NCBI RefSeq assembly: GCF_900200035.1
Contig: NZ_FZTC01000052.1
Span: 62,001 to 126,000, forward strand
Source: Klebsiella grimontii
GTDB lineage: Bacteria > Pseudomonadota > Gammaproteobacteria > Enterobacterales > Enterobacteriaceae
Direction: 5' to 3'
Length of the DNA: 64,000 nt
Shown piece after piece: positions 1-64,000 of this stretch. The notes below the pieces were generated by a model, which saw only the letters and a list, made by a program, of their open reading frames with translations, was not told where the DNA came from and did no database searches. Position numbers and translations under genes: made by a program. The number at the start of each line of letters is the position of its first letter. Positions within the stretch are counted from its first letter, which is position 1.

Positions 1-702
1 TAAAGAGAAGAGTATCAAGCCGCGCTGTAAATAAACGCCGCTCTGCGGATCGCGCTCGCCTCGCAGCCAGACATAGCCCATTAGCGCATAGACCACGCCG
101 GACAGTCCGCCAAACCACGGTCCGCTAAACTGATGCTGAACAAAGCCGCTCAGCAAGGCGCTGATTACGGTAATCACCACCAGCTTGCCGCTGCCAATGC
201 GCTTTTCTACCGCTCCGCCGAGGTACCACCACCATAGCAGGTTGAACAGAATATGCATCAGCGAGAAGTGCATGAGCGCATGGCTAAAGTAGCGCCAGAC
301 TTCAAATTTCAGCGAAGGATCGTAGGGCCAGGCCAGCAGCAGCATGACCGGCCGATCGCCAATGACCGTTTGCAGGACAAAGACGGCGATGCAGGCGATA
401 AGCACGCTCCAGGTAAACGGCCCGGCGTTTTGGCGAAGCGTCGCTAAAAAGGGGAAGCGCTGGTAGTGCAGCCCGCTGTTGGTGTGCCCCGACTGCCAGC
501 TGGCGGCGAGGTAACGCGGATCGGCGGGATTTTCCAGAAAACGGGCCAGCTCGGCCTGCACGCGTCCGGCCTGGGACTCATCGGCCAGCCAGATATCGCT
601 CTGCGTATGCTGCTGAATAGTCAGAATAATCCCCTGCGTCGCCATATAGTCGACAAACGCCTGGGCCACGCGCGGGTTGGCAAAAGAGGTAATCATTAAC
701 AT
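1..702 (-). CDS. glpG: Rhomboid intramembrane serine protease GlpG (C-terminus cut by window edge)
   Basis: Inner-membrane rhomboid protease that cleaves transmembrane substrates within the bilayer. Residues 1-234 of an expected ~276 are present. The cytoplasmic N-domain ([14 protein letters not shown]) is followed by the first transmembrane helices, and the GLSG motif places the catalytic serine at residue 201, as in E. coli. The partner histidine (about residue 254) lies outside the window. The start is the ATG at 702, matching the E. coli N-terminus. It lies 59 nt downstream of glpE on the same strand, the usual glpEGR arrangement; glpR would be beyond the left edge. Confidence 0.97.
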
Positions 703-761
703 GCAGCGGATCGCTTATTCCACACAAAGGGAGATATTATAGCCACAACCGACGCTAACGC

Positions 762-1091
762 CTAAAGTGCGCCATGCGCGACTTCCGCCGGGAAATGCCG
801 ATGCCAGGCATCAAACCCGCCATCCACGCTATAAACCTTGTCGTAGCCCTGCTGAAGCAGATACTGCGCGGCGCCTTTGCTGCTGTTGCCGTGATAGCAC
901 ATCACCATGACCGCCGTATCAAAATCGTTGTCGCGCATAAACGCGCCCAGCGTATCGTTAGTCAGATGAAATGCGCCCGGCGTGTGGCCCATCGCATAGC
1001 TTTGCGGGTCGCGAATATCGACCAGCACTGCCGTCTGCTGGTGCATTTTCTGGTGGGCTTCTTCTACGTTAATACATTCAAAGCGATCCAT
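762..1091 (-). CDS. glpE: Thiosulfate sulfurtransferase GlpE
   Basis: Single-domain rhodanese of 109 residues (E. coli 108) that transfers sulfane sulfur from thiosulfate to thiophilic acceptors in the cytoplasm. The active-site loop [10 protein letters not shown] places the catalytic cysteine at residue 65, as in E. coli Glp[10 protein letters not shown] near the N-terminus and DGGFDAW near the C-terminus are typical rhodanese motifs. AGAGAG-type Shine-Dalgarno bases precede the ATG at 1091. First gene of glpEGR, divergent from glpD across a 212-nt control region. Confidence 0.97.
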
Positions 1092-1187
1092 AAGCTCTCT
1101 TCTTTATATACGGATATACAGGCAGGCGGCGAAACGCCCTGGATTTTAGCGTCTAGTGTACAGCCTGGCGCTAAATAAACGCCAATA

Positions 1188-1203
1188 TGTTACACGCATC
1201 ACT
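1188..1203 (+). promoter_or_regulatory. CRP-binding site upstream of glpD
   Basis: TGTTACACGCATCACT fits TGTGA-N6-TCACA with both half-sites recognisable. Its centre is about 62 bases upstream of the transcription start predicted from the glpD -10 element, the spacing of a class I CRP site. This agrees with known cAMP-CRP activation of glpD in E. coli. It could also influence the divergent glpE promoter. Confidence 0.7.
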
Positions 1204-1222
1204 CTGAAATGTTTTTTTGATG

Positions 1223-1267
1223 TTACCAATAGCGCGATTGTTTGCTATATTGAGCGATATCGAACAT
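1223..1267 (+). promoter_or_regulatory. glpD promoter with GlpR operator
   Basis: A sigma-70 promoter is read as TTACCA (1223-1228), a 17-base spacer and TATATT (1246-1251), giving a start near 1258. The sequence TTGAGCGATATCGAACAT (1250-1267) is a GlpR-type palindrome with a perfect CGATATCG core (1255-1262) and overlaps the predicted start, so repression by GlpR in the absence of glycerol-3-phosphate is expected. The right half-site CGAACAT is closer to consensus than the left. Confidence 0.75.
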
Positions 1268-1303
1268 TTATGAGCTTAAACGAAAGTGTAAGAGGTGGCG
1301 AGC

Positions 1304-2812
1304 GTGGAAACCAAAGATCTGATTGTGATAGGGGGAGGCATCAACGGTGCCGGTATCGCGGCAGACGCCGCAGGGCGTGGTTTATCCGTGCTGATGCTGG
1401 AGGCGAACGATCTGGCCTGCGCCACATCCAGCGCCAGCTCAAAGCTGATTCACGGCGGGCTGCGCTACCTTGAACACTATGAGTTCCGCCTGGTGAGCGA
1501 AGCGCTGGCCGAACGTGAAGTATTGTTAAAAATGGCCCCGCACATCGCCTTTCCGATGCGCTTTCGTTTACCGCATCGTCCGCACCTGCGCCCGGCGTGG
1601 ATGATCCGCATTGGCCTGTTTATGTACGATCATCTGGGCAAGCGCACCAGTTTACCCAGCTCAACCGGGTTGCGTTTTGGCACAGAATCGGTACTTAAAC
1701 CTGAAATCGTGCGCGGTTTCGAATATTCCGACTGCTGGGTCGACGATGCACGCATGGTGCTGGCCAACGCCCAGATGGTTGTGCGTAAAGGCGGAGAAGT
1801 GCGTACCCGTACCCGCGCCATCTCGGCAAAACGTGAAAACGGTTTGTGGATTGTTGAAGCGGAAGATATTGATAGCGGCGAGAGGTTTACCTGGCAGGCG
1901 CGCGGTCTGGTTAACGCCACCGGCCCGTGGGTTAAACAGTTCTTCGACGAAGGGATGCACCTGCGCTCACCTTACGGTATCCGTTTGATTAAGGGCAGCC
2001 ATATCGTCGTACCGCGCGTGCATGCGCAGAAGCAGGCCTATATCCTGCAAAATGAAGATAAGCGTATTGTTTTTGTGATCCCGTGGATGGATGAATTCTC
2101 CATCATCGGCACCACTGACGTTGAATATAAAGGCGACCCAAAAGCCGTGGCGATCGACGGTAAAGAGATTAACTATCTGCTGAACGTCTATAACGCCCAC
2201 TTTAAAAAGACGCTCACGCGGGACGATATTGTCTGGACCTACTCCGGCGTGCGCCCGCTGTGCGACGATGAATCCGACTCACCGCAGGCGATCACCCGTG
2301 ATTACACTCTCGATATTCACGATGAAAACGGACAGGCTCCGCTGCTGTCGGTCTTTGGCGGCAAGCTCACGACCTATCGTAAGCTGGCCGAGCATGCGCT
2401 GGAAAAACTGACGCCTTACTACAAAGGCATCGGCCCGGCATGGACCAAAACCGCGGTACTGCCCGGCGGCGATATCGGCGGCGATCGTGACGACTACGCG
2501 GCGAAGCTGCGCCGGCGCTTCGCGTTCATTAGCGAATCGATGGCCCGCCACTATGCGCGGACTTACGGCAGCAATAGCGAGTGGATCCTCGGCGAAGCGA
2601 CTTCACTTGCCGATCTGGGCGAAGATTTCGGCCACGAGTTTTATGAAGCCGAGCTGCGCTATCTGGTAGAACACGAGTGGGTACGCCGTCTGGACGACGC
2701 TATCTGGCGCCGGACCAAACAAGGTATGTGGCTGAATGCCGAGCAGCAGGCGCGTATCAGCGAGTGGCTGGCGCAGCACGCGGGAAAGTCTGAACTGTCG
2801 TTAGCGTCGTAA
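1304..2812 (+). CDS. glpD: Aerobic glycerol-3-phosphate dehydrogenase GlpD
   Basis: Membrane-associated FAD enzyme that oxidises glycerol-3-phosphate to dihydroxyacetone phosphate and feeds electrons to the quinone pool. The protein has 502 residues (E. coli 501). The N-terminal dinucleotide-binding motif GGGINGAGIA (about 10-19) and SSASSKLIHGGLRYLE are family signatures. Start: a GTG at 1304 preceded by AGAGG with an 8-base gap gives the same N-terminus as E. coli (METKDL). An in-frame GTG at 1295 has no good ribosome site and would add three residues. Monocistronic, followed by a strong terminator. Confidence 0.98.
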   Translation: METKDLIVIGGGINGAGIAADAAGRGLSVLMLEANDLACATSSASSKLIHGGLRYLEHYEFRLVSEALAEREVLLKMAPHIAFPMRFRLPHRPHLRPAWMIRIGLFMYDHLGKRTSLPSSTGLRFGTESVLKPEIVRGFEYSDCWVDDARMVLANAQMVVRKGGEVRTRTRAISAKRENGLWIVEAEDIDSGERFTWQARGLVNATGPWVKQFFDEGMHLRSPYGIRLIKGSHIVVPRVHAQKQAYILQNEDKRIVFVIPWMDEFSIIGTTDVEYKGDPKAVAIDGKEINYLLNVYNAHFKKTLTRDDIVWTYSGVRPLCDDESDSPQAITRDYTLDIHDENGQAPLLSVFGGKLTTYRKLAEHALEKLTPYYKGIGPAWTKTAVLPGGDIGGDRDDYAAKLRRRFAFISESMARHYARTYGSNSEWILGEATSLADLGEDFGHEFYEAELRYLVEHEWVRRLDDAIWRRTKQGMWLNAEQQARISEWLAQHAGKSELSLAS

Positions 2813-2827
2813 AACCGTAAACAGCAA

Positions 2828-2850
2828 CGGGGCCTGGTGGCCCCGTTTTG
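2828..2850 (+). terminator. Intrinsic terminator of glpD
   Basis: Seven-base-pair stem CGGGGCC/GGCCCCG (2828-2834, 2839-2845) with a TGGT loop followed by TTTT. It lies 15 nt after the glpD stop and just before the convergent end of glgP. The opposite strand has only a weak T-run, so it mainly serves glpD. Confidence 0.85.
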
Positions 2851-2864
2851 TTATGGCTAACCCG

Positions 2865-5327
<2,463 letters not shown>

Positions 5328-6761
5328 TTACAGCAAGCGTTGATAAAGTTCGCGGTAAGAATTCGCGGCAACCTGCCAGCTAAAATCCATATTCATCGCC
5401 TGACGCTGGACGTAGCGCCAGAGCGATGGGCGCGACCACAGAACGAACGTGCGTCGAATCGCCCGCAGCAGCGACAAGGCGTTGCTATCTTCAAACACAA
5501 AGCCGGTAGCCAGGCCATCGGCGAGGTTCTCCAGCGAGCAGTCGGAAACGGTGTCCGCCAGGCCGCCGGTACGCCGCACCAGCGGTAGCGTGCCGTACTT
5601 CAGGCCGTACAGCTGGGTTAAGCCGCACGGTTCAAAACGGCTCGGCACCAGAATCACATCGGCGCCGCCCATAATGCGGTGCGAGAAGGCTTCATGGTAG
5701 CCAATCTGTACGCCGACTTTGCCCGGATGTTCAGCCGCGGCGGCAAGGAACCCCTCCTGCAGCACCGGATCGCCCGCCCCCAGCAGCGCCAGCTGGCCGC
5801 CCTGTTCAAGCAGGCCCGGCAGCGCTTCAAGCACCAGATCCAGCCCTTTCTGGCTGGTCAGACGGCTGACAACGGCAAACAGCGGCGCTTTGTCATCCAC
5901 CTTCAGCCCCATGGCGATTTGCAGCTGGCGTTTATTCTCCGCTTTTTCTTCCAGCCGATCGCGGTCATAGCGCGCGGCCAGCAGCAGGTCGCTTTCCGGA
6001 TTCCAGATATGGTCATCCACCCCGTTGAGGATCCCGGAGAGGCGGCCCTCGTGCTGACGCTGACGCAGCAGCCCTTCCATCCCATAAGCGAACTGCGGCT
6101 CGGTTATCTCGCGGGCATAGGTCGGGCTGACCGCCGTAATATGATCGGCGTAGTAGAGACCAGCCTTCAGAAAAGAGATTTGGCCGTTAAACTCCAGGCC
6201 ATGAACGTTATAGAACGACCACGGCAGTTCAATGTCGTTCATATGCCACGAATAGAACATCCCCTGGTAGGCCAGGTTATGCACCGTAAAGACCGACTTA
6301 GCCGGGTGGCCGCGCGCCGCCAGATAGGCCGGCGTCAGGCCCGCATGCCAGTCGTGGGCGTGAACAACATCAGGGCGCCAGAAAGGATCCAGGCCGCAGG
6401 CCATCTCGCTGCCTACCCATCCCAGCAGCGCAAAGCGCAGCACATTGTCGGTATAGGCGTGCTGATTGGTATCGTGATAAGGGCTCCCTGGCCGATCGTA
6501 GAGATGCGGGGCATCAATCAAATAGATGCCCACGCCGTTAAAGTGCCCGAACAGCAGAGTGATGCGCCCGGCAAAGGTCTCCCGACGCGTCACCACCTGC
6601 GCATCCGTTACGCCACGACGAAGATCGGGAAACGCGGGCAGCAGCACGCGCGTGTCGACGCCCCCTGCGATTTGCGCTGCAGGCAGCGCGCCGATCACAT
6701 CCGCCAGTCCACCGGTTTTTAACAGCGGGAACATCTCTGAACATACATGTAATACCTGCAT
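5328..6761 (-). CDS. glgA: Glycogen synthase GlgA
   Basis: GT5-family ADP-glucose:alpha-1,4-glucan glucosyltransferase of 477 residues, the E. coli length. KTGGLADV (K15) near the N-terminus is the ADP-glucose-binding loop, and the C-terminal GT-B half carries [19 protein letters not shown]. Translationally coupled to glgC: its ATG overlaps the glgC stop in TAATG, and the AGGAG inside the end of glgC serves as ribosome site. It uses the ADP-glucose supplied by GlgC. Confidence 0.98.
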
Positions 6762-8056
6762 TAGCGCTCCTGTGGGTACCCCAATTTCCGCAGCATGTCG
6801 CGGGTGACCAGCACGATACCTTCCTCCGAGCGGTAGAAACGGCGTGCATCCTCTTCCGCGTTCTCCCCAACAACCATACCTTCCGGGATCACGCAGGCGC
6901 GGTCAATAATGCAGCGACGCAGGCGGCACGAACGGCCAACCCAAACCTCTGGCAACAAAACTGCCGAATCAATGTTACAGAATGAATTCACCCGCACGCG
7001 CGGGAACAGCACCGACTGCACGACCACCGAACCAGAGATAATACAGCCCCCGGAGACCAGCGAGTTCAGGGTCATCCCGTGGCTACCCGAGCGGTCCTGA
7101 ACGAATTTTGCCGGTGGCAAAGGTTCCATATGGGTGCGAATCGGCCAGTTCTGGTCGTACATATCCAGCTCCGGGGTCACCGAAGCCAGATCGAGGTTGG
7201 CTTTCCAGTACGCTTCCAGGGTCCCAACATCGCGCCAGTAGGGTTCAGACTGCGGATCGGACTGTACGCAGGAGAGCGGGAAAGGATGTGCATAAGCCAT
7301 GCCAGCTTTAGTGATTTTCGGGATGATGTCTTTACCAAAATCGTGGCTGGAGCTTTCGTCGTTATCGTCGTCTTCCAGCAGCTCATAAAGGTAATCCGCA
7401 TCAAAGACATAGATACCCATACTCGCCAACGATTTGCTGGCATCGCCCGGCATCGCCGGAGGGTTAGCCGGCTTTTCGACGAAATCGATAATCTTATCGC
7501 TCTCGTCCACCGCCATCACCCCGAACGCCCGTGCTTCTTCAATAGGCACCGGCATACAGGCGACGGTGCAACGCGCGCCTTTTTCGACGTGGTCGATAAG
7601 CATCCGCGAGTAGTCTTGTTTGTAAATATGGTCGCCCGCGAGGATAACGACGTACTCCGCCTTGTAGCGACGAATGATGTCGAGGTTCTGCGTCACCGCG
7701 TCCGCCGTGCCGCGATACCAGTTTTCGCCCTGCATCCTTTGCTGGGCGGGCAGCAGGTCAACAAACTCGTTCATCTCTTCATTGAAGAACGACCAGCCGC
7801 GCTGGATATGCTGCACCAGAGTATGCGATTGATACTGGGTGATGACGCCGATACGGCGAATGCCTGAGTTAATACAGTTAGATAACGCAAAATCGATAAT
7901 GCGGAACTTGCCGCCAAAATGGACAGCAGGTTTCGCGCGTTTATTGGTCAGATCCTTCAGACGGGTACCACGTCCCCCGGCAAGGATCAGCGCAACGGAT
8001 TTGATCGGCAACTGACGCGCCAGCATCAACGGATCGTTCTTTTCTACCCCAACCAT
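6761..8056 (-). CDS. glgC: Glucose-1-phosphate adenylyltransferase GlgC
   Basis: Makes ADP-glucose from ATP and glucose-1-phosphate, the committed and allosterically controlled step of glycogen synthesis. The nucleotidyltransferase signature [18 protein letters not shown] is near residue 30, and a C-terminal left-handed beta-helix region ([15 protein letters not shown]) follows. Start: ATG at 8056 with AAGGAG gives 431 residues and the N-terminus MVGVEKND, equivalent to E. coli MVSLEKND. The open frame extends upstream to 8158 but that part lacks family similarity. Gap of 80 nt to glgX. Confidence 0.97.
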
Positions 8057-8136
8057 AATTAACTCCTTTTTTACTCCCCAGCTTGCCTGCCCTTCTCGCC
8101 GCGCCGTCGCTTCGAGACCAACCGGAAGCCTCGAGG

Positions 8137-10113
8137 TTACGACCTTTGAAATACGCACACTCCGTGCGCGGGCCCATGCCAGACAGCCATAGTGACCGGA
8201 TTATCCTCTCCGGCGAAAGGTGGAATGGCGCGCCATTCCCCCGCAGGTAAAACCATCTCCGCCACCTCGGCGGTGGCGTTGAGCGCCATCAGCCAGCGAT
8301 CGGACAATATGATCTGCATACGCGGCGCACCGTGCTGCCATTCATCGGCGGACAGCGGCTGCGCATGTTGGTTTAACCAGCGAACGCGGCCGTCTCCCTC
8401 CTGCCACCAGCGATTCTCGGTTAAAGCCGGAATACGCTGGCGCAGATGAATTAACGCGGCGGTGAACGCGGTCAGCCCGCGGTTAGTATGGTTCCAGTCC
8501 AGCCAGGTCAACGCATTGTCCTGACAGTAAGCATTATTGTTGCCATGCTGGCTGTGACCGTGTTCGTCACCCGCCAGCAGCATCGGCGTTCCCTGCGCCA
8601 GCAGCAGCGTCGCAAGGAGCGCGTGAACGCTGGCACGACGCCGTTCAATCACGGCAAGACTCCCTTCTAATCCTTCTATACCATGATTGTTGCTGTAGTT
8701 ATTGTTAGTCCCATCGCGATTCTCCTCCCCGTTCGCCTCATTGTGTTTCTGATTGAAACAAACGCAGTCGCGCAGGGTAAAACCGTCATGGGCGGTGATA
8801 AGATTCACCGCCGCCGCAGGTGCTCGTCCGTGACGCTGAAAGACGTCGCTGGAGGCGGCAAAACGCTGAGCGAAGTCGCCCAGCGAGACACTCTGCTGCA
8901 GCCAAAAACGACGCCCGGTATCGCGGAAATGGTCGTTCCACTCAGCGAACAGCGGCGGAAAATTCCCCACCTGGTAGCCGCCGGGGCCGATATCCCAGGG
9001 TTCCGCGATCAGCTTCACCTCCGCCAGGCGCGGATCGTTACGGATGGCCTCGAACAGCGGCGCATCCTGACGAAACGCCGGCGTCCGCCCCATCACCGAG
9101 GCCAGGTCGAAACGAAAGCCGTCGACGTGACACTCATCGACCCAAAAGCGCAGGCACTGGCGGGCATACTCCACCACGCCGGGGTGGCTGAGGTTGATGG
9201 TGTTCCCGCAGCCGGTCCAATTGTGGTAATCACCGTCTTCCCTGATCCAATAATAGCTACGGTTATCGATTCCGCGCAGGGAGAAGGTCGGCCCTTCCAG
9301 GTCTATCTCCGCGCTATGGTTGAGCACCACATCAAGGATCACTTCAATGCCCGCCGCATGCAGCGCTTTAACCGCATCGCGAAACTCATTTAACGCCTGT
9401 TCCGGTGCGCTGGCGTAGCGAGTGTCGAGGGCGAAAATCGCCAGCGGGTTGTAGCCCCAGTAGTTGCTTAACCCCATCCGCTGAAGGCGCGGTTCGCTGG
9501 CGAACTGCGCCACCGGCATTAACTCTAGTGCAGTAATGCCAAGCATGCGGAAGTAATCGATCATCACCGGGTGACCGAGCGCTTTGTAGGTGCCGCGGAT
9601 ATTCTGCGGTAGATCGGGGTGCAGATACGTCAGCCCCTTGACGTGGGCTTCATAAATCACCGTCTGGCCCCACGGCGTGCGCGGCGGCTTATCGCCGCGC
9701 CAGTCGTAATGCAGGTCGATCACCCGCGACTTCGGCGCTATCGCCGCGCTGTCGCGGTTGTCGGGAGCGAAGTCGCCGCCGTGCAGACGCTCATCGTCAG
9801 GCAGCCCGCCCGCCACCTGATGGCAGCAGGGGTCGAGCAGCAGCTTGGCCGGGTTGAAGCGGTGTCCCTGCGCCGGGTCCCAGGGCCCGTGGACGCGATA
9901 GCCGTAGCGCAAGCCAGGCCCGGCATCGGCGAGCCAGCCGTGCCAGATATCGCCGCTGCGCGTGGGCATATCGACGCGCCGCTCATTGCCCTGGTCGTCA
10001 AACACGCAGAGTTCCACCCGCTCCGCATGGGCGGAAAAGAGCGCGAAATTCACGCCCTTACCGTCGTAGCTGGCCCCTAAAGGCGCGGGCTTTCCTGCCG
10101 TGAGTACGATCAT
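8137..10113 (-). CDS. glgX: Glycogen debranching enzyme GlgX
   Basis: GH13 isoamylase-type enzyme that removes the short branches left by GlgP. The protein has 658 residues (E. coli 657). An N-terminal CBM48-like domain ([22 protein letters not shown]) precedes a TIM barrel with VDGFRFDL (nucleophile Asp) and [16 protein letters not shown] (acid/base Glu); [10 protein letters not shown] carries the third acidic residue. The ATG at 10113 overlaps the glgB stop as ATGA, which decides this start over an in-frame upstream one at 10134. Confidence 0.97.
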
Positions 10114-12296
10114 TGCGCCTCCCGCACCAGCCACACCGTCGCCAGCGGCGGCAGGGTAATGGAGAGGGAGTGCTCACGACCGTTGCTGGCGATCGCTTCG
10201 CTTTCAACGACCCCGCCGTTGCCGGTATTGCTGCCGTGGTAGTGCATGGAGTCGGTGTTCAGCTCTTCACGCCAGCGGCCGGGCTGGTTGATGCCAAAGC
10301 GGTACTCATGACGCGGCACCGGAGTGAAGTTGCTGGCGACGATGATTTCATTGCCCGCCCTGTCGCGACGAACAAAGATAAACACCGAGCGCTCGTGATC
10401 GTCCACCACCAGCCATTCGAAACCGTAAGGGTCGAAATCCAGCTCATGCAGCGCTTTGTGGTGACGATAGGTATGGTTGAGGTCGCGCACCAGCCGCTGG
10501 ACCCCGTGGTGCCAGTTGTCGCCGCCCTCCAGCAGATGCCAGTCGAGGCTCGCATCGTGGTTCCACTCGCGCCCCTGAGCAAACTCATTGCCCATAAACA
10601 GCAGCTTTTTACCCGGGAAGGCAAACAGCCAGCCGTAGTAGGCGCGCAGGTTGGCGAACTTCTGCCAGGCGTCGCCCGGCATGCGGTCGAGTATCGATTT
10701 TTTGCCGTGCACCACTTCATCATGCGAGAGCGGCAGGACAAAGTTTTCGGTGTAGTTGTAGAGCATACCGAAGGTCATCTTGTCGTGATGATGTCGGCGA
10801 TGCACCGGGTCCAGCTTCATGTAGTCGAGGGTGTCGTGCATCCAGCCGAGGTTCCACTTGAACCAGAAACCCAGCCCCCCGGTGGAGGAAGGACGGGAAA
10901 CGCCGGGAAAATCGGTCGACTCTTCCGCCATCGTCACCGCGCCCGGCGTCTGTTCGCCCAGCACGCGGTTGGTATTACGCAGAAACTCAATCGCTTCAAG
11001 GTTTTCCCGACCGCCGAACTCGTTCGGCACCCACTCGCCCTGTTTGCGGCTGTAGTCGCGATAAATCATCGACGCCACCGCATCGACCCGCAGCGCGTCA
11101 ATGCCAAAGCGCTCGATCCAGTACAGCGCATTGCCGACCAGGTAGTTGCTGACCTCGCGACGGCCATAGTTGTAGATCAGGGTATTCCAGTCCTGGTGAT
11201 AGCCTTCGCGCGGGTCGCTGTGTTCATACAGCGAGGTGCCGTCAAACGAGGCGAGGGCAAAATCATCCGCCGGGAAATGACCGGGAACCCAGTCCAGAAT
11301 GACGTTAAGCCCCGCGGCGTGCGCGGCGTTGATAAAGTAGCGGAAATCCTCCCGGGTGCCGAAGCGACGGGTGGGCGCGTACAGCCCGGTTGGCTGATAG
11401 CCCCAGCTGCCGTCAAAAGGATGCTCGTTAACCGGCAGCAGTTCGAGGTGGGTAAAGCCCATCCATTTGGCATACGGGACCAGCTGGTCGGCAAGCTCGC
11501 GGTAGCTTAGCCAGAAGTTATTATCGGTGTGGCGACGCCAGGATCCGAGGTGCACTTCATAAATCGAGATCGGCGCATCAAACTGATTCGCCTGCTTGCG
11601 CGCCGGCGGCTGCTCGACCTTTTCCGGCAGCCCGCAGATAAGCGAGGCGCTCTCCGGACGCATTTGCGCTTCAAAAGCGTAAGGGTCGGATTTCACCCGC
11701 AGGTTGCCGTGAGCATCGATAAGCTCGAATTTATACAGCTGGCCGTTCAGCGCGCCGGGAACAAACAGCTCCCAGATGCCGGACTCTTTGCGCAGGCGCA
11801 TCGGATGACGGCGACCGTCCCAGTAGTTGAACTGGCCGACAACTGACACCCGGCGGGCGTTAGGCGCCCAAACCGAGAAGCGCGTGCCGACCACGCCGTC
11901 CATGGTGTCGGCATGCGCGCCCAGCGTTTCATAAGGACGCAGATGCGTGCCTTCCGACAGCAGCCAGACATCGAGATCCTGCAACAGCGGGCCAAAACGA
12001 TACGGGTCATCAATCAGGTTCTGCTGCCCGTGCCAGGTGACGGCCAGCTGATAGCGAAAAGGATTTTTGCGGCGCGGCAGAACGCCGCAGAAGAAACCGC
12101 GCGAGTCGAGGCATTCTAGCTTGCCGACTTTGCGTCCGGTTTTTGGTTCAATGACCCACACATCGGTGGCATCGGGTAATAATGCGCGAACTTCCAGCCC
12201 GGCGTCGGCGTAATGCATGCCAAGCACGGAAAAAGGATCCGCAAAATGGCCGGCGATAAGCGCATTAATCACGTCCTTATCAATACGATTAGACAT
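10110..12296 (-). CDS. glgB: 1,4-alpha-glucan branching enzyme GlgB
   Basis: GH13 transglycosidase that introduces alpha-1,6 branches into glycogen. Its 728 residues equal E. coli. Order: N-terminal N1 domain, CBM48 (about 120-210), then the catalytic barrel with [15 protein letters not shown] (nucleophile Asp) and [15 protein letters not shown] (acid/base Glu), and a C-terminal beta domain. First gene of glgBXCAP; the next gene starts inside its stop codon. The 247-nt gap upstream, towards asd, should hold the operon promoter, but I could not single out a convincing one. Confidence 0.98.
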
Positions 12297-12400
12297 GGTT
12301 TCATCCTGTTGTAGGTGTCGCCCTTTCCTGTATCCGGCGACTTTTTTTGACCTGAACGGCGCAGCACGTTATGCGTCCCCCTGCTCCGTCCCACCTTCAG

Positions 12401-12425
12401 GTAAGGAGACAGCGTGACTCCTTAC
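12401..12425. repeat. Inverted repeat in the glgB-asd gap
   Basis: GTAAGGAG and CTCCTTAC form a perfect 8-bp inverted repeat with a 9-base loop, about 105 nt upstream of glgB. It could be an operator or a leader hairpin of the glg mRNA. No T-run follows on either strand. Confidence 0.4.
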
Positions 12426-12498
12426 TTAAAGCATAGCCAAGGCTGAGTTACCTCCGTTGGGAAAAATCTAACATTCGCGTTTACTCCTTGTATTACGC

Positions 12499-12528
12499 AA
12501 AAAAAAGGGGTGTTTCAACACCCCTTTT
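12499..12528 (-). terminator. Intrinsic terminator of asd
   Basis: On the minus strand AAAAGGGGTG pairs with CACCCCTTTT around a short loop, and the transcript continues into a run of eight or more T residues. It lies 15 nt after the asd stop, so it separates asd from the downstream glg operon. Confidence 0.88.
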
Positions 12529-12543
12529 CCCATCTTGTGACGG

Positions 12544-13650
12544 CTACGCCAGCTGTTTTAGCATGCGGCGGAGCGGCTCGGCGGCCCCCCACAGCAGCTG
12601 GTCGCCCACGGTGAAGGCCGACAGATACTCCGGCCCCATGTTCAGTTTACGCAGGCGGCCCACCGGGGTAGTCAGGGTGCCGGTGACGGCAGCCGGGGTC
12701 AGCTCACGCATCGTGATATCACGATCGTTCGGCACCACTTTGGCCCACGGGTTGTGCGCGGCCAGCAGTTCCTCAACGGTCGGAATAGAAACCTCTTTTT
12801 TCAGCTTGATGGTGAACGCCTGGCTATGGCAGCGCAGCGCGCCAACGCGAACGCACAGGCCGTCTACCGGAATCGGTGAGGCGGTCGCGAGAATTTTGTT
12901 GGTCTCCGCCTGGCCTTTCCACTCTTCACGGCTCTGGCCGTTATCCAGCTGCTTGTCGATCCATGGGATCAGGCTGCCCGCCAGAGGAACGCCAAAGTTG
13001 TCCACCGCCAGTTCGCCGCTGCGGGTCAACGAGGTGACTTTGCGTTCAATCTCCAGGATCGCGGAGGCCGGATCCGCCAGCTCAGCCGCAACGTGGCTGT
13101 GCAGCTGGCCCATCTGGGTCAGCAGCTCGCGCATATGACGCGCGCCGCCGCCGGAAGCCGCCTGATAAGTCGCCACGCTCACCCACTCGACCAGATCCTG
13201 CGCAAACAGGCCGCCGAGGGACATCAGCATCAGGCTGACGGTACAGTTGCCGCCGACAAAGGTTTTCACGCCGTTGTTCAGACCTGCGGTAATGACATCC
13301 TGGTTCACCGGGTCAAGAATGATAATGGCGTCGTCCTTCATGCGCAGCGAAGAGGCCGCGTCAATCCAGTAGCCCTGCCAGCCGCTTTCACGCAGCTTCG
13401 GATAAATATCGTTGGTGTAATCGCCGCCCTGACACGTGACAATAATGTCCAGCGCCTTCAGCGCTTCCAGATCAAATGCATCCTGAAGCGTGCCACCGGT
13501 ACTGCCACCAAAGGATGGAGCAGGCTGCCCCAGCTGAGAGGTGGAGAAAAAAACAGGGCGAATGGCGTCAAAATCGCGCTCTTCAACCATGCGTTGCATG
13601 AGGACAGAGCCGACCATTCCGCGCCAGCCGATAAAACCAACATTTTTCAT
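12544..13650 (-). CDS. asd: Aspartate-semialdehyde dehydrogenase Asd
   Basis: NADPH-dependent enzyme that converts aspartyl-phosphate to aspartate semialdehyde, the branch point to lysine, diaminopimelate, methionine and threonine. The protein has 368 residues (E. coli 367; one extra glycine in [10 protein letters not shown]). [17 protein letters not shown] is the NADP-binding N-terminus, and GGNCTVSLM places the catalytic cysteine at residue 136. ATG at 13650. Monocistronic with its own terminator. Its upstream neighbour differs from K-12, where yhgN follows. Confidence 0.98.
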
Positions 13651-13847
13651 AACGTATTCCTGCGAGGTGTGTGCTGTTTGTTCCAGGCCAGTTTCCTACT
13701 GGTTAGTCCTTCACATTACAAAATGCAGCTAAAGTCGCAAGTGAAATTAATCAATGATTGCGAGGCAATCAGTAACGCAGCTAATTTTGCCTGATGGCCG
13801 CCGTCACTGGCACCCCGGAATACCCGAATAATTATCAGGGAATTTAC

Positions 13848-13970
13848 ATGGTGAAGGGAATATTTTCCGCCGCTATTTTATTGATCCGGATTATGGATTT
13901 CAGCAGAAATTCGGTTGTTTTACCTTTCCTGACCAAACCCGACAAACCCAGGCGTGGCAAGGGTTTATGA
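13848..13970 (+). pseudogene. yhgN: Remnant of yhgN (MarC family membrane protein), 5' end only
   Basis: A 40-codon frame divergent from asd reads MVKGIFSAAILLIRIMD and then drifts. This aligns with the E. coli YhgN start (MNEIISAAVLLILIMDPLGN), with about 12 identities over the first 18 aligned positions by eye. It then loses the family sequence and stops at 13968-13970. Intact YhgN has about 197 residues. Position and strand are those of yhgN in K-12, next to asd. The remaining 39 bases before the dprA-like gene, and the whole 13651-13847 stretch, show no other gene. Confidence is limited by the short match. Confidence 0.6.
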
Positions 13971-14008
13971 GCCGTATGACGTTTGTCGTATCTCTTATTA
14001 CGCAGGTT

Positions 14009-15214
14009 TTAGCGGGATGCAAAGCTTATCTGATACCGCTGCGGATCGGTTAGCTTGTTAATAACTTTCTCCTGCTCGGCTCTAACCAGCCACTCACGTA
14101 GCTGTGAAGGGAGCACGTTCAGCTCCTCGCTCAGCTTTTGCAGAGAAACCGGCTGTTGTGCCAGCCGACGCATTTCAGCCAGAAAGAGCTGATAAAACGG
14201 ATCAGAAGAGGTGTGATACCCCGCGGGCGATTCATAAAGCGAATATTGCTCGACGCTTTGAGTCAACAGGGCTGAGGGGGGGTTAGGCTGCGGTAATAAA
14301 AGCTGCTGCGGTTCAATATCGAGGGCATCTTCACTACACCAGGCGCCTCCCAGTTGAACCAGAAGCGCATTCGATGATTCAGGATCATCCGAGGGCTTTA
14401 CCCAGACGGTTCCCCAGCGATGTTTTAGCGCCTCTTTTGCACCGGTGATGGTTCCACCTTTAGTACCCGCATGGACAACCAGCGCGGCTTCGGCCAGGGA
14501 GTAAATATATCGGTTTCGCGCCATCGCATTCGCAACGCTGAAGCCACCCTCCGGATAAAAAGGTGAGATGAGCACCAGCCTGCCATCCATAAGCCCCTTA
14601 CGCCACTTTGCCGAGGTTGAAGCCCGCAGCAGGCTATCCGCCAGCACGCCGGTCGCGCTTCCTCCTGCTTCGAGCGCAGAGATCATGGCACACTCATCAA
14701 TGCCGCGGGCCCCGCCGGAAACAATATTCACCCCTTGCGCTGCGGCTTTGCTGGCGAGCTGTTGCGTAAAATGCAAATCATCAGGAAGCGCCGCGCGTGA
14801 ACCGACAACCGCCAGCCCGCCGCTTTGCAGCAATGCACGATTACCACAGCCAAAAATGACCGGCGGCGAATCATTTTTTAGCGTTGCTTTTAAACGGCAC
14901 GGATAATCCTCGTCAGCGCGCGTGACCACCCATAACCCTGCCCGCTGCCATTTATCTAGCGCCAGCGCCAGGCTATGACCGCGTGCTAACAGTCCGATAA
15001 TCCGCGTAACGGGAATTTTCGGATCCTGCCAGGCCATTAACCGAATACCGACCTCTGGCGTTAATAGATCCGCTGGCGACATGCGCTGATGCCTTAACCA
15101 AAGCGCCAGCCTTCCCCACTCAGCAAGGCTTAACGGCTGGTGCTCATGCGCCTGCCCTGCCGAAAAGTGACAGGTGAGTAAAAGCGTGGCTTGCGCGATC
15201 GCGGTAAGGTTCAT
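14009..15214 (-). CDS. DprA/Smf-like SLOG-fold protein, partner of the RecQ-PRTase gene
   Basis: 401-residue protein with a DprA-type Rossmann (SLOG) domain. VGSR is at 137-140, SGGARGIDE at 166-174, MARNRYIYSLAEAALVV at 231-247 and GTKGGTITGA at 250-259, in the order and spacing of DprA. An N-terminal helical region (1-95) and a C-terminal winged-helix-like tail (about 345-390) flank it. Housekeeping DprA lies elsewhere in enterobacteria (beside def/fmt), so this is probably a paralogue. Its ATG overlaps the helicase stop as ATGA, which fixes the start at 15214 rather than an upstream ATG. DprA proteins load RecA on single-stranded DNA; whether this one does is unknown. Confidence 0.9.
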   Translation of the reverse strand: MNLTAIAQATLLLTCHFSAGQAHEHQPLSLAEWGRLALWLRHQRMSPADLLTPEVGIRLMAWQDPKIPVTRIIGLLARGHSLALALDKWQRAGLWVVTRADEDYPCRLKATLKNDSPPVIFGCGNRALLQSGGLAVVGSRAALPDDLHFTQQLASKAAAQGVNIVSGGARGIDECAMISALEAGGSATGVLADSLLRASTSAKWRKGLMDGRLVLISPFYPEGGFSVANAMARNRYIYSLAEAALVVHAGTKGGTITGAKEALKHRWGTVWVKPSDDPESSNALLVQLGGAWCSEDALDIEPQQLLLPQPNPPSALLTQSVEQYSLYESPAGYHTSSDPFYQLFLAEMRRLAQQPVSLQKLSEELNVLPSQLREWLVRAEQEKVINKLTDPQRYQISFASR

Positions 15215-17310
15215 CCATTTTTCACCGAAGTTGATGCAAGGGCTACCGGATACACTTTTTCGCATCCGGCCTGACGCAGCAGTGCTGCAAGTACGGTCAT
15301 AGTCCATCCAGAGTCAATGAGGTCATCAACCAAAAGAACAGGACCATCCGGCAGCGCTGAGTTTACCTGAAAAACGCCATCCAGATTCTGGCACTGATGA
15401 TAGCGGTTTTGCTGTAATTTCTGCGGCTGATTGTCCCTGACCTTAACAATGGCATCAACAAAAGGAAGTTCTAAAAGTTGCGCCAGACGCCGGGCAAAAT
15501 CAGGAACAAGCTCGGGGTGCTGTAAAGAAGGCGCACAGCAAACCCAACTCGGCGGCGGATTTGGTGCCCAGCGGTCAGAAATCATTTCAGCCAACCCGGC
15601 AACCAGACTATCGGAAAAAAAGCCACGATGTTTATCTCTCGCGACTTCCGCTCCCCAACCGGAATCTCCCCATCGTGATAAAACGCGCCCTTCTTCAGCG
15701 CGTAGCGAATCCGGAAAATTCCCCTGAAAGCCATAGGTACTGAAAGCCCCAGCAGCAACCTGCCTGTTCAGTATCAGCGGGAGATCGGCACGCTGAAGAA
15801 AGAGATTTGCCGACTCAAGCAAAGAACGATCTTCACGATAATCTAAAAGATGATGCTTTTGGCAGGAACTACATTGCCCGCAACGTTCTGTTGTTGGTTC
15901 ATCCAGCGCGCGTTGGATAAACGCCATTTTGCATTCATCCGTAGCGATATACTGCCTGACTTCCTGCCATTCAGTCTCCCGCTGCCGGGTGAGATGATCA
16001 ATACGCTGCTGGTTGAACGCAAATGGTACAGCCGTGCGATACCAGCGCCGGTTCTCCAGCAACACCGGAGAAGGGTATTCAACACTCAGTAATTTGATCG
16101 TTTTTTCAATTTGACCGTAGCGCAGATTAGTTCGCGCTTCAATATCGCGAAGCGTCAGCCCATCGCTGCTTTCAAGCACCTGTAACACCTCAGCAATCTG
16201 ACTTTGCGTTGGGAAAGCGGACTGGCGAAAATAATCATGAATCGCGCTATCTTCTTCTCCCGTCAACAGGATCCCTGATGCATGGTCTATTCCGCGCCCA
16301 GCGCGCCCTACCTGTTGGTAGTAACCCACGATCGACCCCGGAGCCTGATAATGAATGACAAAACTTAAATCCGGTTTGTCATAACCCATTCCCAATGCGG
16401 TCGTCGCCACCAGCACCTTAAGCTCATTACCCTGTAGCGCATTCTCCAGATATTCTCTGGTCGCGTTGGTATCATTAAACCCTGGATGGACCACGCCGCT
16501 ATAGTAGGCCTGAGCATTAATAGCGTTTTGCCTGAGCCATCGAGCGACCAGATCGGCATCTCGCGTCGTTAAGGTATAAACGATGCCAGCGCCGGGAAAT
16601 TCGGGGATCGTGCCCGCCAGCCAGGCCAGCCGTGAAGGCTGGTCGCGCAAAGTCAGTACATCCAGCGCCAGGCTTTTACGCGATAACGTTCCTCGTTGAA
16701 TGACGATGTCGCCAATTTGCTGTTGGATATCAGTCACGACTCGCTGATTCGCCGTAGCCGTGGTACCCAGAACAGGTGTATTAGCGGGTAGCTGACGCAG
16801 GATATCCAGAATACGTCGATAATCAGGGCGGAAATCATGCCCCCAGTCAGAAATACAGTGGGCTTCATCCACAACCAACATCGAAATGCGATCCCCTACG
16901 GGCGCTAAAACCGATTGAATGAAATCCTGATTCGCCAGCCGCTCAGGTGAAATTAATAAGCAATCGAGTTCGCCGGCGACAAGCTGTCGGGTGATAAGCA
17001 GCCACTCATCCCTGTTCGTTGAATTCAGCGTTTCAGCCCGAATGCCCAGCCGTTCCGCAGCCAGCACCTGGTTTCGCATCAAAGCCAGCAGGGGTGAAAC
17101 TATTATTGTTGGCCCCCTACCGCGATCGCGGAAAATCTTCGTACTAATAAAGTAGACTGCGCTTTTCCCCCACCCAGTACGCTGCACAACCAGCAACTTT
17201 CGCCCATAATTAACTAAAGTATCAATAGCTTCCCATTGCCCTTCGCGAAAGCTTGCAGCAGGATTTGCCAGCATCCGTTGCAAAAGCTGCTCTGCGCCGA
17301 ATTTGTCCAT
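15211..17310 (-). CDS. RecQ-family helicase fused to a C-terminal phosphoribosyltransferase-like domain
   Basis: 699 residues. The helicase core has Walker A TGWGKS (45-50), DEAH (148-151), GTTATA (182-187) and motif VI QQVGRAGRG (332-340). A RecQ-type zinc cluster follows (C460, C477, C480, C483). Residues 500-650 show no domain I recognise, and the C-terminus has a PRPP-loop motif VLLVDDLIDSGWT (658-670), as in ComF-like phosphoribosyltransferases. The usual RecQ HRDC domain is absent. Start: ATG at 17310 with AAGG nine bases upstream; an in-frame GTG at 17316 sits too close to that site. First gene of a two-gene operon with the DprA-like gene. Spot counts near 52% GC are lower than in the glg genes. 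Confidence 0.92.
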   Translation of the reverse strand: MDKFGAEQLLQRMLANPAASFREGQWEAIDTLVNYGRKLLVVQRTGWGKSAVYFISTKIFRDRGRGPTIIVSPLLALMRNQVLAAERLGIRAETLNSTNRDEWLLITRQLVAGELDCLLISPERLANQDFIQSVLAPVGDRISMLVVDEAHCISDWGHDFRPDYRRILDILRQLPANTPVLGTTATANQRVVTDIQQQIGDIVIQRGTLSRKSLALDVLTLRDQPSRLAWLAGTIPEFPGAGIVYTLTTRDADLVARWLRQNAINAQAYYSGVVHPGFNDTNATREYLENALQGNELKVLVATTALGMGYDKPDLSFVIHYQAPGSIVGYYQQVGRAGRGIDHASGILLTGEEDSAIHDYFRQSAFPTQSQIAEVLQVLESSDGLTLRDIEARTNLRYGQIEKTIKLLSVEYPSPVLLENRRWYRTAVPFAFNQQRIDHLTRQRETEWQEVRQYIATDECKMAFIQRALDEPTTERCGQCSSCQKHHLLDYREDRSLLESANLFLQRADLPLILNRQVAAGAFSTYGFQGNFPDSLRAEEGRVLSRWGDSGWGAEVARDKHRGFFSDSLVAGLAEMISDRWAPNPPPSWVCCAPSLQHPELVPDFARRLAQLLELPFVDAIVKVRDNQPQKLQQNRYHQCQNLDGVFQVNSALPDGPVLLVDDLIDSGWTMTVLAALLRQAGCEKVYPVALASTSVKNG

Positions 17311-17401
17311 AATCACGCGCCTTTTCAGATGAATTTATGCGCATTTAGCGGGAAGGGAAAAGAAACGAAGATGACTGAAATCAAGAAATGATGCTAAAAA
17401 G

Positions 17402-17441
17402 GAAAGGAAAGAGTAGCGCTGCGAGCGTGCTCGTAGCGCTA
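17402..17441 (-). terminator. Strong hairpin after gntU, probable terminator
   Basis: A 13-bp stem with one wobble pair (17414-17426 with 17429-17441) and a 2-base loop lies 14 nt after the gntU stop. On the minus strand it is followed by a T/C-rich stretch (CTCTTTCCTTTCC) rather than a pure T-run. It separates gntU from the RecQ-like operon downstream; the 17311-17400 interval should hold that operon's promoter, which I could not define. Confidence 0.6.
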
Positions 17442-17454
17442 TGTATGGCAAGGG

Positions 17455-18795
17455 TTAACTCAACAACGTAAACGCAATCATACCGACTATCGCCCCGACG
17501 GTGCCGAGGATAGTTTCCATCATCGTCCATGTCTTCAGCGTTTGCGCTTCGGTCGCGCCGGTAAACTTACCGAACAGCCAGAAGCCCGCGTCGTTAACGT
17601 GGCTGACGACGATAGAGCCGCCGGCGATGCAGATGGAGAGCGCCGCCATCTGCGCGCCGCTGTAGTGCAGCTGTTCAATAACCGGCATGACCAGACCGAC
17701 GGCCGTCAGGCAGGCAACGGTCGCGGAGCCCTGAATAATACGTACCGCCGCCGCCAGCACGAAGCAGGTGATCGCAATCGGCAGGCCCATCCCGGTCAGC
17801 GCTTCGCCGAGCGCCGGCCCCACGCCGGAGTCGACCAGCACCTGTTTGAACACGCCGCCCGCACCGATCACCAGCAGAATAATGCCCGCTGGCTGGAGCG
17901 CATGACCGCAAATCTCCATCACCCGGTCTTTCGCCATCCCCTGACGCACCGCCAGGCCATAGATAGCCACCAGGCAGGCAACCAGAATCGCGGTAAACGG
18001 ATGACCGATAAACTCAAACCATTCATAGGCGGTAGAGCCTTCCGGCACAAAGCGCGCGGCAATGGTTTTCAGGCCAACCAGCACCAGCGGGAGCAAAATT
18101 AAGGCCAGGCTGAAGCCGAAGGACGGCATTTTGCCTTCGCCGAGGTGCGGCTCGCTAATATCGTCAGGCGTATGCAGCTCAACGTAGCGGCTGATAAAAT
18201 TACCCCACAGCGGCCCGGCAATAATCATCCCCGGGATCGCGGCGCACAGGCCAATCAGGATCATCCAGCCAAAGTCGGCGTGCATCTGCGATGCCAGCAG
18301 CATCGGCGCAGGCCCCGGCAGCAGGAACGCCGCCGCGGCGGCCACCCCGGCAAACAGCGGGATCACCAGCTTCACAAGGTTGGTACCGGTATGACGCGCC
18401 ATTGAGAACGCCACGCTGATCAGCAGCACGATCGCCACTTCGAAAAACAACGGCAGCGCGCAGATAAGGCCGGCCAGGCCTATTGCATAGTGGGCGCGAC
18501 TATGGCCGAAAGATTTCAACATCTTGACGGCAATCTGGTCGACCGCGCCGGTTTCATGCAGGATCTTCCCGAACATTGCCCCTAGCGCGACGACGATAGC
18601 CAGAAAGCCCAGCGTGCCGCCCATGCCTTTTTCCATCGTCGCCGCGATCTTGTCCAACGGCATTCCGGAAAAAAGCCCTGCTCCAATAGAAACCACCATC
18701 AAAGCCACGAAGGCATGCATACGCGCCTTCATCACTAAAAACAGCAGCAGCAAAACGGAGCCGACTGCTGTTAAAACAAGCGTTAATGTACTCAC
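17455..18795 (-). CDS. gntU: Low-affinity gluconate transporter GntU
   Basis: Inner-membrane gluconate:H+ symporter of the GntP family; 446 residues as in E. coli, nearly all hydrophobic helices. PLFFEVAIVLLISVAFSMARHTG and VNDAGFWLFGKFTG are family-typical. It begins with GTG overlapping the gntK stop (TAGTG), so it is translationally coupled to the kinase that phosphorylates its substrate. Repressed by GntR through operators upstream of gntK. Confidence 0.97.
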   Translation of the reverse strand: MSTLTLVLTAVGSVLLLLFLVMKARMHAFVALMVVSIGAGLFSGMPLDKIAATMEKGMGGTLGFLAIVVALGAMFGKILHETGAVDQIAVKMLKSFGHSRAHYAIGLAGLICALPLFFEVAIVLLISVAFSMARHTGTNLVKLVIPLFAGVAAAAAFLLPGPAPMLLASQMHADFGWMILIGLCAAIPGMIIAGPLWGNFISRYVELHTPDDISEPHLGEGKMPSFGFSLALILLPLVLVGLKTIAARFVPEGSTAYEWFEFIGHPFTAILVACLVAIYGLAVRQGMAKDRVMEICGHALQPAGIILLVIGAGGVFKQVLVDSGVGPALGEALTGMGLPIAITCFVLAAAVRIIQGSATVACLTAVGLVMPVIEQLHYSGAQMAALSICIAGGSIVVSHVNDAGFWLFGKFTGATEAQTLKTWTMMETILGTVGAIVGMIAFTLLS

Positions 18796-19325
18796 TATTT
18801 ACTGCCTTTGTTGATCACCTCAATGGTGCTGGCGACCACGCCTTCCAATGACTGGTCGATATCGACGATTAAAACATCGTTTTCATCCGTGCCCGGCTCT
18901 TGCAGCGTTTCAAACTGCGTAACCAACATCTGGGTTTTAAAGAAGTGGCCTTTACGCGCCTTCAGACGTTGTTCGATAACCTCGAAATCGCCTTTCAGGT
19001 AGATAAAAGAGAGGTTCGGGTTGCCTTTACGCAGGATGTCGCGATAGCTCTTTTTCAGGGCGGAGCAGACAATCAGCGACACTTTATTGGTACGCTGCAT
19101 GGCAAACGCGGCATCGTTCAGCGCCTGCAGCCACGGGGTGCGGTCATCGTCATTTAACGGTTCGCCGGAAGCCATCTTGTTGATGTTGCTGCGCGGATGC
19201 AGAAAGTCGCCGTCGAGAAACGCGGCGTGCAGTTGATGCGCCACTTCGCTGGCGACAGCGGATTTGCCGCTGCCGGAAACGCCCATCAGGACATAGATGT
19301 GGTGATCATGGTTAGTCGTGCTCAA
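18795..19325 (-). CDS. gntK: Gluconokinase GntK
   Basis: Cytoplasmic ATP:gluconate kinase producing 6-phosphogluconate for the Entner-Doudoroff and pentose phosphate pathways. The protein has 176 residues (E. coli 175). The P-loop GVSGSGKS is at about 15-22, and the DGDFLHPRSNI motif binds substrate in this P-loop kinase family. First gene of gntKU, under GntR operators and a CRP site in the 180-nt gap to gntR. Confidence 0.97.
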   Translation of the reverse strand: MSTTNHDHHIYVLMGVSGSGKSAVASEVAHQLHAAFLDGDFLHPRSNINKMASGEPLNDDDRTPWLQALNDAAFAMQRTNKVSLIVCSALKKSYRDILRKGNPNLSFIYLKGDFEVIEQRLKARKGHFFKTQMLVTQFETLQEPGTDENDVLIVDIDQSLEGVVASTIEVINKGSK

Positions 19326-19397
19326 AGCTTCCTCCCACTGGACACATACGCGCAGCTGGCAGCGTTTAACGGCGTGAAATACTGGCGTACAGATTGA

Positions 19398-19427
19398 TTG
19401 TTACGGGTAACTGTTATCGGTAACATT
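19398..19427. promoter_or_regulatory. Tandem GntR operators upstream of gntK
   Basis: Two adjacent near-palindromes, GTTACGGGTAAC (19400-19411) and TGTTATCGGTAACA (19412-19425), match the GntR consensus ATGTTACCSRTAACAT. They abut with their centres 13 bases apart, 73 nt upstream of the gntK start. GntR bound here would block gntKU until gluconate is present, as known in E. coli. Confidence 0.8.
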
Positions 19428-19478
19428 GTCATGCCGGAGTTGTGGAGAAGCAATAACCATTCGTGCCAGATGTGAATA

Positions 19479-19496
19479 TGTGTGATCTACTTCAAA
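19479..19496 (-). promoter_or_regulatory. CRP-binding site upstream of gntKU
   Basis: On the minus strand TTTGAAGTAGATCACA fits the CRP pattern TGTGA-N6-TCACA with a perfect TCACA half. It lies about 60 bases further from gntK than the GntR operators, consistent with cAMP-CRP activation of gntKU. Confidence 0.6.
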
Positions 19497-19505
19497 TTTG
19501 TCAGT

Positions 19506-20501
19506 TTAAATAGATCCGCCCGGTGACAATGTGAAACCTAAATCTAACATCTTAGGCGTCACCGCTTCACCGCGTATCCGCGCCAGCAGACGTTCTGCGC
19601 CAATCCGCCCCATCCGCTCGCGCGGCGTCAGCACGCTGGCCAGACGCGGCTCCATCACCTGGCCGATATCGTGGCCGTGGAAACCGGCAATCGCCATATC
19701 GTCAGGGATTTTCAGCCCCAGGCGCTGGCACTCAAACGCCGCGCCGACCGCAAGGTCATCGTTGGTACAGAATATGCCGTCAAGCTGCGGATATTCACGA
19801 CGCGCCTGGCGCATCAGCTCAATCCCCGAGGAATAAGAGGAAGACTGCTCAACCATCACGCTGTAGGGCGTCATCCCGGCATCAAGCATCGCCTGCTCGT
19901 ACCCCTTCTGTTTGATGATAGTACGTTCATCAAGACGTGCGCCAAGATAGGCTACGTGACGGTGGCCATGATTGATAATCGCCGCGGTCATCTGCCGGGC
20001 CGCTTCAAAGTTATCAAAGCCGACGGCGATATCGAGACACGGCGACTGGCTGTCCATCAGTTCCACGACCGGGATCCCTGCGACCTCGATCATCTTCAGG
20101 GTGCGCGGCGTGTGGGTTCGTTCGGTGAGGATCAGGCCGTCAATGTTCCAGGAGAGCATGGATTCCAGACGTTTTTCTTCCATTTCCGGCTTATAGCCGT
20201 AGTGCGCCAGCATCGTCTGGTAACCGAAAGAGTCAGTCACGCTTTCAATACCGCGCAGCACTTCTGAGAAAACCTGGTTGGTTAACGAGGGCAACAACAC
20301 GCCAATGGCGCGGCTGGTGGCATTAGAGAGGATGTCAGGGGCGCGATTAGGAATATAACCCAGTTCATCGAGAGCAACGGCTATCTTGCCACGCAGCGCT
20401 TCGGAAACCTGTTCCGGGTTACGTAAATAGCGACTGACCGTCATTTTGGTCACGCCGACAAGATCGGCTACATCCTGAAGTACGGGTCTTTTCTTTTTCA
20501 T
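19506..20501 (-). CDS. gntR: Gluconate repressor GntR
   Basis: LacI-family repressor of 331 residues, the E. coli length. The N-terminal helix-turn-helix reads LQDVADLVGVTKMTVSRYLRNP, followed by a hinge and a periplasmic-binding-protein-like effector domain that senses gluconate. ATG at 20501 gives the E. coli N-terminus MKKKRPVLQDV; the frame stays open upstream to 20552 without family similarity. It is in the same direction as gntKU but separated by 180 nt that hold the operators, so transcription is likely independent. Confidence 0.97.
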   Translation of the reverse strand: MKKKRPVLQDVADLVGVTKMTVSRYLRNPEQVSEALRGKIAVALDELGYIPNRAPDILSNATSRAIGVLLPSLTNQVFSEVLRGIESVTDSFGYQTMLAHYGYKPEMEEKRLESMLSWNIDGLILTERTHTPRTLKMIEVAGIPVVELMDSQSPCLDIAVGFDNFEAARQMTAAIINHGHRHVAYLGARLDERTIIKQKGYEQAMLDAGMTPYSVMVEQSSSYSSGIELMRQARREYPQLDGIFCTNDDLAVGAAFECQRLGLKIPDDMAIAGFHGHDIGQVMEPRLASVLTPRERMGRIGAERLLARIRGEAVTPKMLDLGFTLSPGGSI

Positions 20502-20615
20502 CGTCCTGACTGCGATCAACGGGGAAACATTTTCCCAGTTTATCACGGACAAAGCGCAACCTTCCCTAACATCCGGAAAGGTTGCGCAATTTATTTAGAC
20601 CCGATCGGAGAACGA

Positions 20616-21311
20616 TCAGACGGGCGGCAGATCGAACAGCAGAATTTCGCTATCGCTGTCGGCGTGTACGGAAATCGCCTGCTCGTCCCAAATTGCCAGG
20701 CCATCGCTGGTGGTGGCTTTCGTTCCGTTGATGGTGACTTCACCTTTCACCACCTGGATCCACACCCGACGTTCAGCGGCAATCTGGTGCACCGACTGCT
20801 CATCTTTCAGCAGCGCCCAGCGGTACAGCTCCATATCCTGGTACACCTTCAGCGAACCTTCACGAGCATCCGGCGACAGTACCAGCTGTTTGCCCTGCGC
20901 GGCGTCAAAGCGGCGCTGTTCGTAGCGCGGCGTGATGCCATTTTTTTCCGGCATAATCCAGATCTGGTACAGATGCAGTTTTTCCGTGGCGCTTGGGTTG
21001 TACTCAGAGTGACGAACTCCGGTACCCGCGCTCATGATCTGGAACTCGCCCGCCGGCACCTGCTCTTTATTCCCCATGCTGTCCTGGTGCTCAACGGCGC
21101 CTTCCAGCACGTAGGTCAGGATTTCCATGTCCTTGTGCGGATGGGTACCGAAGCCCTGGCCGGCATCAATCACGTCGTCATTGATTACCCGCAGCGCCGA
21201 GAAGCCCATAAAGTTAGGGTCGTAATAGTTCGCGAAAGAGAAAGTATGCCAGGAATCCAGCCAGCCGTGGTTAGCGTGGCCGCGTTCGTTAGCTTTGCGT
21301 AAATAGATCAT
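20616..21311 (-). CDS. yhhW: Pirin-like quercetin 2,3-dioxygenase YhhW
   Basis: Bicupin of the pirin family, 231 residues as in E. coli. The metal-binding cupin signature GTHPHKDMEILTYVLEGAVEHQDS is visible at about 55-78. The E. coli protein cleaves quercetin in vitro; its physiological substrate is unknown. Separated from yhhX by 121 nt containing a 9-bp inverted repeat (21386-21394 with 21414-21422) and a small palindrome beside the yhhX stop. Confidence 0.95.
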   Translation of the reverse strand: MIYLRKANERGHANHGWLDSWHTFSFANYYDPNFMGFSALRVINDDVIDAGQGFGTHPHKDMEILTYVLEGAVEHQDSMGNKEQVPAGEFQIMSAGTGVRHSEYNPSATEKLHLYQIWIMPEKNGITPRYEQRRFDAAQGKQLVLSPDAREGSLKVYQDMELYRWALLKDEQSVHQIAAERRVWIQVVKGEVTINGTKATTSDGLAIWDEQAISVHADSDSEILLFDLPPV

Positions 21312-21432
21312 GTTGCACCCCCGTATGTTTTCGATGGACTCAGTGTGGACCCAATCGCCAAACGATCATAGAGGGTGAAAATTGACTCCTCTGTTCAAAA
21401 AATATGAATGAGTACAGAGGAGCCATGATGGC

Positions 21433-22470
21433 TTATCGGCTAAGGGTAATTGTGGCAGGTGATGGCTGTTCAAAGCCGCGTTCGAGGATCTCCAGGTTTG
21501 TGAGAACTTCAGATTCCTTGACGAAATTTGGCTGACCGTTAACCAGGGTTTCATACAGCGAATCATAGACCCGCCCATAGTCGCCGCTTTCAAGCGGGAT
21601 CTCTTCCCGTACGGTTTCACCCGCCTCATTGACGTACTCCAGCAGGCCAACCGTCTCATCCGCGCCGAATCCCGGCTCGCCCGGCATAATATTGGCCTTC
21701 AGGCTGGTCTCCTGCTGGTCGATACCGTATTTAATAAACGAACCTTTATGGCCATGGACGATGAATTTTGGGTAGGGCAGCTTCACCAGATGGCTGGTTT
21801 TGACAATCGCCTTCAGGTTGCCGTAGAACAGCTGGGCCTCAAAGGTATCGTCCGGGTTGGCTTTGTTGCGCAGGCTACGGATGTCGTAAGAGGCATGGTG
21901 CGGGCGACCGAACAGGGAGATAATTTGGTCCAGGGTATGGACGCCCAGGCCGTAAAACGTGCCGTCCTGAGGCAGCCCGGGCTTCCCTCCATCTACCGGA
22001 CGATAGTTGTCGAAATGGTTTTCAATCTCGACGATCTCGCCAAGCTTTCCGCTCTCAATCACTTTCTTAGTGGTCAGGAAGCAGGAGTCGAAACGACGAT
22101 TCTGGTACGGCGTGACCGTCAGTCCCTTGCTTTTCGCCAGGGCGAATAGCGTTTTTGCCTCCTCAAGCGTCGGGGTAAAGGGCTTTTCAACCAGCACATT
22201 TTTGCCCGCCTCCAGCGCTCGTTTCGCATAGGCAAAATGGCTGTCCGCGTGGGTGCAGACAATCACCAGTTTGACCTGCGGGTCGTTAAGCACTTCGTCG
22301 AGGTCGCTGGTGAAGTGGATGTGCGAATACTGCGGTGCCTGTTCTTCCGGCTTTGCGCTGCGGCGATAGATATGCGCCACGTGCCAGCGGTCTTTTCGAT
22401 GCAGGACATAGGGAAGATGGTAGCGGGTGGTGCTTTTGCCAAATCCAATAAATGCGCAGTGCAAAGTCAT
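21433..22470 (-). CDS. yhhX: Gfo/Idh/MocA-family oxidoreductase YhhX
   Basis: NAD(P)-dependent oxidoreductase of unknown substrate, 345 residues as in E. coli. The N-terminus MTLHCAFIGFGKSTTRYHLP is the Rossmann nucleotide site, and VLVEKPFTPTLEEAK carries the conserved EKP motif with the catalytic lysine. C-terminal alpha/beta domain as in the family. Upstream, 22471-22702 also carries the control region of the divergent bactofilin-like gene. Confidence 0.95.
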   Translation of the reverse strand: MTLHCAFIGFGKSTTRYHLPYVLHRKDRWHVAHIYRRSAKPEEQAPQYSHIHFTSDLDEVLNDPQVKLVIVCTHADSHFAYAKRALEAGKNVLVEKPFTPTLEEAKTLFALAKSKGLTVTPYQNRRFDSCFLTTKKVIESGKLGEIVEIENHFDNYRPVDGGKPGLPQDGTFYGLGVHTLDQIISLFGRPHHASYDIRSLRNKANPDDTFEAQLFYGNLKAIVKTSHLVKLPYPKFIVHGHKGSFIKYGIDQQETSLKANIMPGEPGFGADETVGLLEYVNEAGETVREEIPLESGDYGRVYDSLYETLVNGQPNFVKESEVLTNLEILERGFEQPSPATITLSR

Positions 22471-22585
22471 AACGCTATCCTTATTTAAGGTCTCTGCTGT
22501 TAACCATAGCGCAAGCTGGCTGCAAACTTAACCCCTTCAATGAGTGTGACAAATTCTTAAATGTTAAATTTAGCGCGCAAATTTA

Positions 22586-22614
22586 TTGACCCTGCAGGCT
22601 AAATTCTGGATAAG
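22586..22614 (+). promoter_or_regulatory. Possible promoter of the bactofilin-like gene
   Basis: TTGACC (22586-22591) is followed after 17 bases by GATAAG (22609-22614). The -35 is good and the -10 poor, so this is a tentative call. It points towards the gene at 22703. The AAAGGAG at 22680-22686 is far (16 bases) from the ATG assigned there. Confidence 0.35.
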
Positions 22615-22702
22615 AGGACCCCTCGGGAAAAGAACGTTTTTTATCCAGCGCGCCCACCGTTTCCCAAAATACGATGACTAAAGGAGTAGCCATCTCGTTC
22701 GC

Positions 22703-23341
22703 ATGGAAAGCAAATATATCGCCTTAAATAGCGCCCTTCTCTTTTGGCTGCTTGGCCTGATGGCCTGGTGCTTCGAATCCACGTATCTGGCCTGGCTATC
22801 GGGCTCTTTCTCCTTATCCTCCTTCGTTTTTCATTTTCAATATCAGCGGATTAACCATATGTTTAAAAAAAACAAAATCATTGAAGCTACGCCACCGGCG
22901 GTGAATACAGCGGTACTCAACGGTGAATCTCCATCCGCCGTGGCCCGAAAACCGGCCACCACGGTTATCGCCAGCGGTATCCGCTTTGACGGAAACATTA
23001 TCGCCGAGGGAGACGTCGATATTTACGGCACCGTAAGCGGCAATATCGACGCGCGCGAGAGTCAAATTAAGATCATGACCGGCGGTCTGGTAGAGGGGAA
23101 TATCACCTGCCGCGAGCTGGTTATCGACGGCTGCGTGATCGGCCAGTGCCACAGCGAGACGATTGAAATCGATAAGAACGGCAACGTTACCGGCACGTTG
23201 GCCTACCGCACGCTGACCATCAAAAAGGGCGGTGTTTTTTCCGGCCAGGCAGAACTGCTGCCGGCGGCAGATAAGAGCAACGTCGTGGGGTTTATCGCGG
23301 ATACCGCTATTGAAACTAAAGATAAGATTGAGGCGCAGTAG
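22703..23341 (+). CDS. Bactofilin-like polymer-forming protein with N-terminal membrane segments
   Basis: 212 residues. Two hydrophobic segments (about 8-23 and 29-46) precede a bactofilin/CcmA (DUF583) domain at about 85-195 built of short beta repeats such as GNIIAEGDVDIYGTVSGNIDA and GGLVEGNITCRELVIDG. Bactofilins polymerise without nucleotide and act in cell shape or cell-surface organisation; Proteus CcmA has a similar membrane-anchored form. Absent from this position in E. coli K-12. The start is uncertain: the ATG at 22703 has a poorly spaced ribosome site, and an internal ATG at MFKKNK (22859) would give a soluble bactofilin. Confidence 0.88.
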   Translation: MESKYIALNSALLFWLLGLMAWCFESTYLAWLSGSFSLSSFVFHFQYQRINHMFKKNKIIEATPPAVNTAVLNGESPSAVARKPATTVIASGIRFDGNIIAEGDVDIYGTVSGNIDARESQIKIMTGGLVEGNITCRELVIDGCVIGQCHSETIEIDKNGNVTGTLAYRTLTIKKGGVFSGQAELLPAADKSNVVGFIADTAIETKDKIEAQ

Positions 23342-23373
23342 CAGCCATCCGGGCGCGGCGGAAAAAAAGCAAA

Positions 23374-23466
23374 AAAAAAGCCAGCACCCGGCTGGCTAAA
23401 GTAATACTGGAAGCAATGTGAGCAATGTCGTGCTTTCAGGCTTTCCGCAAGGGTCTCCCTGAATGC
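23374..23466 (-). ncRNA. ryhB: RyhB, iron-responsive small RNA
   Basis: The minus strand carries the RyhB core GCACGACATTGCTCACATTG followed by CTTCCAGTATTAC and a terminator stem AGCCAGC/GCTGGCT with nine T residues. The core pairs with targets such as sodB and with Hfq in E. coli. The 5' part (GCATTCAGGGAGACCC) differs from E. coli (GCGATCAGGAAGACCC) but aligns. The 5' end at 23466 is inferred from that alignment and from a TATTAT -10 six bases upstream. Located between yhhX and yhhY as in E. coli. Confidence 0.93.
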
Positions 23467-23470
23467 AGAG

Positions 23471-23502
23471 AAATAATAATCATTCTCATTCGCACTTGTC
23501 TA
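23471..23502 (-). promoter_or_regulatory. ryhB promoter with Fur box
   Basis: On the minus strand TAGACA (23497-23502), an 18-base spacer and TATTAT (23473-23478) form a promoter. The sequence AATGAGAATGATTATTATT (23471-23489) overlaps the -10 and matches the Fur box GATAATGATAATCATTATC well, so Fur-Fe2+ repression is expected. Confidence 0.8.
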
Positions 23503-23589
23503 CTCCTTTTTGCAAAAAATAGTCGTTGATCCCTTTTTTAAAGTCAGTGATGTTTAAAGGGACGATTAACCCAAAAAGGAAAATGAAGA

Positions 23590-24081
23590 ATGAGCGACAT
23601 AGTGATACGCCACGCCGAGCCACGGGATGCGGAACCTTTACGCCAGATGACTGCGCTTCCGGAGGTCTATCACGACACGCTACAGCTTCCTCATCCTTCT
23701 ATGGAAATGTGGCAGGAACGCCTGCAACCGAAACCCGGTAGCCGTCATCTGGTCGCGACAATCGACGAAAAGGTGGTGGGCCATCTTAAGCTCAGCGTGG
23801 AGCCCAATCCTCGCCGCAGTCACGTCGCGACCTTCGGCGTTAGCGTTGCCGCGCAGGCGCACGGTCGTGGGGTAGGCAGCGCGCTGATGCGCGAGATGAT
23901 TAATCTCTGTGATAACTGGCTGCGCGTCGAGCGTATCGAGTTAACCGTGTTTACGGATAATCCCTCCGCGGTAGCGCTTTACCGCAAATTTGGCTTTATT
24001 GTCGAAGGGACCGGCAAGAAATACGCCCTGCGCAACGGCGAATATGTCGATGCCTACTTTATGGCGCGGCTGAAGGGGTGA
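23590..24081 (+). CDS. yhhY: GNAT-family amino acid N-acetyltransferase YhhY/AaaT
   Basis: Acetyl-CoA-dependent N-acetyltransferase of 163 residues (E. coli 162). The acetyl-CoA-binding motif is AQAHGRGVGSALMREM (about 93-108), and the C-terminus AVALYRKFGFIVEGTGKKYALRNGEY is typical of the family. In E. coli it acetylates certain L-amino acids. ATG at 23590 follows AAGGAAAATGAAGA. Convergent with ggt. Confidence 0.95.
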   Translation: MSDIVIRHAEPRDAEPLRQMTALPEVYHDTLQLPHPSMEMWQERLQPKPGSRHLVATIDEKVVGHLKLSVEPNPRRSHVATFGVSVAAQAHGRGVGSALMREMINLCDNWLRVERIELTVFTDNPSAVALYRKFGFIVEGTGKKYALRNGEYVDAYFMARLKG

Positions 24082-24092
24082 CGCTCAACTAA

Positions 24093-24114
24093 CCCTCTCC
24101 CGGCAGGGAGAGGG
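24093..24114. repeat. Palindromic intergenic element between yhhY and ggt
   Basis: Perfect 9-bp stem CCCTCTCCC/GGGAGAGGG with a GGCA loop, between two convergent genes. The same CCCTCTCC/GGGAGAGG core recurs between ugpB and ugpA (29959-29981), so it is probably an interspersed extragenic repeat. It could also act as a bidirectional terminator hairpin. Confidence 0.7.
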
Positions 24115-24131
24115 TCGGAGTGAGGGTAAAC

Positions 24132-25874
24132 CTAATACCCTGCCGTTAAATCATCCGGGGAACGCGGATCGGATGCGCCGTACAGCGTGCCGTCCGGGCC
24201 AACCATAATACTCTGGGTGCTGCCCATCGCCTCTTTCACCGCCACTTTCTGCCCCTTGCTCTCCAGCAGCTTCAGCGTATCCGGGCTGAATCCCTTCTCC
24301 ACCCGCAGTTCATCCGGCAGCCATTGATGATGGAAGCGCGGGGCGTTAGTGGCTTCCGCGACGTTCATTCCAAAATCGATGGTATTCACCACCATCTGCA
24401 GTACGGTAGTGATTATGCGGCTGCCTCCGGGACTACCGGTTACCAGCCAGGTTTTGCCATCTTTCACCACAATCGTTGGCGACATCGACGACAGCGGGCG
24501 CTTTTTCGGCTCGACGGCGTTGGCGTCACCGCCCACCAGCCCGTAGACGTTCGGCACGCCGGGTTTAGCCGAGAAATCATCCATCTGATTATTCAGCAGA
24601 ATGCCGGAGTTCCCCGCCACGATGCCGGTGCCAAAGGTCGTATTCAGCGTATAGGTCACCGCAACGGCGTTACCGTCTTTATCCACCACCGAGAAATGGG
24701 TGGTCTGATTGCTTTCGTACGGCGCCAGCTTGCCGGGACGGATCTGGCTCGACGGCTTCGCTTTATTGATATCAATCTGTTCAGCAATCGATTTGGCGTA
24801 CGCTTTGCTGGTCAGCGCCTGCCACGGCACTTTGACGAAGTCCGGATCGCCAAGGTATTCCGAACGGTCGGCATAGGCGTGTTTTTCAGCTTCCGCCATC
24901 ACCTGCATGGCATCGGCGCTGCCGAAGCCGTACTTATGCATATCGAAGTTTTCCAGGATATTCAGGATCTGCACGATATGAATGCCGCCGGATGAAGGCG
25001 GCGGCATTGAGAACACCTGGTAGCCGCGATATTCGCCGCTCACCGGCGTACGTTCGACCGCTTTGTAATTCGCCAGGTCCGCTTTGGTGATAAGCCCGCC
25101 GTGATTCTTCATCTCAGCGGCAATCTGGTCGGCAATCACGCCTTTATAGAACGCGTCCGGTCCCAGCTCGGCAATCAGTTCCAGGCTTTTCCCCAGTTGT
25201 TTTTGCACCAGCTTATCGCCCTTTTTCAGCGGCTCGCCGTTTTTCCAGAAGATAGCCCGGCTGTTGGCATGGTCGGGGATCACTTCGCTACCGTAGGTTT
25301 TCAAGTCATCGGCCAGCGCATCGTTGACCGTGAAGCCCTCTTCGGCCAGCTTAATCGCCGGGCGAATCACTTTGTTGAGCGGCATCGTGCCGTATTTCTC
25401 CAGCGCCAGGGAGAAGCCGGCCACGGTACCCGGCGTACCGGAAGCCAGATGCGAGGTCAGCGATTTCTTACTGTCCGGGTTGCCCTGGTCGTCGAGAAAC
25501 ATATCGCGGGTAGCCTGTTCCGGCGCCATCTCGCGGAAGTCGATCGCCGTGGTATTACCGTCTTTGGTACGCAGCATCATAAAGCCGCCGCCGCCGATAT
25601 TACCGGCCTGCGGATGGGTAACCGCCAGCGCGTAGCCCACCGCCACGGCGGCATCCACCGCGTTGCCGCCCTGACGCAGAATATCCACGCCGACCTTCGT
25701 TGCCAGCGCGTCCACCGAGGCCACCATCCCCTGCTGAGCGCGGACCGGATGAAAAACATCTTCCTCTACACCATAAGACACCGGCGGAGGAGCGGGATTT
25801 GCCGCGACGGTAAAACTGCCGCCCGCCAGCAACGCAGCGATAACCACCTGACGCCAGAACGTTGTTTTTATCAT
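24132..25874 (-). CDS. ggt: Periplasmic gamma-glutamyltransferase Ggt
   Basis: Cleaves gamma-glutamyl bonds of glutathione in the periplasm. A precursor of 580 residues (same as E. coli) with a signal peptide (MIKTTFWRQVVIAALLAGG...AANP) is autoprocessed at the threonine of ESNQTTHFSVVDKDG, the nucleophile (Thr391 in E. coli numbering), into large and small subunits. PLSSMSPTIVVKDG and GSPGGSRIITTVLQ belong to the small subunit. Start: ATG at 25874, seven bases after AGGAG; an ATG two codons upstream overlaps that ribosome site. Confidence 0.97.
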   Translation of the reverse strand: MIKTTFWRQVVIAALLAGGSFTVAANPAPPPVSYGVEEDVFHPVRAQQGMVASVDALATKVGVDILRQGGNAVDAAVAVGYALAVTHPQAGNIGGGGFMMLRTKDGNTTAIDFREMAPEQATRDMFLDDQGNPDSKKSLTSHLASGTPGTVAGFSLALEKYGTMPLNKVIRPAIKLAEEGFTVNDALADDLKTYGSEVIPDHANSRAIFWKNGEPLKKGDKLVQKQLGKSLELIAELGPDAFYKGVIADQIAAEMKNHGGLITKADLANYKAVERTPVSGEYRGYQVFSMPPPSSGGIHIVQILNILENFDMHKYGFGSADAMQVMAEAEKHAYADRSEYLGDPDFVKVPWQALTSKAYAKSIAEQIDINKAKPSSQIRPGKLAPYESNQTTHFSVVDKDGNAVAVTYTLNTTFGTGIVAGNSGILLNNQMDDFSAKPGVPNVYGLVGGDANAVEPKKRPLSSMSPTIVVKDGKTWLVTGSPGGSRIITTVLQMVVNTIDFGMNVAEATNAPRFHHQWLPDELRVEKGFSPDTLKLLESKGQKVAVKEAMGSTQSIMVGPDGTLYGASDPRSPDDLTAGY

Positions 25875-25995
25875 TGTCATACTCCTGAATGATGTTTTTA
25901 TTTACCCATAATCCTGGATGATAAGTCTTAAAAAATCATTGTTGTGCCGGAAAGAGGGTAAACTTAAGAGATCCCATGAAAGGGAGGAGAGAACA

Positions 25996-26316
25996 ATGAA
26001 AGCTATGTTATATCTGGCGGCGCTGCTGCCGCTGAGCGTCCTGGCGCAGCCGATCAATATCGACAATAACCCCAATCAGCCGGGGTACGTGGTGCCCAGC
26101 CAGCAGCGGATGCAAAATCAGATGCAAACCCAGCAAATGCAGCAGCAAAACAATCTGAAACAGAGTATTCAGAACCAGTCGCGCGCGCAGCAGCAGCATC
26201 TGCAGACGCAGTTGAATAACGACCGGCAGCGGGTACAGCAGAATGACAACCTGAACCGGCAGCAGCCTCTGCCAAACACCAACGGTGGGATGCTGCAGCG
26301 CCAGACGACCCCGTAA
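25996..26316 (+). CDS. yhhA: Exported Gln/Asn-rich protein YhhA (DUF2756)
   Basis: 106 residues: a cleavable signal peptide ([19 protein letters not shown]) and a low-complexity mature part rich in glutamine and asparagine ([11 protein letters not shown]). The function is unknown. E. coli YhhA has about 146 residues; the present protein ends at [14 protein letters not shown], corresponding to the middle of the E. coli tail. ATG at 25996 follows GGGAGGAGA. The longer open frame from 25918 adds a non-signal stretch and is rejected. Convergent with ugpQ. Confidence 0.9.
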
Positions 26317-26339
26317 GGGCCGCCTGACGCAGGCGCAGA

Positions 26340-27080
26340 TTACGCCGGGAAGTTGGGGCCGATGACGTCAATCGCATCGGTGCAGATGCTGTCCACGCCC
26401 CAACGCAGCAGCTCGGCGGCGCGCTGCGGTTTGTTAACGGTATACACCAGAATATGCAGGCCCGCGGCCTTCAGGCTCGCCACGCGCGCTTCATCCAGCA
26501 GCTTATGGTTGAGATGAAGAGAGATGCAGCCGAGGCGCGCGGTCAGTTCGCGCCAATCGTTCCGCCACTCATCCAGCAGCAGCCCGCGCGGCAGCTCGGG
26601 GGCGGCTTCCCGCGCGGCTTCCAGGGCATCGATTTCAAACGACGAGAGTAGCGGCGGGGTCATGCCCTGCCAGAGCTCACGCGCCGCCAGCGCTACCGCT
26701 TTACCGGTCAGCGGACCGGTACCAGTGGTCGGTTTAATTTCGATATTCGCCATCATGCCGTGCAGACGGCAGCGGTCCGCGACCTCGCTCAGCAGCGGCA
26801 GCGGCTCGCCTTTGAACTCGCCGCTGTACCAGTTGCCGGCATCCACTTTCAGCAGATCGCTCCACGTCAGATCGCCCGCCACGCCCCAGCCGTTGCTGGT
26901 GCGTTCGAGATTGTCGTCGTGCAGTAAAAAAATCTGCCCGTCTTTCGATAACTTCGCATCAAACTCAATCATCGTATGGCCGTAACGAGCGCCGGTATCG
27001 ATAGCCGCCAGGGTATTTTCCGGGGCCAGTTTACCGCCGCCGCGGTGGGCGACGATAGGGGGATAAGGCCAGTGACTCAT
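26340..27080 (-). CDS. ugpQ: Cytoplasmic glycerophosphodiester phosphodiesterase UgpQ
   Basis: Hydrolyses glycerophosphodiesters imported by UgpBAEC to glycerol-3-phosphate and alcohol. 246 residues (E. coli 247), no signal peptide. The GDPD signature [18 protein letters not shown] (about 9-26) and [11 protein letters not shown] supply the metal and catalytic residues (His, Glu, Asp). Last gene of ugpBAECQ; its ATG overlaps the ugpC stop by 4 nt. Confidence 0.97.
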
Positions 27081-28147
27081 GCGCGTTGTCCTGTTTCACT
27101 ATCAAAAAGGTGCAGACTTTCCTGCGGCAGATGCAGCCACAGGGTACTGCCCGCCTGCGGTCGCTGCTGGTGCGGCAGCCGGACCACCAGCTTCTGCTCA
27201 CCCCAGCGCCCGTGGGCGAGGTTATCGGCGCCTAAAATTTCCAGCGTATCCATCACCAGCGGTACGCCACCTTCCGCCTGGGAGCTTAATGCAAAATGTT
27301 CCGGACGGATACCCAGCGTCATCTTACGCCCGGCATAGCGGCGATGTTCGCTGTTGATCGGTAAAAGCATCCCGCCTGCAAGCTCGAAGCGGCTACCGTC
27401 GTCGCTGACCCGGCCTTCCAGCAGGTTCATTGCCGGGCTGCCGATAAAGCTCGCCACAAAGCGGCTGGCCGGTTTTTCGTAGACCTCAACCGGTGTGCCA
27501 ATCTGCTCGGCAACGCCTTTATTCATCACCATCACCCGCTGCGCGAGGGTCATCGCCTCCACCTGATCGTGGGTCACGTACAGCGAGGTGGTTTTCAGCC
27601 GACGATGCAGGTGCTGCAGTTCAAGACGCATCTGCACGCGCAGTTTCGCATCAAGGTTGGAGAGCGGCTCATCAAACAGAAATACCGCCGGGTCGCGTAC
27701 GATAGCCCGCCCCATCGCCACGCGCTGGCGCTGCCCGCCGGAAAGCTCGCGCGGACGGCGCTTCAGCAGGCCATCCAGCTCCAGAATGCGCGCCGCCTCC
27801 TGGACGCGCTCAGCAATTAATCCTTTACCCAAACCGCGAATTTTCAGGCCCCACGCCATATTCTCTTCCACGCTCATATGCGGATAGAGGGCGTAGTTCT
27901 GGAACACCATCGCAATGCCGCGATCTTTCGGCTCCATTTCGGTGACGCGCTTGCGGTCGATCCAGATATCGCCGCTGGTGACCCGCTCCAGACCCGCCAC
28001 CATGCGCAGCAGAGTTGATTTTCCGCAGCCCGAGGGGCCCACCATCACAATAAATTCGCCGTCCGCGACGTCCAGCGTCAACGGTTGGATCACCTGGGTT
28101 TTGCCATCCCAGCTTTTGGTTACTGCCTGTAGCTTAAGTCCTGCCAT
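27077..28147 (-). CDS. ugpC: sn-Glycerol-3-phosphate ABC transporter ATPase UgpC
   Basis: Cytoplasmic ATPase subunit of the Ugp importer, 356 residues as in E. coli. Walker [10 protein letters not shown] (about 37-45), ABC signature LSGGQRQR, Walker [17 protein letters not shown], followed by a MalK-like C-terminal regulatory domain with OB folds. Start: ATG at 28147 (MAGLKLQAV) one base after the ugpE stop; an in-frame GTG lies 4 codons upstream. Downstream ugpQ overlaps by 4 nt. Confidence 0.97.
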
Positions 28148-28148
28148 T

Positions 28149-28994
28149 TTATTTCTCACTATCCACTAAACCACGCACAAACGCGCGCTGCATGGCTAAA
28201 ACGATGACAACCGGAGGAATCAGCGTGAGCAGCATCGCCGCCATCACCTGATTCCACTGCGTGGTGCCCTGGCCGATGGCGATCATCCCTTTGATGCCCG
28301 CGACCGCCGTGCCGAGATTCACGTCGGTAATGATCAGCAGCGGCCACAGATACTGGTTCCAGCCGTAGATAAAGGTGATGACGAACAGCGCCGCCAGGTT
28401 GGTTTTCGACAGCGGCAGCACGATGTCGCGGAAGAAGCGCATCGGCGACGCGCCATCGATACGCGCCGCTTCAATCAGCTCGTCCGGCAGGGTCATAAAG
28501 AACTGGCGAAACAGGAAGGTCGCGGTGGCCGAGGCCATCAGCGGCAACGTAAGCCCGGCATAGCTGTCGAGCATTTTCAGGTTGGCGATCACTTCCACCG
28601 TCGGGAAAATACGCACCTCAACCGGCAGCATCAGCGTGATAAAGATCATCCAGAAGAACAGATTGCGCAGCGGAAAACGAAACCAGACGATGGCGAAAGC
28701 GGAGAGAATCGAGACCGTAATTTTACCCACCGTAATGCCGAAGGCCATGATGAAGCTGTTGAGCATCATCAGCCAGAACGGCGCACTGTTGGCTCCTACG
28801 CCGTTCACCCAGATAAATTTCATGTTTTCGAGCAGATGCCCGCCGGGGATCAGCGTCATCGGCGTGTCAAAGACCGCTTTACTGTCCAGCGTCGCCGCGA
28901 CAAAGGCGACGTACAGCGGGAACAGAATGACCGCAATCCCTAAAATCAGCATGGTGTGGCTGAAAATCGTCAGCCCGCGACGGTTCTCAATCAT
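28149..28994 (-). CDS. ugpE: sn-Glycerol-3-phosphate ABC transporter permease UgpE
   Basis: Inner-membrane permease of 281 residues, the E. coli length, with six predicted helices. The cytoplasmic EAA loop [22 protein letters not shown] couples it to UgpC. Forms a heterodimer with UgpA. Its ATG overlaps the ugpA stop (ATGA). Confidence 0.97.
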
Positions 28995-29878
28995 TGGTAG
29001 CGCACCTTTCTTTCAACGTAGCGGAACTGCACCACCGTCAGAATAATGACGAGGAACATCAGCACCACCGACTGGGCGGCGGAAGCGGAAAGGTCGAGCC
29101 CGGCAAAACCTTCACGATAGATCTTATAAATCAGCGTCGTCGTCGCCTGAACCGGCCCGCCGCCGGTTGCGGCATCGATAACCGGGAAGGTATCAAAGAA
29201 GGCGTACACCAGATTGACCACCAGCAGAAAAAAGCTCACCGGGGCGATCAGCGGCAACGCCAGCCTGAAGAAGCGGCGAACCGGGCCGGCGCCGTCAATG
29301 GCGGCGGCTTCTACCAGCGAGCGAGGAATCGATTGCAGCGCGGCGAAGAAGAACAGGAAGTTGTAACTAATCTGCTTCCACACCGAGGCGAAAACCACGA
29401 GGAACATCGCCTGGCCGCTGTTCTGCGCGTGGTTCCAGTCGTAGCCCATCTCACCGAGGAGATGGGTAATTAGCCCGCGGCCGGGGTTGAACAAGAAGAT
29501 CCACAGCACCGCCGCCACCGCGGGCGCAACGGCATAGGGCAGCAGCATCAGCGTCTGATAGAAACGGCTGCCGCGCACCACGTAATCCACCAGCGCGGCG
29601 AAAAATAGCGAGATCAGCAGGCCGCTGACGGTAACCATCGTGCTGAACTTAATGGTGGTCCAGAAGGAGTCCAGGTAGTACGGGTCCTGGAAGAGGGCTA
29701 AAAAGTTATCCAGGCCGACAAACTGGCTGGAGAGCCCAAACGGATCGACGCTCTGCAGCGAATACCACAGCGCTTCGCCCGCGGGCCAGATAAAAAAGAT
29801 GACGGTGATGACCAGCTGCGGCGCGACCAGCAGATAGGGCAGCCAACGCGAGCGGAACACCGGACGGGATGATGACAT
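28991..29878 (-). CDS. ugpA: sn-Glycerol-3-phosphate ABC transporter permease UgpA
   Basis: Inner-membrane permease of 295 residues, the E. coli length. The EAA loop [21 protein letters not shown] is visible near residue 195, and [27 protein letters not shown] is typical of the UgpA/MalF type. It follows ugpB after 122 nt of palindromic repeats that may lower its expression relative to the binding protein. Confidence 0.97.
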
Positions 29879-29900
29879 AGTTAAACTCTGAGTTGGTTTC

Positions 29901-29981
29901 CCCTCATCCCGGCCCTCTCCCTAAACGGATGAGGGTGAAAAGACGGCTCCGGGCGATCCCCTCTCCCCGGCGGGGAGAGGG
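29901..29981. repeat. Two palindromic elements in the ugpB-ugpA gap
   Basis: First element: CCCTCATCC (29901-29909) and GGATGAGGG (29927-29935). Second element: CCCTCTCCCC (29959-29968) and GGGGAGAGGG (29972-29981) with a 3-base loop. Both are inside the operon. Such hairpins between a binding-protein gene and the permease genes commonly stabilise upstream mRNA or attenuate transcription. The second is related to the element at 24093-24114. Confidence 0.7.
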
Positions 29982-30000
29982 TGAGGGGCTGGCTATAAGA

Positions 30001-31317
30001 TTACGACTTCGTTGACTGCTCGAAACGGCGCAGCAGCTGATTACCGCGCTCAACGGCCGCGTCCAGCGCCTGCTGAGGCGTTTTCTTACCGGTCCATACG
30101 CTTTCCAGTTCTTCATCAACGATGGTGCGGATCTGCGGCATATTGCCCAGGCGCAGACCTTTGGTGAACGGCAGCGGCGGCTTGTTCAGCATCTGGCGCG
30201 TCGCGATATCGGCGCCGGGGTTCTTATCATAGAAACCCTGTTCGCGGGTCAGGTTGTAAGCGGCGGTGGTAATCGGCAGATAGCCGGTTTTCTGATGCCA
30301 TTCGGCGGCATTTTCCGGCTTAGTCAGGAAATCGAGGAATTTGGCGACCCCGGTATAGGTTTCTTTGTCTTTACCCTGCATCACCCACAGGCTGGCCCCG
30401 CCGATAATGGCGTTTTGCGGCGCACCCTTCACGTCGGCGTCGTACGGCATCATGCCTACGCCATAGTTGAACTTCGCATACTGACGGATATCCGCCAGCG
30501 AGCCGGAGGAAGCGGTGGTGATGGCGCAGTCGCCGTTATAGAACTTCTCGGTTGACTCGTCTTTGCGCCCAAAGTAGCTGAAGTCGCCTTTCTTGTTCAG
30601 CTCTGCGAGCAGGGCGATATGCTTCACCTGCTCTGGCTTGTTGAACTCCAGTACCGCATCGGTACCGTCGAAGCCGTTGTTTTTAGTGGCGACCGGCAGG
30701 CCGTGCCAGGCGCTGAAGTTTTCAATCTGGATCCAGCCCTGCCAGCCGCTGGCGTAGCCGCACTTCATCCCGGCGGCCTTCAGCTTCGCGGTATACGCCG
30801 CCAGATCCTGCCAGGTTTTCGGCGGCTGTTCCGGGTCTAAACCGGCTTTTTTAAAGGCGTCTTTGTTGTAGTACAGCACCGGCGTGGAGCTGTTAAACGG
30901 CTGGGAGAGCAGATGGCCGGTTTTGGAGTCGGTGTAATAACCGGAGACGGTAGGCACGAACTGCGTTTCATCAAACTGAATGCCCGCATCGCTGAACACC
31001 TGATAGACCGGCTTTATCGCCTTAGAGGCCATCATCGTCGCGGTGCCGACCTCATAAACCTGCAGAATAGCCGGCGCGTTGCCGGTACGGAAGGCGGCGA
31101 TGCCGGCGCTCAGGCTCTGTTCGTAGTTGCCTTTGTATACCGGAACAATTTTGTAGTCCGGGTTGGCTGCGTTGAAACGTTGCGCCAGTGAATCAACTTC
31201 TTTCCCCAACTCCCCTTCCATCGAATGCCAGAACGGGATAGTGGTTACCGCCAGGGCTTGTCCGGCAAATGCCAGGCTGAGCGCCAGTCCTAAAGCTGTA
31301 TGTCGTAACGATATCAT
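30001..31317 (-). CDS. ugpB: sn-Glycerol-3-phosphate periplasmic binding protein UgpB
   Basis: Periplasmic substrate-binding protein for glycerol-3-phosphate and glycerophosphodiesters, 438 residues as in E. coli. The signal peptide [23 protein letters not shown] is followed by the mature start [37 protein letters not shown] and [16 protein letters not shown] are conserved in UgpB. First gene of ugpBAECQ, preceded by PhoB-type repeats. Confidence 0.97.
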
Positions 31318-31392
31318 CGGTTATCTCTCTTGTTGTTCCGGATGCGCGATTTCACGCGTTTTATGTTCGCGGGGGTAACATGACATGCTCGA

Positions 31393-31431
31393 ATGACAGA
31401 AAAATAACTATTGCATTACAAAAATATTACA
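31393..31431 (-). promoter_or_regulatory. PhoB box array upstream of ugpB
   Basis: Four hexamers in plus-strand notation, ATGACA (31393), ATAACT (31404), ATTACA (31415) and ATTACA (31426), recur exactly every 11 bases. PhoB binds direct repeats of TGTMAT-type half-sites with 11-base period, and ugp is a Pho regulon member in E. coli. A further ATGACA at 31380 is out of phase by 2 bases. The array ends about 76 bases upstream of the ugpB start. Confidence 0.65.
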
Positions 31432-31588
31432 ATAAATTGGCAAAAACATGATGAAACGGTGAAAAAAAAGTGGCAGGGAAATGGCAAAGCGAAAAAGAGC
31501 GCCCGCGCAGACTACAGATAATCAGGGATCTGTAGTTAAATAGGGTTCGTTAAAGAGCACTCTCCGGCGAGCCGTCACAAGGAAAAAT

Positions 31589-32356
31589 ATGAAGACGCTG
31601 CATAAACCTACCGAGCGCGTTTTACTCATTCTGGAAACCTTAGCCAACGCGGACGGAATGACGCTTTCCGAGCTATCGCTCAAGACGGATATTTCAAAGG
31701 GAACCATTTTCCCGATCCTCAAATCACTGCAGTACCGGAAATATATCAGCCACGACGATCGCAACGGTATTTACACGCTGGGTATCTCATGCGCGGTGCT
31801 GGCCAGCTCAACGGTGGAAAAAGAGTTCTGGCTGAAAACGATCAATAGCGAAATGCACGCGGTGGTCAACGAATGCAATGAAGTTTGTCAGCTCGGCATT
31901 CTGGATGACGCCTGGGTGCTCTATGTTGATAAAGTCCAGGGCGACCAAACCGTGCAGCTGGTCTCTAAGGTAGGGACTCGCCTTCCGGCGATCTGCTCTG
32001 CGCTGGGCAAAGCGCTGCTGCATAAGCACCGCGACGAAGAGATTCTCGAGCTCTATCCGCAGGGTTTTCCCTCCGTTACCGCCCGCAGCGTGACCAATAT
32101 GGCTCAGCTTCGCCAGCAGCTGGAACGGGTCGCCGCCAGCGGTTATGCCATGGACGATCGGGAAATCAACGATGACACTATTTGCTTCGCGGTGCCGCTG
32201 CTGCAGAAAGGCGTCATTCTGGCGGCGATCAGCGTCTCCTTGCCCTCTTTCCGCGCCAGCGATGAGAAAACGCAGCAGGTCATTCGCGCGTTAAAAGAGG
32301 CAAAGGGTCGTATTGAGAGCGTGCTCAACAAGCTGCCGGATATCAAAAATTACTGA
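31589..32356 (+). CDS. IclR-family transcriptional regulator of the adjacent sugar-acid genes
   Basis: 255 residues: an N-terminal winged helix-turn-helix (about 8-65; PTERVLLILETLANADGMTLSELS) and a C-terminal IclR effector domain with KVGTRLPAICSALGKALL and CFAVPLLQKGVILAAISVSLP. IclR proteins bind small organic acids and usually control a neighbouring catabolic operon. It lies upstream of and parallel to three catabolic genes with a 229-nt gap that contains a strong inverted repeat, its probable operator. Not present at this locus in K-12. Confidence 0.9.
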   Translation: MKTLHKPTERVLLILETLANADGMTLSELSLKTDISKGTIFPILKSLQYRKYISHDDRNGIYTLGISCAVLASSTVEKEFWLKTINSEMHAVVNECNEVCQLGILDDAWVLYVDKVQGDQTVQLVSKVGTRLPAICSALGKALLHKHRDEEILELYPQGFPSVTARSVTNMAQLRQQLERVAASGYAMDDREINDDTICFAVPLLQKGVILAAISVSLPSFRASDEKTQQVIRALKEAKGRIESVLNKLPDIKNY

Positions 32357-32498
32357 TTTATTCGCCAACGGCGCCAGCGTAATTGTGATTACCCACACAA
32401 TACCGATATTTAATGATCCACCGCGGCGCCCGATTCTTCTGCATAATTCCCCGTCTATTCATTGATTTAACCAATCACCCATACGTCTTTTGCGTCAT

Positions 32499-32560
32499 TT
32501 GACTTCACGTCGAGGGCATGTTTACTTATGCCTAATCGCAAATACAAACACAGTTTGTAT
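32499..32560 (+). promoter_or_regulatory. Promoter and operator of the sugar-acid operon
   Basis: TTGACT (32499-32504), 17 bases and TTACTT (32522-32527) form a plausible sigma-70 promoter. Just downstream, ATACAAAC-ACA-GTTTGTAT (32542-32560) is a perfect 8-bp inverted repeat with a 3-base spacer, and a third half-site, ATACGAAC, begins at the last base of the repeat (32561-32568 region). A repressor bound there would block transcription 25 bases before the ATG. The IclR protein encoded upstream is the obvious candidate ligand. Confidence 0.6.
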
Positions 32561-32585
32561 ATACGAACAAACAAAGAGGTTAAAT

Positions 32586-33485
32586 ATGCAAAGTCGTTAT
32601 ATCACCCCGGCAATAACGGTTTTTGATGAGCAGGGCAGGCTGGATCCTGACGGAAACTTTCGCCTGTACGATTTCATTAAAAACAGCGTATCGGGATTTG
32701 TCGTCATGGGCAGTACCGGCGAGTTTTTCTCGCTGGATATGAAAACATCACGTCAGATAATTCAAATGGCGGCAGAATTCCCCCGTCAGGGAATAAAGGC
32801 CTATGCGGGAGCCAGCCGCATGGATATTGACGAATGCGTAGAGCTGGCAAACTACGCTGATGAGTGCGGGCTGGATGGCGTCATGATTATCAGCCCGTGG
32901 TACTTCCGCCTGACGGATGAAGGCATTTATACCTTTTATAGCCAGATTGCTCGCCGCACCGCCGCCAAAATATTCATCTATAACTTTCCGGAGCGCACCG
33001 GCTATTCCGTCTCGCCGGAGGTCTGTTTACGACTCGCCAGAGAGTTCCCAAACATTATCGGTCTTAAAGATACTATTCCGGACACCAATCATACGTCGCA
33101 GGTGATTCGCCAGGTAAAATCTGAGCTGCCGTATTTTGAAGTCTACGCCGGTTATGACAATAACTTCGCGCACAATGTCCTGTCAGGAGGCAATGGATGT
33201 ATCGGCGGGTTATCCAATATTTGCCCTGAGCTATTCCGCGACTGGATGCAGGCATTTAGCGATAACGATTTACCGCAAATTAGGCGGTATCAACAAAAAG
33301 TGGATGGGTTAATGGATATTTACGCGGTTAACGATCCGTTCATTCCAACATTTAAAAAAGCATTACAGCTGCGCGGAATTATTCAGTCCGACCGCTGCAC
33401 GCCACCGTTTAGCTCGCTCGCCACCTGCCAGACCGAAAGTATTCAGCGGATACTTTCCCGTGCGGGTATTGAAATTAATGCCTGA
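32586..33485 (+). CDS. DapA/DHDPS-family lyase (probable 2-keto-3-deoxy sugar-acid aldolase or dehydratase)
   Basis: 299-residue class I aldolase-family protein. GSTGE (42-46) is the family carboxylate-binding motif, YNFP has the proton-relay Tyr at 132, and IIGLKDT places the Schiff-base lysine at 161. Family members include dihydrodipicolinate synthase, N-acetylneuraminate lyase and 2-keto-3-deoxygluconate aldolases (YagE/YjhH). The neighbouring UxaA-type dehydratase and transporter favour a 2-keto-3-deoxyaldonate substrate; this is inference. Start at ATG 32586 after AAAGAGG; the frame is open to 32490 but that part spans the operator. Confidence 0.9.
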   Translation: MQSRYITPAITVFDEQGRLDPDGNFRLYDFIKNSVSGFVVMGSTGEFFSLDMKTSRQIIQMAAEFPRQGIKAYAGASRMDIDECVELANYADECGLDGVMIISPWYFRLTDEGIYTFYSQIARRTAAKIFIYNFPERTGYSVSPEVCLRLAREFPNIIGLKDTIPDTNHTSQVIRQVKSELPYFEVYAGYDNNFAHNVLSGGNGCIGGLSNICPELFRDWMQAFSDNDLPQIRRYQQKVDGLMDIYAVNDPFIPTFKKALQLRGIIQSDRCTPPFSSLATCQTESIQRILSRAGIEINA

Positions 33486-33503
33486 CCCCTACGTGGAGGT
33501 ATT

Positions 33504-34814
33504 ATGAAAACCATCACAGCTTACGATAATCCGGCCCTCAATTCAGCGATTACCAAATCATGGAAGCGTCTGGTGCCGCTGATGTTTATTTTGTACTTCA
33601 TCGCCTTTATCGACAGGGTGAACGTGGGATTCGCCAAAGAGGCGATGCAGGTGGATATTGGGCTCTCCAATTCCGCTTTTGCCCTCGGCGCGGGGATCTT
33701 TTTCGCCGCCTATGCGCTGTTTGGCATCCCCGCCAACCTGATCCTCAATAAAATCGGCGCGCAGAAATGGTTAAGTATCACCACCGTGCTGTGGGGCGTC
33801 CTCTCTGCCCTTACCGGGCTGGTGCAGACGGAAACCCAGTTTATCGTCCTGCGCTTTTTACTGGGATTAGGCGAAGCCGGTTTTTATCCCGGTATCCTGC
33901 TGCTGGCCTCCATCTACTTTCCCAATAAAGTTCGCGCCTCCGTCGTCGGTATCTTCGTGCTCGGCGTACCGCTGGCGTTAACCTTAGGCTCGCCTATCTC
34001 CGGGGCGCTTCTGGAAATGCACGGCTTCCTCGGCAGGCCCGGCTGGTTCTGGATGTTCTTTATCGAAGGCATTCCGGCGGTCATCATGGGGATCTTCGCC
34101 TGGTTCTGGCTTGACGATACGCCAGCCAAAGCGCGCTTCCTCAACGACGAAGAGAAAAAGGCGCTGATTGCCCAGCTTCAGCAGGAGCAGCGGCAGACGG
34201 AAACCAGCAGCGTCGGCACCGCGCTGAAAAGCCTGAAAGTCTGGCACCTGGCGCTGATCTACGGCACCATCCAGATCAGCGTTTACGGGCTGATGTTCTT
34301 CCTGCCTTCGCAAGTCGCCTCGCTAATGGGCTCCACGCTCGGCTTTAAGGAGTCGCTGGTCGCCGCCATTCCCTGGGCCTGCTCCGCCGTCGGCGTCTAT
34401 TACATTCCGCGTCTGGCGGACAAAATGCCGGCCCGCCGGGTACTGATTTCGGTCATCTGTATGCTGGCTGCGGCGCTGGGGCTGTTTGTTTCCGCCTGGT
34501 CCGGCCCGGTACTCGCCATTGCCGCGCTCTCGCTATCGGCCATCGGCTTCCTCTCCGTGCAACCTATCTTCTGGACTTTCCCGGCGCAGATTGTGTCAGG
34601 CTCAGCGCTGGCCGCCAGTATCGGCTTTTGCACCACCATGGGCGCATTTTGCAGCTTCCTCGCGCCGCTGATTCGCGTTGAGGTCGATGCCTTCTTCGGC
34701 AACGATTCGGCGGGGCTAGTCGCCTTGTCGCTTATCACCGTCTGCTGTGCGCTGCTGATTGCCGCCCTCGCGGGCAGAAAAGCGACAAACGGCGTCGCGG
34801 TCCCCCATCACTAA
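33504..34814 (+). CDS. MFS transporter of the anion:cation symporter family, likely for a sugar acid
   Basis: 436 residues with about 12 hydrophobic helices. FIDRVNVGFAKEAMQVDIGLSNSAFALGAGIFF and FLLGLGEAGFYPGILLLASIYFP are signatures of the ACS family, whose members carry hexuronates, galactonate, glucarate and phthalates. A central cytoplasmic loop (about 205-240) separates the two halves. It starts 18 nt after the aldolase-like gene with TGGAGG before the ATG, so it belongs to the same operon. The substrate is not known. Confidence 0.9.
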   Translation: MKTITAYDNPALNSAITKSWKRLVPLMFILYFIAFIDRVNVGFAKEAMQVDIGLSNSAFALGAGIFFAAYALFGIPANLILNKIGAQKWLSITTVLWGVLSALTGLVQTETQFIVLRFLLGLGEAGFYPGILLLASIYFPNKVRASVVGIFVLGVPLALTLGSPISGALLEMHGFLGRPGWFWMFFIEGIPAVIMGIFAWFWLDDTPAKARFLNDEEKKALIAQLQQEQRQTETSSVGTALKSLKVWHLALIYGTIQISVYGLMFFLPSQVASLMGSTLGFKESLVAAIPWACSAVGVYYIPRLADKMPARRVLISVICMLAAALGLFVSAWSGPVLAIAALSLSAIGFLSVQPIFWTFPAQIVSGSALAASIGFCTTMGAFCSFLAPLIRVEVDAFFGNDSAGLVALSLITVCCALLIAALAGRKATNGVAVPHH

Positions 34815-34847
34815 GTCCTGACGCGCGTATAACAAAGGATAAATAAC

Positions 34848-36443
34848 ATGCAGACCATCTTAAAAATTGACCCTACCGATAACCTGATCGTTGCGCTGCA
34901 GGACTTACGCAAAGAGCAGCAGGTAAACTGGAACGATGAAGCCTACGTTCTGCGTAGCGATGTCAAAGCCAAGCATAAATTCGCCACCGAGGATATTGCG
35001 CCCGGCGATATCGTTTCGCTGTACGGCGTACCGGTCGGCAAAGCGACGCGGCCCATTGCCCGCGGCGAAGCCATCACTACCGACAATATCAAACACTACG
35101 CGGCCCAGGTTTCGCTTGACGACGTCGCGCCTTATGACTGGCAGCAGCCCGATGTGTCCGCCTGGCAGCAGCGGACGTTTAAGGGGATCGTTCGTGAAGA
35201 TGGCCGGGTCGCCACCGCGAACTACTGGCTGGTCATTCCGCTGGTATTCTGTGAAAACCGCAACGTTCAGCGCGTCACCGACGCATTAAACGACGCTCTC
35301 GGCTACGCCAATAACGGCCTGAAAAATTTTGCTCGCCAGGTGACCTCGGCGGGGGCCTTAAACGATACCCGGCATCTGCCCTTCCCGCATCTTGACGGTA
35401 TCCGCTGTATTACCGTCAACTCCGGCTGCGGCGGCGCCACCTCGGACAGCATGACCATGTGCGACGTGCTGGCCGCCTATTCCGATCATCCCAACGTTCT
35501 TGGGGTGACGGTCTTTGCCCTCGGCTGTGAAAAAGCGCGAATTGTCGATTTCAAGGCCGCGCTGGCGAAGCGCAACCCGAACTTCAGCAAACCGATTATT
35601 TATTTCAGGCAGCAGGACTGGAGTAGCGAAGAAAAAATGATGCAGGATGCGTTGACCGAAACCTATAACGCGATCCGCGAAGCCCCCGTCGCCGAGCGGC
35701 AGAACGTCCCACTCTCCCGGCTCAAAATCGGCGTGAAGTGCGGCGCCTCCGACGGTTTCTCGGGGATCAGCGCAAACCCGGCGATGGGTGAGGTTTCAGA
35801 TCGTCTTGTCGCCCTCGGCGGCGCGTCGGGGCTGGCGGAATTCCCCGAGCTGTGCGGCGCGGAAGGGGATATCGTTCAGCGCTGCACGACCCGCGAGCTG
35901 AAAGAGAAGTTTCTGTCGCTGATGAAAAACTATGAGCATGTCGCGAACTTCTTCGGCACCACCATCGCCGATAATCCCAGCCCGGGAAACATTGCCGATG
36001 GGCTGATCACTGACGCTATCAAATCCGCCGGCGCGGCGAAAAAAGGCGGCAGGGCGCCGGTAAGCGCGGTATGCGACTATGCCGAACCGATGGGAGAAAG
36101 CGGCCTTTCGCTGGTCTGTACGCCGGGCAACGATGTGGATGCGGTAACGGGCCTGGTCGCGGCGGGGTGCAACGTGGTGATCTTCTCAACCGGGTTAGGT
36201 ACGCCGACGGGAAACCCCATCGTGCCGGTGCTTAAGGTTTCAACCAACTCCGCGCTGGCGAAAAAGATGCCGGACATTATCGATTATGACTGCGGGCCGA
36301 TTATCGAAGGTACGCCGCTGGCGGACATCGCCGACGGCCTGTTTGAGAAAATCATCGCCACCGCCAGCGGAACCTGGCGCACCAAAGCGGATGCGCTCGA
36401 ACAGTATGATTTTATGTTGTGGAAGCGCTCTCTGGAGCTGTAG
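34848..36443 (+). CDS. UxaA-family sugar-acid dehydratase (altronate/galactarate dehydratase type)
   Basis: 531 residues: an N-terminal SAF domain (about 5-90, with DIAPGDIVSLYGVPVGKATRPIARGE) and a C-terminal UxaA/GarD domain. Conserved pieces are VNSGCGGATSD, ALGCEKARI, GVKCGASDGFSGISANPAMG and FSTGLGTPTGNP; the cysteines probably hold an iron centre. E. coli UxaA has 495 residues and GarD 523. The family dehydrates aldonates or aldarates to 2-keto-3-deoxy acids, the class of compound a DapA-type aldolase would split. Last gene of the operon, followed by a terminator. Confidence 0.9.
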   Translation: MQTILKIDPTDNLIVALQDLRKEQQVNWNDEAYVLRSDVKAKHKFATEDIAPGDIVSLYGVPVGKATRPIARGEAITTDNIKHYAAQVSLDDVAPYDWQQPDVSAWQQRTFKGIVREDGRVATANYWLVIPLVFCENRNVQRVTDALNDALGYANNGLKNFARQVTSAGALNDTRHLPFPHLDGIRCITVNSGCGGATSDSMTMCDVLAAYSDHPNVLGVTVFALGCEKARIVDFKAALAKRNPNFSKPIIYFRQQDWSSEEKMMQDALTETYNAIREAPVAERQNVPLSRLKIGVKCGASDGFSGISANPAMGEVSDRLVALGGASGLAEFPELCGAEGDIVQRCTTRELKEKFLSLMKNYEHVANFFGTTIADNPSPGNIADGLITDAIKSAGAAKKGGRAPVSAVCDYAEPMGESGLSLVCTPGNDVDAVTGLVAAGCNVVIFSTGLGTPTGNPIVPVLKVSTNSALAKKMPDIIDYDCGPIIEGTPLADIADGLFEKIIATASGTWRTKADALEQYDFMLWKRSLEL

Positions 36444-36452
36444 GAATCCAGC

Positions 36453-36480
36453 AAAACGCCCGGCAGACGCCGGGCGTTTT
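36453..36480. terminator. Bidirectional terminator between the UxaA-type gene and livF
   Basis: A perfect 12-bp stem AAAACGCCCGGC/GCCGGGCGTTTT with loop AGAC gives T-runs on both strands. It lies 9 nt after the dehydratase stop and 7 nt from the livF stop, serving both convergent operons. Confidence 0.93.
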
Positions 36481-36487
36481 GACTTCA

Positions 36488-37201
36488 CTAGCCGCCCAGA
36501 TAGGCGCTACGTACCGCTTCATTCGCCAGCAGCGCGTCGCCGGTATCCTCCAGCACCACGTGGCCGTTTTCCAGCACGTAGCCGCGGTCGGCCAGCTTCA
36601 GCGCCTGGTTGGCGTTCTGCTCGACGAGGAAGATGGTCATCCCCTGCTCGCGCAGCTGTTCAATGGTGTCGAAGATTTGCTGAATGATGATCGGCGCCAG
36701 ACCGAGCGAAGGCTCATCCAACAGCAGCAGGCGCGGCTGGCTCATTAGCGCGCGACCGATGGCCAGCATCTGCTGCTCGCCGCCGGACATGGTGCCCGCC
36801 CGCTGAACCCGACGCTCATGCAGGCGCGGAAACAGCTCATAGACCCACTTGATGCGGGTCTGGAACTGGTCGCGGTCGGCAAAGAAACCGCCCATCGCCA
36901 GGTTCTCTTCCACCGTCATCCGCGAGAAGACGCGACGCCCTTCCGGTACAATCGCCACCGCTTCGCGCATGATTTTCGCCGTCTGCCAGTCGGTAATATC
37001 TTTACCGTCGAACACCACGCGTCCGCTGGAGGCGCGCGGGTCGCCGCACAGGGTGCCCAGCAGGGTGGTTTTCCCCGCGCCGTTCGCGCCAATCAGGGTG
37101 ACAATCTCTCCCTGATTGATATGCAGGCTGACGTTGTGCAGCGCCTGGATCTTGCCGTAGTGCGCGCTGACGTTGTCAAAAGATAACATCACTTTTTCCA
37201 T
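36488..37201 (-). CDS. livF: Branched-chain amino acid ABC transporter ATPase LivF
   Basis: One of the two ATPases of the LIV-I/LS importer, 237 residues as in E. coli. Walker A GANGAGKTT (about 38-46), ABC signature MSGGEQQML, Walker B LLLLDEPSLGLAP. Start: ATG at 37201 (MEKVMLSF), one base after the livG stop; the longer frame begins inside livG. Last gene of livKHMGF. Confidence 0.97.
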   Translation of the reverse strand: MEKVMLSFDNVSAHYGKIQALHNVSLHINQGEIVTLIGANGAGKTTLLGTLCGDPRASSGRVVFDGKDITDWQTAKIMREAVAIVPEGRRVFSRMTVEENLAMGGFFADRDQFQTRIKWVYELFPRLHERRVQRAGTMSGGEQQMLAIGRALMSQPRLLLLDEPSLGLAPIIIQQIFDTIEQLREQGMTIFLVEQNANQALKLADRGYVLENGHVVLEDTGDALLANEAVRSAYLGG

Positions 37202-37202
37202 C

Positions 37203-37970
37203 TTATGCCTCACCAAGGTATGCGCGGATCACGTCCGGGTTGTTGCGGATCTCTTCCGGCGTACCGTTGGCCAGCGGCGTACCCTGGTTTACCACGTAAA
37301 TACGGTCGGAAATGCCCATCACCAGCTTCATATCGTGCTCAATCAGCAGGATAGTGGTGTTGTGATGGCTGCGCAGCTCGGCGATCAGTTCGTCCAGCTC
37401 TTTGGTCTCTTTCGGGTTCAGCCCCGCCGCCGGTTCATCCAGCATCAGGATTTCCGGCTGAGTCACCATACAGCGGGCAATCTCCAGACGACGCTGGTCG
37501 CCGTAGGCCAGGTTGCTGGCCTGACGGTTGGCGTGCTCAAGCAGGCCGATACGCTCAAGCCAGGTCGCTGCGCGATCGAGCGCTTCGCTCTGGGCGCGGC
37601 GGAAGGATGGCGTCTTCAGCAGGCCGGAGAAAACCCCGGTTTTCAGCTGCTGATGCTGCGCCACCAGCAGGTTTTCAATCACCGTCATTTCGCGGAACAG
37701 ACGCACGTGCTGGAAAGTTCGCACCACGCCCATGCGGGCGATCTGCTGGCCCGGCAGCCCTTCCAGGTGCTGGTCGCGCAGCATAATGGTGCCGCCGGTT
37801 GGCTTATAGAAACCGGTCAGGCAGTTGAAGACGGTGGTTTTGCCCGCGCCGTTAGGGCCGATAAGCGAAACGATTTCCCGCTCGCGCAGCTCCAGCGACA
37901 CGTTGTTGACCGCCAGCAGGCCGCCAAAACGCATCATCAGACCGTTTACGGATAATAATGGCTGACTCAT
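37203..37970 (-). CDS. livG: Branched-chain amino acid ABC transporter ATPase LivG
   Basis: 255 residues as in E. coli. Walker [10 protein letters not shown] near residue 37, signature [13 protein letters not shown] (the LivG-type variant of LSGGQ), Walker [16 protein letters not shown]. Pairs with LivF on the LivHM membrane domain. Its start overlaps the livM stop by 4 nt (ATGA). Confidence 0.97.
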
Positions 37971-39247
37971 GCCTGCTCTCCTTCTTTGGCCTGCCCATTT
38001 TTCAGCTTCAGCTGTGGACGGGTCATCGGCAGAAGCCCCTGCGGACGCCAGATCATCATCAGTACCATCAGCGCACCCAGCATCAGCATGCTGTATTCAT
38101 TGAAATCACGCATCAGCTCGCGCGAAACTACCAGCAGAACCGCCGCCAGGATCACCGCGAACTGCGAACCCATACCGCCGAGAACCACAATCGCCAGCAC
38201 AAAGGCCGACTCGGCGAAGGTAAAGGATTCCGGGCTGACGAAGCCCTGACGGGCGGCGAACAAGGTGCCGGCAAAACCGGCAAACGCGGCGCTGATGGTA
38301 AAAGCGGTCAGCTTGATGCGCGTCGGGCTGAGGCCCAGCGAGCGACAGGCGATTTCATCTTCGCGCAGCGCTTCCCACGCGCGGCCCAGCGGCATCCGCA
38401 GCAGACGGTTAATCACGAACAGACTTAACACCACCAGCAGCAGAGCGACCAGGTAGAGGAAAATGACGCGATCGGAGGGGTCGTACTTCACGCCAAAGAA
38501 GTTGCTGAACGTATCCCAGCCGCCTTCACGGGCGCTGCGGCTAAATTCAAGGCCGAAGAGCGTCGGTTTTGGGATCTGGCTAATGCCGTTCGGGCCGCCG
38601 GTTATTTCGGTGTTGTTAAGCAGCAGGATGCGCACGATTTCGCCGAAGCCGAGCGTGACAATCGCCAGATAGTCGCCGCGCAGACGCAGGACCGGGAAGC
38701 CAAGCAGGAAGCCCGCTGCCGCCGACACCAGCCCCGCCAGCGGCAGACAGGTCCAGAACCCCAGGCCGTAATAGTGGTTCAGTAGCGCAAAGGTATAGGC
38801 GCCGATGGCATAAAAGCCGCCGTAGCCCAGCACTAACAGGCCGGAAAGCCCCACCACCACGTTAAGTCCCAGGCCGAGGATGATATAGATCATCGTCAGG
38901 GTAGCGATATCCACCGTCCCGCGCGACACCATAAACGGCCACGCCACGGCGATAACCAGCAGGGCGATCAGGAACAGCTTCTGTTTTACCGTCGAACCGT
39001 CGATAGCCGGCAGAATAAACTTCGGCCCGGAGACGTTCTTAATGGTTTTCTGGAAAACAGGACGCAGCAGCTGGAAGAAGAAGACCACTGCGGTACCGAT
39101 ATAGATCCACTGCCAGCGGATATCGGCGGCGGTATCCACCACCAGTTTGGTGCCGTCCAGCTCCAGCTGCACGCCCATAAAGACGCCCGCCAGAATAAAG
39201 AACATCACCGCGGACAGCAGCGCCATCGCAAAATGCATCGGTTTCAT
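37967..39247 (-). CDS. livM: Branched-chain amino acid ABC transporter permease LivM
   Basis: Inner-membrane permease of 426 residues (E. coli 425). A long N-terminal extension with two or three helices precedes the core permease, where [27 protein letters not shown] is a LivM signature. [19 protein letters not shown] is the ATPase-contacting loop. Starts inside the livH stop (4-nt overlap). Confidence 0.97.
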
Positions 39248-40170
39248 ACTTTTTCTACCTCCGGACGACCCAGGATACCGGTAGGCATCACCAGCAGAAC
39301 CAGGATCAGCAGCGCGAAGGAGACCACGTCTTTATATTCCGTGCTGAGATAGGCAGAAGAGAGCGCTTCGGCGATACCGAGGATCAGCCCGCCGATCATC
39401 GCCCCAGGAATGCTGCCGATACCGCCAAGAACCGCCGCGGTGAAGGCCTTCATCCCGGCCATAAAGCCGATGTACGGGTTGATAACGCCGTAAAACTGAC
39501 CGAGCAGAACCCCGGCAACCGCCGCCATTGCCGCACCGATAACAAACGTCAGCGCAATCACGCGGTCGGTGTTAATCCCGAGCAGGCTGGCCATTTTCAG
39601 ATCTTCCGCGCAGGCGCGGCAGGCGCGCCCCATGCGGGAATAGCGGATAAACAGCGTCAGCGCCAGCATCGCGATAAACGTCACCACCCAGATAACCAGC
39701 TGCATGGTGGTAATGGTCGCGGAGAAGTTGTCGCTGCTGCCCACCGTCCACTGGCCGTTAAACAGGCTTGGCAGCGCGACATCGCGCGAACCTTCCGTCA
39801 GGCTGACGTAGTTTTGCAGGAAGATGGACATCCCGATGGCGGAGATCAGCGCAATCAGGCGTTTGGAGCTGCGCACGGGCCGGTAGGCCACGCGTTCGAT
39901 ACTCCAGCCGTAGGCGCTGGCAATGACGATAGCGCCGACGAATCCGGCGGCAACCAGCAGCCAGCTGGTATCAATGCCCATCATCATCAGGGCGGCAATG
40001 ATCATGAAGGAGACGTAGCTGCCAATCATATAGACCTCGCCGTGGGCGAAGTTGATCATGCCGATAATGCCGTACACCATGGTATAGCCGATGGCAATCA
40101 GCGCGTAGGTGCTTCCCAGCGTGACGCCGTTAAACATCTGCTGCAGAAAATAGAGAAACTGCTCGGACAT
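39244..40170 (-). CDS. livH: Branched-chain amino acid ABC transporter permease LivH
   Basis: Inner-membrane permease of 308 residues, the E. coli length. [36 protein letters not shown] is the LivH N-terminal signature, and [18 protein letters not shown] the cytoplasmic coupling loop. It follows livK after 60 nt that contain a GC-rich hairpin. Confidence 0.97.
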
Positions 40171-40188
40171 AAGGTAACCTTTTTCTAC

Positions 40189-40209
40189 CCGCCCGCTTTG
40201 CGCGGGCGG
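40189..40209 (-). terminator. GC-rich hairpin between livK and livH (no T-run)
   Basis: CCGCCCGC (40189-40196) pairs with GCGGGCGG (40202-40209) over a 5-base loop. On the minus strand the stem is followed by TAGAAAAAGG, so it is not a classical terminator. Its place after the binding-protein gene suggests mRNA 3'-end protection or partial attenuation, giving more LivK than permease. Confidence 0.6.
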
Positions 40210-40230
40210 TGGGATAACTTGTCTTATGGC

Positions 40231-41340
40231 TTATTTCGCGAGGGTGGATGACCCGTCCGCGTGCCACTGGAAGACACCAAACTCAAATCCCTTCAAATCG
40301 CCTTTTTCGTCCCAATTCAGCGGCCCAATCACGGTTTTCGCGCCGTGAGCTTTCAGATCTTTGATTAAATCCAGCGGCTCCTGGCTTGCGGCCCGGTCCA
40401 TCGCCTGCGCCAGAGACTGCACGGCGGCGTAGGTGATCCAGACATACGGACCGCTCGGGTCTTTCTTCTCTGCTTTGAGCGCGTCAACGATAGCGCTGTT
40501 GGCCGGGTCCTGGTCATAGCGTTTCGGCATCGTGACCAGCATGCCTTCCGCCGCATCGCCCGCGATGTTGGACAGCGACGCGTTACCCACGCCTTCCGGG
40601 CCCATAAACACGGTTTTCAGGCCCACGGAGCGCGCCTGGCGCAGCATCTGGCCCATTTCCGGGTAGTAGCCGCCGTAGTAAACGAAGTCGATATTCTCTT
40701 TTTTCAGGCGCGCCAGCAGCGCGGAGAAGTCTTTTTCACCGGCGGTAATGCCGTCGAAGAAGACGATATTCGCGCCGCCTTTTTTCAGGCTCTCCTGGAC
40801 AGAACGCGCCAGGCCTTCACCGTACTGCTGCTTATCATGAATGATAGCAATACGCTGCGGTTTGACGGTTTCCATGATGTATTTTGCGGCGGTCGGCCCC
40901 TGCGAAGAGTCCAGACCGGCGGTACGCATGATGTACTGATAGCCGCGCTGGGTCAGCTCCGGGTTGGTTGCTCCCGGGGAGATCATCAGAATGCCTTCAT
41001 CTTCATAGATATCGGATGCCGGCTGAGTGGAAGAAGAACACAGGTGGCCGATAACGTACTGAATACCGTCATTGACGATTTTATTCGCCACCGCAACGGC
41101 CTGTTTCGGGTCGCAGGCGTCATCGTACTCCACGGCAACCAGCTTATCGCCCTTGATGCCGCCCTGGGCGTTAATATCTTTGATCGCCTGGCGCGCGCCG
41201 TTGAATTCCATATCGCCCCACTGGGCTACCGGGCCAGACATTGCGCCAACAACGGCGACCTTAATATCTTTGGCAAAAGCCGCCTGGGACATCGCCAGTG
41301 CGACTAACCCCGCGATAACCGTTTTCGCGTTCCTTTTCAT
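40231..41340 (-). CDS. livK: Leucine-specific periplasmic binding protein LivK
   Basis: Periplasmic leucine receptor of the LS system, 369 residues as in E. coli. A signal peptide ([25 protein letters not shown]) precedes the type I periplasmic fold beginning [39 protein letters not shown] is shared with LivJ. ATG at 41340 gives the E. coli N-terminus; the open frame runs 32 codons further upstream through leader sequence. First gene of livKHMGF. LivJ at 42396-43499 is the paralogue. Confidence 0.97.
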
Positions 41341-41760
41341 GCTGCAGAACCCCGTTCGTGATGTGGTGTAAATATTTTGTATTTTTATGGTTAAAAAGCA
41401 TTCTGTGCTTTTATTAAACAACGCTACTTTTACCATTATCTTTAATGGTTTAGCGAGGTTTTTTGCCTGAATCCAGAGTAAAATCTCTATTTTTCAGGCG
41501 ATTAAGCAAAGATAATATTCTGTATTTGCTGGAAGATAAACAAAAAAAGTCCAGTAAACAGCATAAAATAACGATACATAAGGCGGAATAAAACGCTACA
41601 TATCAGGTTAAAATTCTGCTTATTTTTCGATCCATGATGAATTGCACTACCCTGCTCCTTTCAGGAAAACGAATCCCCTGATGAACAGGCAAAAAAGGGC
41701 GCTCCGCCCGGCGGGGAATTTGGATACACTAACGCATCCGTTTTGACTGGACCCTCGCGT
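41341..41760. other. A/T-rich livK-panM intergenic region
   Basis: This 420-nt gap separates the divergent livK and panM genes and contains no open frame I can support. It is markedly A/T-rich between about 41360 and 41640, with several short A and T runs, as expected for the Lrp-controlled livK leader known in E. coli. A TACACT at 41725-41730 could be the panM -10. I could not assign a convincing promoter for livK. Confidence 0.45.
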
Positions 41761-42147
41761 ATGAAACTGACCATTATTCGTTTACAGCACTTCAGCGATC
41801 AGGATCGCATCGACTTAGGTAAAATCTGGCCGTCGCAGGATCTCGCGGCGCTGCCGTTAGATGAGAGCCATCGTATTTATGCCGCCCGCTTCAATGAGCG
41901 CCTGCTGGCAGCGGTTCGCGTAACGCTGAACGGCGTTGAGGGCGAGCTCGGCGCGCTATGCGTGCGTGAAGTGACCCGCCGTCGCGGCGTCGGACAATAT
42001 TTAGTGGAAGAAGCGCTAAAGGATAATCCAGAAATCACCAGCTGGCGGATCGCGGATGTCGGCGTGGAAGACCGCGGCGTGATGGCGGCGTTTATGCAGG
42101 CGCTGGACTTTAGCGCGCAAACCGGCGGTTGGGTAAAAAATCACTAA
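41761..42147 (+). CDS. panM: PanD maturation/regulatory factor PanM
   Basis: GNAT-fold protein of 128 residues (E. coli 127) that binds PanZ-site acetyl-CoA and triggers autocleavage of pro-PanD, the aspartate decarboxylase making beta-alanine for coenzyme A. The acetyl-CoA motif is REVTRRRGVGQYLVEEAL (about 65-82). ATG at 41761; an in-frame TTG six codons upstream is disfavoured by similarity. It sits between livK and livJ, as in E. coli. Confidence 0.95.
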   Translation: MKLTIIRLQHFSDQDRIDLGKIWPSQDLAALPLDESHRIYAARFNERLLAAVRVTLNGVEGELGALCVREVTRRRGVGQYLVEEALKDNPEITSWRIADVGVEDRGVMAAFMQALDFSAQTGGWVKNH

Positions 42148-42306
42148 ATCGGCGAAAGAAGGCCGAATATTCCCGGATTGCGGCGTAACGCCTTACCCTG
42201 GCTACCGACTCGCAGATGTTTGCAAATCTGTAGCCCACTCAGCTAAGCGTCAGCAGGGCGTGTTCGTCTATTTAACCCAGCATTTCGCGATGCAGAAAGG
42301 CGTCAA

Positions 42307-42356
42307 GCCCCTCAACCCCGGAAGCTTACATCAGTAAGTGACCGGGGTTGAGGGGC
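42307..42356. repeat. Long perfect hairpin element between panM and livJ
   Basis: GCCCCTCAACCCCGG (42307-42321) and its exact complement (42342-42356) form a 15-bp stem, and the 20-base interior contains CTTAC/GTAAG, which can extend it. It lies between convergent panM and livJ. The core CTTACATCAGTAAGTGACC resembles a sequence I recall at other enterobacterial loci, so this may be an interspersed repeat. No T-run follows. The rest of 42148-42395 holds no gene. Confidence 0.75.
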
Positions 42357-42395
42357 GCAGACAACGCCTCTGCGGCGTGAAAGGCGCAGGTTAAA

Positions 42396-43499
42396 TTATT
42401 TGGCGTCGGTCGCCGTACCATTAGCATGCCAGGTAAACACGCCGAACTCGAAGCCCTTCAGGTCGCCCTTCTCGTTCCAGGTGAGCGGCCCCATTACGGT
42501 ATCGACCGTAGCCCCTTTCAGATATTTGGCGATTTCAGCCGGATCTTCTGACTGATTCAGACCTGCCTGCAGCGACTGCAGCGCGGCATAGGTGGTCCAC
42601 ACGAACGCGCCGCTCGGATCCTGTTTCTTCGCTTTGATCGCATCCACAATCGGTTTGTTCGCCGGCACCTGGTCGTAGTTCTTCGGCTTAGTCACCAGCA
42701 TACCTTCCGCAGAAGCGCCCGCGATATTAGACAGGGACACGTTCGCTACCCCTTCCGGCCCCATAAACTGCGTTTTCAGGCCAGCGGCGCGAGACTGACG
42801 CAGGATCTGCCCCATCTCCGGGTGGTAGCCGCCGTAGTAGACGAAGTCGATGTTCTCTTTCTTCAGACGCGCCACCAGGGTAGAGAAGTCTTTCTCACCG
42901 GCGGTGATGCCGTCAAAGAACACCACGTTGGCGCCGCCCTTCTTCAGGTTGTCCTGCACCGCGCGGGCCAGACCCTCGCCGTACTGCTGCTTGTCGTGGA
43001 CAATCGCGATGCGCTGCGGCTTCACTTTCTCCAGGATATATTTGGCAGCGGTTGGCCCCTGATCGGAGTCCAGACCGGTAGTGCGCAGAATCAGGTGATA
43101 GCCGCGGGCCGTCAGCTCCGGCGCGGTGGCGGCCGGAGTGATCATCAGCACGCCTTCATCTTCATAGATATCAGACGCCGGCTGAGTGGAAGAAGAGCAC
43201 AGGTGGCCGATAACGTATTTGATACCGTCGTTAATTACTTTGTTAGCGACGGCAACCGCTTGTTTCGGGTCACAGGCGTCGTCGTATTTTACCATCTGCA
43301 GCTTATTGCCTTTGATGCCGCCTTTAGCGTTGATATCGGCAATGGCCTGCTCAGCGCCAGTAAACTCCTGGTCGCCGTACTGCGCTACCGGACCGGACAT
43401 CGCGCCAACGACGGCGACTTTGATATCTTCGGCCATTGCCGTACCGCTCATGATTAAGGCAATACATCCTGCCAGTAACGCTTTACCCTTCATATTCAT
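42396..43499 (-). CDS. livJ: Leucine/isoleucine/valine periplasmic binding protein LivJ
   Basis: Periplasmic LIV-binding protein, 367 residues as in E. coli. A signal peptide ([25 protein letters not shown]) precedes [26 protein letters not shown]. Very close to LivK in sequence, reflecting an old duplication, and shares the LivHMGF membrane complex. ATG at 43499 (MNMKGK); an in-frame start five codons upstream gives a non-homologous extension. Monocistronic; the 256-nt upstream gap is A/T-rich without an assignable gene. Confidence 0.97.
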
Positions 43500-43705
43500 C
43501 CTGAGGCTCCCCATTATTATGGTTTTTGCATTTGTTGTGATGTTGTTTATTAGCGCATTATTCTAATTAGACACATAAGAAAAGCATATGATAGTTAGAT
43601 TAGGGTCTGCCGCCTGCGCTTTTGCAGCACACTATGCTAAACATACCGTCATTCAGGAGAATTGGAAACGATAAAATTGCGGAGTATGTAACAGATAAGT
43701 GACAA

Positions 43706-43739
43706 ATAAAAACCCGCGCCGGAATAAACCGAACGCGGT
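43706..43739 (-). terminator. Probable terminator of the permease gene at 43756
   Basis: On the minus strand CCGCG and CGCGG form the base of an imperfect stem with TTCGG/CCGG above it, followed by TTTTTATT. It lies 17 nt after the permease stop. Confidence 0.65.
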
Positions 43740-43755
43740 GGCATGAGCAACGCGA

Positions 43756-45000
43756 CTACCAGCCCGCGGGCAGATAGCCAAAGGCAGAAGCGATGGCGTA
43801 GACGGCGCTGCAAAGATAGAGCAATACGATGAAGATCTGGATGAACGGGTGCGTTATCAGCGCCGGGCAGGTCCAGCCGGGAGTGATATCCCCCTGCCGC
43901 CGCGAACCTTTCAGGATAAGGATCGGCATGATGGACAAAATCACCCCGCTAAATACCCCGGCAAAATAGAGCGCGTTCACGAAGGACACCATCCCGCTGT
44001 AGGCCAGAATAAATGGCGGCACGGCGACCACCAGCAGCACCTTAAAGCGTTTGAACGGCTGCTCGTCGTTGCCCAGGCGAAACTGATCGAAAATATTGGT
44101 CAGGAAGCTTCCGCCCAGTCCCCAATAGGAAGTCAGCATCGCGCAGAGCGCAAAGAGATTTGCCGAGAAGAAAGCCCACTCGCCGAGCGCCCTGCCCCAG
44201 GAAATGGTCGCCACATCAGAAATATTATCCAACCCGCTTAACGCAATCACCGAAAGCGGGACCAGCGCCAGCAGGCAAAAGGTTAACAGCATCCCTACCA
44301 TAATGGCCTTCGGCAGTTTCTCCGGTTTATCAGCGAAACCGCGCGCCATTTCCGGCACGATATACTGCGCGGAGAAGCAGAAGGCGACGACGTTAAATAC
44401 TGGCACCATATACAGCCAGTTACCGTCGAGTAAATACCCCACGCTGGCGGTCTCTTGCAGCAACGTGGCGGCGACAAGAATGGCGATCATGACGACCATG
44501 CCGATACTAATGAATTTTTCACCCCGGCCAATCGCCTTCAGGCCAAGATAAAGCACTCCGGCCGCGGGAATAAAAAACAGCGCGCTACCGAGGGCCGGCG
44601 AGATGCCGAATAACGAATGCAGGAGTTTACCGCTGCCGGTCATATAAGCCGTCAGCGCGCCGACGCTGTTGACGCAAACGGAGAGGAACATCATCAGCGC
44701 GCCAAAGCGGCCGACGTAGCGCTGCGACAGGCCGCTAAGCTGCAGATGCTTACGCGTGCGCAGCGTCGACTCCGCGACGTAGAGCATCGTAACGGTTGTC
44801 AGGCTACCGACAACGATCAGCCAAAACAGCAGCGGCAGAAAGCCCGCTTTGCTGGAGGCATAGGCGATGGATAGCACCCCAGCGCCGATATTGGTGCCGA
44901 CGATCATCGACACGCCTTCAATGAAACTCAGAGATTTTGCAGGTACAGCGGTACGCTCCCGGCTCGTCAGAACCGGAGAAAAGGTGGAGTTGTCAGACAT
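43756..45000 (-). CDS. Amino acid permease of the aromatic amino acid (HAAAP) family
   Basis: 414 residues with about 11 hydrophobic helices. SFIEGVSMIVGTNIGAGVLSIAYASSKAGFLP near the N-terminus is the HAAAP-type substrate-binding signature seen in TyrP, Mtr, TnaB and SdaC relatives. FCFSAQYIVPEMARGF lies in the sixth helix. It follows the GABA-type aminotransferase gene by 150 nt on the same strand, so it may import that enzyme's amino-donor substrate. The substrate is unknown. Not found at this locus in K-12. Confidence 0.88.
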   Translation of the reverse strand: MSDNSTFSPVLTSRERTAVPAKSLSFIEGVSMIVGTNIGAGVLSIAYASSKAGFLPLLFWLIVVGSLTTVTMLYVAESTLRTRKHLQLSGLSQRYVGRFGALMMFLSVCVNSVGALTAYMTGSGKLLHSLFGISPALGSALFFIPAAGVLYLGLKAIGRGEKFISIGMVVMIAILVAATLLQETASVGYLLDGNWLYMVPVFNVVAFCFSAQYIVPEMARGFADKPEKLPKAIMVGMLLTFCLLALVPLSVIALSGLDNISDVATISWGRALGEWAFFSANLFALCAMLTSYWGLGGSFLTNIFDQFRLGNDEQPFKRFKVLLVVAVPPFILAYSGMVSFVNALYFAGVFSGVILSIMPILILKGSRRQGDITPGWTCPALITHPFIQIFIVLLYLCSAVYAIASAFGYLPAGW

Positions 45001-45016
45001 AATATTTTCCGTTTTA

Positions 45017-45040
45017 TTCCGGCAACATCCGCTGCCGGAA
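45017..45040 (-). other. Hairpin between the aminotransferase and permease genes
   Basis: TTCCGGCA (45017-45024) pairs with TGCCGGAA (45033-45040) just upstream of the permease start, within the 150-nt gap. No T-run follows on the minus strand. It may process or attenuate a shared transcript; the permease start at 45000 lies 17 bases beyond it. Confidence 0.45.
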
Positions 45041-45150
45041 AAAAGGTGATATCAGGGTGATAAACCACTCACGCTGAGCATGACTGGCCAGAACGCGGCA
45101 TCCTGTTTCTCTTCGGCTTCCCTGCCGCCGCAGTCTGACCGGGCGAAAAG

Positions 45151-46416
45151 TTAGGGCTTCAGCACGCGGGCCAGAATATCCAGCGCCTTCGTAAACTGCG
45201 CATCCGGAATCGTTAACGGATAGAGGAAGCGAATGACGTTGCCGTAGACGCCGCAGCTCAGCAGCAGCAGACCGTTCTCCTGGGCTTTTTGCTGGATTTG
45301 ACGAGTGATCTCCGCCGACGGCTCGCCGGTTTGCGGATCGTTAAACTCCACCGCCACCATCGACCCCTGGCCGCGTACGTCCGCAATGGCCGGGCAGCTT
45401 TGACGCGCCTGATTCAGCACTTCTTTCAGATGGCTGCCTAAGCGCTCAGCGCGCTGGCACAGTTGCTCTTCTTCAATCACGTCCAGCACCGCGTGCGCAG
45501 CCGCGACCGCCAGCGGGTTACCGGCATAGGTACCGCCCAGACCGCCCGGCGCAGGCGCATCCATCACCTCGGCGCGACCGACCACGCCGGAGAGCGGGAA
45601 ACCGCCGGCCAGGCTTTTAGCCATCGTCATCAGGTCAGGCTTCACATCATAGTGCTGCATCGCAAACAGCTTGCCGGTGCGCGCAAAGCCGGTTTGTACT
45701 TCATCGGCAATCAGCAGAATGCCGTGGGTATCGCACAGCGCGCGCAGCGCCTGCATAAACTCAGGCGGGGCGACGTTAAAGCCGCCTTCCCCCTGAATCG
45801 GCTCCAGCACAATCGCCGCCACCTGGTCGGCCGCGATATCGGCTTTAAAAATACGATCCAGGCTTTTCATCGCGTCAGCGGTGGTAATGCCATGGGCGGC
45901 ATTAGGGTAGACTGCGTGATACACCGATCCCGGGAACGGACCGAAACCAATCTTATAAGGCGCCACTTTACCGGTCAGCGCCATGGTCATAAACGTGCGG
46001 CCGTGGAATCCGCCGCCGAAGGTAATCAACCCCGGACGACCGGTATAAGCGCGCGCAATTTTCACTGCGTTTTCAACCGCTTCCGCCCCGGTGGTAAAGA
46101 ACGCCGTTTTTGCCGGACCGTCAATCGGCGCCAGCGCGTTAATCCGCTCGGCCAGCGTGACGTAGCTTTCGTACGGGACAATCTGATAAGCAGTATGGGT
46201 AAAGGCCTGCAGCTGTTGTTCAACGGCGGCAATGATTTTAGGGTGCCGATGGCCGGTATTCAGCACTGCGATGCCGGCGGCGAAATCAATCACCTCATTC
46301 CCTTCAATATCCCACAGCGTAGCGTTCTCTGCTTTCTCAACAAAGTAGCTGCACATTACCCCTACGCCGCGCGGAGTCGCCTGCTGGCGACGCTGATTCA
46401 GTTCTGAACTTTTCAC
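45151..46416 (-). CDS. Class III aminotransferase of the GabT/PuuE type
   Basis: 421-residue PLP enzyme very similar in motif content to PuuE and GabT, which transaminate 4-aminobutyrate with 2-oxoglutarate. IDFAAGIAVLNTGHRHPKI, FTTGAEAVENAVKIARAYTGRPG, FGGGFHGRTFMTMALTGKVAPYK and LIADEVQTGFARTG are present; MTMAKSLAGGFPLSGVVG carries the PLP lysine. The E. coli gab and puu operons are elsewhere, so this is an extra or relocated copy. Divergent from a MocR-type regulator. The in vivo substrate could be GABA or another omega-amino acid. Confidence 0.9.
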   Translation of the reverse strand: MKSSELNQRRQQATPRGVGVMCSYFVEKAENATLWDIEGNEVIDFAAGIAVLNTGHRHPKIIAAVEQQLQAFTHTAYQIVPYESYVTLAERINALAPIDGPAKTAFFTTGAEAVENAVKIARAYTGRPGLITFGGGFHGRTFMTMALTGKVAPYKIGFGPFPGSVYHAVYPNAAHGITTADAMKSLDRIFKADIAADQVAAIVLEPIQGEGGFNVAPPEFMQALRALCDTHGILLIADEVQTGFARTGKLFAMQHYDVKPDLMTMAKSLAGGFPLSGVVGRAEVMDAPAPGGLGGTYAGNPLAVAAAHAVLDVIEEEQLCQRAERLGSHLKEVLNQARQSCPAIADVRGQGSMVAVEFNDPQTGEPSAEITRQIQQKAQENGLLLLSCGVYGNVIRFLYPLTIPDAQFTKALDILARVLKP

Positions 46417-46452
46417 CGGGAATCTCCTGTCATGTGTGTCACGTTATCGCAA

Positions 46453-46500
46453 CAAATCCGAAACTATGTCGTTTATTTACACAGGATTTGGCCCTATAAT
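46453..46500 (+). promoter_or_regulatory. Divergent promoter region of the MocR regulator and aminotransferase
   Basis: A consensus TATAAT at 46495-46500 points towards the regulator; its -35 (TTTATT at 46472-46477) is weak. CAAATCC (46453-46459) and GGATTTG (46484-46490) form a spaced inverted repeat straddling the -35 region, a candidate regulator-binding site. The 117-nt gap must hold both promoters. Confidence 0.5.
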
Positions 46501-46533
46501 CGAGTACCAATTCAGATTATCTGAGGGATCCAA

Positions 46534-48048
46534 TTGCGTTCGCTCATCGCAGACCTGGTGCTGGTCAGATTGCAGAAAGAAACCGATCCGCTCCTGCACA
46601 AGCGCCTTTACAAGGCGATTCGCCACGCCATTCTGGATGGTTCTCTGCCGCCCCATAGCCGCCTGCCGCCGTCGCGGGATCTGGCGGGGGAGCTGAGAAT
46701 GTCCCGCAACACAATTTTAACAGTTTATGAACAACTACTGGCCGAGGGGTACGTCGTGTCCCGTCGCGGCAGCGGAACATTCGTCGCGAAAACGCTGCCC
46801 GATATGTTCCTTCCCGCCAGCAGCGCCAGTGAAAGCAGCCCGGCGCCGGCAACCAGCGCGCCTATCTCCCGGCGCGGCCAGCATCTGCTGGGACAGGTCA
46901 GCGCCAGCCCGCGTCAGTGGGGGGCGTTTATCCCCGGTGTACCGGACGTCAACGCGTTTCCCCATCCGCTGTTCAGTAAAATCCAGGCGCGTATCAGCCG
47001 CCGTCCAAAACCGGAACAGCTCAGCTACAGCTGTAACGGCGGAACGGCCGAGCTACAGCACGCGTTGGTGGACTATCTGAGAGTAGCGCGCGGCGTTCAG
47101 TGTCAGGCAGATCAAATTCTTATCACCGAAGGGATCCACCAGGCTATCGACCTGATCACCCGCATGCTGTGCGACCGCGGCGATCTCGCCTGGGTGGAGG
47201 AGCCGTCCTACTGGGGCATTCGCCATGTGCTGGCGATGAATGAAGTGCGGGCCGAGCCCGTGGTGGTTGATGCCAGCGGCCTGTGTCCGCCCGAAAGCAT
47301 AGCCGAAGCGCCGCGGCTGATCTTCGTGACGCCGTCCCATCAGTATCCCCTCGGCGCGGTAATGAGCCTTGAGCGCCGACAGCGCCTGCTCACGCTGGCC
47401 CATCAGCACGGCAGCTGGATTGTGGAGGATGATTACGACAGCGAGTTTCGCTTTTCCGGCCAGCCGATCCCGGCGCTACAGGGCTTAGTCGCCGAAGCGC
47501 CGGTGGTCTACGTCGGGACGTTCAGTAAGACGCTCTACCCGGGGCTGCGGCTGGGCTATGTCGTGCTGCCTCGTCCGCTGGCGGCCGAACTCAAAAACGC
47601 CCATGCCGAGCTCTATCGCGGCGGCCATTCGCTTATCCAGCTGGCGCTGGCGGAATTTATCAACGCCGGTCATTACTCGGCGCATATTCGCCGCATGCGC
47701 CTGCTCTACAGCCGCCGTCGCGTCTTTTTGACCGAGCTGATTGAGCGGCACTGCGGGCCGCACGCGCTGTCGGACTTCAGCGATAATGCCGGACTGCATC
47801 TGATCCTGAATTTGCCGGATGAGGCGGATGACGTGGCGATTGCCCGCGATGCCAACGCACGCAATATTTTAGTGCGTCCGCTGTCGCGCTATTACCTGAC
47901 AACGCAACGCAAGAAAGGGCTGTTGATGGGTTTTGCTTCGCAGCCGGAAACGCAGATGGGGCCGGCGTTCAACATCCTGCTTGCGTGCCTGAAAATGCAC
48001 TGCCCGCAGGCGCTGGCGAAGGCAGAAAAACAAAACGCCCCAACGTAA
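46534..48048 (+). CDS. MocR/PdxR-type GntR regulator with aminotransferase domain
   Basis: 504 residues: a GntR winged helix-turn-helix (about 15-85; LPPSRDLAGELRMSRNTILTVYEQLLAEGYV) joined to a fold-type I aminotransferase domain with VYVGTFSKTLYPGLRLGYV, which contains the PLP lysine. GabR and PdxR are characterised members that sense PLP plus GABA or related amino acids. Start: TTG at 46534, seven bases after GAGG; no ATG is better placed. Divergent from the GabT-type gene, as gabR is in Gram-positives, suggesting direct control. Confidence 0.9.
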   Translation: MRSLIADLVLVRLQKETDPLLHKRLYKAIRHAILDGSLPPHSRLPPSRDLAGELRMSRNTILTVYEQLLAEGYVVSRRGSGTFVAKTLPDMFLPASSASESSPAPATSAPISRRGQHLLGQVSASPRQWGAFIPGVPDVNAFPHPLFSKIQARISRRPKPEQLSYSCNGGTAELQHALVDYLRVARGVQCQADQILITEGIHQAIDLITRMLCDRGDLAWVEEPSYWGIRHVLAMNEVRAEPVVVDASGLCPPESIAEAPRLIFVTPSHQYPLGAVMSLERRQRLLTLAHQHGSWIVEDDYDSEFRFSGQPIPALQGLVAEAPVVYVGTFSKTLYPGLRLGYVVLPRPLAAELKNAHAELYRGGHSLIQLALAEFINAGHYSAHIRRMRLLYSRRRVFLTELIERHCGPHALSDFSDNAGLHLILNLPDEADDVAIARDANARNILVRPLSRYYLTTQRKKGLLMGFASQPETQMGPAFNILLACLKMHCPQALAKAEKQNAPT

Positions 48049-48059
48049 TGTGGGGCGTT
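48024..48059 (-). terminator. Terminator of rpoH overlapping the regulator's 3' end
   Basis: Perfect 9-bp stem AACGCCCCA/TGGGGCGTT (48034-48042, 48051-48059) with an 8-base loop that contains the stop codon of the MocR-type gene. On the minus strand the stem is followed by TTGTTTTTC, a good T-tract for rpoH. On the plus strand the T-run is poor. Confidence 0.8.
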
Positions 48060-48079
48060 ATCGGGGACTGGCGCTCAGA

Positions 48080-48934
48080 TTAGGCTTCGATAGCGGCGCG
48101 CAGTTTTTTCATGGCGTTCTTTTCAAGCTGACGTACACGTTCAGCCGACACGCCGTAGCGGTCCGCCAGCTCCTGCAGCGTGGACTTGTTGTCTTCGTCC
48201 AGCCAGCGGGCGCGGATGATGTCCTGGCTACGTTCGTCAAGACCCTGCATCGCGTCGGTCAGCTTGTTCGCCGCCTGCTCTTCCCAGTTATCGTCTTCGA
48301 TGCCGTCGGCAAAGTTAGACGATTTATCCTGCAGATAGAGCACCGGCGCCATCGGCTGGCTATCGGACTCATCATCCGAAGACATGTCGAAGGTCATGTC
48401 CTGCGCCGCCATACGTGACTCCATCTCACGCACGTCTTTGCTCGACACGCCCAGCTCGCGGGCGACCATTTCGACTTCGTCCTGGTTGAACCAGCCCAGA
48501 CGCTGCTTGGTTTTACGCAGGTTAAAGAACAGTTTACGCTGCGCTTTCGTGGTCGCGACCTTCACGATACGCCAGTTACGCAGCACGTATTCATGAATTT
48601 CCGCTTTGATCCAGTGCACGGCGAAGGAAACCAGACGCACGCCCACTTCCGGGTTAAAACGGCGCACGGCTTTCATCAGGCCAATGTTGCCTTCCTGAAT
48701 CAGATCCGCCTGCGGCAGGCCATAGCCCGAGTAGTTACGAGCAATATGAACAACAAAGCGCAGGTGAGACAGGATCAGCTTTTTCGCTGCTTCCAGATCG
48801 CCCTGGTAATGCAGCTTTTCAGCAAGCTCCCGCTCTTCATCAGCCGATAACATCGGCCAAGTGTTAGCAGCCCGGATGTACGATTCCAGGTTACCAACGG
48901 GGGCTAAGGCTAAAGTTTGCATATCTTTGGTCAT
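48080..48934 (-). CDS. rpoH: RNA polymerase heat-shock sigma factor RpoH (sigma-32)
   Basis: 284 residues, the E. coli length. Region 2 includes [46 protein letters not shown], the RpoH box follows ([17 protein letters not shown]), and region 4 ends in [30 protein letters not shown]. It directs transcription of chaperone and protease genes. In E. coli its mRNA 5' end is an RNA thermometer; I did not fold it here. Upstream lies a conserved multi-promoter region. Confidence 0.98.
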
Positions 48935-49037
48935 TCAAATCCTCTCAATCGATATCTTCTGGCATCATTCTGTCCTCACAACGGAGCAACAAACATGCCA
49001 GCATTGATGAGCAACGAGAATATCACTCACATTAGTA

Positions 49038-49064
49038 TCAGACAGTGATTTTATCCACAAGTTC
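49038..49064 (-). promoter_or_regulatory. Sigma-E promoter of rpoH with embedded DnaA box
   Basis: On the minus strand GAACTT (49059-49064), a 16-base spacer and TCTGA (49038-49042) match the sigma-E consensus, equivalent to rpoH P3 in E. coli. The plus strand reads TTATCCACA at 49051-49059, a perfect DnaA box, inside the spacer; DnaA is known to repress this promoter in E. coli. TGTGACAT-type CRP half-sites lie further upstream (about 49097-49106). The remainder of 48935-49190 holds no gene. Confidence 0.8.
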
Positions 49065-49138
49065 CATGCAATGATGTGAATAGATTACGCACAAAATGTG
49101 ACATGGTTATGAAGTTTAGGGAAGCGTCAACAGGGACT

Positions 49139-49173
49139 CTTTCCCTGCAGAGAGATATTCAGTGCAGGGAAAG
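49139..49173. other. Hairpin between ftsX and rpoH
   Basis: CTTTCCCTGCA (49139-49149) pairs perfectly with TGCAGGGAAAG (49163-49173), an 11-bp stem 17 nt after the ftsX stop. On the minus strand no T-run follows, so it is not a classical terminator but could mark the 3' end of ftsYEX mRNA. Confidence 0.55.
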
Positions 49174-49190
49174 ATTATACCAGATTTTTA

Positions 49191-50249
49191 TTACTCGGGA
49201 GTAAAGTGACGTAAATGTTGAACGGTTGCCAGCCAGGCGGCGACCCAGCCAATCATTGAGCAAACAATCAGCATCAGCAGGCACTCGTCAAAGCCTAAGC
49301 CGCTGAGTTCAAACTGCGTGCCGAACACTTTCGCCACTTCGGTGACCGCCGACGACAGGCGCATGACCATAATCTCCGACAGGATCAGCGACAGAAACGC
49401 GCCGGAGAACCCCAGCAGCGCCCCGCCGTAAAGGAATGGACGCAGAATAAAACCATCCGTCGCGCCAATCAGTTTCTGCACGTTAATGGTATCGCGACGG
49501 GCGAAGATGCTCAGACGCACGCTGTTGCCGATGACCAGGAAGACCGCCGCCACCATCAGTACGCCGATCATCGCCGACACGCGTCCGACCAGCCCGGTTA
49601 GCGACGAGAGGCGCGCAAACCAGCTGTCATCCATACGCACTTCATCAACGCCCTGAACGTGGCTCACGCGGTCGCGCAGCGTGTTCAGCGCCTCAACGCT
49701 CTGGAAATCAATCTTAGGCACCACGATCGCTACCGCCGGCAGCGGGTTCTCTTCCAGCATATCCAGCGCGCCGCCAAAGCCAGACCAGTTGCGGAATTCG
49801 CCAAGGGCTTCATCACGCGACAGATAGTTGACCTTCTCGACGCCCTGCTCCGCCTGCAGCTGGCCGACTACCCGCGCAGCGGCATCGTCATCCAGCGTTT
49901 TCTCCAGATAGACGGTGATTTGCGGCGTAGGGTAATACTGCGACGCCGCGGTGCTGACGTTTTTGTAAACCATGTAGCATACGCTCGGCAGGGTCAACGA
50001 AATGGCGATCACCATCACCGTCAGGAACGTCGCCAGCGGCGTACTTTTCAGATCCTGTATCGCGCCGTGCCAGGCGTAGCGCACCTGCTCATTGAATACG
50101 TTGCTCTTGCGGGAAGCCGGATTCGGCGCCGCTTTTGGCCGTTTCGACGCATTGCGTCCGCCGCTACCGCCCGCCCCGCCCGCATTGCGGAAACGGTCGA
50201 ATCGATTGCCGAATCGGCGAATGTGGTTCATTGCCTCGCGCTTATTCAC
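49191..50249 (-). CDS. ftsX: Cell division ABC-like membrane protein FtsX
   Basis: Divisome membrane subunit that, with FtsE, activates the amidase activator EnvC in the periplasm. 352 residues as in E. coli, with four transmembrane helices and a large periplasmic loop between helices 1 and 2 (about 95-220). Start: GTG at 50249 (VNKREAMNH), eight bases after GGAGG and overlapping the ftsE stop by 8 nt; the ATG at 50327 lies within ftsE and lacks similarity. Confidence 0.96.
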
Positions 50250-50910
50250 CGATATGGCCTCCATGCATATGCCCCTCGCTGAGGGACAGGACGCGGTACG
50301 GACGACTGGAGATAAGCCCCAGGTCATGCGTCGCCATCAGTACCGTCACCCCAACGCGGTTAAACTCTTCAAACAGACGTAAGATCCCTTCCGACAGCGC
50401 TTCGTCGAGGTTACCGGTCGGTTCATCCGCCAGTAGGACCGCGGGTTTGTTCACCACCGCGCGGGCGATGCCCACGCGCTGTTGTTCACCGCCTGAAAGC
50501 TGAATCGGCAGGTTTTTCGCTTTGTCCAACAGCCCGACTTTATCCAGCGCCGCCGAGACGCGACGACGGATATCATCGCCGCTGGCGCCGGCGATAATCA
50601 GCGGGATCGCCACATTATCGTAAACGGTACGGTCCATCAGCAGATGGTGGTCCTGGAAAATCATGCCAATCTGACGGCGCAAAAACGGCACCTCGCGGCT
50701 CTTCAGGCGGCTGATATCATGGCCGCCGAAGAGGATTTTGCCGGCGCTGGGCCGTTCGATACCGCAGATAAGCTTCAGCAGGGTACTTTTCCCCGCGCCG
50801 GAATGGCCGGTCAGAAACGCCATCTCGCCCGCCTGCAGGTGGAAAGTCACCCCCTGCAGCGCTTGTCTCCCACCGAGATAGGCTTTGCTGACTTGTTCAA
50901 AGCGAATCAT
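50242..50910 (-). CDS. ftsE: Cell division ATP-binding protein FtsE
   Basis: ABC ATPase of 222 residues, the E. coli length, recruited to the septum with FtsX. Walker [12 protein letters not shown] (about 36-46), signature [14 protein letters not shown], Walker [20 protein letters not shown]. It starts 2 nt after the ftsY stop and overlaps ftsX, forming the ftsYEX operon. Confidence 0.98.
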
Positions 50911-50912
50911 TT

Positions 50913-52427
50913 TTAATCCTCTCGGGCAAAAAGTGCCTCAATAAAGTCGCCCGCATTAAACGGACGCAGATCTTCAATACGTTCGCCAACACCGATGTAG
51001 CGAATCGGAATACCGAACTGATCGGCAACCGAGAAGATAACCCCGCCCTTGGCGGTACCATCCAGCTTAGTCAAGGTGATACCGGTCAGTCCAACCGCTT
51101 CGTGGAACAGTTTGGCCTGGCTAATCGCGTTCTGCCCTGTGCTGGCGTCAATGGTCAGCATAACTTCATGCGGCGCATCGACATCGAGTTTTTTCATGAC
51201 GCGGACAATCTTCTTCAGTTCTTCCATCAGGTGCGATTTATTCTGCAGACGGCCCGCGGTATCGGCAATCAGGACGTCAATATTGCGCGCCTTCGCCGCC
51301 TGGATGGCATCGAAAATGACCGATGCCGAGTCCGCGCCGGTATGCTGGGCAATCACCGGAATATTATTACGCTGCCCCCAAACCTGGAGCTGCTCAACCG
51401 CCGCCGCGCGGAAGGTATCGCCCGCCGCCAGCATCACCGACTTGCCCTGCTGCTCGAACTGACGCGCCAGCTTACCGATGGTGGTGGTTTTACCGACGCC
51501 GTTGACGCCGACCATCAGAATCACAAACGGCGTTTTGCCTTCTACGTTCAGCGGCTCATCCACTTTCGCCAGGATATCGCCCATCTCTTCTTTCAGCAGA
51601 CCGTACAGCGCCTCGGCGTCGCGCAGCTGCTTACGGCTGGCGTCGTTGGTCAGATTAGTGATGATCTTACGCGTGGTCTCCACGCCGACGTCGGCAATCA
51701 GCAGCTGCTCTTCCAGCTCTTCAAACAGATCATCGTCGATTTTCTTACCGCGGAACAGACTGATAAATCCGGAACCGAGGTTTTGTTTGGTTTTCACCAG
51801 GCTGCGTTTGAGGCGGGCGAAGAAACCTTCTTTGGTCGGTTTTTCCTGCTCTAACGGCGTCACGACGGTTTCGTCCGGCACCACCTCCACGGCGTTTTCC
51901 GCCGCATCGGCTGCCGCCAGAGCCTGCGCTTCCAGCTCTTCATCGCTGATATCGGCTTGCGCATCCGCTAACGGTTCGCCTGCTTCGGCATCTTCGACAA
52001 CGGCTTCTTCAATCACCGCTTCCGGTTCGGCAATCACCGCTTCCGGCGTCTGCTCAGCGACGGCTTCAGCCGCGACCGGCTCGGCAATGACCTCTTCAAC
52101 CAGTGGCTCAGCGACAATTTCTTCAACCGCAGGCTGCTCCACAACCTCTTCAACGACCGGAGATTCGACAACCGCCTGCGGTTGTTCGCTCTCAACGATC
52201 TGCTCGGTCACCTCAACCACCTCGGCGGCAAAGGCTTCGGCGTCCGGTTTCTCCGTCGCAGGCGCGTCGACCGTTTGCGGCGCAGCGGCAGGCGCTTCGC
52301 TTTCCGCGGACGGTTCTGCAACCTCTTGCTGGGCTTCTACTTTTTGTTCTGTTTCGCTTTCCTGCGCCTGTTCTTTTTGGCCAAAGCCCAGCCAGGAAAA
52401 GAAGCCACGTTTTTTGTCTTTCGCCAT
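50913..52427 (-). CDS. ftsY: Signal recognition particle receptor FtsY
   Basis: SRP receptor GTPase that docks ribosome-nascent chains to the translocon. 504 residues (E. coli 497). The N-terminal A domain (about 20-200) is an acidic, low-complexity stretch of Glu, Ala and Val repeats that contacts membrane and SecY. The NG domain follows with GVNGVGKTTTIGKLA (G1), DTFRAAAVEQL, DTAGRLQNKSHLMEEL (G3) and TKLDGTAKGG (G4). First gene of ftsYEX, divergent from rsmD. Confidence 0.98.
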   Translation of the reverse strand: MAKDKKRGFFSWLGFGQKEQAQESETEQKVEAQQEVAEPSAESEAPAAAPQTVDAPATEKPDAEAFAAEVVEVTEQIVESEQPQAVVESPVVEEVVEQPAVEEIVAEPLVEEVIAEPVAAEAVAEQTPEAVIAEPEAVIEEAVVEDAEAGEPLADAQADISDEELEAQALAAADAAENAVEVVPDETVVTPLEQEKPTKEGFFARLKRSLVKTKQNLGSGFISLFRGKKIDDDLFEELEEQLLIADVGVETTRKIITNLTNDASRKQLRDAEALYGLLKEEMGDILAKVDEPLNVEGKTPFVILMVGVNGVGKTTTIGKLARQFEQQGKSVMLAAGDTFRAAAVEQLQVWGQRNNIPVIAQHTGADSASVIFDAIQAAKARNIDVLIADTAGRLQNKSHLMEELKKIVRVMKKLDVDAPHEVMLTIDASTGQNAISQAKLFHEAVGLTGITLTKLDGTAKGGVIFSVADQFGIPIRYIGVGERIEDLRPFNAGDFIEALFARED

Positions 52428-52619
52428 TTGCGACTACACTCCTCGCTGTTAATTCATGGCACAGCTTCGGCCAGTTGGTAGCGGAAGCTGAAAAATGATG
52501 AAATTAGTCGGATAGTCTACCACTTAACTTAACTCGCATCACCGCCCCCGGATTAAGGTTTCGTCAACCGCTGCCGATCGTTAGAATAGCAGCCCGGAAG
52601 TTGAGACTTGAGCAAAGAG

Positions 52620-53216
52620 ATGAAGAAACCAAACCACGCAGGCAGCGGCCAGATCCGTATTATCGGCGGGCAATGGCGGGGCCGTAAATTACCGGTGCCG
52701 GAGAGCCCGGGTCTGCGCCCGACCACCGACCGGGTACGCGAAACGCTATTTAACTGGCTGGCGCCATCGATCGTTGACGCGAGCTGCCTCGACTGCTTCG
52801 CCGGCAGCGGCGCGCTGGGCCTAGAAGCCCTCTCCCGCTACGCGGCCAACGCCACGCTGCTGGAAATGGAACGCGGCGTCGCGCAGCAGCTGCAAAAAAA
52901 CCTGGCGACCCTCAAAGCCAGCAACGCTAAGGTCGTGAACACCAATACTTTAGCGTTTCTCGCTCAGGCGGGCGCGCCGCACGATATCGTGTTTGTCGAT
53001 CCCCCGTTTCGTAAAGGGCTGCTTGAAGAAACGCTGAAACTGCTGGAAAACAACGGCTGGCTTAGCGATGAAGCGCTCATCTACATCGAGAGTGAAGTCG
53101 AAAACGGTTTACCGCCGGTGCCGATGAACTGGCACGTCTATCGTGAAAAAGTGGCCGGACAGGTCGCCTACCGTCTCTATCAACGTGAGGCCCAAGGAGA
53201 AAACTATGCTGATTAA
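52620..53216 (+). CDS. rsmD: 16S rRNA (guanine-966-N2)-methyltransferase RsmD
   Basis: SAM-dependent methyltransferase acting on G966 in assembled 30S subunits. 198 residues as in E. coli. DCFAGSGALGLEALSR is the SAM-binding motif, and FVDPPFRKGL is the catalytic DPPF motif typical of N2/N6 methylases. ATG at 52620 matches the E. coli start; a TTG at 52608 with a well-spaced GGAAG is a possible alternative adding four residues. Overlaps yhhL by 11 nt. Confidence 0.96.
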   Translation: MKKPNHAGSGQIRIIGGQWRGRKLPVPESPGLRPTTDRVRETLFNWLAPSIVDASCLDCFAGSGALGLEALSRYAANATLLEMERGVAQQLQKNLATLKASNAKVVNTNTLAFLAQAGAPHDIVFVDPPFRKGLLEETLKLLENNGWLSDEALIYIESEVENGLPPVPMNWHVYREKVAGQVAYRLYQREAQGENYAD

Positions 53217-53484
53217 TTTTGGCCGCTTGCTGATGCTGTGCGTGTGGGCGTTTTTATTGCTGAATCTGTTTCAACCGTTCCCAAAGCCGCTGAATATCTT
53301 CGTTAACGTGGCGCTAATCTTTATGATTCTGATGCACGGCCTGCAGCTGACGCTGCTCAAGGCGACGCAGACGAAAGAGATGCCGCCGCTGGGGCGCTTC
53401 GAGCAGGTCCGTATTTTCATCTTCGGCGTGTTCGAACTGGTCGCCTGGCAGAAAAAGCTCAAGGCGACCCTGAAGAAGAAGTAA
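53206..53484 (+). CDS. yhhL: Small inner-membrane protein YhhL (DUF1145)
   Basis: 92 residues (E. coli 89) with two or three hydrophobic helices (MLCVWAFLLLNLFQPFP, IFVNVALIFMILMHGLQLTLL). The function is unknown. It starts inside the rsmD end with AAGGAG eight bases before the ATG at 53206, so the two are translationally coupled. The C-terminus is lysine-rich (KKLKATLKKK). Confidence 0.93.
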   Translation: MLINFGRLLMLCVWAFLLLNLFQPFPKPLNIFVNVALIFMILMHGLQLTLLKATQTKEMPPLGRFEQVRIFIFGVFELVAWQKKLKATLKKK

Positions 53485-53498
53485 TGCCCGGAAAAGGT

Positions 53499-53858
53499 TC
53501 AGGGATCTGGCGCAAAGCCCATAAACCGCGAACCTTTATAGCTCAGGACGCCTTTATCGCCGACGCTTAACGCATGATACTGCGGCGCCTGCAGACGAAA
53601 AACCATTTCCATCCCGCCGCTTACCGGCCTGAAGCTGGCTTCGTAACGCATCTCGCTGCCGGTAGGCGTCACCGTCTGCTGGCGTGAACGGCGATCGTTA
53701 ATCACCTTCTCCCGCTTATTGCTCACCACCACCCGTTTTTGCAACAGCGGCGCGGCGTCGTTCTCCATTTTTTCCCGGCGCTGCTGCGCATAACGATACG
53801 ATGCGGCAACCGCAATGATGGCAACGGCAACCATAAAAAACAGCGGAACTTTACTCAT
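53499..53858 (-). CDS. yhhM: Membrane-anchored protein YhhM (DUF2500)
   Basis: 119 residues, the E. coli length. One N-terminal transmembrane helix (VPLFFMVAVAIIAVAASYRYAQ) is followed by a basic linker and a periplasmic or cytoplasmic beta-rich domain ending in DKGVLSYKGSRFMGF. The function is unknown. Convergent with yhhL, 14 nt apart. Confidence 0.92.
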   Translation of the reverse strand: MSKVPLFFMVAVAIIAVAASYRYAQQRREKMENDAAPLLQKRVVVSNKREKVINDRRSRQQTVTPTGSEMRYEASFRPVSGGMEMVFRLQAPQYHALSVGDKGVLSYKGSRFMGFAPDP

Positions 53859-54000
53859 TCACCTTGCCCCCAGGAATTATCAGGAATAAGCATACTGTGG
53901 CTTGATTATCATTGTCATCTTCCTCTGCAAACCACTACACTGAGATTCAGTACTGTAAGTACAATCACTTACTTAATGATAACAGATACAGGGACTTACT

Positions 54001-54627
54001 ATGCTTTGGTCATTTATTGCTGTCTGTTTCTCCGCATGGCTTTACGTCGATGCGTCCTATCGTGGGCCTGCCTGGCGTCGCTGGGTGTTTAAACCCGTCA
54101 CGCTGATCCTGCTTCTGTTACTGGCCTGGCAAGCACCGATGTTTAACGCCATCAGCTACCTGGTGCTGGCCGGGCTTTGCGCCTCGCTGGTCGGCGACGC
54201 CTTGACCCTACTGCCCCGGCAGCGGGTGATGTACGCCGTGGGGGCGTTCTTTCTCTCCCACCTGCTCTACACCATCTGGTTTGCCAGCCAGCTGACGCTG
54301 TCGTTCTTCTGGCCGCTGCCGCTGGTGCTGCTGATCCTCGGCGCGCTGCTGCTGGCCATCATCTGGACGCGGCTGGAAGAGATGCGAATGCCGGTGTTTA
54401 CCTTTATCGCGATGACGCTGGTGATGGTCTGGCTGGCCGGCGAGCTGTGGTTCGCTCGCCCGACGGACACCGCGCTGTCCGGCTTCGTTGGCGCCGCGTT
54501 CCTGCTGCTCGGCAACGCGGTCTGGCTCATCAGCCATTATCGCCGCCGCTTCCGCGCTGACAACGCGATCTCCTCGGCGTTTTACTTCGCCGGGCACTTC
54601 CTGATCGTCCGCGCGCTCTATTTGTAA
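54001..54627 (+). CDS. yhhN: YhhN/TMEM86-family membrane protein (putative lysoplasmalogenase)
   Basis: 208 residues, the E. coli length, with about eight hydrophobic helices. [16 protein letters not shown] and [14 protein letters not shown] carry residues conserved with human TMEM86A/B lysoplasmalogenases. Its bacterial role is not established. ATG at 54001. Upstream of zntA on the same strand but separated by the zntA promoter. Confidence 0.93.
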
Positions 54628-54635
54628 TTAAGCGC

Positions 54636-54667
54636 TTGACTCTGGAGTCGACTCCAGAGTGTATCCT
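54636..54667 (+). promoter_or_regulatory. ZntR-controlled zntA promoter
   Basis: TTGACT (54636-54641) and TATCCT (54662-54667) are separated by an unusually long 20-base spacer, the hallmark of MerR-family targets. A perfect 22-bp palindrome (54639-54660, half-site ACTCTGGAGTC) fills the spacer and matches the known ZntR operator. Zinc-bound ZntR should distort the spacer and activate transcription. Confidence 0.93.
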
Positions 54668-54705
54668 GCGGGTAATGAGAAAATTATCATTACCCGGAGG
54701 GTCCT

Positions 54706-56910
54706 ATGTCGGCTCCAGAATCGCAGGATAAAAAAGTCCCACACTTCTCATCGTTAAAATTTACCCCTGCCGCGCAGCCTGCGGAAAGCTGCTGCGCGGA
54801 CCACGCCTGCAGCAGCGAAACCGCCGCTGAAAACGACGCGCTGAGTCATGCACGCTTTAGCTGGCTGGTAGAAGGCATGGATTGCGCGGCCTGCGCCCGC
54901 AAGGTCGAAACCGCCGTTCGCCAGGTGCCGGGAGTGAGCCAGGTTCAGGTGCTGTTCGCCACCGAAAAGCTGCTGGTCAACGCCGAGGGCGACGTTGGTC
55001 CGCAGATCGAAAGCGCCGTGCGCGCCGCGGGCTACCAGCTGCGGGATGAAAACGCGCCCCGGACAGAGGACGCCACCTCGTGGCTGCGCGAGAATCTGCC
55101 GCTCATCACCCTCGTCGCCATGATGGCGCTCAGCTGGGGGCTGGAGCAGTTTAACCCTCCTCTGGGCGAAATCGCCTTCATCACAACCACCCTTGTCGGC
55201 CTGTGGCCGGTCGCCCGGCAAGCAATACGCCTGATCAAAAGCGGAAGCTGGTTCGCCATCGAAACTCTGATGAGCGTCGCAGCCATCGGCGCGCTGTTTA
55301 TCGGCGCCACCGCCGAAGCGGCGATGGTGCTGCTGCTGTTCTTAATCGGCGAACGCCTTGAGGGTTGGGCCGCCAGCCGCGCGCGTCAAGGCGTCAGCGC
55401 GTTGATGGCGCTGAAACCCGATACCGCAATCCGCGTGCGCGACGGCGTACGCGAAACCGTAGCCCAGCGCGACCTGCGCCCCGGCGACGTGATTGAAGTG
55501 GCCGCCGGGGGCCGTCTGCCCGCCGATGGCCAGCTGCTCTCGCCCTTCGCCAGCTTCGATGAGAGCGCGCTAACCGGTGAATCCGTACCGGTGGAGCGTA
55601 ACGCCGGGGAACGCGTGGCGGCCGGCGCCACCAGCGTCGATCGTCTGGTACAGCTGACGGTGATCTCCGAACCGGGCGACAGCGCCATCGATCGCATTCT
55701 TAAGCTGATTGAAGAAGCGGAGGAGCGCCGCGCGCCGATTGAGCGCTTTATCGATCGCTTCAGCCGCATCTATACCCCGGCGATTATGGTCGTCGCGCTG
55801 CTGGTAGCCATTGTTCCGCCGCTGCTGTTTGCCAGCGCATGGCTGCCGTGGATCTATAAAGGTTTAACGCTGCTGCTGATTGGCTGTCCGTGCGCGCTGG
55901 TGATCTCCACCCCGGCGGCGATTACCTCCGGGCTGGCGGTGGCGGCGCGTCGCGGCGCGCTGATTAAAGGCGGCGCGGCGCTGGAGCAACTGGGCCGCGT
56001 GCGCCAGGTGGCGTTTGATAAAACCGGTACTCTGACCATCGGCCAGCCGCGCGTCACCGCGGTGATGGCGACCACGGACATCGGCGAAAACGATCTGCTG
56101 GCGCTGGCGGCCGCCGTAGAGCAAGGCTCCAGCCACCCGTTAGCCCAGGCCGTCGTACGTGAGGCGGAGCAGCGTCAGCTGGTGATTCCGCCGGCCAGCG
56201 GCCAGCGCGCGCTGGCTGGCTCCGGCATTGAGGCGCAGGTCGAAGGTCGTCAGGTGCTGATTTGCGCCGCCGGGAAAAATAACGATCCGCAGTACGATGC
56301 ACATATTCAGCAGTTGGAGAGCGCCGGGCAAACCGTGGTGCTGGTGATGCGCGATGAGACGCTGCTGGGGATTCTGGCGCTGCGCGATACGCTGCGCGAC
56401 GATGCCCGCCAGGCGGTGGATGAACTCCATCAGTTAGGCGTTCAGGGAGTGATACTGACCGGCGACAATCCGCGCGCGGCGGCGGCCATCGCCAGCGAGC
56501 TGGGGCTGGCGTTCCGCGCCGGGCTGCTGCCCGCGGATAAAGTGCAGGCGGTGATGGCGCTCAACGCCGAGTCGCCGCTGGCGATGGTCGGCGACGGAAT
56601 CAACGATGCGCCGGCGATGAAAGCGGCGACGATTGGCATCGCCATGGGCAGCGGCACCGACGTCGCCCTGGAGACCGCCGATGCGGCATTGACCCATAAC
56701 CGTCTGACCGGGCTGGCGCAGATGATTTCGCTGGCGCGCGCCACCCACGCCAATATCCGGCAGAACATCGCCATCGCGCTGGGTCTGAAGGGCATTTTTC
56801 TGGTCACCACCCTGCTTGGCCTGACCGGCCTGTGGCTGGCGGTGCTGGCGGATACCGGGGCGACGGTGCTGGTCACCGCTAACGCGCTGCGGCTGTTGCG
56901 TAAGAAATAG
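54706..56910 (+). CDS. zntA: Zn(II)/Cd(II)/Pb(II)-exporting P1B-type ATPase ZntA
   Basis: 734 residues (E. coli 732). An N-terminal cysteine cluster (CCADHAC, 29-35) and a heavy-metal-binding domain with GMDCAAC (57-63) precede eight transmembrane helices. LTGES is the actuator motif, IGCPCALVIS the metal-transport CPC motif, DKTGT the phosphorylated aspartate, and GDGINDAPA the hinge. ATG at 54706 after GGAGGGTCC. Followed by a tandem repeat block and convergent with tusA. Confidence 0.98.
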   Translation: MSAPESQDKKVPHFSSLKFTPAAQPAESCCADHACSSETAAENDALSHARFSWLVEGMDCAACARKVETAVRQVPGVSQVQVLFATEKLLVNAEGDVGPQIESAVRAAGYQLRDENAPRTEDATSWLRENLPLITLVAMMALSWGLEQFNPPLGEIAFITTTLVGLWPVARQAIRLIKSGSWFAIETLMSVAAIGALFIGATAEAAMVLLLFLIGERLEGWAASRARQGVSALMALKPDTAIRVRDGVRETVAQRDLRPGDVIEVAAGGRLPADGQLLSPFASFDESALTGESVPVERNAGERVAAGATSVDRLVQLTVISEPGDSAIDRILKLIEEAEERRAPIERFIDRFSRIYTPAIMVVALLVAIVPPLLFASAWLPWIYKGLTLLLIGCPCALVISTPAAITSGLAVAARRGALIKGGAALEQLGRVRQVAFDKTGTLTIGQPRVTAVMATTDIGENDLLALAAAVEQGSSHPLAQAVVREAEQRQLVIPPASGQRALAGSGIEAQVEGRQVLICAAGKNNDPQYDAHIQQLESAGQTVVLVMRDETLLGILALRDTLRDDARQAVDELHQLGVQGVILTGDNPRAAAAIASELGLAFRAGLLPADKVQAVMALNAESPLAMVGDGINDAPAMKAATIGIAMGSGTDVALETADAALTHNRLTGLAQMISLARATHANIRQNIAIALGLKGIFLVTTLLGLTGLWLAVLADTGATVLVTANALRLLRKK

Positions 56911-56916
56911 TATCTA

Positions 56917-57232
56917 CCCGGGCTACAGGTTCGTGCGGTCTGGTTTTTTGTCGCCCGGATAAGGCATCAGCCGCAATCCGGGATATATCTGGCGGCGAAC
57001 GCTGCATTCTTTCCCCGGGGCGGCGCTTGACGCGCCTTGCCCGGGCTACAGGTTTAGTGCCGTCTGGTTTTTTGTCGCCCGGATATGGCATTAACCGCAA
57101 TCCGGGATATCTCTGGCTGCGAACGCTGCATTCTTTCCCCGGGGGCGGCGCTTGACACGCCTTGCCCGGGCTACAGGTTCGTGCGGTCTGGTTTTTGTAG
57201 CCCGGACAGGTGCGCAGCACCGCCTCCGGGAA
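56917..57232. repeat. Tandem repeat block of about 124 bp, 2.5 copies
   Basis: Copies begin at CCCGGGCTACAGGTT at 56917, 57040 and 57165, giving periods of 123 and 125 bases. Copies 1 and 2 are close to identical along their length, including GTCGCCCGGATA, CCGCAATCCGGGATAT, CGAACGCTGCATTCTTTCC and GGCGCTTGAC. Copy 3 breaks off after about 67 bases. Each copy contains palindromic GCCCGGAT/ATCCGGG segments like REP/BIME elements. It fills the zntA-tusA gap between convergent genes and encodes no credible protein. Confidence 0.88.
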
Positions 57233-57245
57233 GACGTACCCAGAC

Positions 57246-57491
57246 TCAGTGGCTTTTACGGATCAGGTAGCGGTACGGCAGCGCCTCGGTTTGCTGCGCC
57301 AGCAGCTCATGCTCCATAAAGCGGCAGAAACCGGGAATATCGCGGGTCGTCGCCGGATCGTCGGCCACGATTAGCAACGTCTCGCCCACCGGCATCGTAC
57401 GCACGGTCTTGCGCACCATCATCACCGGTTCCGGGCAACGAAGCCCCTGCGCATCAAGCGTATGGTCAGGGCTGGAGAAAAGTTCGCTCAT
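57246..57491 (-). CDS. tusA: Sulfur-carrier protein TusA
   Basis: 81 residues as in E. coli. Accepts persulfide sulfur from IscS and passes it to TusBCD for 2-thiouridine in tRNA, and to molybdopterin synthesis. [16 protein letters not shown] contains the active cysteine in the CPxP motif. ATG at 57491 (MSELFSSPD) corresponds to the E. coli start; an ATG two codons upstream sits on the ribosome site. Confidence 0.96.
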
Positions 57492-57657
57492 TTTCATCTC
57501 ACATTAACAAAACGGCCCTAGTTTACCCCCAGTTCGTCAGTACGCAAGCCAGGTTAACGTTTGCGCGAAAAACAAGCATTGCAATACGCTCGCAACGCAG
57601 TATCATGCAGCCGTTTTTATTGGGTTCCCTCACCCCAACCACTAAAAAGGTCACAAT

Positions 57658-58323
57658 ATGAGTCCGTTTACTACCGTACAGCGTAAAAAAGCGCTGATCT
57701 GGCTATCGCTATTCCATCTGCTGGTCATCACTTCCAGTAACTACCTGGTACAGTTGCCGATCTCCATCTTTGGTTTTCATACCACCTGGGGCGCGTTCAG
57801 CTTTCCGTTTATTTTCCTCGCCACCGATCTGACGGTGCGGATTTTTGGCGCTCCGCTAGCGCGACGCATTATCCTCGCGGTGATGATCCCGGCGCTGCTC
57901 ATCTCCTACGGGGTTTCCGCGCTGTTTTATATGGGCGAGTGGCAGGGCTTTGCCGCATTAACCAGCTTTAATCTGTTTGTCGCCCGTATCGCCGCCGCCA
58001 GCTTTATGGCCTACGCGCTGGGGCAGATCCTCGACGTCCACGTCTTCAACCGCCTGCGTCAGAACCGCCGCTGGTGGCTGGCGCCCACGGCATCCACCCT
58101 TTTCGGTAACGTCAGCGATACGCTGGCCTTCTTCTTTATCGCCTTCTGGCGCAGCCCGGATCCGTTTATGGCGGCGCACTGGGGTGAAATCGCCATCGTC
58201 GACTACTGCTTCAAGGTGCTGATTAGCATCGTATTCTTCCTGCCGATGTACGGCATGTTGTTGAATATGCTGCTGAAAAAGCTGGCAGATAAATCTGATT
58301 TATCCGCATTGCAGCCAGGTTAA
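57658..58323 (+). CDS. yhhQ: Queuosine precursor transporter YhhQ
   Basis: 221-residue inner-membrane protein of the QPTR (DUF165) family that imports 7-cyano- and 7-aminomethyl-7-deazaguanine. Six hydrophobic helices; FPFIFLATDLTVRIFG and FGNVSDTLAFFFIAFW are conserved family motifs. ATG at 57658 follows AAAAAGGTCACAAT. Monocistronic or co-transcribed with dcrB after a 73-nt gap. Confidence 0.96.
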   Translation: MSPFTTVQRKKALIWLSLFHLLVITSSNYLVQLPISIFGFHTTWGAFSFPFIFLATDLTVRIFGAPLARRIILAVMIPALLISYGVSALFYMGEWQGFAALTSFNLFVARIAAASFMAYALGQILDVHVFNRLRQNRRWWLAPTASTLFGNVSDTLAFFFIAFWRSPDPFMAAHWGEIAIVDYCFKVLISIVFFLPMYGMLLNMLLKKLADKSDLSALQPG

Positions 58324-58396
58324 GAGTACTCACGAAACGATGTGATAAGATAAGCGAATGAGCCGTTAATGGCCGTTTATCGAAAGGAAGATGTCA

Positions 58397-58954
58397 ATGC
58401 GCAATTTGGTTAAATATGTCGGTATTGGCCTGCTGGTTGTGGGTCTTGCGGCCTGTGATAACAGCGATACAAAAACGCCGACTGCCGGGGCGGCTGCGGA
58501 AAGCAACGCCAGCGGGCAACCTATTAGTCTGCTGGATGGCAAACTGAGCTTCTCCCTGCCTGCCGGTATGACCGACCAGAGCGGCAAGCTGGGCACCCAG
58601 GCCAACAATATGCACGTCTATTCTGACGCCACCGGCCAGAAAGCGGTGATCGTGATTGTTGGCGACAGCACCAATGAAGATCTGGCCGTCATGAGCCAGC
58701 GTCTGGAAGAGCAGCAGCGCAGCCGCGACCCGCAGCTGCAGGTCGTGAGCAATAAATCCATTGAGATCAAAGGCCACACCCTGCAACAGCTGGACAGCAT
58801 CATCTCCGCCAAGGGCCAGACCGCCTGGTCTTCCGTCCTGCTCGGTAAGGTTGATGACAAACTGCTGACGCTGCAGATCACGCTGCCAGCGGATAATCAG
58901 CAGCAGGCGCAGACCGAAGCGGAAAACATTATCAACACCCTCGTCATCCAGTAA
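58397..58954 (+). CDS. dcrB: Periplasmic lipoprotein DcrB
   Basis: 185 residues as in E. coli. The lipoprotein signal peptide ends in the lipobox GLAAC (Cys20). In E. coli DcrB is needed for phage C1 and C6 adsorption and for membrane homeostasis with YciB. ATG at 58397, seven bases after AAGGAAG; an ATG two codons upstream overlaps it. The stop abuts the convergent yhhS stop. Confidence 0.96.
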
Positions 58955-60175
58955 CTACTGGCCTGACGCCGCGGCCTCCGGTTCACCGACCGGGGGCCGT
59001 TTTTTTAACCGCCATCCCAGCAGCAGCGCCACCGCGACCAGCCCCGCCGTCGCGAGATAGATCGATGAAATGCCCGCCCACGCCATCAGCAGCCCGGCAA
59101 GCGGACCGGTGATCCCCAGCGAGAGATCCATAAATACCGTATAGGTCGCCAGCGCCGACCCCTGATTTTGCTGCGGCACGGCCTTCACCGCCACCACCCC
59201 AAGCGCCGGGAACACCAGCGAAAAACCGGCTCCGGCAAAGAAAGTGCCTATTTTCGCCATCAGCGGCGTCTCCGCCAGGCCCACTAACAGCAGCCCAATA
59301 ATTTCGACGACAAAACAGAGCATCGCCACGTTCAGCCCGCCAAGGCGGTTAATTCCGTTGGGGAACAGCAGACGAGTGCCGACAAAGGCGCAGCTAAACA
59401 GCGTCAGGGCGAAGGCCGCGCCGTCCCAGCCTTTGGCATCATAAAACAGGGTGATAAAGGTGGCGATAACGCCAAACCCCGCCGAAGCCAGGGCCAGCGC
59501 CATACCGTAGAGCCAGACGCGCCCCAGCACCGCGCGAAACGACATCGCTTTGCCCCTGCCCGCTTTCACCGCCGCCCGCGGCAACGCGCACAGCACCGCC
59601 ACCAGCGCCACCGCCATAATGGTCAACGCCAGCCCGTGCAGGCCAATCAGCGAGTAACAGAGCATGCCGAGCGGTGCGCCCATCGCCATCGCTCCGTAGG
59701 TGACAATGCCGTTCCAGGAGATAACCCGCCCGATATGCAGCGAACCGACTACCCCGACGCCCCACAGCGTGGAGCCGGTTCCCGCGAAGCTCTGCCCAAT
59801 GCCGAGAATTATGCGCCCAAGGCATAGCAGCGCCAGGCTCACAGCGGGCAAGTCGCCGAAGAGCGCCGCCAGCAGATAGCCGAGTCCGCTCAGAAAGCAG
59901 CCGCACAGGCCGAAAACGACGATCTTTTTTGGCCCCAGCAGGTCGGCGTAACGCCCGGCGTGCGGGCGGCTGAGCAGCGTAGCGAAGTACTGGAGGCTAA
60001 TCACCAGTCCGGCCCAGAAGGCGCTAAACCCCATCACATCATGCACATAGCCGGGCAACACCGCCAGCGGCAGGCCAATGGTCAGATAGCTGGCAAAGTT
60101 AAACATCACGACAGAGACAATCCGCAGATTGAGGCGCAATCCATTGAGCGCCGGTTCGGCGACGGTTTCGGGCAT
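58955..60175 (-). CDS. yhhS: MFS efflux transporter YhhS
   Basis: 406 residues (E. coli 405), 12 hydrophobic helices. FASYLTIGLPLAVLPGYVHDVMGFSAFWAGLVISLQYFATLLSRPHAGRYADLLG is the N-terminal MFS half with motif A (GRYADLLG). Overexpressed E. coli YhhS gives glyphosate tolerance; the natural substrate is unknown. Divergent from yhhT across 132 nt. Confidence 0.95.
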   Translation of the reverse strand: MPETVAEPALNGLRLNLRIVSVVMFNFASYLTIGLPLAVLPGYVHDVMGFSAFWAGLVISLQYFATLLSRPHAGRYADLLGPKKIVVFGLCGCFLSGLGYLLAALFGDLPAVSLALLCLGRIILGIGQSFAGTGSTLWGVGVVGSLHIGRVISWNGIVTYGAMAMGAPLGMLCYSLIGLHGLALTIMAVALVAVLCALPRAAVKAGRGKAMSFRAVLGRVWLYGMALALASAGFGVIATFITLFYDAKGWDGAAFALTLFSCAFVGTRLLFPNGINRLGGLNVAMLCFVVEIIGLLLVGLAETPLMAKIGTFFAGAGFSLVFPALGVVAVKAVPQQNQGSALATYTVFMDLSLGITGPLAGLLMAWAGISSIYLATAGLVAVALLLGWRLKKRPPVGEPEAAASGQ

Positions 60176-60307
60176 CGGGTTCCACCAGATTTTTACTACT
60201 GTGTTTCATTTCTACCACGCCACACGTTATAAATCAGCAGCCAGATTAGGATTCCTGGCAGCAAGCCAGCCGCTACACTTAATGAAAATCATAGAAAGGA
60301 ACCGTGA

Positions 60308-61357
60308 ATGACAACCCCTCAGCCCGATAAAACGGGTATGCATATTCTGCTTAAACTGGCGTCACTGGTGGTGATCCTCGCCGGGATCCATGCCGCGGCA
60401 GATATCATCGTGCAGCTATTACTGGCGCTGTTCTTCGCCATTGTCCTCAACCCTCTGGTCACCTGGTTTATTCGCCGCGGCGTGCGTCGCCCGGCAGCCA
60501 TTACTATCGTGGTGGTGGTGATGCTGATCGTGCTCACCGCGTTAATTGGCGTACTGGCCGCATCGGTTAACGAATTTGTCGCCATGCTGCCAAAATATAA
60601 TAAAGAGCTGACGGCAAAAGTCCTGCGGCTGCAGGAGGCGCTGCCGTTTTTGCATATTCACATGTCCCCGGAGCGTATGCTGCAACGCATAGACTCTGAC
60701 AAGCTGATGACGTTCACGACCACCTTGATGACCGGGCTCTCTGGCGCTATGGCCAGCGTCGTTCTGCTGGTGATGACGGTGGTGTTTATGCTTTTTGAAG
60801 TCCGTCATGTGCCTTATAAACTCCGCTTTGCCCTCAACAACCCGCAGATCCACATCGCCGGTCTGCACCGGGCCTTAAAAGGCGTTTCGCATTATCTGGC
60901 GCTGAAAACGCTGCTTAGCCTGTGGACTGGGGTGATTGTCTGGTTAGGGCTGATGCTGATGGGGGTTCAGTTTGCGCTGATGTGGGGCGTGCTGGCTTTT
61001 CTGCTGAACTATGTGCCTAACATTGGCTCGGTGATTTCCGCCGTTCCGCCTATGGTCCAGGCGTTACTTTTTAACGGTTATTATGAGTGTCTGATGGTCG
61101 GCGCGCTCTTTTTAGTCGTGCACATGATCATCGGCAATATTCTCGAACCCCGCATGATGGGCCATCGGCTGGGCATGTCTACGCTGGTGGTTTTCCTCTC
61201 GTTGCTGGTCTGGGGATGGCTGCTTGGCCCAGTGGGAATGCTGCTGTCGGTACCGTTAACCAGCGTATGTAAAATATGGATGGAGACCACCAAGGGCGGC
61301 AGTAAATTAGCCATCCTGCTCGGGCCCGGACGCCCCAAAAGCAGGCTACCGGGCTAG
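60308..61357 (+). CDS. yhhT: AI-2E-family transporter YhhT
   Basis: 349 residues, the E. coli length, with about eight hydrophobic helices. LNYVPNIGSVISAVPPMVQALLFNGYYE and NILEPRMMGHRLGMSTLVVFLSLLVWGWLLGPVGMLLSVPLT are the conserved C-terminal motifs of the family (members export AI-2 or act as Na+/H+ exchangers). Function in enterics unknown. Its end overlaps the convergent arnF by 4 nt; in K-12 acpT follows instead. Confidence 0.95.
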   Translation: MTTPQPDKTGMHILLKLASLVVILAGIHAAADIIVQLLLALFFAIVLNPLVTWFIRRGVRRPAAITIVVVVMLIVLTALIGVLAASVNEFVAMLPKYNKELTAKVLRLQEALPFLHIHMSPERMLQRIDSDKLMTFTTTLMTGLSGAMASVVLLVMTVVFMLFEVRHVPYKLRFALNNPQIHIAGLHRALKGVSHYLALKTLLSLWTGVIVWLGLMLMGVQFALMWGVLAFLLNYVPNIGSVISAVPPMVQALLFNGYYECLMVGALFLVVHMIIGNILEPRMMGHRLGMSTLVVFLSLLVWGWLLGPVGMLLSVPLTSVCKIWMETTKGGSKLAILLGPGRPKSRLPG

Positions 61358-61737
61358 CCCTGCCGCTTCACCGGCCAGAAGATCGTCAGCACCCCGGCGA
61401 CAATCAGCAGCACGCCCAGCAGCGATTGCCAGTGGAAAGGCTCATGCCAGCCGGGGAGCCAGATGGCGGCGGCCCAGACCAGGATATAGCTCAGGCTCAG
61501 CAGCGCGTAGGCTTTCGCCAGCGGCAGTTGATGCAGGGCGAAGTACCAGCAGACCATCGATAGCAGGTAACCCATAAGCCCGAACGTCAGGCCAAACGTG
61601 CCCGCCCGCAGATGCAGCAGATGGTTGAGGAAGGTGAATATCTCTGTCAGCGGCGGGAGTTCGACCATCGCGCTGCGCAGCAGCAGCTGCGCGCCGCTCG
61701 CCAGGCCGACGCTGAATAACGCCCAGATTAAGCCCAT
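61354..61737 (-). CDS. arnF: Undecaprenyl-phosphate-aminoarabinose flippase subunit ArnF
   Basis: 127-residue small multidrug-resistance-fold protein (E. coli 128) with four helices. LLSMVCWYFALHQLPLAKAYALLSLSYILVWAAAIWLPGW matches the ArnF core. With ArnE it flips undecaprenyl-phosphate-L-Ara4N to the periplasmic face. ATG at 61737 shares one base with the arnE stop (TGATG); the longer open frame to 61830 lies inside arnE. Last gene of the arn operon. Confidence 0.95.
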   Translation of the reverse strand: MGLIWALFSVGLASGAQLLLRSAMVELPPLTEIFTFLNHLLHLRAGTFGLTFGLMGYLLSMVCWYFALHQLPLAKAYALLSLSYILVWAAAIWLPGWHEPFHWQSLLGVLLIVAGVLTIFWPVKRQG

Positions 61738-62075
61738 CAGATACGGCTCCCCAGAATAACAATCCCGACGACGATCAGCCCCACGCCAAGCCAGTGGCGG
61801 CGCGCGACCGGCTCGCGCCAGATCCCCCACGCCGCCAGCGTCACCCAGACAAAGTTCAGGCTCAGCATAGGGTAGGCGATACTGACCGGGATTGACTGCA
61901 GCACGCTAAGCCACAGCAGCATACTGCAGCCGAGAGCGAGCAGCGCTAAACCCAGCCAGCCGAGGATATGGCGCCCGCGCCGCCCGGATTTGGACGGGCG
62001 GGTGGCCTGTTTCTGGCACAGCTGTCCGGCGCAGCTCAGCAGGCTGGCGAAAACCAGACAGATCCACACGCTCAT
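61737..62075 (-). CDS. arnE: Undecaprenyl-phosphate-aminoarabinose flippase subunit ArnE
   Basis: 112 residues (E. coli 111), four hydrophobic helices of the EamA/SMR type. [16 protein letters not shown] near the N-terminus and [25 protein letters not shown] are conserved. ATG at 62075 overlaps the arnT stop by 4 nt (ATGA). Partner of ArnF. Confidence 0.95.
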
Positions 62076-63727
62076 TGCGGCAGGTACTGGATAAACACCA
62101 CGCGCCCCAGCTCGTAGAAGCTGTCCGGTTTCGGTAGCGCTAAATCAGCCATACTTTCTCCTTTGTCCATCAGCAGAACCAGCGAGACGGGTCCCTGCTG
62201 GCGGTGCGTCGCCAGCCAGTCAGCAAAATGCGCCTGATCGACAAACTGGTGCTGCGCGTCCGGCCAGGAGAGACCGTACTTCAGCTCGCCCTGCTTGTCG
62301 AACAGAATGATATCGCTGCGCTTGAGCTCCCACGACAGCCCGCCGGCGATACCGACGTTATTGGTCAACACGTAGCGGCTCGGCGTCAGCGATTCGCTGA
62401 CGATATCCACCAGAAACTGCGGCTGCTTGCTGTCGATCACCCGATCCGGGATAGCGAAGCCCACCAGCAGCGCCAGCCCGAGCGGGCAGCAGGCGGCGAG
62501 GGTCCAGCGGCGGCCGTTATCCTTCATCGCCAGCCAGCCCATCAGCGCCCACCAGCCAAATATCAGCGCCGCCAGCAGGCACTTATACAGCTCAATGTGG
62601 CTCCATACCGGCTTGTGCATAAAGCCCCACGGCGAAACCACCAGCACGGCGACCAGGCCAATCAGGCCAAAGGCCAGGTTGATCGCGCCGTTAATTTTCA
62701 GCGCTTTCACCCCCGCCTTCGCCGCATCCAGCGCGTAGCGCGCCATCAGAATCGACAGAGGAGCAAAACAGGGCAGGATGTAGGTCGGGAGCTTACCCTT
62801 AGCAATGCTGAAGAACAGCAGCGGCATCGCCACCCATCCGAGCAAATAGAGCGCACCGCGCGCCTCATCGCGCTCGGTCCAGCCGCGCTTGAGCGCCCCC
62901 GGCAGCAGCGCCAGCCACGGCAGGCTGCCGGCAATCAGGAACGGAATGTAGTACCAGAACGGCGCTTTATGCTGGGCATCTTTTTCCGCGAAACGCTGGA
63001 TATGCTCCACCCAGAAGAAGTAGCGCCAGAAATCCGGCTCGCGTTTGGCGATGGCGAGCCCCCACGGCAGCACCACCAGCGCGCAGACGCCCACCGCCAG
63101 CCAGCCGTAAGTCAGCACTTCGCGCCAGCGCTTACGCGCAATCACCCACGGCAGCACTCCGACCACCGGCACCGCCAGCGCAAGGAAGCCTTTGGTCATC
63201 ACTCCCATCCCGCAGGCCACGCCGAGTAAAACATAGCCGAAAATTTTACCGCCGTGGCTTTGAGCCTGCGTCGCGCCCCAGAAGCTGCACATCGCCAGCG
63301 CCATCCACATGGTGATCATCGGGTCGAGCACCGCGTAGGTGCCGATACCGTAGACCAGCAGCGCGGTCAGGAAGATAACCGGCGACAGAATCGCGACGCG
63401 TTTATCGCGGAAAAGACGCCACGCCAGCCAGGCAACCAGCAGCGCGGTAACGGTAATCGAAAATACCACCCCAAAGCGGACGGCGAAATTATTGTGGCCG
63501 AATAGCCACTGGCCGATGCTGTTGATCCAGTAGCCGGCAATCGGTTTTTCAAAGTAGCGTAGCCCGAGGAAATGCGGCACCACCCAGTCGCCGGTCGCCA
63601 GCATTTCGCGGCTGATCTCCGCGTAGCGGGTTTCATCAGGCTGCCAGAGCAGGCGGAAGTTGAGCGGCAGTATATAATAGAGGACAAAAAGGGCGACCAG
63701 AGAGGCGCCGTAGCGAATGCTTTTCAT
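62072..63727 (-). CDS. arnT: Lipid A 4-amino-4-deoxy-L-arabinose transferase ArnT
   Basis: 551-residue GT-C glycosyltransferase (E. coli 550) in the inner membrane that moves aminoarabinose from undecaprenyl phosphate to lipid A, giving polymyxin resistance. [18 protein letters not shown] (about 27-45) carries the catalytic periplasmic acidic motif, [13 protein letters not shown] follows, and about 12 helices precede a soluble C-terminal domain. The ATG at 63727 shares a base with the arnD stop (TGATG). In E. coli the operon is activated by PmrAB. Confidence 0.97.
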
Positions 63728-64000
63728 CAAACACCCGAATTGAGTAATTGTTCACGTCCAAGCCAGCCTTCCCGGCCGGCCAGTTCACCACGAACCACCT
63801 TCCCTCGCGGCAGCGCGCTAAAATCGGCGGGCAGCAGCTGGCTTAGCGGGCAAAACTGGATCTCTTCCTGTGCGGCCATGGTCAGCAGTTCATCAAACTG
63901 ATCCGCGAAAGCAATGCCCTCCACTTCAGCATGGATGGTATAGACCGGCGTCCCCGCGTCGCGGTGGATGCAGTCCAGCAGATAGCGGTTGAAGCCCGCA
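63727..64000 (-). CDS. arnD: 4-deoxy-4-formamido-L-arabinose-phosphoundecaprenol deformylase ArnD (N-terminus beyond window)
   Basis: C-terminal ~90 residues of a NodB-like polysaccharide deacetylase. The tail [16 protein letters not shown]...[12 protein letters not shown]...[19 protein letters not shown] matches the ArnD C-terminus. It deformylates the undecaprenyl-linked sugar so that ArnEF and ArnT can use it. The frame stays open to the right edge, so the gene continues outside the window, followed presumably by arnA, arnC and arnB. Confidence 0.93.

Follow-up and report, generated by a model that had tools for sequence, protein, structure and literature searches.

A described toxin-antitoxin pair, PsyrTA/RqlHI, beside gntU in Klebsiella grimontii

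The locus analysed here lies closest to two described systems, Pseudomonas syringae PsyrTA (Sberro et al. 2013) and RqlHI of Escherichia coli F11 (PMC4670107, Russell and Mulvey 2015), the latter paper equating RqlH and RqlI with PsyrT and PsyrA. For the F11 pair, it has been demonstrated by others that the genes form one operon, that RqlH is genotoxic via its phosphoribosyltransferase (PRTase) domain, and that RqlI physically binds RqlH and restrains or rescues its toxicity. Removal of the PRTase domain, or the substitution D663A, abolished growth inhibition and SOS induction. Loss of RqlI led to SOS, filamentation and mutator effects, and a beneficial function on DNA was proposed; no cost of deleting both genes was detected. 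A link to the competence genes comF and dprA was also discussed there, and transformation was not detected in the authors' isolates. In E. coli NILS69, PMC12409345 describes no rise in phage infectivity on deletion of PsyrTA, and a growth defect with no detectable protection on overexpression in K-12. A survey of P. aeruginosa termed PsyrTA an abortive-infection system (11 strains, 81.8% phage-resistant; PMC10855318).

Identity and architecture of the pair

The window, that is, the whole 64,000-nucleotide stretch of DNA analysed, carries two overlapping genes that the initial annotation had taken for a candidate undescribed module. PADLOC, which it had proposed as a check, was run and returned PsyrT across RqlH residues 7–700 (7e-302) and PsyrA for RqlI (2.9e-157), both end to end. 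The pair is the described toxin-antitoxin pair known from Pseudomonas as PsyrTA and from E. coli as RqlHI, and its products are orthologues of F11 RqlH and RqlI (70% and 57% identity, respectively). Window and F11 RqlH were sisters in an 82-row tree (SH-aLRT 100), and K51, D150 and D665 of the window protein correspond to K49, D148 and D663 of F11, the residues mutated in PMC4670107. In the list of open reading frames of the window, rqlI occupies 14009–15214 (minus strand, 401 aa). The rqlH frame runs from 15211 to 17316 (minus strand) with a GTG start, from which residues are numbered; the ATG at 17310 is an alternative and was the start chosen in the initial annotation. The features are as follows.

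15211..17310, minus strand: rqlH / psyrT, RecQ-type helicase with C-terminal PRTase domain (toxin); PADLOC, F11 identity
14009..15214, minus strand: rqlI / psyrA, DprA-like (SLOG) antitoxin, 401 aa; PADLOC, F11 identity, structure model
15211..15214, minus strand: ATGA overlap of rqlH stop and rqlI start; sequence
16732..17244, minus strand: RqlH DEAD/DEAH helicase domain 1, residues 25–195; Pfam PF00270
16294..16593, minus strand: RqlH helicase C-terminal domain, residues 242–341, with motif VI YYQQVGRAGR; Pfam PF00271, 84-row alignment
15862..15933, minus strand: RqlH cysteine cluster resembling the RecQ zinc-binding module, C462/C479/C482/C485; PF16124 below cut-off
15238..15498, minus strand: RqlH PRTase domain, residues 607–693; PF00156
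15301..15339, minus strand: RqlH PRPP loop VLLVDDLIDSGWT, residues 660–672; 84-row alignment
14399..14950, minus strand: RqlI DprA/SLOG Rossmann domain, residues 89–272; PF02481 (DNA_processg_A, 3.6e-43), fold match
14027..14200, minus strand: RqlI C-terminal domain, read as winged-helix-like, residues 339–396; AlphaFold2 model
17415..17440, no strand assigned: hairpin in the gntU–rqlH interval; sequence comparison
13852..13898, plus strand: relic of the yhgN 5′ end, a site marker outside the system; comparison with F11 yhgN

The ATGA overlap was confirmed, and Pfam bore out the description of a RecQ-type helicase with a C-terminal PRPP loop followed by a DprA-like protein. Both DEAD and Helicase_C scored above cut-off in RqlH, as did Pribosyltran (PF00156, 34.9 bits, cut-off 26.3), while RecQ_Zn_bind (PF16124) was sub-threshold at 19.5 bits against a cut-off of 25. 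Across 84 aligned rows, the Walker A motif GWGKS (residues 48–52) and DEAH (150–153) were located by motif conservation. The four cysteines were conserved in 68–70 of the rows, and L662, D664, D665, S669, W671 and T672 of the PRPP loop in 82–83. The helicase and PRPP-loop active residues are present in the window protein. Five of the 80 relatives' translations in this alignment contain stops, shown as X (one each in L110, L138, L141 and L149, and fifty in L128, from an indel or frame shift); exclusion of L128 and L153 gave the 82-row tree.

Fold searches assigned residues 1–490 of RqlH to the RecQ fold. With whole RqlH, the 50 matches listed by Foldseek and by VIA-align were RecQ-type and other helicases, for the helicase part only, VIA-align coverage being good at residues 1–493 alone. 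The C-terminal PRTase domain is supported by sequence profiles: the Pfam domain was detected in 35 of 39 family members, and a profile of the window protein and 38 relatives matched PRPP synthetases of known structure at about 1e-5. The RqlI model (pLDDT 92) had DprA 3maj as its best PDB match and also matched ShosA 8zva. From the order of helices and strands in the model we read the C-terminal domain, joined to the rest by a low-confidence linker, as winged-helix-like.

Identification as housekeeping RecQ and DprA was rejected, since both proteins miss the equivalog cut-offs: RqlH scored 272 of 640 bits for TIGR01389 and 206 of 1015 for NF008279, and RqlI 101.8 of 191 for TIGR00732 and 74.6 of 495 for NF008007. 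The same genome carries another RecQ-like gene (619-aa frame) and, elsewhere, another DprA-like gene (389-aa frame).

Chromosomal site, distribution and neighbourhoods

The pair had been noted as lower in GC than its neighbours, which was confirmed at third positions (0.49 in rqlH and 0.57 in rqlI vs 0.65–0.74 in eight adjoining genes). The hairpin between gntU and rqlH has a similar counterpart in F11 and a different one at the empty sites compared; a scan for promoters and terminators gave site counts no higher than in shuffled sequences.

The initial annotation placed the pair at the locus held by yhgN in K-12. Replacement of yhgN by the pair was rejected: F11 has the pair between gntU and an intact yhgN, and genus mates have neither there. 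yhgN is absent from the corresponding interval in the window and in 19 of 19 genus mates, and across whole genomes (20 from the genus) only YhgN relatives of 26–34% identity were found. The window retains a relic of the yhgN 5′ end (81% identity to F11 yhgN over 47 bp, E 2.6e-7), and so do 18 of the 19 genus mates. Because yhgN is also gone in the 19 mates that lack rqlHI, its loss was separate from insertion of the pair.

Distribution of rqlHI is patchy. It was found in none of the 19 other species of the genus, the gntU site included; among 5426 E. coli genomes, 1620 have it at that site, and E. coli K-12 MG1655 is without it (PMC4670107). This excludes the universal presence in close relatives that would have spoken for a housekeeping role. 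One copy lies on a conjugative plasmid; in a search of plasmid records, 18 of 72,556 matched, all below 80% coverage of the pair (best 63%). A phage-borne origin was unsupported: tblastn against 50,697 phage records, with a limit of E 1e-60, gave no match. Of at least 592 relatives the 80 best were kept, and in 76 of these the partner gene lay directly downstream, as found with an RqlI model built from four rows. Single comparisons took subsets of these (41 and 38 of the 80 relatives, and 41 of the 76 RqlI proteins). One relative pairs an rqlI that looks intact with a 445-aa RqlH frame that ends ahead of the PRTase part and is not truncated by the contig end, and natural short RqlI forms without the C-terminal part also occur.

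The predicted link to defence neighbourhoods was found in relatives and not beside the window copy, which is flanked by asd and gntU, neither a defence gene. In at least 6 of the 80 best relatives the pair lies inside a type I restriction operon, between hsdS and hsdR, or an Hma operon, between HmaB and HmaC. Two loci keep a fragment of HsdM or HmaB immediately upstream of rqlHI, the remainder of the gene being gone. Adjoining genes in relatives include HsdR, HsdS, HmaB, HmaC, BrxL, MkoA and a ZorD/DpdE-like helicase. The neighbour set comprised 123 ORFs, the nearest of at least 150 aa within 1.5 kb on each side, and matches per family were taken from the first 25 of 70 and the first 25 of 123 families listed. 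At the limit used, 10 of 10 neighbouring proteins in one set and 3 of 9 in another had no match, nor had the upstream neighbours of L093 and L094. As a control, 58 ORFs beside recQ matched 18 families, all helicase-type (DpdF, PsyrT, C3a193, BrxH), and no family in more than six ORFs; six of the 58 ORFs are helicases of 610–727 aa with a DEAH motif, taken as recQ itself. The control was drawn from short flanks of Enterobacterales genomes and so is unmatched by phylum. Nested copies and defence neighbours in relatives support a defence role of the family. Nesting of other systems is in print; that of PsyrTA was not found in the literature searched, so far as its available text goes, and no priority is claimed.

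Proposed mechanism and alternatives

These data suggest, with a probability of about 0.82, a toxin-antitoxin-like module of the PsyrTA/RqlHI kind, in which a RecQ motor carries a toxic PRTase, RqlI restrains it, and growth stops on abnormal DNA. The RecQ motor of RqlH would move along DNA and unwind it. The fused PRTase would be the effector, probably using PRPP on DNA or nucleotides, with DNA damage and SOS induction as the outcome. RqlI, which is related to DprA and probably binds single-stranded DNA, would bind RqlH and keep the effector off. Abnormal DNA from phage, plasmids or broken replication forks may upset this balance, whereupon the PRTase would act and the affected cell stop growing. 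To the F11 experiments, the present analysis adds orthology, conservation of active residues, the same site, near-constant pairing and the defence neighbourhoods of relatives. For the window copy, we infer activity, chemical target, trigger and any anti-phage effect; the anti-phage step is kept at that level because one E. coli PsyrTA gave no phage protection when tested directly (PMC12409345).

A more specific form of this reading, which we hold only tentatively and consider rather unlikely, is that RqlHI is a second-line module travelling inside other DNA-targeting defence operons, the gntU copy of this genome and of E. coli being the stand-alone descendant of such a passenger. RqlHI would then read DNA ends or single strands left by the host defence machine, or failure of that machine, and fire the PRTase. 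The copies nested in restriction and Hma operons, together with the short RqlI forms, offer concrete ways to test the family's role.

An unlikely alternative is a module for DNA repair or replication-fork maintenance, with toxicity in the absence of RqlI as the artefact of half a repair machine. The RecQ fold of residues 1–490 would fit, as would the effects of RqlI loss and the beneficial function proposed by Russell and Mulvey, and the NILS69 copy that did not protect; the patchy distribution (all 19 genus mates without the pair, 1620 of 5426 E. coli genomes with it at the site), the copy on a conjugative plasmid and those within restriction and Hma operons, and the separate RecQ-like and DprA-like genes of the genome argue against it. 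That plasmid copy would in turn suit a selfish addiction pair of no benefit to the cell, as would the toxin-antitoxin behaviour in F11 and the lack of a detected cost when both genes were lost. Addiction alone does not predict copies within defence operons, and the chromosomal site is common to the window genome and E. coli; both speak against this distinctly improbable explanation. Least credible, and very improbable, is a role in DNA uptake, in which helicase, ComF-like PRTase and DprA would echo the comF and dprA competence genes. Weak matches of the PRTase part to ComF and GntX (about 2e-5), the DprA fold of RqlI and the link discussed in PMC4670107 point that way, against which stand the failure to detect transformation in those authors' isolates, the second DprA-like gene, and an RqlI score of 101.8 bits, far under the 191 required of a dprA equivalog.

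Comparison with known systems

In its RecQ-type helicase core RqlH resembles DpdF and other defence helicases, but the best DpdF match (3.7e-87) covers residues 21–381 only, against the end-to-end match of PsyrT. The ShosT toxin has a PRTase domain and is not known to carry a RecQ helicase. ShosTA resembles the window pair in its DprA-like antitoxin, RqlI matching the ShosA model (8.1e-27) and ShosA structures; the match to PsyrA is far better, the window PRTase is fused to a RecQ-type helicase, and RqlH scores on the PsyrT model. ShosT was absent among the 25 of 42 PADLOC matches listed, and membership of ShosTA was rejected on the helicase fusion and the better PsyrA score. The initial annotation was right in kind to expect a toxin-antitoxin or conflict module whose effector is a PRTase and whose DprA-like antitoxin is related to ShosTA. 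Its status as undescribed was rejected, given dedicated PADLOC models and the published experiments with the E. coli orthologue (PMC4670107).

P. syringae PsyrTA (Sberro et al. 2013) corresponds through the end-to-end matches of both proteins and differs in host. Likeness to the F11 pair extends to gene order, gene overlap, domain content, site after gntU and active residues. The two loci differ in yhgN, intact in F11 and a relic in the window, and rqlHI has diverged far beyond its neighbours (gntU 96% and asd 93% identical). What looked like an undescribed operon is in this way resolved as a toxin-antitoxin pair already described, which shares its site with the E. coli copy that has been studied.

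Identity, pairing and conserved residues

The initial annotation had read a RecQ-type helicase with a phosphoribosyltransferase (PRTase) domain and its DprA-like neighbour as a candidate undescribed module for DNA processing or defence. The gene pair itself is real and well identified:

15211..17310, minus strand (alternative GTG start at 17316): rqlH (psyrT), RecQ-type helicase with a C-terminal PRTase domain, the toxin
14009..15214, minus strand: rqlI (psyrA), DprA-like (SLOG) antitoxin, 401 aa

PADLOC models for PsyrT and PsyrA matched RqlH residues 7-700 (7e-302; numbering from the GTG) and RqlI residues 1-396 (2.9e-157). The orthologous pair of Escherichia coli F11 lies in the order gntU - rqlH - rqlI - yhgN - asd. 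Identity between the window and F11 was 70% for RqlH and 57% for RqlI, and 96% and 93% for the flanking gntU and asd. A tree built from 82 RqlH rows placed the two proteins as sisters (SH-aLRT support 100). Window K51, D150 and D665 correspond to F11 K49, D148 and D663. Russell and Mulvey (PMC4670107) named PsyrT/PsyrA as orthologues of RqlH/RqlI and mentioned Klebsiella oxytoca M5aI as an rqlHI carrier. Given the PADLOC models, the F11 orthologues and these statements in PMC4670107, the window pair is the already known PsyrTA/RqlHI system, and 'undescribed' does not apply.

In the alignment of 84 RqlH rows, Walker A GWGKS did not vary among the 83 rows that have letters there; the PRPP-loop residues L662, D664, D665, S669, W671 and T672 were kept in 82-83. 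The PRPP loop (DDxxDSxWT; window 15301-15339) and Walker A (window 17161-17175) each contain a tryptophan that 83 of the rows share, with a gap in the 84th; both are useful family signatures. Pfam Pribosyltran was matched by the PRTase part of 35 of 39 members, and a profile built from this part hit PDB entries for PRPP synthetases (about 1e-5).

The co-occurrence survey bore out the pairing, with rqlI directly 3′ of rqlH in 76 of the 80 best RqlH relatives, drawn from many phyla. The other four loci were L138, which ends 87 bases past rqlH, L146, L150 and L176. Short RqlI forms of 323-345 aa made up 16 of 70 proteins with usable ends (loci L117, L119, L120, L127, L136, L155, L159-L161, L163-L166, L183, L184 and L187; L149, cut by a contig end, was left out). 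Matches to these proteins end before the C-terminal part, which is missing, in agreement with the report that F11 RqlI residues 1-320 are sufficient and still work as an antitoxin (PMC4670107).

Distribution and the gntU-asd site

An RqlH query matched 96 of 99 relatives searched, but full-length RqlH occurred in three: the window's own genome, G045 (64%) and G083 (59%). In genome G030, a helicase part 63% identical lay in a 445-aa frame ending before the PRTase part, followed by rqlI. This frame (locus L095, about 5673-8296) stops before the zinc and PRTase parts, with rqlI directly next; it represents either an RqlH variant lacking the toxic domain or an artefact of assembly. The best matches in the other 92 relatives were 1.2e-57 or weaker, within the helicase part.

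Universal presence in close relatives, which would have spoken against a defence role, was excluded. None of 19 other species of the genus carried rqlHI; in all 19, gntU and asd adjoin with neither rqlHI nor yhgN between (interval aligned for nine). Of 5426 E. coli genomes, 5375 matched the F11 stretch gntU-rqlHI-yhgN-asd, and 1620 had the pair at this site (at least 80% of the stretch covered). Among 28 other E. coli genomes listed, 27 had joined flanks and no pair, and the remaining one was interrupted by an IS element.

F11 shares identical sequence with the empty strain D8 as far as the gntU stop codon, and the two diverge just past it. Towards asd, the window and empty sites become homologous again within a few tens of bases of the rqlI stop. 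We infer gain and loss of the pair through homologous flanks. Two further features lie beside the pair:

13852..13898: relic of the yhgN 5′ end
17415..17440: hairpin after gntU

The relic also occurs in the gntU-asd interval of 18 of the 19 genus mates (L064-L082 except L070), and the only YhgN relatives in 20 genomes of the genus were 26-34% identical. This indicates that yhgN was lost independently of rqlHI and was not replaced by the pair. A hairpin after gntU is common to the occupied sites of the window and F11 (L003, 7865-8004); a different hairpin stands at those empty sites that were compared. The shared hairpin may have arrived with the pair.

Defence neighbourhoods

The proposed link to defence held in part: relatives carry defence genes beside the pair, whereas the window copy is flanked by asd and gntU, in a stretch with the housekeeping gene order of F11. 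The pair was nested in at least 6 of 80 relatives, only hsd and Hma genes having been looked for. Three relatives carry it in a type I restriction operon, flanked by hsdS and hsdR across gaps of 12-19 bases: Vibrio furnissii, Providencia heimbachae and Shewanella surugensis (L109, L115 and L162; each from 8001 to about 11440). A conjugative IncF plasmid of E. coli (NZ_OX030731.1; L190, 7962-11479) has the order hsdM-hsdS-rqlH-rqlI-hsdR, its gaps falling in the same range. Two Pseudomonas genomes and one Verrucomicrobia genome hold the pair between HmaB and HmaC (L111, L113, L145); the Hma operon of L111 additionally houses a nested Septu pair (PtuA, PtuB). Other loci have defence-related neighbours:

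L112: pair adjoins HsdR
L133: pair adjoins MkoA and a Ppl-like protein
L167: pair adjoins BrxL
L163: pair adjoins a ZorD/DpdE-like helicase
L128: HsdM one small ORF away

At two loci a gene fragment persists about 42 bases 5′ of rqlH while the rest of that gene is gone: the first 52 HsdM residues in Serratia microhaemolytica (L108, 7804-7959) and HmaB residues 910-967 of 969 in Stutzerimonas stutzeri (L116, 713-886; the contig ends 712 bases further up). They look like remnants of a lost host operon from which the pair survived. In G083, the gene after rqlI (L094, 10456-11616) is a hit to PDC-M72A, a candidate defence model (1.2e-159). Defence families recurred among 123 neighbours, in few ORFs each (for example, REase_I 4/58 and HmaC 2/65); all 10 neighbour proteins of one set and 3 of 9 in another gave no match. 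Among 58 control ORFs beside recQ, helicase families were the sole matches, and six of these ORFs were recQ-like themselves.

Evidence on a phage role is divided. PsyrTA is termed an abortive-infection system in PMC10855318, which describes it as commoner in resistant P. aeruginosa strains. Against such a role, PMC12409345 reports that deletion and overexpression tests of the E. coli NILS69 PsyrTA revealed no protection, and that overexpressing it slowed growth.

Proposed working and comparison with known systems

RqlH would most likely be a DNA motor carrying a PRTase effector and restrained by the DprA relative RqlI, as others have shown in F11. There, RqlH without RqlI induced SOS and filamentation, effects that required the PRTase domain and D663, and RqlI bound RqlH physically (PMC4670107). 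RqlI may sense single-stranded DNA, and abnormal DNA would then free the effector and stop growth of the cell. The nested copies and the PRTase substrate merit further work.

PMC9122126 proposes the same logic for the working of a DprA-PRTase pair, citing rqlHI as support. TgvAB (PMC11411939) and DarTG2 (PMC12255303) are reported nested in type I restriction operons, so that nesting in itself has precedents.
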